A model generated the notes under the pieces. It was not told the origin of the DNA. It saw only the letters and a program-made list of their open reading frames with translations, and did no database searches. Both the position numbers and the translations under genes were made by a program. Positions 1-21,540 of a stretch of 21,540 nucleotides of DNA are shown in pieces. Positions within the stretch are counted from its first letter, which is position 1, and every line of letters starts with the position of its first letter. The stretch comes from Acidithiobacillus ferruginosus (GTDB lineage Bacteria > Pseudomonadota > Gammaproteobacteria > Acidithiobacillales > Acidithiobacillaceae): NCBI RefSeq assembly GCF_018854495.1, contig NZ_JABBDR010000277.1:1-21540 (forward strand), written 5' to 3'.

Positions 1-186
1 GGAGCAGTAGCCACAATCCTCGGGGCAACCGCCGGTCTTGATGGAGAGGAGGGTGGAGCACTGGATGGCGTTTGGATCAAAATGTAGCCGATGCACCTGT
101 TGCGCCTCATAAATCAGATCGTTGAATGGGCGGCCATAGATTTCGAGGATGGCATCAAGAGTCTGCAGTGCTGTGCTGTTGTTCAT
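1..186 (-). CDS. bioB: Biotin synthase, N-terminal part (runs off left edge)
   Basis: Reading the minus strand from the ATG at 186 gives 62 uninterrupted codons to the window edge. The reading begins [19 protein letters not shown] and ends in [15 protein letters not shown]. The radical-SAM cysteine motif CX3CX2C (CPEDCGYC), preceded by SIKTGG, is diagnostic of BioB, which inserts sulfur into dethiobiotin using an S-adenosylmethionine-binding [4Fe-4S] cluster and a second, auxiliary Fe-S cluster. Only the leader and the cluster-binding loop are visible; the rest of the barrel lies outside. The ATG overlaps the stop of the upstream yggU-type gene (ATGA, 183-186), so it is probably cotranscribed and translationally coupled with it. 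Biotin genes usually sit with bioF/H/D; whether those follow cannot be seen here. Confidence 0.93.
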
Positions 187-533
187 CGGTCTTCCCTGTC
201 GAGAGCAGGTGAGTGGGCGGATTCGGCATATTTTCTGAGTTGAGTCTGAACGTGCGTGGACGCTGCGCTAATCCTGAGCACCTTGTCCCGCGCGCTCTCC
301 CCCTGCACCAAAGTGATCTGCTGTCTTTTAAGGCGCAGGGTAGCACAGAGCAAAGCCGAAAGTGCAGTATTGGCAGCGCCGTCCACGGGCCGGGCACGCA
401 GGCGAATTTTGAGGGCATCGCCGTGACATCCGCCGATGGCATCGGTCTTGGCACCCGGCTGTACGTGGACACGTAAATACAGGTCGTCGCCGTCTGCCCA
501 CAGGTATGGGGGGCGTGTTTCTGAGGAGGTCAT
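183..533 (-). CDS. yggU: DUF167 / YggU family protein
   Basis: This 116-residue soluble protein matches the DUF167 (YggU) family. The visible signature is [12 protein letters not shown] near residue 25, then [18 protein letters not shown] at about 41-58 and a late [16 protein letters not shown] strand-helix segment. The biochemical role of the family is not established; it is a small alpha/beta fold often found beside yggT, yggS and proC. Residues after about 100 are a hydrophilic tail. It lies 24 bases after yggT and shares 4 bases with bioB. The start has no strong ribosome-binding site, which fits reinitiation from the upstream gene. Confidence 0.88.
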
Positions 534-557
534 GTGCTGCAGTCCGTCGTAAAGGGG

Positions 558-836
558 TTACCCGCCCAGATTGAGGATGGCATGAACCAGCAGCCCCTTG
601 AGCACTTCGATGATCAACAGGGCTGCCAGCGGACTGAGGTCGAATCCGCCGATGGGCGGGATGACCCGCTGCAGAGGATAGAGAATGGGTCCGGTAAGCC
701 GATCCAGAAACTGTATGACCGGATTGCGTGGATCGGGCTGCACCCAGGACAATATGGCGCGGATGAGAATTGCCCAGAACAGCAAGGTCAAAAGAAGGCT
801 GGTAAGGCGTGCCGCCATAATACTCAGTTCGGTCAT
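558..836 (-). CDS. yggT: YggT family small membrane protein
   Basis: This 92-residue protein carries one YGGT domain. An N-terminal hydrophobic helix (about 6-30, LLLTLLFWAILIRAILSW) is followed by the family loop with VQPDPRNPVIQFLDRLTGPIL and a second helix (about 65-88). Many gamma-proteobacterial YggT proteins are about 190 residues with two tandem domains, whereas this one has a single unit, as in cyanobacterial and plastid relatives. Family members have been linked to membrane organisation, osmotic response and cell division, but no defined activity is settled. Its start overlaps the proC stop by 4 bases, so it is part of the yggS-proC-yggT-yggU series. Confidence 0.9.
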   Translation of the reverse strand: MTELSIMAARLTSLLLTLLFWAILIRAILSWVQPDPRNPVIQFLDRLTGPILYPLQRVIPPIGGFDLSPLAALLIIEVLKGLLVHAILNLGG

Positions 837-1660
837 GGTGTATCCTTTTCCGGGCTGCCCAGAGCGCGGCTGCGCTCCGCCGCGGCGCCCAGGGCCCGCT
901 GCGCCAGTGACCGCAGGTGCCCTTCCCAGACCGCCAAACCCGCCGCCGTGGTGCCACCCGGACTGGTAACTTGATGGCGTAACTCGGTCGGGCTGAGGGT
1001 GCTGGCAGCCGCCATCTGTGCGGTACCGAGCACCGTCTGCAGGGCGAGGGCGCGCGCGGTGGCACGGTCCAGGCCCTGCAGCACGGCGGCATCTTCAAGG
1101 GCTTCCAGAAACAGCAGGACATAGGCAGGGCCGCTTCCGGACAGTGCCGTAACGGTGTCCATTAGGGATTCATCGCTCAGCCAGTAAGTCTGGCCCACGG
1201 CGGACATGATAAACCCGGCAGTCTGGCGTTGCGCGGCGCTCACCGAATCGCGGGCGTACAGGGCCGTCGCTCCGGCACCGACTTGCGCCGGGGTGTTGGG
1301 CATGCCGCGCACGATGGCGCTCCCGGGGTTCAGTTCGGCCGCAATGCGCGCGCTGCCGATGCCGGCGGCCACAGAGAGGAAGAGCACCCCGGCATCGGCG
1401 AAGGCCTGTCGCCACAGCGCGAGCACTGCGGATATCTGCTTTGGCTTGGCAGCGTAGATGACCACGCTGTTGGCAGGCAGACTTTGCGCCGTTGCCGCCA
1501 GACTGCGGACGCCGAACTCTTCGGCAAGTGCGTCACGGTGTGCACTGCTGGGGGCATGAACCTGAATCTGCTCGCCCGCAACGCCCTGACGCCGCAGGCC
1601 GGCGATGAGGGCGCGAGCCATATTGCCGGCACCAATGAAGACGATATTCTGAGGTATCAT
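833..1660 (-). CDS. proC: Pyrroline-5-carboxylate reductase
   Basis: This is a cytoplasmic enzyme for the last step of proline synthesis, the NAD(P)H-dependent reduction of 1-pyrroline-5-carboxylate to proline. The 275-residue length is normal. The N-terminal Rossmann motif is IVFIGAGNMARALIAGL (about 5-21). A GMPNTPAQVGAGATAL segment lies near 120. The C-terminal dimerisation/active-site helix region has VTALSGSGPAYVLLFLEAL and the ending LRHQVTSPGGTTAAGL typical of ProC. The ATG at 1660 overlaps the yggS stop (ATGA). The glutamate kinase gene proB is also in this window, some 16 kb away at 17543-18673, so proline genes are not clustered here; proA is not seen. Confidence 0.96.
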   Translation of the reverse strand: MIPQNIVFIGAGNMARALIAGLRRQGVAGEQIQVHAPSSAHRDALAEEFGVRSLAATAQSLPANSVVIYAAKPKQISAVLALWRQAFADAGVLFLSVAAGIGSARIAAELNPGSAIVRGMPNTPAQVGAGATALYARDSVSAAQRQTAGFIMSAVGQTYWLSDESLMDTVTALSGSGPAYVLLFLEALEDAAVLQGLDRATARALALQTVLGTAQMAAASTLSPTELRHQVTSPGGTTAAGLAVWEGHLRSLAQRALGAAAERSRALGSPEKDTP

Positions 1661-2325
1661 AAGGGCTCCTGGGCACGGGCTCCGAAGAGGATGGTGCCAA
1701 GACGGATTTCTGTGGCACCCTGTTGCAGGGCCTGGAGGTAATCCGCCGAAGTGCCCATGGAGAGGGTATCCAGATCGGCATGGACCTGGGTCTGCCGCAG
1801 TGCGAGAAAAAGTTCTGCCATCCGGCGGAAGTCGGCCTCTGCCAGCTCCGGTTGCGGGTGGACCAGGGCCATCAGGCCGCGGAGCCGTAAACGGGACAAC
1901 CGAGAAATGACCAGGGCCAATTCCGGAACCTCTTCTGGCGCGCAGCCCCCCTTGGTTTCCTCCCCACTGATGGCGACTTCGATCAGCACATTCAGCGGCT
2001 CCATGCCCGCGCGGGCGGCATGGAGCCGTTCTGCGATGACTGGGCGGTCCACACTTTCTACCCAGTCGAAATGCCGGGCCATTAGGGCGGTCTTGTTGCG
2101 CTGGATGCGACCGATGAAATGCCAGATGATGCCATCCAGATCTCTCAGTGCCGTCTGTTTGTCCAGGGCCTCCTGCAGGAAGTTTTCGCCGAAGTGGCGA
2201 AGTCCGAGCGCATAGGCGTCACGCAGTGTCGCCGCCGTAACGTGCTTGCTGGCAGCCAGCAAGCACTGCGGTGGGTGATCGGCAATCTCCCATTGCACAT
2301 GGGCTAGGCGTTCGGCGATGGACAT
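1657..2325 (-). CDS. yggS: YggS / PLPBP pyridoxal-phosphate homeostasis protein
   Basis: This PLP-binding fold-type III barrel protein, without catalytic activity of its own, buffers pyridoxal phosphate in the cytoplasm. The PLP lysine is in CLLAASKHV (residue 27 from the chosen start). Other family marks are LGLRHFGENFLQEA, IIWHFIGRIQRNKT, LRLRGLMAL and the ending LSMGTSADYLQALQQGATEIRLG followed by TILFGAR. The open frame extends upstream to 2400, but the ATG at 2325 is preceded by GGAG four bases away and gives the usual 222-residue length, so the upstream 25 codons are probably leader. It is first in the yggS-proC-yggT-yggU-bioB series and divergent from pilT, an arrangement common in gamma-proteobacteria. 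Confidence 0.93.
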   Translation of the reverse strand: MSIAERLAHVQWEIADHPPQCLLAASKHVTAATLRDAYALGLRHFGENFLQEALDKQTALRDLDGIIWHFIGRIQRNKTALMARHFDWVESVDRPVIAERLHAARAGMEPLNVLIEVAISGEETKGGCAPEEVPELALVISRLSRLRLRGLMALVHPQPELAEADFRRMAELFLALRQTQVHADLDTLSMGTSADYLQALQQGATEIRLGTILFGARAQEPL

Positions 2326-2362
2326 CGGTCTCCGGCAGACGTGGGCGAAATGGTCAAGGTCG

Positions 2363-2370
2363 ACTATAGT
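2363..2370. promoter_or_regulatory. Palindromic ACTATAGT, possible shared -10 region between yggS and pilT
   Basis: The 101-base divergent gap between yggS (start 2325) and pilT (start 2427) contains the perfect palindrome ACTATAGT. It reads TATAGT, a 5/6 match to the sigma-70 -10 consensus, on both strands. It stands 38 bases before yggS and 56 bases before pilT. No good -35 element was found at 16-18 bases on either side, so assignment as a bidirectional promoter core is tentative. Confidence 0.3.
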
Positions 2371-2426
2371 AACGCCCAATAGCCTTTGGCCCCAAATCAT
2401 GGGGCGTTCATGTCGGGAGCCGCACG

Positions 2427-3476
2427 ATGGATATTTCAGAACTGCTCGCCTTCGCGGTGAAAAACAATGCGTCGGACACCCATATCTCGGCAGGTCTGGC
2501 GCCGATGCTGCGGATCAACGGCGACATCCGTCCGCTGAATGTGGAGGCGCAGGACAGTAAAACCGTACACAGCATGATTTACGACATCATGAACGATTTC
2601 CAGCGGAAGGGGTATGAGGAGAACCTGGAAATCGACTTCGCCTATGAACTGCCGGGTGTGGCGCGTTTTCGGGTGAACGCCTTCAACCAGGACCGCGGAC
2701 CGGCTGCGGCGTTCCGGACGATTCCTGCGAGTGTGCTGACGCTGGAAGACCTCCATGCGCCCGGTTCTTTCAAGGAGATCATCAACGTGCCGCGCGGACT
2801 GGTATTGGTCACGGGGCCGACCGGATCAGGTAAGTCAACGACGCTGGCAGCGATGGTGGATCATATCAATGCGAATCGCGCCGACCACATCATTACCATT
2901 GAAGATCCCATCGAATTCCTGCACACCCCCAAGAAGTGCCTGATCAACCAGCGCGAGGTGGGTGCCAGCACCCACTCCTTTGAAAACGCCCTGCGCTCGG
3001 CTTTACGTGAAGATCCCGATATCATTCTGGTGGGCGAGCTACGCGATCTGGAGACCATGCGCCTGGCGCTGACCGCGGCAGAGACCGGCCATATCGTGTT
3101 TGCGACGCTGCATACCAGCTCCGCACCAAAAACCATCGACCGTATTGTCGATTCCTTTCCCGGGGGGGAAAAGGACATGGTGCGCGCCATGCTATCCGAA
3201 TCCCTGCGCGCGGTCATTTCCCAGACTCTGCTCAAAACGGCCGATGGCAAGGGACGGGTCGCCGCGCACGAAATCATGATCGCCACCCCGGCTATCCGCA
3301 ACCTGATTCGTGAGAACAAAGTTGCGCAGATGTACTCGGTGATCCAGACCGGGCAAAATCAGGGTATGCAAACCCTGGACCAGTGTCTTGCCGATCTGGT
3401 GCGTGCCCACAAGGTGACTCGCGAAGATGCGCTGCGCCGGGTACAGAACAAAGACAGCTTCATGAACGTGGCCTGA
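2427..3476 (+). CDS. pilT: Type IV pilus retraction ATPase PilT
   Basis: This hexameric cytoplasmic ATPase powers disassembly of type IV pili for twitching and DNA uptake. The protein has 349 residues, the family norm. An N-terminal PAS-like domain (about 1-100) is followed by the Walker A motif GPTGSGKST at 130-138, the Asp box IEDPIEF, the Walker B region DIILVGELRD and the His box TGHIVFATLHT. The AIRNLIRE motif, which marks true PilT retraction ATPases, is present as TPAIRNLIREN near residue 290. The ATG has GGGAG upstream with 7 bases between. It is followed after 9 bases by pilU. Confidence 0.97.
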   Translation: MDISELLAFAVKNNASDTHISAGLAPMLRINGDIRPLNVEAQDSKTVHSMIYDIMNDFQRKGYEENLEIDFAYELPGVARFRVNAFNQDRGPAAAFRTIPASVLTLEDLHAPGSFKEIINVPRGLVLVTGPTGSGKSTTLAAMVDHINANRADHIITIEDPIEFLHTPKKCLINQREVGASTHSFENALRSALREDPDIILVGELRDLETMRLALTAAETGHIVFATLHTSSAPKTIDRIVDSFPGGEKDMVRAMLSESLRAVISQTLLKTADGKGRVAAHEIMIATPAIRNLIRENKVAQMYSVIQTGQNQGMQTLDQCLADLVRAHKVTREDALRRVQNKDSFMNVA

Positions 3477-3485
3477 GGATAATTT

Positions 3486-4616
3486 ATGTCTGTACTGGAT
3501 GACCTGCTGGTCCTGATGGTGGAAAAAAACGGCTCGGACCTGTACCTCACCGTGGGCTCGCCACCGGTCATGAAAGTCGACGGGCGGACGGTTCCGCTGG
3601 GGACAGAAATGCTGAAACCCGGTCAGGTGCTGAATCTGGCCAAGGAAATTCTGGGGATGGAGCGCTTGCAGGAGTTCCAGCACGAGAAAGAAATCAATAT
3701 GGCCATTTCCGTGCCCGAGGTGGGGCGTTTTCGGGTCAACGGCTTTTTCCAGCGTGGTGAACTGAGCTTTGTCCTGCGCGCCATCAAGACCCAGATTCCC
3801 AGTCTGGAGCAGCTCAGGCTGCCGCCGATACTGAAAGATCTGGCCATGACGTCGCGGGGGCTGGTGCTCTTCGTCGGTTCTACCGGTTCCGGGAAAAGCA
3901 CCTCTCTGGCGTCGATGGTCCAGTATCGCAACCAGAATGCGGCGGGTCATATCCTCACCATTGAGGATCCGATCGAGTTTCTGCACCGGAATGCGAAGTC
4001 CATCGTCAATCAGCGCGAAGTGGGCATCGATACCCTGAATTATGAGCGGGCGCTGGAGAATGCATTGCGGGAGGCGCCGGATGTCATACTGATCGGCGAA
4101 GTGCGCAGCCGGGACACCATGGATCATGCCATCGCTTATGCCGAAACCGGGCACCTGTGTATGTCGACCCTCCATGCGAACAATGCCAATCAGGCCATTG
4201 AACGTATCATCAATTTTTTCCCGGAAGATCGTAAAAAACAGTTGCTCATGGATCTTTCGCTCAATTTGCGTGCCGTGGTCTCACAGCGCCTGTTGCCGGT
4301 CAAGGGGCAGAGCGGACGAATCGCTGCAATGGAGGTGCTGATCAACACTCCGGCCATTGCCGATCTGATCTACAAGGGTGAAGTGGGCTTGCTGAAGGAC
4401 GCCATGTCGCGAACGAATGACGTCGGTATGCAGACGTTTGATCAGAGCCTGTTGCAGCTGTTTATGGATGGACTGGTGGAATATGACGATGCCTTGCGCG
4501 CGGCCGATTCGCAGAACGATCTGCGCCTCGCCATCAAACAGGCGTGTATGCGTTCGGGTATGGCAGATCCTGGGGCCGCCACCTCTGCGGAAGGGCAGTG
4601 GCGTATTCAGTCTTGA
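3486..4616 (+). CDS. pilU: PilT-dependent retraction ATPase PilU
   Basis: This PilT paralogue acts with PilT to increase retraction force. The 376 residues contain Walker A GSTGSGKST near 136-144, IEDPIEFLHRNAKS, Walker B VILIGEVRS and the His-box segment TGHLCMSTLHANNANQ. The PilT-specific AIRNLIRE motif is replaced by TPAIADLIYKG, which with its position behind pilT supports PilU. The C-terminal tail after about 350 is low-complexity and variable. It shares 4 bases with the start proposed for the glycosyltransferase gene downstream, making that gene part of the same transcript. Confidence 0.95.
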   Translation: MSVLDDLLVLMVEKNGSDLYLTVGSPPVMKVDGRTVPLGTEMLKPGQVLNLAKEILGMERLQEFQHEKEINMAISVPEVGRFRVNGFFQRGELSFVLRAIKTQIPSLEQLRLPPILKDLAMTSRGLVLFVGSTGSGKSTSLASMVQYRNQNAAGHILTIEDPIEFLHRNAKSIVNQREVGIDTLNYERALENALREAPDVILIGEVRSRDTMDHAIAYAETGHLCMSTLHANNANQAIERIINFFPEDRKKQLLMDLSLNLRAVVSQRLLPVKGQSGRIAAMEVLINTPAIADLIYKGEVGLLKDAMSRTNDVGMQTFDQSLLQLFMDGLVEYDDALRAADSQNDLRLAIKQACMRSGMADPGAATSAEGQWRIQS

Positions 4617-5785
4617 GCGACGTGTGGCTGCTACCGGCCGTGTGGGCCGTTCTGGCGGCCTGGCTGGTGCTGTTCTTCGGGCGGGGCGCTTTCTGGCGGG
4701 CAGATCAGCGTCTTCCACCCCGCGAAAGCAACCCACAGAGAAGCTGGCCAGAAGTTACCGCCGTGGTGCCTGCGCGTAATGAAGCAGAGGGTATTGGTGC
4801 CTGCGTAACGGCCCTGCTGAGGCAGGATTACCCCGGCGTCTTGCGGGTCATCGTGGTGGATGACCAGAGCACGGATGGCACCGCAAAGTGCGCGCGGGAG
4901 GCGGCGCGGCAGATGGATGCCTCCTCCCGTCTGGAGGTGCTGACTGGCACGCCGCTGCCGGAAAACTGGGCGGGCAAGGTCTGGGCCATGGACCAGGGGG
5001 TGGCCGCGGCCGGCCCGGTGCCGTTTCTCTGGTTCACCGACGGCGATATCGTGCATGGGCCGGATGTCTTGCAGCGCCTCGTCACCCGGATAGAGGATCG
5101 GGACCTGTCATTGGTCTCGCTGATGGTGATGCTCTCCTGCCGCGGTTTTTGGGAGCGTCTTCTGATTCCGCCCTTCATCTTCTTCTTCCAGATGCTGTAC
5201 CCCTTTCCCTGGGTCAACGACCCACACCGGACTCTGGCTGGTGCGGCGGGGGGGTGCATGCTGCTGCGTCGGGAGGCACTCGAAAAGGCCGGCGGGTTCG
5301 CCGCCATGCGTGCCGCGCGCATAGACGACTGCACGCTGGCAGCGCTACTGAAGCCCCATGGCGCGATCTGGCTGGGTTTAGGGACGGAGAGCTATAGTCT
5401 GCGGGATTACCGTCAACTTGGCGAAATATGGCAGATGGTAGCCCGCTCCGCCTACGTGCAATTGCGGTTCAGCCCCTGGCGGCTGCTCGGGGCGACATTG
5501 GTGATGACTTTTCTCTATGCCGGGCCGGTAGGAGGGCTGCTGTATGGACTTTGGACCGAAAATGCCTGGCTGGCGATGCCCGCGCTGCTCGCCTGTCTGC
5601 TGATGCTGACGGCCTATGTGCCCACTTTGCGGCTTTACTCGCTGAACCCCCTCCGGGCATTCAGTCTGCCCGTTGCGGCTCTGTTCTATACACTTATGAC
5701 GCTGGATTCCGCCCGCCGTCATTATGGCGGCCGGGGCGGAGCGTGGAAAGGGCGGCATTATAGTGCGCCCAGGCAGGAGCGCTGA
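4613..5785 (+). CDS. hpnB: Hopanoid-associated GT2 glycosyltransferase, HpnB-like
   Basis: This is a membrane-associated family 2 glycosyltransferase resembling HpnB, which occurs in hopanoid gene sets; its exact reaction is not settled. With the TTG start at 4613 it has 390 residues. There is a hydrophobic N-terminal segment (about 4-22), the GT-A fold with AVVPARNE (about 50-57) and VIVVDDQSTDGT (about 79-90), the DXD-type FTDGDI (about 141-146), and RIDDCTLA (about 237-244), the acidic acceptor region. Two to three C-terminal membrane segments follow. An ATG at 4544 and a GTG at 4598 are alternatives, but they push the gene 73 or 19 bases into pilU. The TTG makes a TTGA stop-start overlap like purE-purK. 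No other hopanoid gene is visible. Confidence 0.82.
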   Translation: MSDVWLLPAVWAVLAAWLVLFFGRGAFWRADQRLPPRESNPQRSWPEVTAVVPARNEAEGIGACVTALLRQDYPGVLRVIVVDDQSTDGTAKCAREAARQMDASSRLEVLTGTPLPENWAGKVWAMDQGVAAAGPVPFLWFTDGDIVHGPDVLQRLVTRIEDRDLSLVSLMVMLSCRGFWERLLIPPFIFFFQMLYPFPWVNDPHRTLAGAAGGCMLLRREALEKAGGFAAMRAARIDDCTLAALLKPHGAIWLGLGTESYSLRDYRQLGEIWQMVARSAYVQLRFSPWRLLGATLVMTFLYAGPVGGLLYGLWTENAWLAMPALLACLLMLTAYVPTLRLYSLNPLRAFSLPVAALFYTLMTLDSARRHYGGRGGAWKGRHYSAPRQER

Positions 5786-5823
5786 ACCCCCGCCGCGCGT
5801 CGTCGGGGCCGCATTTGCACTTC

Positions 5824-6951
5824 TCAGCGATAATGCAGCAGATAACGCCACTCAAAGGCGACCTTGGCCGCATGCCAGAGCGAATTTGGCAGGATGCTGG
5901 CATGGTTGGGGCTGCGATAGACCATGATGCCGCTGTCCAGGGTGTCGACGATGCAGATCAACTCGCTGCGGAAAGTATCGTCTGCCGCCTTCCCCTGCAA
6001 ATACAGGAGCAGGTTATGCACGGCGGTCCCGGCCTGCAGGTCCGCCATATGGCCCTGCTTGGGTAGCCAGTCCGGGCTGCCCGCGTAAGACCCCCCGTCA
6101 CCAATGACAAAGACACCCGGATGGTCGGGAACGGTGCAGTGCAGGTCGGACTGAAAAAAGCCACCCGCAGAGAGGGGCAATCCGCTGTCGGCGGCCCAGT
6201 CCGGGCCGGTCATGCCGGGCATGAACAGGATCAGGTCCGCGGCAATGTCGCCGCCTTCGGTCATTACTTTGTTTACCGAGAACCCACTGATTTTATGACC
6301 AAGATGGGTGCGGATGTCGCGCCGCTGCATTTCCGCGAGCAGTCCTTCCACCGCCTTCGGACCCAGCCGGTTGCCCGGTTCGGTCATCAGATTGAAAAAT
6401 ACCAGTTCGATTTGCCCGCGTTTATCGATCTGACGAAGGTAAGTGTCGATTCCGAAGAGCAGTTCAAAGACCGGACCACCGCGTACGGCGGTGGGCTCCA
6501 GGGGATTGCCGGCGAAGCCGAAGGCAATGGTGCCTTTGTCCATCAGCGCCAAGCGGTCTCGGATGTTCTCGGCGGCATCGATGCCGTCGCAGATAGCGAA
6601 ACTGTGCTCGATGCCCGGTAACTTACGGATACCGCGACCGCCGCTGGCGATGATGAGCGCGTCGTTCCGTACTTCACCCTGGTCGGTGATGACGGTACGG
6701 CCGCCATCGCGCAGGCCAGTGACGCGACCCTGATGAAACTGTACCCGTCGGCGCTGAAAGAAACGGTCCAGGGGAATCCGCAGGCTCTCGCCTTGCCGCA
6801 GCCCAGTGGGAATCCAGATCAGGCTGGGGTAGTAAACAAACTCCGCCCTGGGTGCGATGACGGTGATTTCCGCGTCGGGCATCCGGCGACGCAGATGGCG
6901 AACGGCCGTCAGGCCACCAAAGCCTGCGCCGATAATGGTCACTTGGGTCAT
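5824..6951 (-). CDS. SQR-like FAD-dependent oxidoreductase (sulfide:quinone reductase family, atypical)
   Basis: The 375-residue flavoprotein belongs to the pyridine-nucleotide-disulfide / SQR superfamily. It starts VTIIGAGFGGLTAVRHL (FAD ADP-binding motif), has YYPSLIWIPTG after the first strand pair, ALIIASGG near 98-104, and the second FAD motif GVFVIGDGG near 279-287. Only three cysteines occur: C121 (SFAIC), C272 and C333 (ELICIVDTLDSG). C121 and C333 fall where the first and third conserved SQR cysteines lie. The middle one (the C160 position of the Acidithiobacillus enzyme) is absent, the region reading GNPLEPTAVRGGP. Sulfide:quinone reduction is therefore likely but not assured; a persulfide- or thiol-linked quinone reductase is an alternative. 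The start has GAGGA about 8 bases upstream. It follows the His-rich protein gene after a 124-base gap. Confidence 0.75.
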   Translation of the reverse strand: MTQVTIIGAGFGGLTAVRHLRRRMPDAEITVIAPRAEFVYYPSLIWIPTGLRQGESLRIPLDRFFQRRRVQFHQGRVTGLRDGGRTVITDQGEVRNDALIIASGGRGIRKLPGIEHSFAICDGIDAAENIRDRLALMDKGTIAFGFAGNPLEPTAVRGGPVFELLFGIDTYLRQIDKRGQIELVFFNLMTEPGNRLGPKAVEGLLAEMQRRDIRTHLGHKISGFSVNKVMTEGGDIAADLILFMPGMTGPDWAADSGLPLSAGGFFQSDLHCTVPDHPGVFVIGDGGSYAGSPDWLPKQGHMADLQAGTAVHNLLLYLQGKAADDTFRSELICIVDTLDSGIMVYRSPNHASILPNSLWHAAKVAFEWRYLLHYR

Positions 6952-7033
6952 ATGCTATTCCTCAGTAGCAGAAAACGTGGAAGGAAGCCGCAATCGGCCC
7001 CGTTCACACAGTATACTGCATCGGCGTAGCAGA

Positions 7034-7053
7034 GCGCCCGGCGGGCCGGACGC
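7034..7053 (-). repeat. GC-rich hairpin between the His-rich protein gene and the SQR-like gene
   Basis: On the minus strand GCGTCCGG pairs with CCGGGCGC around a 4-base loop, an 8-base-pair stem with one G-U pair. It lies 23-42 bases past the stop of the upstream gene and about 80 bases before the SQR-like start. No T run follows, so it is not a standard intrinsic terminator. It could stabilise the 3' end of the upstream transcript, reduce read-through, or set unequal expression within the gene string. A TATACT (-10-like, in the palindrome CAGTATACTG at 7009-7018) lies just downstream, without an evident -35. Confidence 0.5.
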
Positions 7054-7075
7054 TGATGCTCCTCCGGCAGACTGC

Positions 7076-7693
7076 TCAGCCACCCAGTACACGCTGATAG
7101 TTGTCTGGTAAGGGGCTGACCTCCCGGGCCTGGGCAAAGCCGCGTTGCACGAAGAGGCTGACGACGGCGCCGTGGGCCTGGATGAGGGCCACCACGTTGG
7201 GATCCTCGCTGGTCTCTTCCACAAGGACACCATGGGGTACCAGGGTCACTTCCATCCGCACCTTTTCACGTTGCGCGAAAATTTCGGGAAAGGCTGGATC
7301 CCAGAAGCGCAATCCAAAGTTTTCTTCCAGCCGGTGGTGCATGGCCGGAACATGGTCGTGCAGCAAGCCGACAATCTCCGGGTTGGCAGAAGTCGTCAGC
7401 GAACGTATGCCATTGGGAAGCTGGGTCAATTCACGCTGAATCTGGTCGTGATGGCGAAGCAGGGTATGAAAGACCTCCTGATCGTGCTGATGACGTGCCC
7501 TTTTGTCGGTGTTCCCGCTGCCCGCCAGCATCCGCTGTTCCATCGCTTCTTCATCAGCGAGGCTCATGCCGGCAGGCCGCATGCCCGGCTCATTCCCGAA
7601 ACGAATGCCGCCCTGCCCGCGTCCCTGACCGCCGCCGCCGCCGCCGCGTCTCATGCCTGTCAGTACCCCTTGCACGGTATTTTGTTTGCTCAT
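7076..7693 (-). CDS. Uncharacterised His-rich protein with a tandem 60-residue duplication
   Basis: This is a 205-residue soluble protein whose function I cannot assign. Residues 15-29 are an Arg/Gly-rich linker encoded in part by a (CCG)6 run. Residues 65-82 hold many histidines (RHQHD, RHHD). Two similar units then follow at an exact 60-residue offset: F75/F135, P93/P153, G95/G155, T101/T161, S102/S162, P105/P165, V108/V168, L110/L170 and H114/H174. The conserved His in each unit plus the extra HDH and MHHR suggest metal binding, but the pattern is not that of hemerythrin. The open frame extends to 7753, yet the ATG at 7693 has a good GAGGAG and lies 13 bases after the dioxygenase stop, which indicates cotranscription. 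Confidence 0.85.
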   Translation of the reverse strand: MSKQNTVQGVLTGMRRGGGGGGQGRGQGGIRFGNEPGMRPAGMSLADEEAMEQRMLAGSGNTDKRARHQHDQEVFHTLLRHHDQIQRELTQLPNGIRSLTTSANPEIVGLLHDHVPAMHHRLEENFGLRFWDPAFPEIFAQREKVRMEVTLVPHGVLVEETSEDPNVVALIQAHGAVVSLFVQRGFAQAREVSPLPDNYQRVLGG

Positions 7694-7706
7694 CTTTAAG
7701 TACTCC

Positions 7707-8396
7707 TCATACACTGAGCGCCCCACAGCGCTGGTTGGCGGGCACGGCAACATGAATTTTCTTCGGTTCTGACAAGTGGAGTTCCGCCATGATGGCGATG
7801 AACTCCTCCCGGCTTTTACCCGCCAGGCGACGGTTCATACGCTTTTCCTCGCCGACGCAACTGACGTAGCGACCGGCATAGTCGTGGCCCGGATAGACCA
7901 GGGTCTCGTCGCGCAGTGTGAAGATCTTCCCGGCGATGCTGTCATAGAGCGCCCCAGCATCGCCACCCTGAAAATCCGTGCGGCCACAGCCCCCGATCAA
8001 TAGTGCGTCGCCCGTGAAAACCCGGTCGCGCCAACGGTAACTAACGCATCCTGGAGTGTGGCCGGGCGTACTAATGACCCGTATGACGTCATCACCCAGC
8101 ACGATAAAATCGTCATCATCCACGAGCACGTCTGCACAGGATACGGCGGCCCCGCGGCTGATCACGGCTTGTGCACCGGTGCGCGCACGCAGTGCGCCGG
8201 CGCCGGTAACGTGGTCGGCGTGGACATGGGTATCGAGCACGTATGCAAGTCGCATGGATTCCCGATCAAGTATGCGCAGTACCTCATCGACGGTTTCCAG
8301 AACAGAGTCGATAACCACGGCCTCGTGCCAGGTCGGGTCGCCCAGGATGTAGGTGTAGGTGCTGGTTTCGGTTTCAAGAATCTGTCTGAAAAACAT
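7707..8396 (-). CDS. ETHE1-type persulfide (sulfur) dioxygenase, metallo-beta-lactamase fold
   Basis: This mononuclear non-haem iron enzyme of the ETHE1/SDO family oxidises glutathione persulfide to sulfite and glutathione. In 229 residues it shows the metal-binding set H57-x-H59-x-D61-H62 (THVHADH), H113 (TPGHTPGC), D130 (FTGDALLIGGCGRTDFQ) and H171 (YPGHDY). The family's glutathione-site features R139, the NRRL segment and C224 in VPANQRCG are also present, so it should be active rather than a hydrolase. The open frame reaches 8504, but the ATG at 8396 has an AGGGGGTG ribosome-binding site and begins at the usual place (MFFRQILE). It heads the gene string dioxygenase, His-rich protein, SQR-like protein, and has an FNR-type promoter upstream. 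Confidence 0.92.
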   Translation of the reverse strand: MFFRQILETETSTYTYILGDPTWHEAVVIDSVLETVDEVLRILDRESMRLAYVLDTHVHADHVTGAGALRARTGAQAVISRGAAVSCADVLVDDDDFIVLGDDVIRVISTPGHTPGCVSYRWRDRVFTGDALLIGGCGRTDFQGGDAGALYDSIAGKIFTLRDETLVYPGHDYAGRYVSCVGEEKRMNRRLAGKSREEFIAIMAELHLSEPKKIHVAVPANQRCGALSV

Positions 8397-8455
8397 GATA
8401 TCACCCCCTTGTCGGCAACGATGTTGGAGCACCAACTGGTGCCCTGAGACGCTCA

Positions 8456-8504
8456 CCTTCCCACCATAGGACGCAGTGAGTGTGCCTGCATTGAGAATTA
8501 TCAA
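8456..8504 (-). promoter_or_regulatory. Predicted class II FNR-type promoter of the dioxygenase operon
   Basis: On the minus strand TTGAT-AATT-CTCAA (8504-8491) matches the FNR/ANR box TTGAT-N4-ATCAA at 9 of 10 positions. A -10-like TATGGT lies at 8468-8463, putting the expected start of transcription near 8456. The centre of the box then falls at -41.5, the classic spacing for class II FNR activation, and there is no -35 hexamer, as expected for an activator-dependent promoter. The untranslated leader would be about 60 bases. The regulator encoded next door has the FNR-type recognition residues, so local control is likely. Spacing and match are seen; binding is inferred. Confidence 0.62.
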
Positions 8505-8515
8505 AGTTGACTGAT

Positions 8516-8527
8516 TTAGTTAACTAA
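8516..8527. promoter_or_regulatory. Perfect 12-base palindrome TTAGTTAACTAA
   Basis: This AT-rich perfect inverted repeat lies in the 140-base gap between the end of the regulator gene and the dioxygenase gene. Its centre is about 24 bases upstream of the FNR box centre, on the promoter-distal side. It may be a second operator, a UP-like element or a binding site for another dimeric factor. No T run follows it, so it does not look like a terminator. Confidence 0.35.
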
Positions 8528-8536
8528 CAGGGAGGT

Positions 8537-9238
8537 TCAGGCGCGGGTGCCGTCGCTGCTGGCGTACAGGAACAGGTTTCGGGAATCAGGAATCTCGATG
8601 TGCCCCTTGTGTTCGTGGAGCAGCCCGTGGCGTTTCAGGTCCGCCATGATGCGGCTGACGTGCTCGGTGGAAAGGCCAAGAAACTCCCCCAGGTCCTGAC
8701 GGGTGAGGGGGAAAGGCGCCGCACGTTGTTGCGGATAGGCACCGACCCATTGGCAGAGGAACGTGGCCAGCCGGGCATCGGCCTTTTTGGCACCCAGTTC
8801 GACGATGCGGTCCTCGGCTTCCTGCAGTGCCTGCTGCCAGCGCGCGAAAATGGCTTCACGCACTGCCGGGAGACGCTGGGAAAGCGCATCCAGTGCCCTC
8901 AGTTCCAGGCGGCAGAGATCGGTGCCGGTCAAGGTAATGGCACTATGACGATGCCGGTCGGTGCGCAATCCTTCAAAACCCAGGAGGTCGCCGTGGTGGA
9001 GCAGGCGAACGATCTGAGCGTGACCATTGGGCAGACTCTTGACCAGCTTGATGCCGCCCTGACGAAGCGTATAGGCATATTGCGCAGGGTCGCCCTCGTG
9101 ATAGATCGGCGTTCCTGTCGGGACGTGGATATCGTGGACGTCCATGCCGAGTTCGCAGACTTCTTCCCTGCTCAACCCGGCAAAAATGCTTCGTCCGCGC
9201 ATGAGGCAATGCACACAGTCGGAGTGCTTGGCAGTCAC
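8537..9238 (-). CDS. Crp/Fnr family transcription regulator (FNR-like, incomplete cluster-cysteine set)
   Basis: This cytoplasmic dimeric DNA-binding regulator has 233 residues. The N-terminal C8-x2-C11 matches C20 and C23 of E. coli FNR, and C109 aligns with C122 (25 residues after the conserved Asp in both). The position of FNR C29 is Ser17. C28 and C162 are extra cysteines. Next come the cyclic-nucleotide-type beta-roll (about 35-110), a dimer helix (about 125-155) and a winged helix. In the recognition helix, LSTEHVSRIM, E192, S195 and R196 equal the FNR E-SR triad that reads TTGAT. The start is GTG, overlapping the trmB stop (GTGA). An oxygen, nitric oxide or sulfur-species signal is possible; the missing ligand makes a classical oxygen-labile [4Fe-4S] cluster uncertain. 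Confidence 0.88.
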   Translation of the reverse strand: MTAKHSDCVHCLMRGRSIFAGLSREEVCELGMDVHDIHVPTGTPIYHEGDPAQYAYTLRQGGIKLVKSLPNGHAQIVRLLHHGDLLGFEGLRTDRHRHSAITLTGTDLCRLELRALDALSQRLPAVREAIFARWQQALQEAEDRIVELGAKKADARLATFLCQWVGAYPQQRAAPFPLTRQDLGEFLGLSTEHVSRIMADLKRHGLLHEHKGHIEIPDSRNLFLYASSDGTRA

Positions 9239-9927
9239 GGGATGCGTCGATAGCAGAGGTCATAAACCGCATGCCCCAGTCGTTGCCCGCGCCGCTCGAA
9301 TCGAGTCAGGATGCGGTTGTCGGGGCGGAAGACATAGCCATTGTCGGGATCTGCATTTTGCAGGCCCGGGGTGGCGTTGAGCACTGCGAGCATCTGCCCG
9401 GCATAATCCGCCCAGTCCGTGGCCAGTTGCAGTTCGCCTCCGGGCTGCAGCAGGCGGCACAACACTGCCGCAAAATCCGGCTGGATAAGACGACGTTTTT
9501 GTTGCCGTTTTTTAGGCCATGGGTCAGGAAACTGAATGATGATGCAGCGCAGAAGAGCGTCCGGCAGAGTCTTCAGCCAAGTGACCGCATCGTCGTGGAC
9601 GATCCGGACGTTGTCGGTTCCGGCCTCCACCAGTTGCAGCAGCAGGGACCCGACGCCGGGTGTATGCACCTCGATGCCGATGCAGCCCCAAGTCGCCCGT
9701 TGCGCGGCGATGGCGGCCAAGTGCTCACCGTTACCAAAGCCTATTTCCAGCATAAGCGGCCTTTGGTTATTCCAGGGATCCCGCCATTCGGCATGGGCAT
9801 CTATCTGTCGGGCTGGCAAATATTCCGCAACAGCCCGTGTCTGCGCAGCGGTGATGCGGCCCTGGCGCAGGACGAAACTGCGGATGGCCCGATGGCTGGT
9901 CTTGAGCGCTTCTTCCATGACAGGCAT
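9235..9927 (-). CDS. trmB: tRNA (guanine-N7)-methyltransferase
   Basis: This enzyme methylates G46 in tRNA variable loops using S-adenosylmethionine. The 230-residue frame from the ATG at 9927 has the SAM motif [12 protein letters not shown], the family signature [19 protein letters not shown], the [14 protein letters not shown] segment and the C-terminal [17 protein letters not shown]. The open frame continues to 10632, but that extension is antisense to purE and is not credible. A nearer ATG at 9918 would give MEEALKTSH. The gene is divergent from purE with only 37 bases between, and its stop overlaps the regulator's GTG start. Confidence 0.93.
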
Positions 9928-9964
9928 TATAACTCGTTTGGGGTCAGGGCGTAGAGGGGCAGGT

Positions 9965-10462
9965 ATGGAACAACCGGTAGTAGGTGTGGTGATGGGCAGC
10001 GAAAGCGACTGGGAAGTGATGCGCGCCGCGGTGGAACATCTGCAGGCGTTGTCCATTCCCTGCGAACAGCGTGTCGTATCCGCACACCGCACGCCGGACC
10101 TCCTTTTTGAATATGCGGCTGGTGCCGCGCCACGGGGGCTGCGATGTATCATTGCCGGCGCTGGCGGCGCTGCGCACCTGCCCGGCATGCTGGCGGCCAA
10201 GACCATCGTGCCGGTGCTGGGCGTACCGGTGCCTTCCCGGCATCTGCAAGGCCTGGATTCTCTATTGTCTATCGTGCAGATGCCAAAGGGGGTGCCGGTG
10301 GCCACCTTTGCCATCGGCGCGGCGGGTGCTGCCAATGCTGCGCTGTTTGCTGCCGCGATGCTGGCTGGCGCCGATGCGGCGCTGGTCCGGCGCCTGTTGG
10401 ATTTTCGCGCGCGCCAGGAGACTGCAGTGATGGCCATGACCTTGCCTGAGACTGGCCTTTGA
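9965..10462 (+). CDS. purE: N5-carboxyaminoimidazole ribonucleotide mutase
   Basis: This purine biosynthesis enzyme converts N5-CAIR to CAIR. From the ATG at 9965, with AGGGG and AGG upstream, it has 165 residues, normal for class I PurE. Signatures are [15 protein letters not shown] at 5-19, VVSAHRTPD near 42 with the active-site His, and [14 protein letters not shown] near 66. The presence of purK immediately downstream confirms the class I, PurK-dependent pathway. Its stop codon overlaps the purK TTG start (TTGA). Confidence 0.96.
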
Positions 10463-11592
10463 TCCTGCCCGGCGCTACTCTCGGCGTGCTCGGTGGCGGA
10501 CAACTCGGTCAGATGTTTGCCCTCGCCGCCCGGCGAGTCGGCTACGGCGTATGGGTATTGGACCCCGATCCGGATTGTCCCGCCGCCGCGGTGGCAGACC
10601 GCCATCTCTGCGCGGCGTATGACGATATCCACGCATTACGGGAGTTGACGGGTACCTGTGCGGCGGTTACTACGGAATTCGAGAATGTTCCGCTGGCTGC
10701 CTTGGAGCGTGTCGCCCGGGAGGTGCCGATGCATCCCGGCGTCGGGGCGGTGGCCATTGCCCAGGATCGGGCACGGGAAAAGGCCTTTTTCCGCGACCTG
10801 AATCTGGCTGTTGCGCCTTTCGCACTGCTGCGCAGCGCCGCTGACTTGGCAGCGGCAGCGGCAGCCGTGCCCTTTCCGGCCATTCTCAAGACTGCGCGTC
10901 TCGGTTATGACGGCAAGGGGCAGATTGATGTGGCTTCCGCAGCAGACCTGGCTGCCGCCTGGATATCACTGGGGGAGACGGAAGCGGTGCTAGAAGGGCG
11001 CGTCGCGCTGGCTCAGGAGCTTTCCGTCATTCTGGCGCGCACTATCGAAGGCATGATGGTGTTCTACCCGGTGGCCGAAAATATCCATTACCGGGGCGTT
11101 CTCGACCTCAGCATCGTACCCGCCCGTGCCGTCGAACCGCTGCAGGAGCAGGCGCGATACAGCGCCGCACGGATTGCCGGGGCGCTGGATTATGTCGGCG
11201 TGTTGGCGGTCGAATTTTTTGTGGATGGCACCGGTCAACTGTTGGTGAACGAGATGGCGCCCCGTCCTCACAACAGTGGCCACTTTACCGTGGACGCCTG
11301 TGTGCATAGCCAGTTCGACCAGCAGGTGCGGGCCCTCTGCGGACTGCCTCTCGGGGATACCCGCCTGATCAGCCCTGTGGTGATGATGAACCTGCTGGGT
11401 GACCTCTGGGATAGGGGAGGGCCGGACTGGGACGCGCTGCTGCGTCATCCCCAGCTCAAGCCCCACCTGTACGGGAAAAAGGAGGCCAGGCCGCGGCGCA
11501 AAATGGGGCATGTGAATGCGCTCGCCCTGGACACGGGTCGGGCGCTTGACGTACTGGAAACCCTGCGTCGTGACTGGCGATGGCCAAACTGA
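10459..11592 (+). CDS. purK: N5-carboxyaminoimidazole ribonucleotide synthase
   Basis: This ATP-grasp enzyme makes N5-CAIR from AIR, ATP and bicarbonate, feeding PurE. The 377 residues start at a TTG and open with [21 protein letters not shown] (N-terminal preATP-grasp fold). They continue with [24 protein letters not shown] (ATP-binding loop) and [26 protein letters not shown] (metal- and nucleotide-binding), followed by the usual [20 protein letters not shown] near the C-terminus. The TTG overlaps the purE stop, indicating translational coupling. Confidence 0.96.
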
Positions 11593-11625
11593 AGAAGACG
11601 AAAACCCTGTTTTTGCGGTCGCGGC

Positions 11626-12138
11626 CTAACGCCCGTCTTGCCGTCTGGAAAGCCATTGGGCAAGCCACAGCAGTACGGCGCAGGTGAGGAAAAAGACCAG
11701 ACTCCAGTGCGTAACGGGCCATCCAGCCAGGGTGCGGGCTCCGGCGGCGGCACAGGATCCCTGTCCCGAGAAGACCGAGGCCGCCTCTTTGCCCCAAGGT
11801 CCGAAACTACGCCCACTCCGGAAGATATCCACTGCTGTGCATGCCTCGGGTGCGTGGCTTGCGATCGCGCTGAGATGCCATTGCCACCCGGCAAGCCCCG
11901 CGCCCGCCAGGGCATAGCCACTGGCCAGTATCAACAATCCGCGCCGTGCCGCACCCGTCCAGAAAAATCCCATCACGACGATGAGCAGCACGGCGACATT
12001 GGCTAGGCGCTGATACACACAGAGACTGCACGGTTCGTAGCCCCGTGCGAATTGCAGCCAGAGAACCAGGACAAAGGCACCGGCTGCCGCGCTCGCCACC
12101 AGCACCGCGATCAGGCCGGATAGCCTCGCCGGGCTCAT
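11626..12138 (-). CDS. dsbB: Disulfide bond formation protein DsbB
   Basis: This inner-membrane quinone-linked oxidase regenerates periplasmic thiol oxidants. The 170 residues from the ATG at 12138 contain four hydrophobic helices and both cysteine pairs: C37-x2-C40 (EPCSLCVYQR, the DsbB quinone-side motif) and the separated pair C100 (PEACTAVD) and C129 (GQGSCAAAG). The open frame reaches 12162, but 12138 gives an ATGA overlap with the upstream thioredoxin-fold gene. The pairing with a periplasmic CPYC protein suggests a local redox couple. No DsbA is visible in the window. Confidence 0.93.
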   Translation of the reverse strand: MSPARLSGLIAVLVASAAAGAFVLVLWLQFARGYEPCSLCVYQRLANVAVLLIVVMGFFWTGAARRGLLILASGYALAGAGLAGWQWHLSAIASHAPEACTAVDIFRSGRSFGPWGKEAASVFSGQGSCAAAGARTLAGWPVTHWSLVFFLTCAVLLWLAQWLSRRQDGR

Positions 12139-12746
12139 GAAGCGTCGAGCAGGTCTTTCCATTGTGCGTTATCGGGTGGGCCTAAAAGATAATGGATTTT
12201 TTTGCCCCGCTGGTAGACCAGAAAAGGCACAGCAGCACCTTCCATCCCAAAAAGTTCGGATTCTTTGCCGTCAAGACGGGACTGGTTGAATTGAAGTTGG
12301 TTCTGCACGTTGGCGATCACTGTGGCGTCGGCAGGCTGGATGCCACCTTCCGGACCGTTTTGGGTCATGGCAAAACCTTTTTCCGTCCGCCGGAGGGCGG
12401 CCAGAGGCTCGGGTGCCGCGAGAATGGCTGCAGCCTTGCCCTTGCTGCCGGGCGACAGGAAGCCGACGATGACGAAGCGCACGCGCAATTGTCCACCATC
12501 AACGGGATTTTGCAGCCAGACATAAGTCTGGTGGCAATAGGGGCAGTTGGGATCCAGAAAATCATAGAGGATGGGCCCTTTGCTGCCTTCTTCGATGTAG
12601 CGGGTGTGGCTCAGTGCTTGCCAGTAGTCGAGATCATGATCGGAGGCCGCTGTCGCCCCCTGGGCGATGCCGATGCTCGTGGTCAGGATGACTCCGCCAA
12701 ACGCCAGCGAACGGGTCAGGGTCTGAACTGCGCGAACAATCGTCAT
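12135..12746 (-). CDS. Periplasmic DsbG/DsbC-like thioredoxin-fold protein lacking the dimerisation domain
   Basis: In this 203-residue protein an N-terminal signal peptide (hydrophobic about 13-28, probable cleavage near 33) precedes a thioredoxin fold with DPNCPYCHQTY. The redox pair is C68-P-Y-C71, the same CPYC as E. coli DsbG. The cis-Pro loop is GAAVPFLVYQRG near 180. In DsbC/DsbG about 75-110 residues of dimerisation domain and linker precede the motif. Here only about 35 mature residues do, so it is probably monomeric and may behave as an oxidant (DsbA-like) coupled to the adjacent DsbB, rather than as an isomerase. It overlaps both neighbours by 4 bases (ATGA). Confidence 0.82.
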   Translation of the reverse strand: MTIVRAVQTLTRSLAFGGVILTTSIGIAQGATAASDHDLDYWQALSHTRYIEEGSKGPILYDFLDPNCPYCHQTYVWLQNPVDGGQLRVRFVIVGFLSPGSKGKAAAILAAPEPLAALRRTEKGFAMTQNGPEGGIQPADATVIANVQNQLQFNQSRLDGKESELFGMEGAAVPFLVYQRGKKIHYLLGPPDNAQWKDLLDAS

Positions 12747-14413
12747 GATCCATTTTTCTCCAAAGATATGGGGGACTCGATGCGCAACAGGGCGATATGC
12801 TGCCGACTATAGAGTTCATAACCCGAGTAGAGTTCCTGTACATGCAACGCTCCGGGTAATCCTGTCCGCAGGGCCGGTACATCGCGGGTCGGCAGGGCGA
12901 GATAGGCGGTGCCGTGGCCATCGGCAACGACGCGCCGGATCTCCTGCGGGTTTTTCAACTGATGCACGCGCATGGCGCCACGCCCGCCATAAAAGAGAAA
13001 ACTGGGCTCAAACCACTGCCAGGTCGCGATGGCGTAGGGTCGTGCGCCCACATTGGCGCGGATCATGCGGCCCATGGTCACCGAGGGTTTCAAGACATCC
13101 AGGGCGGGTATGGCCAGCAATACCAGGCAGGCTGTGAGGGCCACCGCGCCTGCTCCGAGGCTGCTGATGACCGGCAGCAGCAGGCCTCGCCAGGCGAAGA
13201 GCAGACTGAGCAGCGCCGCGGCGATATAGGGCAGGCCCAGATAGGCCATGCCGCCCAGGGGCGGAATTTTTTCCGGTACCAGCCAGACCCCCAGGGCCGC
13301 CAGAATGATACCCACCAGCAATAAAGCCACGAGGGACAGGACGACACCGCGACGACCGAGGGGCTCCGTCCCGTTCAACGCCCGGTAAAGGCGTGCCGCA
13401 ATAAGGACAAAGAGGGGGGGGTAGGCTTCCCAGACGTAATTGGGGAGCTTGGTGGCGCCGAGGCTGAAAAAAGCGACCCAGATAACGACCCAGACCAGCA
13501 TGAAGGTATCGGCAGGTGCCTGTTGCAGCAGCGTCGTCCGTCTCTGCCAGATTTCCGCAATGGTTTGCGGCAGAAAAATCGTCCAGGGCAGCAGCGCCAA
13601 CGCCATGGTGAAGAAATAATAATAAATCGGACCCCAATGCCCCTGCATGGCGGCGGCGTAGCGATCGATGTTCTGCTGATCAATGAACAGGCGATCCCAG
13701 GCCCAATGGGTCTCCATGCCCACCGCCAGATACCAGGGTAGGGTGACGACCAAAAACAGTGGTATACCCCAGGCCAGGTGGCCGCGGCGCCAAAGACCCG
13801 GCAGTTCCCGGCGCAGCAGCAGGAAAACCACAATGACAAGGCCGGGCAGGAGAAAGCCTATGGGGCCTTTGGCCAGGGTCGCCAACCCCATCGCTGCGTA
13901 GGCGATCAGATAGTCACGCTCCGCTTTTTCCGGGTAAAGATAACCCCGCAGGTAGGAAACCAGTGCGATAGTGACAAAGAGAATCAACAGAGGATCCGGC
14001 ACTGCGGCCCGGAAGATGATCTGGCTATGGAGGGCGGTGGCAGCCAGTAGTCCGGCCAGCAGCGCAGTCTGCTCCCCATAGGGGCGACGCAAGGCCAGCG
14101 CCAGATAGAATACCAGCAGCGCCCCCATGGCCACCGAGCCGATACGCAGACCCCAACTGTTCATTCCCAGCACCTGTACCCCGGCCCACATCAACCAGTA
14201 ATTGAGGATGGGTTTGTCGGGACGCAGTGCTGCGTTGAATGTGGGGACCACCAGGTTGTGATGCACCATCATTTCTTTCAGAGCCTGGGCATTGTTGGGC
14301 TCATCAATGTCCCAGAGGCTGGAATTTCCGGTATGAAAGGCCAACAGCCAGAAGGCAAAAAGGAACAGAATCAGCGCCTGAAAGAGAAAAGTCCCCTGAC
14401 GCCGTTCAGACAT
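12743..14413 (-). CDS. GT83-type (ArnT-like) dolichyl/undecaprenyl-phosphate glycosyltransferase
   Basis: This integral inner-membrane glycosyltransferase has 556 residues and about 11-12 hydrophobic segments. The first periplasmic loop shows the PMT/ArnT acidic motif [18 protein letters not shown], followed by [20 protein letters not shown]. The PGLVIVVF helix and a soluble C-terminal stretch (about 470-556) follow. Such enzymes transfer a sugar from a polyprenyl phosphate donor to lipid A or proteins; the substrate here is unknown and no arn or lipid A modification genes are nearby. It overlaps smpB by 8 bases upstream and the thioredoxin-fold gene by 4 bases downstream. Confidence 0.85.
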
Positions 14414-14867
14414 CCCGCGCCCCGCCCTTCATGATGCGCGCCTTGTCCCGCTGCCATTCCCGGTCTTTGACCGTGGCACGTTTGTCGTGCTCCTGTTTGC
14501 CCTTCACCAGTGCGATTTCCACTTTGGCACGGCCCTGCTTCCAGTACATGGCCAGGGGCACGATCGTAAAGCCTTTGCGCTCGACACTACCGATCATGCG
14601 ATTGATCTGTTCCCTGTGCATCAGCAGCTTGCGGGTGCGTGTCGGGTCAGGGTTTATATGGGTGCTGGCGGTAAGCAGTGGACTGATGTGCGCGCCCAGC
14701 AACCAGAGTTCCGCATTTTTGACGATGATATAACTGTCTTTGAGAGTGAGCCGGTTGGCACGCAGCGACTTCACCTCCCAGCCCTGCAAGACCATGCCGG
14801 CTTCAAAGCGCTCTTCAATGAAGTATTCATGTTTCGCCTCGCGATTGAGGGCGATGGTGCTGCTCAT
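14406..14867 (-). CDS. smpB: SsrA (tmRNA)-binding protein SmpB
   Basis: This 153-residue trans-translation factor brings tmRNA to stalled ribosomes. Signatures are [19 protein letters not shown] at 6-24, [19 protein letters not shown], the [19 protein letters not shown] strand and the basic C-terminal tail [16 protein letters not shown]. The ATG at 14867 has a strong GGGAGG with about 7 bases between; the upward extension to 15128 is antisense to the PLD gene and was rejected. It is first in a four-gene string leading to dsbB. No ssrA (tmRNA) gene is visible in the window. Confidence 0.97.
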
Positions 14868-14896
14868 CCTGCACCTCCCGTGCCGGTCAGTCGCGT

Positions 14897-14902
14897 ATTG
14901 TA
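14897..14902 (-). promoter_or_regulatory. Probable -10 element of the smpB promoter
   Basis: In the 127-base divergent gap between smpB and the PLD gene, the minus strand has TACAAT (5 of 6 to TATAAT) 30 bases upstream of the smpB ATG. The matching -35 region is weak (TTTCTG at an 18-base spacing). Transcription would begin near 14890, giving a leader of about 23 bases that carries the ribosome-binding site. On the plus strand a TTGACT at 14934-14939 lacks a convincing -10. Confidence 0.4.
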
Positions 14903-14994
14903 CGGGAAAAGGCCAGTGCGCAGAAAGGTGGCATTGACTTTGTCGCCGTTCCTGTGGAAGGTAACCAGCATGCACCATAGCGGAGCCTGAAGAC

Positions 14995-16164
14995 GTGCCG
15001 AAGCTGTTGCCCGACCATTTCGCGGCGCATCGCCAAAGACGCTGGGAGCCCATTCCCGAAGCCGTGCTGCTGAGCGAGATGCCTGCTATCGCCGAATGGT
15101 TGGAGCAGTGTCTGCGCGACGCGCACAACGAGATTCTCTTTGAGAACTATATTTTTGCCGGAGGCGACTGGCCCCGGCGTGTCTTGCGTATCCTCTGCGA
15201 CAAGGCGGCGGCTGGGGTGGAGGTCTATATCACCCTGGACGCTCTGGGCAGCCGCAGCTTTCCGGCCGCCTGGGCGGCTGAGTTGCGCGCCGCTGGTGCC
15301 CAGTTACACTGGTACCATCACCTGCAAACCAAAGGGCTGGAAAAAAGGCTGCGGCGCAGCCACCGGCGCATCGTCGTGGTGGATGGTGAGTGGGCGGCGG
15401 TTGGTGGTTTCGCGATTGCAGATGACTGGCTCACCGGCGTTCCCGGCACCGTGCCCTATCGGGAGATGCTCTTTGCCTGTCGTGGCCGCTTGGCGGAACA
15501 GGGCCGCCAGGTTTTTTTTCGTCATCGCCCCGAGTCGCTTCCGTCGCCGGGCACGGCGGCATCCTTCCCCTCCGATACCTTGTGGTGGGGTTTCGGCCGT
15601 TTCGTAGAGGGGGCGCCGCCGAAAAATCTGGCGGTGCGTCGCCGTCTGCTCGCCGCCATCCGTGCGGCGCACCGCAGTATCTGGATCGCTACTCCCTATT
15701 TCAATCCCGATCCTATCGTCCTGCGGGCGGTGTATCATGCCGTTCAACGGGGTGTCGACGTCAGACTTCTGCTCGCCGGCAGAATCACCGATCATCCGCT
15801 TTTGCGATTCGGGATTCAGGCGTACTATCAAAAACTGATGCGCAGAGGGGTGCATATATACGAATATGAGGGTGCCTTTCTGCATGCGAAATATCTGTTG
15901 GTGGATGATTCCTGGGCATCCATCGGCTCCGCGAATCTCGATTTTCTGAGCCTGTGGTTCAACCATGAACTGAACCTGGAGCTGCGTGCTCCCCTCGCGG
16001 CGCTATTGCTGCATACCCTGTTTTTACGTGAATTCGCCCAGGCGCGGAACATCGACCCGGAGCCCTGGCGCAAACGGCCCCGCTGGCGGCGGGTCGTGGA
16101 ATGGTTTTTGGTACGGATAGATCGTTGGGTACAGGCGCATGCGCTGGGGCAGCGCCGATATTGA
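14995..16164 (+). CDS. Phospholipase D superfamily cardiolipin synthase-like protein (ClsB type)
   Basis: This 389-residue protein has two PLD domains and lacks the N-terminal membrane helices of ClsA, like ClsB/YbhO. The second HKD motif is canonical, H297-x-K299-x4-D304 ([11 protein letters not shown]) followed by IGSANLD. The first reads [10 protein letters not shown]123-x-R125-x4-D130, with Arg in place of the expected Lys and VGGFAIAD after it. If catalytic, it would condense phospholipid head groups to form cardiolipin at the inner membrane; the Lys-to-Arg change may weaken or alter this. The start is GTG with GGAG about 10 bases upstream. The ratA-like gene follows after 9 bases. Confidence 0.85.
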
Positions 16165-16173
16165 GAGGATTTC

Positions 16174-16659
16174 ATGCATCATATTTGTAAGACCGCCGTG
16201 CTGCCTTACAGTGCGGCGCAGATTTTTGCCCTGATAGAGGATATCCGCGCCTATCCGCAATTTTTACCCTGGTGTGGGCGAACCCGGATCATCCAGTCAA
16301 AAGAGGATGAAGTGGTTGCCGAGATCACCATCTCCCACGGCGCTTTTGGCAAATCCTTCACCACCAAGAATCGTTACCAGCGGCCAAAGATGGCGGAGGT
16401 GCGGCTGGTCAATGGTCCCTTCCGCTTTCTGGAAGGGCTCTGGCAACTGGAACTGGACGCCAGGGGCACCAAAGTAACCCTGGATATGCGTTTTGAGTTC
16501 GCGTCCCGGTTGCTGGGTGCGTTTCTAGAACCCATATTCAAGCAGGCGGCGGAAACCATGGTGCAACGCTTCGCTCAACGTGCGCGGGCCGTATATGGCC
16601 CGCCGCGCGTGTTGGGGGCACAAGAACCTGGGGACGCCCCGCACTCCGGCCATCCCTAA
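16174..16659 (+). CDS. ratA: RatA / COQ10 family START-like protein
   Basis: This 161-residue protein is of the polyketide cyclase/START-like fold. Family features are KTAVLPYSAAQIFALIEDI near the start, YPQFLPWCGRT, a central FTTKNRYQRP, and VNGPFRFLEGLWQLEL. The C-terminal helix region is LEPIFKQAAETMVQRFAQRA. It is named RatA for the E. coli protein reported to block ribosome subunit association. It is also the bacterial relative of mitochondrial Coq10, so ubiquinone handling is an alternative role. Its place close to smpB and bamE matches the E. coli neighbourhood, but the ratB gene normally next to it is absent. Its TAA is interleaved with the bamE stop on the other strand. Confidence 0.9.
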   Translation: MHHICKTAVLPYSAAQIFALIEDIRAYPQFLPWCGRTRIIQSKEDEVVAEITISHGAFGKSFTTKNRYQRPKMAEVRLVNGPFRFLEGLWQLELDARGTKVTLDMRFEFASRLLGAFLEPIFKQAAETMVQRFAQRARAVYGPPRVLGAQEPGDAPHSGHP

Positions 16660-17003
16660 GACGCGGTGGCCGCTGTCGTCGGCGTGGAGCTCCGTACGTC
16701 TCCCTGTACGCCGATCAGCTTGTCGTCCTTGTCAAAAAGCACCAGAACCTTGCGGACCTCCGTATTGCCATAGGCCGGCTTGAAGCTGTAGGCATACACC
16801 CACTGATGGGGATGCCAAGGGTCCTGCAGGAGTGGCGAGCCAAGGATGGCGCGCACCTGCAGCTCATCCATACCCGGGTGTAGTTCGGCCAGCTCCTTGG
16901 TGGTGATGACATTGCCCTGCTGCACGTCGACGCGGTAAATGCTGCAGGCGCCGAGCGGCAGGGCACAGAAAGTAAGCAGAATAATCAGGCGGAAGCTTCT
17001 CAT
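16656..17003 (-). CDS. bamE: Outer membrane assembly lipoprotein BamE (SmpA/OmlA)
   Basis: This 115-residue lipoprotein is a subunit of the BAM complex that inserts beta-barrel proteins. A signal peptide MRSFRLIILLTFCALPLGAC ends in the lipobox LGA-C20. The SmpA/OmlA domain follows, with QQGNVITTKELAELHPGM, the QVRAILGSPLLQDPWHPHQW turn and the strand YSFKPAYGNTEVRKVLVLF. The frame extends to a TTG at 17030, but ATG 17003 begins the signal peptide properly and has AAGGA just upstream. It is divergent from fur, a pairing seen in many gamma-proteobacteria. Confidence 0.94.
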   Translation of the reverse strand: MRSFRLIILLTFCALPLGACSIYRVDVQQGNVITTKELAELHPGMDELQVRAILGSPLLQDPWHPHQWVYAYSFKPAYGNTEVRKVLVLFDKDDKLIGVQGDVRSSTPTTAATAS

Positions 17004-17008
17004 GGTCC

Positions 17009-17037
17009 TTGTCTTGGGCGTCAGGTGCAACTATCCT
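17009..17037 (+). promoter_or_regulatory. Possible fur promoter
   Basis: In the 66-base bamE-fur gap, TTGTCT (17009-17014) and TATCCT (17032-17037) stand 17 bases apart on the plus strand. Each matches 4 of 6 consensus sigma-70 bases. Transcription would begin near 17044, leaving about 25 bases before the fur ATG. No clear Fur box was recognised, so autoregulation is not supported by sequence. Confidence 0.33.
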
Positions 17038-17069
17038 AAACCATTACGCATGGCCATTGCTACGAGCGA

Positions 17070-17542
17070 ATGATCGACGAACGAATGAACAGCGATGAAT
17101 TGAAACGCGCCGGCCTCAAGGCGACCTTGCCGCGGCTGAAGATACTCCGCATTTTTGAGGACAGCGACGCACGGCATCTTACGGCCGAGGAAATTTACCG
17201 GTTGTTGCTGGAGACCGGTGAAGAAGTGGGTCTGGCGACGGTCTATCGAGTGCTTACGCAGTTTGAAATGGCCGGATTGGTGCGAAGGCACCACTTTGAG
17301 GGCGATAAGGCGGTCTTTGAGCTCAATGAGACCGGCCACCACGATCATATGGTGTGTACCGCCTGCGGTAAGGTGCTGGAGTTTTTCGACGAGATGCTGG
17401 AGGCCCGGCAGCGGGAACTCGCTGCGAACCAGGGCTTTTTTATCAGCGACCACAGCCTCTATCTCTATGGCACCTGTCTTGGTATGCAGGACGTGGGGAT
17501 TTGTTCGCTAAGGGACGACGATGCACCCGGAGCCAGTACGAA

Positions 17543-17546
<4 letters not shown>
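17070..17546 (+). CDS. fur: Ferric uptake regulator Fur
   Basis: This iron-sensing dimeric repressor has 158 residues. The winged helix contains KRAGLKATLPRLKILRIF and the recognition segment GLATVYRVLTQFEMAGLV. The metal site is GHHDHMVC with C96-x2-C99 (CTAC). The second structural zinc cysteine pair is C136 and C145, spaced CX8C in LYGTCLGMQDVGICS rather than the CX4C of E. coli. In an iron-oxidising acidophile, Fur would be expected to manage high soluble iron; that is context, not sequence evidence. An in-frame ATG at 17085 (MNSDELKRAG) is an alternative start. The TAG is interleaved with the proB stop on the other strand. Confidence 0.95.
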
Positions 17547-20110
<2,564 letters not shown>

Positions 20111-20121
20111 GATTGTGCTCC

Positions 20122-20433
20122 TTAGGCTTCAATGCCGGTAATGCGGACTTCGGTAAAGTACTGACGATGGCCCTGCTGCTTACGGTAGTGCTTGCGCCGA
20201 CGCATCTTGAAAATATGTACCTTTTTCGCGCGGCCCTGGCTGAGTACGGTGGCTTTCACCGCGGCCCCTTCCACCAGCGGCCGACCTACCTGGACATCTT
20301 CACCAACGCCGACCATGAGTACACGGTCCAGTGCGAGTTCGGCACCGGGCTCTACTTCCATTCTTTCGAGCCGGAGCTTGTCGCCCACTGTCACCCGATA
20401 CTGCTTGCCACCATTTTCAATGACCGCGTACAT
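20122..20433 (-). CDS. rplU: 50S ribosomal protein L21
   Basis: This 103-residue ribosomal protein opens with [14 protein letters not shown], and carries the L21 signature [20 protein letters not shown] near 72-91 and the ending [14 protein letters not shown] just before would add one Met, but the ATG at 20433 with GGAGG six or seven bases upstream is preferred. It heads the rplU-rpmA message, driven by the promoter at 20483-20512. Confidence 0.98.
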
Positions 20434-20482
20434 CACAGACCTCCAACAAGGGTTTCGCCGGGACTGCCCGGAAAAGCTCGCT

Positions 20483-20512
20483 AAGATACCGTTATTACGG
20501 TGTTAACGTCAA
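20483..20512 (-). promoter_or_regulatory. Sigma-70 promoter of rplU-rpmA with internal inverted repeat
   Basis: Minus-strand TTGACG (20512-20507, 5 of 6) and TATCTT (20488-20483, 4 of 6) are 18 bases apart, with transcription expected near 20476 and a leader of about 43 bases. The spacer contains the inverted repeat ACCGT-AATA-ACGGT (20501-20488), whose last base is the first base of the -10. A dimeric repressor bound there would block polymerase, so it is a candidate operator; without such a factor it may be incidental. Confidence 0.65.
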
Positions 20513-20574
20513 GCATATTTGGCAGCCGGGCATCCGGGGTCTTGTACATTACCGGATCAGGTCGGACGGTGGAA

Positions 20575-20593
20575 CCATCGGGAACTCCGATGG
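20575..20593 (-). terminator. Stem-loop downstream of the SulP gene, possible terminator
   Basis: CCATCGG and CCGATGG form a perfect 7-pair stem with a 5-base loop, beginning 23 bases after the SulP stop codon. It stands between the transporter gene and the rplU promoter on the same strand, where a terminator is expected. There is no run of T after it on the minus strand, so it may need Rho or act as a 3' stabilising hairpin. Confidence 0.45.
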
Positions 20594-20615
20594 CCTGTTT
20601 CCACACATGTCGGTG

Positions 20616-21540
20616 TCAGATGGGAGCCTTCAGCACCGGCGCATCAAAGCCCTGTTCCCGTAGGCGGATTTCGCGCAAGGGTGCAGAGCGTTCAAAATCC
20701 CTGATCACCTCAAGGACATCGTGATCGATGAAACCCACATGTTCACCATCCAGTATGACCTCTGCGCCCTTTGGCAGTCGTTCCAGGATGTGGGAAAGCC
20801 GCGCCTTGTTGACAAATGTCACCTCCCGGTTCAGAGCAATTTTATAAGCGGGGCCCTCTCGGCCAATCTCTATGGCACTATGGTAATTAGCCTTGAGGAC
20901 AAAGAACACCCCGGCTAGCAAGCCGATGATCACGCCGGTAATGAGGCTGGTAAAGAGAATCGCCACGATGGTGATCATGAACGGCAGATACTGGGATTTA
21001 TCCAGCCGAAACATGCGCTGGAATATGCTTGGGTGGGCCAGCTTGAAGCCGACGAAAATCAGGATGGATGCTAGGGCAGCCAGCGGAATCTGGTTCAGCA
21101 ACGTCGCCAGAAACAGAACGGCGAGTAGCAGGAACAAGCCATGCAGAAAGGCACTCGCCTTGGTGCGGGCCCCAGCCGCCACATTAGCCGTACTGCGCAC
21201 GATAACCGCCGCCACAGGAAGCCCGCCGATCAGACCGCTGGCAATATTAGCCATACCTTGTCCGAGTAATTCGCGATCAAGGGGCGTACGTCGTTTGAAT
21301 ACATCCAGTTTGTCCGCTGCCTCGATGGATAACAGGCTCTCCAGACTGGTGATAAAGGTGAGGGCGATGGCCGTCACCCAGACGGCTTTCGATCCGATCA
21401 TCCCCCAGTCCGGCATTTGCAGCATGCCCTGCAGATCTGCAACGGAGCGGATGATCGGCAGGTTGACCAGGTTATGGCCGCTGACGGCCAGACCCGGAAC
21501 GGCGTGAAGGAATAGTGTGTTGAGCAGGGTGCCCAAGATC
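20616..21540 (-). CDS. SulP family anion transporter, C-terminal part (runs off right edge)
   Basis: About 308 C-terminal residues of an SLC26/SulP inner-membrane anion carrier are present. Visible marks are the ITSLESLLSIEAADKLD motif, the stretch LLGQGMANIASGLIGGLPVA, RSTANVAAGARTKASAFLHG, several further membrane helices, and a short cytoplasmic STAS-like domain (from about 220 residues into the visible part). The frame is open to the edge; the TTG at 21536 is internal and not a start. This SulP subgroup includes bicarbonate and sulfate carriers, and either would suit an autotrophic sulfur oxidiser. The substrate cannot be told from this part. Confidence 0.9.
   Translation of the reverse strand, partial: ILGTLLNTLFLHAVPGLAVSGHNLVNLPIIRSVADLQGMLQMPDWGMIGSKAVWVTAIALTFITSLESLLSIEAADKLDVFKRRTPLDRELLGQGMANIASGLIGGLPVAAVIVRSTANVAAGARTKASAFLHGLFLLLAVLFLATLLNQIPLAALASILIFVGFKLAHPSIFQRMFRLDKSQYLPFMITIVAILFTSLITGVIIGLLAGVFFVLKANYHSAIEIGREGPAYKIALNREVTFVNKARLSHILERLPKGAEVILDGEHVGFIDHDVLEVIRDFERSAPLREIRLREQGFDAPVLKAPI

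Follow-up and report, generated by a model that had tools for sequence, protein, structure and literature searches.

What does a protein without a family name do when its gene lies between those of a persulfide dioxygenase (PDO) and a flavoprotein similar to sulfide:quinone oxidoreductase (SQR), behind the gene of an FNR-type regulator? This question is raised by a locus of Acidithiobacillus ferruginosus in the window, the whole 21,540-nucleotide stretch of DNA analyzed here. Our preferred reading, to which we give a probability of about 0.45, is that the locus may be an oxygen-controlled persulfide-oxidation unit switched by FNR, with the duplicated His protein as a probable soft-metal-binding accessory.

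The locus and its published counterpart

The initial annotation had claimed four consecutive minus-strand genes, and all four ORFs were confirmed:

8537..9238, minus strand: fnr, CRP/FNR-family regulator, 233 amino acids, whose GTG start codon overlaps the upstream gene's end
7707..8396, minus strand: sdo (pdo), ETHE1-type persulfide dioxygenase, 229 amino acids
7076..7693, minus strand: His protein, 205 amino acids
5824..6951, minus strand: SQR-like flavoprotein, 375 amino acids

The intergenic gaps are 140 bp (fnr–sdo), 13 bp (sdo–His gene) and 124 bp (His gene–sqr). Homology of the dioxygenase begins at the ATG at 8396, which follows the ribosome-binding-like GGGGGTGAT; this is most likely its start, giving 229 amino acids instead of 265. 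For the His protein, 7693 is the most likely start. The gene order recurs in related genomes, where genes were called as longest ORFs with approximate starts, so the arrangement is not due to chance, and the proposed grouping of FNR, PDO, His protein and SQR is supported as a recurring unit. In one relative (G014), the four proteins are 95–99% identical to those of the window. A. ferrooxidans ATCC 23270 carries the same four genes in identical order, AFE_0270–AFE_0267 (FNR, SDO, unnamed, SQR). Three of them are known in that species, namely, FNR (AFE_0270), persulfide dioxygenase (AFE_0269) and SQR (AFE_0267), and the placement of sqr downstream of sdo is already published. The PDO/SQR part is therefore not new, and no mention of the His gene, AFE_0268, was found in the literature searched. 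The known sqr-pdo and bigR-blh operons also combine SQR with persulfide dioxygenase, whereas the window locus adds the His protein and has FNR in place of an ArsR/BigR-type regulator.

The dioxygenase shows full-length similarity to the solved PDOs 9rhq (1–226, E 7.7e-107) and 4chl, ETHE1 (8–233, E 3.8e-62), and also matches BpPRF (PDB 5ve4). ETHE1-type iron ligands comprise HxHxDH, a His, an Asp and a C-terminal His. The translation contains HVHADH, GHTPG, GDALL and PGHDY, so the iron residues are intact, as originally claimed. The recognition helix of FNR follows the pattern E--SR, and the window's regulator has EHVSR, kept in 6/6 aligned sequences, which upholds the FNR-type reading head of the initial annotation. 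Only three of the four Fe–S Cys ligands are present in its alignment (Cys8, Cys11 and Cys109), with Ser17 replacing the third. The window FNR thereby matches AFE_0270 (FNR-AF), for which PMC6659574 describes Ser in place of Cys29.

The flavoprotein is an FAD two-dinucleotide-fold protein similar to SQR (PF07992, E 1.5e-18; PDB 3t2y and 3h8i). It scored 85.7 bits against the cut-off of 525 for the NCBIfam SQR model NF049943, and we therefore label it SQR-like. Its cysteines are Cys121, Cys272 and Cys333, present in 13, 12 and 13 of 13 aligned flavoproteins (the window counted), and no further column has Cys in three or more of the 13. The redox pair of A. ferrooxidans SQR, which we take to be C160/C356, is incomplete here: Cys333 is C356-like, Cys121 matches C128, and the place of C160 has no Cys. 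The second SQR cysteine position is thus empty, as had been noted. For the A. ferrooxidans orthologues, PMC6335251 reports GSH-dependent activity and sulfite formation by AFE_0269, and PMC12016491 reports SQR behavior of AFE_0267 when overexpressed, only anaerobically. Overexpression of afeI lowered AFE_0267 and AFE_0269 together, according to a published account.

An FNR-type site before sdo

Three features lie in the 140 bp between fnr and sdo:

8516..8527, no strand: perfect palindrome of 12 bp, TTAGTTAACTAA, lying upstream of the FNR-type site
8491..8504, minus strand: FNR-type site TTGATAATTCTCAA, one mismatch to TTGATNNNNATCAA
8463..8468, minus strand: candidate -10 hexamer TATGGT, 29–34 bases downstream of the center of the FNR-type site

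Across the 3.0 Mb genome, the extended form of the site, TTGATN5TCAATGC, was found a single time. The conservation scan took a single locus from each genome, 22 in all, of which 21 include fnr. Over the 21 fnr-linked units, the site has 0–1 mismatches in 17, two in three and three in one, while only 23 sites with at most one mismatch were found in 304,602 positions scanned, unit sites counted in. The offset of the candidate hexamer from the site center is that of a class II FNR promoter, and the mean match to TATAAT across the 21 units peaks at offset 29 (3.33/6, without shuffle control). A general promoter scan gave no promoter at 8463–8468, its promoter counts being at chance level. Because the 21 units are kin (19 genomes of one family and two Sulfuriferula, some genomes incomplete), site conservation, the -10 peak and fnr co-occurrence are not independent events. 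The palindrome is partly retained in near relatives.

In the passages on A. ferrooxidans consulted, we found no mention of an FNR-type site before sdo; PMC6659574 refers to an earlier list of FNR sites (Osorio 2009). As a regulatory switch, the conserved site is specific enough to be put to the test, and it would agree with the published AFE_0267 effect, which is limited to anaerobic conditions.

The His protein and its relatives

The His protein consists of a Gly-rich N-terminus and a duplicated core (residues about 63–205), with 11 His, 8 Met and no Cys. The duplication claimed at the outset is real, since hhalign of one half against the other gave a probability of 98.7 and E 2.9e-16. Invariant positions in the family are Arg87, Gly95, His114 and His174 (each 115/115) and Gly185 (114/114), with Met118 in 114/115. 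No Cys is conserved: no core column exceeds 10% Cys among the 115 members, and Cys of any kind occurs in 11/72 close homologues. No convincing match was found in Pfam, NCBIfam, PHROGs or PDB. A Pfam scan of 36 members returned weak matches to 37 families, the best at E 0.0011 (FliK, seen in 11/36 members at E up to 0.5), which we judge to be chance. A hemerythrin-like di-iron protein, suggested by the His spacing, was rejected for want of Pfam support. The profile gave 636 matches, of which 120 were listed. Some members have YHS-like ends, where no precomputed Pfam domain was present. By eye, class A has no visible signal sequence, and many relatives look exported.

In Acidithiobacillaceae, 19 class-B loci were retrieved, 18 of them with a class-B match (L067 is a fragment). 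The His gene stands directly 3' of cusA in 12/18 and after a cusA remnant in one more; the same arrangement occurs in one planctomycete (L176). On plasmids, metal or arsenic resistance genes accompany exported members in five of the six regions examined, out of two sets of 12 plasmid records listed. These neighbors include merA, a cadmium transporter, a P-type ATPase, a CopY-type regulator and arsenic genes.

Sulfur genes recur as neighbors in Planctomycetes. Among 15 genomes with the family, a metallo-lactamase/rhodanese (MBL-rhodanese, PDO-like) gene lies within 4 kb of the His gene in 9/15 (the 15 genomes hold 21 such genes altogether), an SQR-like gene is nearby in 6/15, and DsrE adjoins or is fused in 7/15; fusion to DsrE was seen in at least three proteins among the matches listed. 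These clusters also carry an ArsR-family regulator, a rhodanese and a permease, presumably TauE-like, and resemble the sqr-pdo and bigR-blh operons. Most Rhodobacteraceae copies stand alone. PDO/SQR-like neighbors occur in 2/32 class-B loci of that family and were undetected in the other 30 within the DNA examined, loci with short flanks (e.g., L178, L184, L198, L203, L204) being counted as without sulfur neighbors; in L091 and L093–L095, the neighbors belong to other metabolism. Window-type PDO or SQR was absent in 23/25 loci outside Acidithiobacillaceae and Sulfuriferula, the exceptions being L090 and, via a 31% match, L105. Measured against the refuting condition of the initial annotation, homologues found mostly away from sulfur genes, the outcome depends on lineage: co-occurrence recurs independently in Planctomycetes and in two Rhodobacteraceae loci and fails for most Rhodobacteraceae copies.

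FNR control of all family members was also considered and rejected, as a site with at most one mismatch was absent outside fnr-linked units in the 39-locus set; the FNR-site scans covered promoters other than those of planctomycetes and class-B Acidithiobacillus. Weaker two-mismatch sites precede the His gene in five loci not linked to fnr (L090, L105, L106, L110, L111). Before the Rhodobacteraceae class-B copies, the pattern TTGA-N6-TCAA was found in 0/32, CueR-like motifs in 0–1/32 and SqrR-like motifs in 2/32, and a de novo dyad search found nothing.

Competing explanations and proposed role

Locus comparison covered 39/40 loci (the fragment L114 aside) and was aimed at window-type genes, so that other kinds of SDO would escape it. 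The genome searches scored part of the first-look candidates, making presence counts lower bounds, and their count of 6/398 includes the window's own genome. The His gene lies between sdo and sqr in 11/21 units (one with sqr only partly matched), a position that favors the earlier reading of the His protein as an obligatory relay for sulfur or electrons between SQR and PDO, as do the PDO-like, SQR-like and DsrE genes and fusions around its planctomycete relatives. However, a protein without Cys is unable to hold sulfane sulfur in the form of a Cys persulfide, which rules out a relay through Cys. Class-A His protein also stays where sdo (9/21 units), sqr (6/21) or both have left the locus, and its core is under purifying selection even there (dN/dS 0.02–0.12 among six genomes without sdo and/or sqr at the locus). 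In G028, a genome 61% complete, PDO and SQR are neighbors and the His protein was not detected, and many relatives accompany metal-resistance genes or stand alone. The relay is not supported, and we consider it quite improbable.

Class-A His protein and the fnr orthologue occur in the same 19/29 Acidithiobacillaceae genomes, with neither in the other 10; the His gene is constantly downstream of fnr, and a bare fnr–His pair makes up 5/21 units. This pattern could point to a protein serving FNR and not sulfur, either feeding or protecting its Fe–S cluster or staying with fnr as a gas or redox sensor. Such an FNR-linked role is unlikely, as neighboring genes can be lost together, window-type FNR was undetected beside the copies in L077 and L090–L113, and a Crp/Fnr-like gene is near just 2/46 loci (Rhodobacteraceae and others), with none seen in planctomycete loci. 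Could the protein instead confer general soft-metal resistance, having been recruited beside sdo by chance with no part in sulfur oxidation? The class-B members after cusA, the plasmid neighbors and the YHS-like ends would agree, but PDO-like/SQR-like/DsrE clusters recur in Planctomycetes and two Rhodobacteraceae loci, and we regard this explanation as very doubtful.

In the oxygen-controlled persulfide-oxidation unit that we favor, FNR from the first gene would bind TTGAT-N4-CTCAA before sdo at low oxygen. Judging from the site and its geometry, it may act as a class II activator that switches on sdo, the His gene and probably sqr, presumably as one transcript. SQR would convert sulfide to sulfane sulfur with electrons passing to quinone, and PDO would convert glutathione persulfide and oxygen to sulfite; these roles are known for the families, and published work reports the activities in the A. 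ferrooxidans orthologues. Since PDO requires oxygen, microaerobic use is assumed. The His protein would be an accessory and not a sulfur relay. His114 and His174, one per repeat, may form with Met118 a soft-metal site, most likely for Cu(I), or bind a heme-type cofactor. The protein would then protect or supply metal chemistry disturbed by sulfide and persulfide, and exported relatives may act likewise in the periplasm, beside CusCBA efflux or in metal-resistance islands.

The nearest comparison is CusF, the periplasmic Cu(I) chaperone of CusCFBA. By gene context and sequence, class-B members close a row of cusCBA-type genes, appear to be exported and are Met-rich with invariant His and Met. 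CusF is a small OB fold, whereas class-B members match no Pfam family, their core is duplicated, and class A looks cytoplasmic. DsrE/TusA carriers share the pathway neighborhood of His domains, with DsrE fused to or adjoining them, but the His domain has no conserved Cys of the sulfur-carrier kind.

Extending this reading to the whole family is more tentative. The His proteins may represent a new Cys-free duplicated-domain family in which a His-His-Met site binds a soft metal (Cu(I)) or heme, and which is found both in copper/mercury/cadmium efflux loci and, across two or more phyla, in persulfide-oxidation units. It might couple metal handling to sulfane-sulfur oxidation; in Acidithiobacillus, it would be the one component that always stays in an FNR-switched unit while the enzymes vary.

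For A. ferrooxidans, a model species in biomining, the low-oxygen sulfur pathway is still unsettled. The known parts of the locus are ordinary; the His protein merits experiment. None of the libraries searched has a name for its family, even though members keep appearing alongside sulfide oxidation and soft-metal efflux. Finding its function would annotate many hypothetical proteins among the profile matches and could connect the chemistry of metals with that of sulfur.

The four-gene unit and its published counterparts

The initial annotation described four consecutive minus-strand genes at 5824–9238, and this observation was right. The features are as follows.

8537–9238, minus strand: fnr, FNR-like regulator
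8491–8504, minus strand: FNR-type site
7707–8396, minus strand: sdo, persulfide dioxygenase (PDO)
7076–7693, minus strand: His gene, 205-aa protein with a duplicated, Cys-free core
5824–6951, minus strand: sqr, SQR-like flavoprotein

The window FNR (233 aa) retains three of four Fe–S cysteines, with serine at the remaining position, a state already published (PMC6659574). Read from the ATG at 8396, the dioxygenase matched solved persulfide dioxygenases over its full length. The SQR-like flavoprotein carries the first and third SQR cysteines only; Cys121 and Cys333 were present in 13 of 13 aligned sequences and Cys272 in 12 of 13, the window being counted in each set. Searches of Pfam, NCBIfam, PHROGs, and PDB gave no convincing match for the His protein, and a simple scan of the minus-strand gaps between the genes found no promoter or terminator, with counts at chance level.

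The window's genome assembly totals 3.0 Mb in 309 contigs, one of which is the window itself. Another genome, G014, carries the same four genes, with proteins 95–99% identical. Judged by sequence, the window genome is close to A. ferrooxidans, and the minus-strand genes at 5824–9238 would correspond to AFE_0270–AFE_0267. AFE_0270 was characterized as FNR (PMC6659574). AFE_0269 showed GSH-dependent dioxygenase activity, and its mutant grew more slowly on sulfur (PMC6335251). sqr is listed as AFE0267 (PMC2621215), and the position of AFE_0267 (sqr) downstream of AFE_0269 (sdo) has been noted (PMC5584763). Overexpression of AFE_0267 had an effect only anaerobically, and "sdo12", a label not tied to a particular gene, was higher anaerobically (PMC12016491). 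Overexpression of afeI lowered both AFE_0267 and AFE_0269, and AFE_0269 is among the genes with a predicted lux box (PMC7984328). AFE_0268, the His gene, is absent from the accessible text of the searched papers that name any of the four locus tags.

Retention of the His gene with fnr

We compared 21 fnr-linked units, from 19 Acidithiobacillaceae genomes and two Sulfuriferula. Since the genomes are related to one another, the counts below do not represent independent events.

Gene order in the 21 fnr-linked units
fnr-sdo-His-sqr: 11 (one with sqr matched over its first 137 residues only)
fnr-His-sqr: 4
fnr-sdo-His: 1
fnr-His: 5

Within these units, the His gene is the constant companion of fnr. 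Traces of sdo were readable by eye in the gap of at least two fnr-His units, and an Acidihalobacter contig carries sdo-His-sqr. Class-A His proteins, those close to the window's, and fnr orthologues occurred together in 19 of 29 Acidithiobacillaceae genomes and were both missing from the other 10. The distribution of PDO and SQR departs from this pattern. G002, G008, G017, G020, and G028 (61% complete) hold SQR orthologues but neither class-A His nor fnr, and in G028 PDO adjoins SQR; G004 and G016 kept His and fnr with best PDO matches of 31–42%. We computed dN/dS across six genomes whose locus lacks sdo, sqr, or both: it was 0.02–0.12 for the His core and 0.08–0.14 for fnr, and was lower for the His core in 14 of 15 pairs, with dS above 1 in eight of these.

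The His domain and its neighborhoods

The His core is a tandem duplication in which His114 of one repeat aligns with His174 of the other. Among 115 family members below 80% identity, Arg87, Gly95, His114, and His174 occurred in all 115, Met118 in 114 of 115, and Gly185 in 114 of 114, with no conserved Cys. The simplest reading is a predicted symmetric site of two His and one Met that would bind a soft metal or heme, in keeping with both metal-efflux and sulfide contexts. The initial annotation had proposed a variant sulfane-sulfur oxidation unit with the His protein as a possible sulfur, metal, or electron carrier between SQR and PDO; a sulfur-carrying relay is disfavored.

A profile search returned 636 proteins, 120 of them listed. 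The family was found in 6 of 398 sampled genomes of the window's phylum (its own included), 28 of 198 of one family, taken to be Rhodobacteraceae, and 15 of 294 from the phylum of a planctomycete locus. Elsewhere, the window's genome also holds a weak match to the start of the domain (G000:C52:6244-6345, E 5e-6).

Exported-looking class-B His genes lay directly 3' of cusA at 12 of 18 Acidithiobacillaceae loci (cusA partly matched in two) and after a cusA remnant at one further locus; cusA-His also occurred at one planctomycete locus. Of six plasmid regions examined around a His gene, five carry genes for mercury, cadmium, or arsenic resistance or for further metal transporters; the sixth does not. 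Mobilizable plasmids of two genera, A. ferrooxidans YQ-N3 (L206) and Acidiphilium multivorum JZ-6 (L207), share a near-identical block, merA-redoxin-hypothetical-His-MFS-MBL-ArsR-RND. By our own reading, at least six proteins end in a YHS-like C-terminal stretch, for which there was no precomputed Pfam domain; source annotation gives the YHS name to at least three proteins among the matches listed.

In the planctomycete phylum, an MBL-rhodanese gene, PDO-like by architecture, lay within 4 kb of the His gene in 9 of 15 genomes (21 such genes in total across the 15), SQR-like genes lay nearby in six, and DsrE was fused to or adjoined it in seven; NCBIfam scores for these PDO-like and SQR-like labels were below curated cutoffs. 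Rhodanese and ArsR-family regulator genes stood at some of these loci, and at least three His-DsrE fusions were among the matches listed. At L105:6489-8881 (planctomycete), a methyltransferase-His fusion adjoins rhodanese, MBL-rhodanese, and DsrE genes. No PDO or SQR was detected in the DNA available for 30 of 32 Rhodobacteraceae class-B loci, and sampled class-A copies there neighbored other metabolism. L119:1358-5003 and L190:3545-6801 (Rhodobacteraceae) are one-strand clusters of class-B His, a Blh-like PDO, and a TIGR01244-SQR-like fusion, the former also with a ferritin-like gene. SqrR-like ATTC-N8-GAAT sites preceded the class-B His gene at L184 and L191, two of 32 Rhodobacteraceae loci against 0.06 expected from simple shuffles. 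In two Acidithiobacillus genomes (L060:5958-7624 and L062:6171-7932), an ETHE1-type sdo follows a class-B His gene within 1 kb; at L060 a class-A His gene piece follows sdo, as if an sdo-His block had moved in.

The FNR-type site and what appears new

Most units carry TTGAY-N4-VTCAATGC between fnr and the next gene. Relative to TTGATNNNNATCAA, the match was exact in 5 of 21 units, with one mismatch in 12, two in three, and three in one; a scan of 304,602 positions in 22 loci gave 23 hits at one mismatch or fewer, unit sites included. TTGATN5TCAA occurs once in the window, at the FNR-type site (expected 0.06), and the extended form once in the window's genome. Over the 21 related units, TATAAT match peaked (mean 3.33 of 6) at offset 29 from the site center, against a next-best mean of 2.19 of 6 away from the site, as computed without a shuffle control. 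An offset of 29 is class II FNR promoter geometry. Upstream of the FNR-type site, with 11 bp between them, a perfect palindrome, TTAGTTAACTAA, occupies 8516–8527. For fnr itself, PMC6659574 reports that its upstream region yielded no FNR site. That paper also cites an earlier list of FNR sites (Osorio 2009), which may already have included the one before sdo.

The PDO-SQR pathway is already known. What appears new, on sequence grounds, is an unnamed, selected protein family, probably metal- or heme-binding, that recurs with persulfide oxidation and soft-metal efflux, together with the putative FNR-type site before sdo. With this site, oxygen control of sdo-His-sqr becomes testable.
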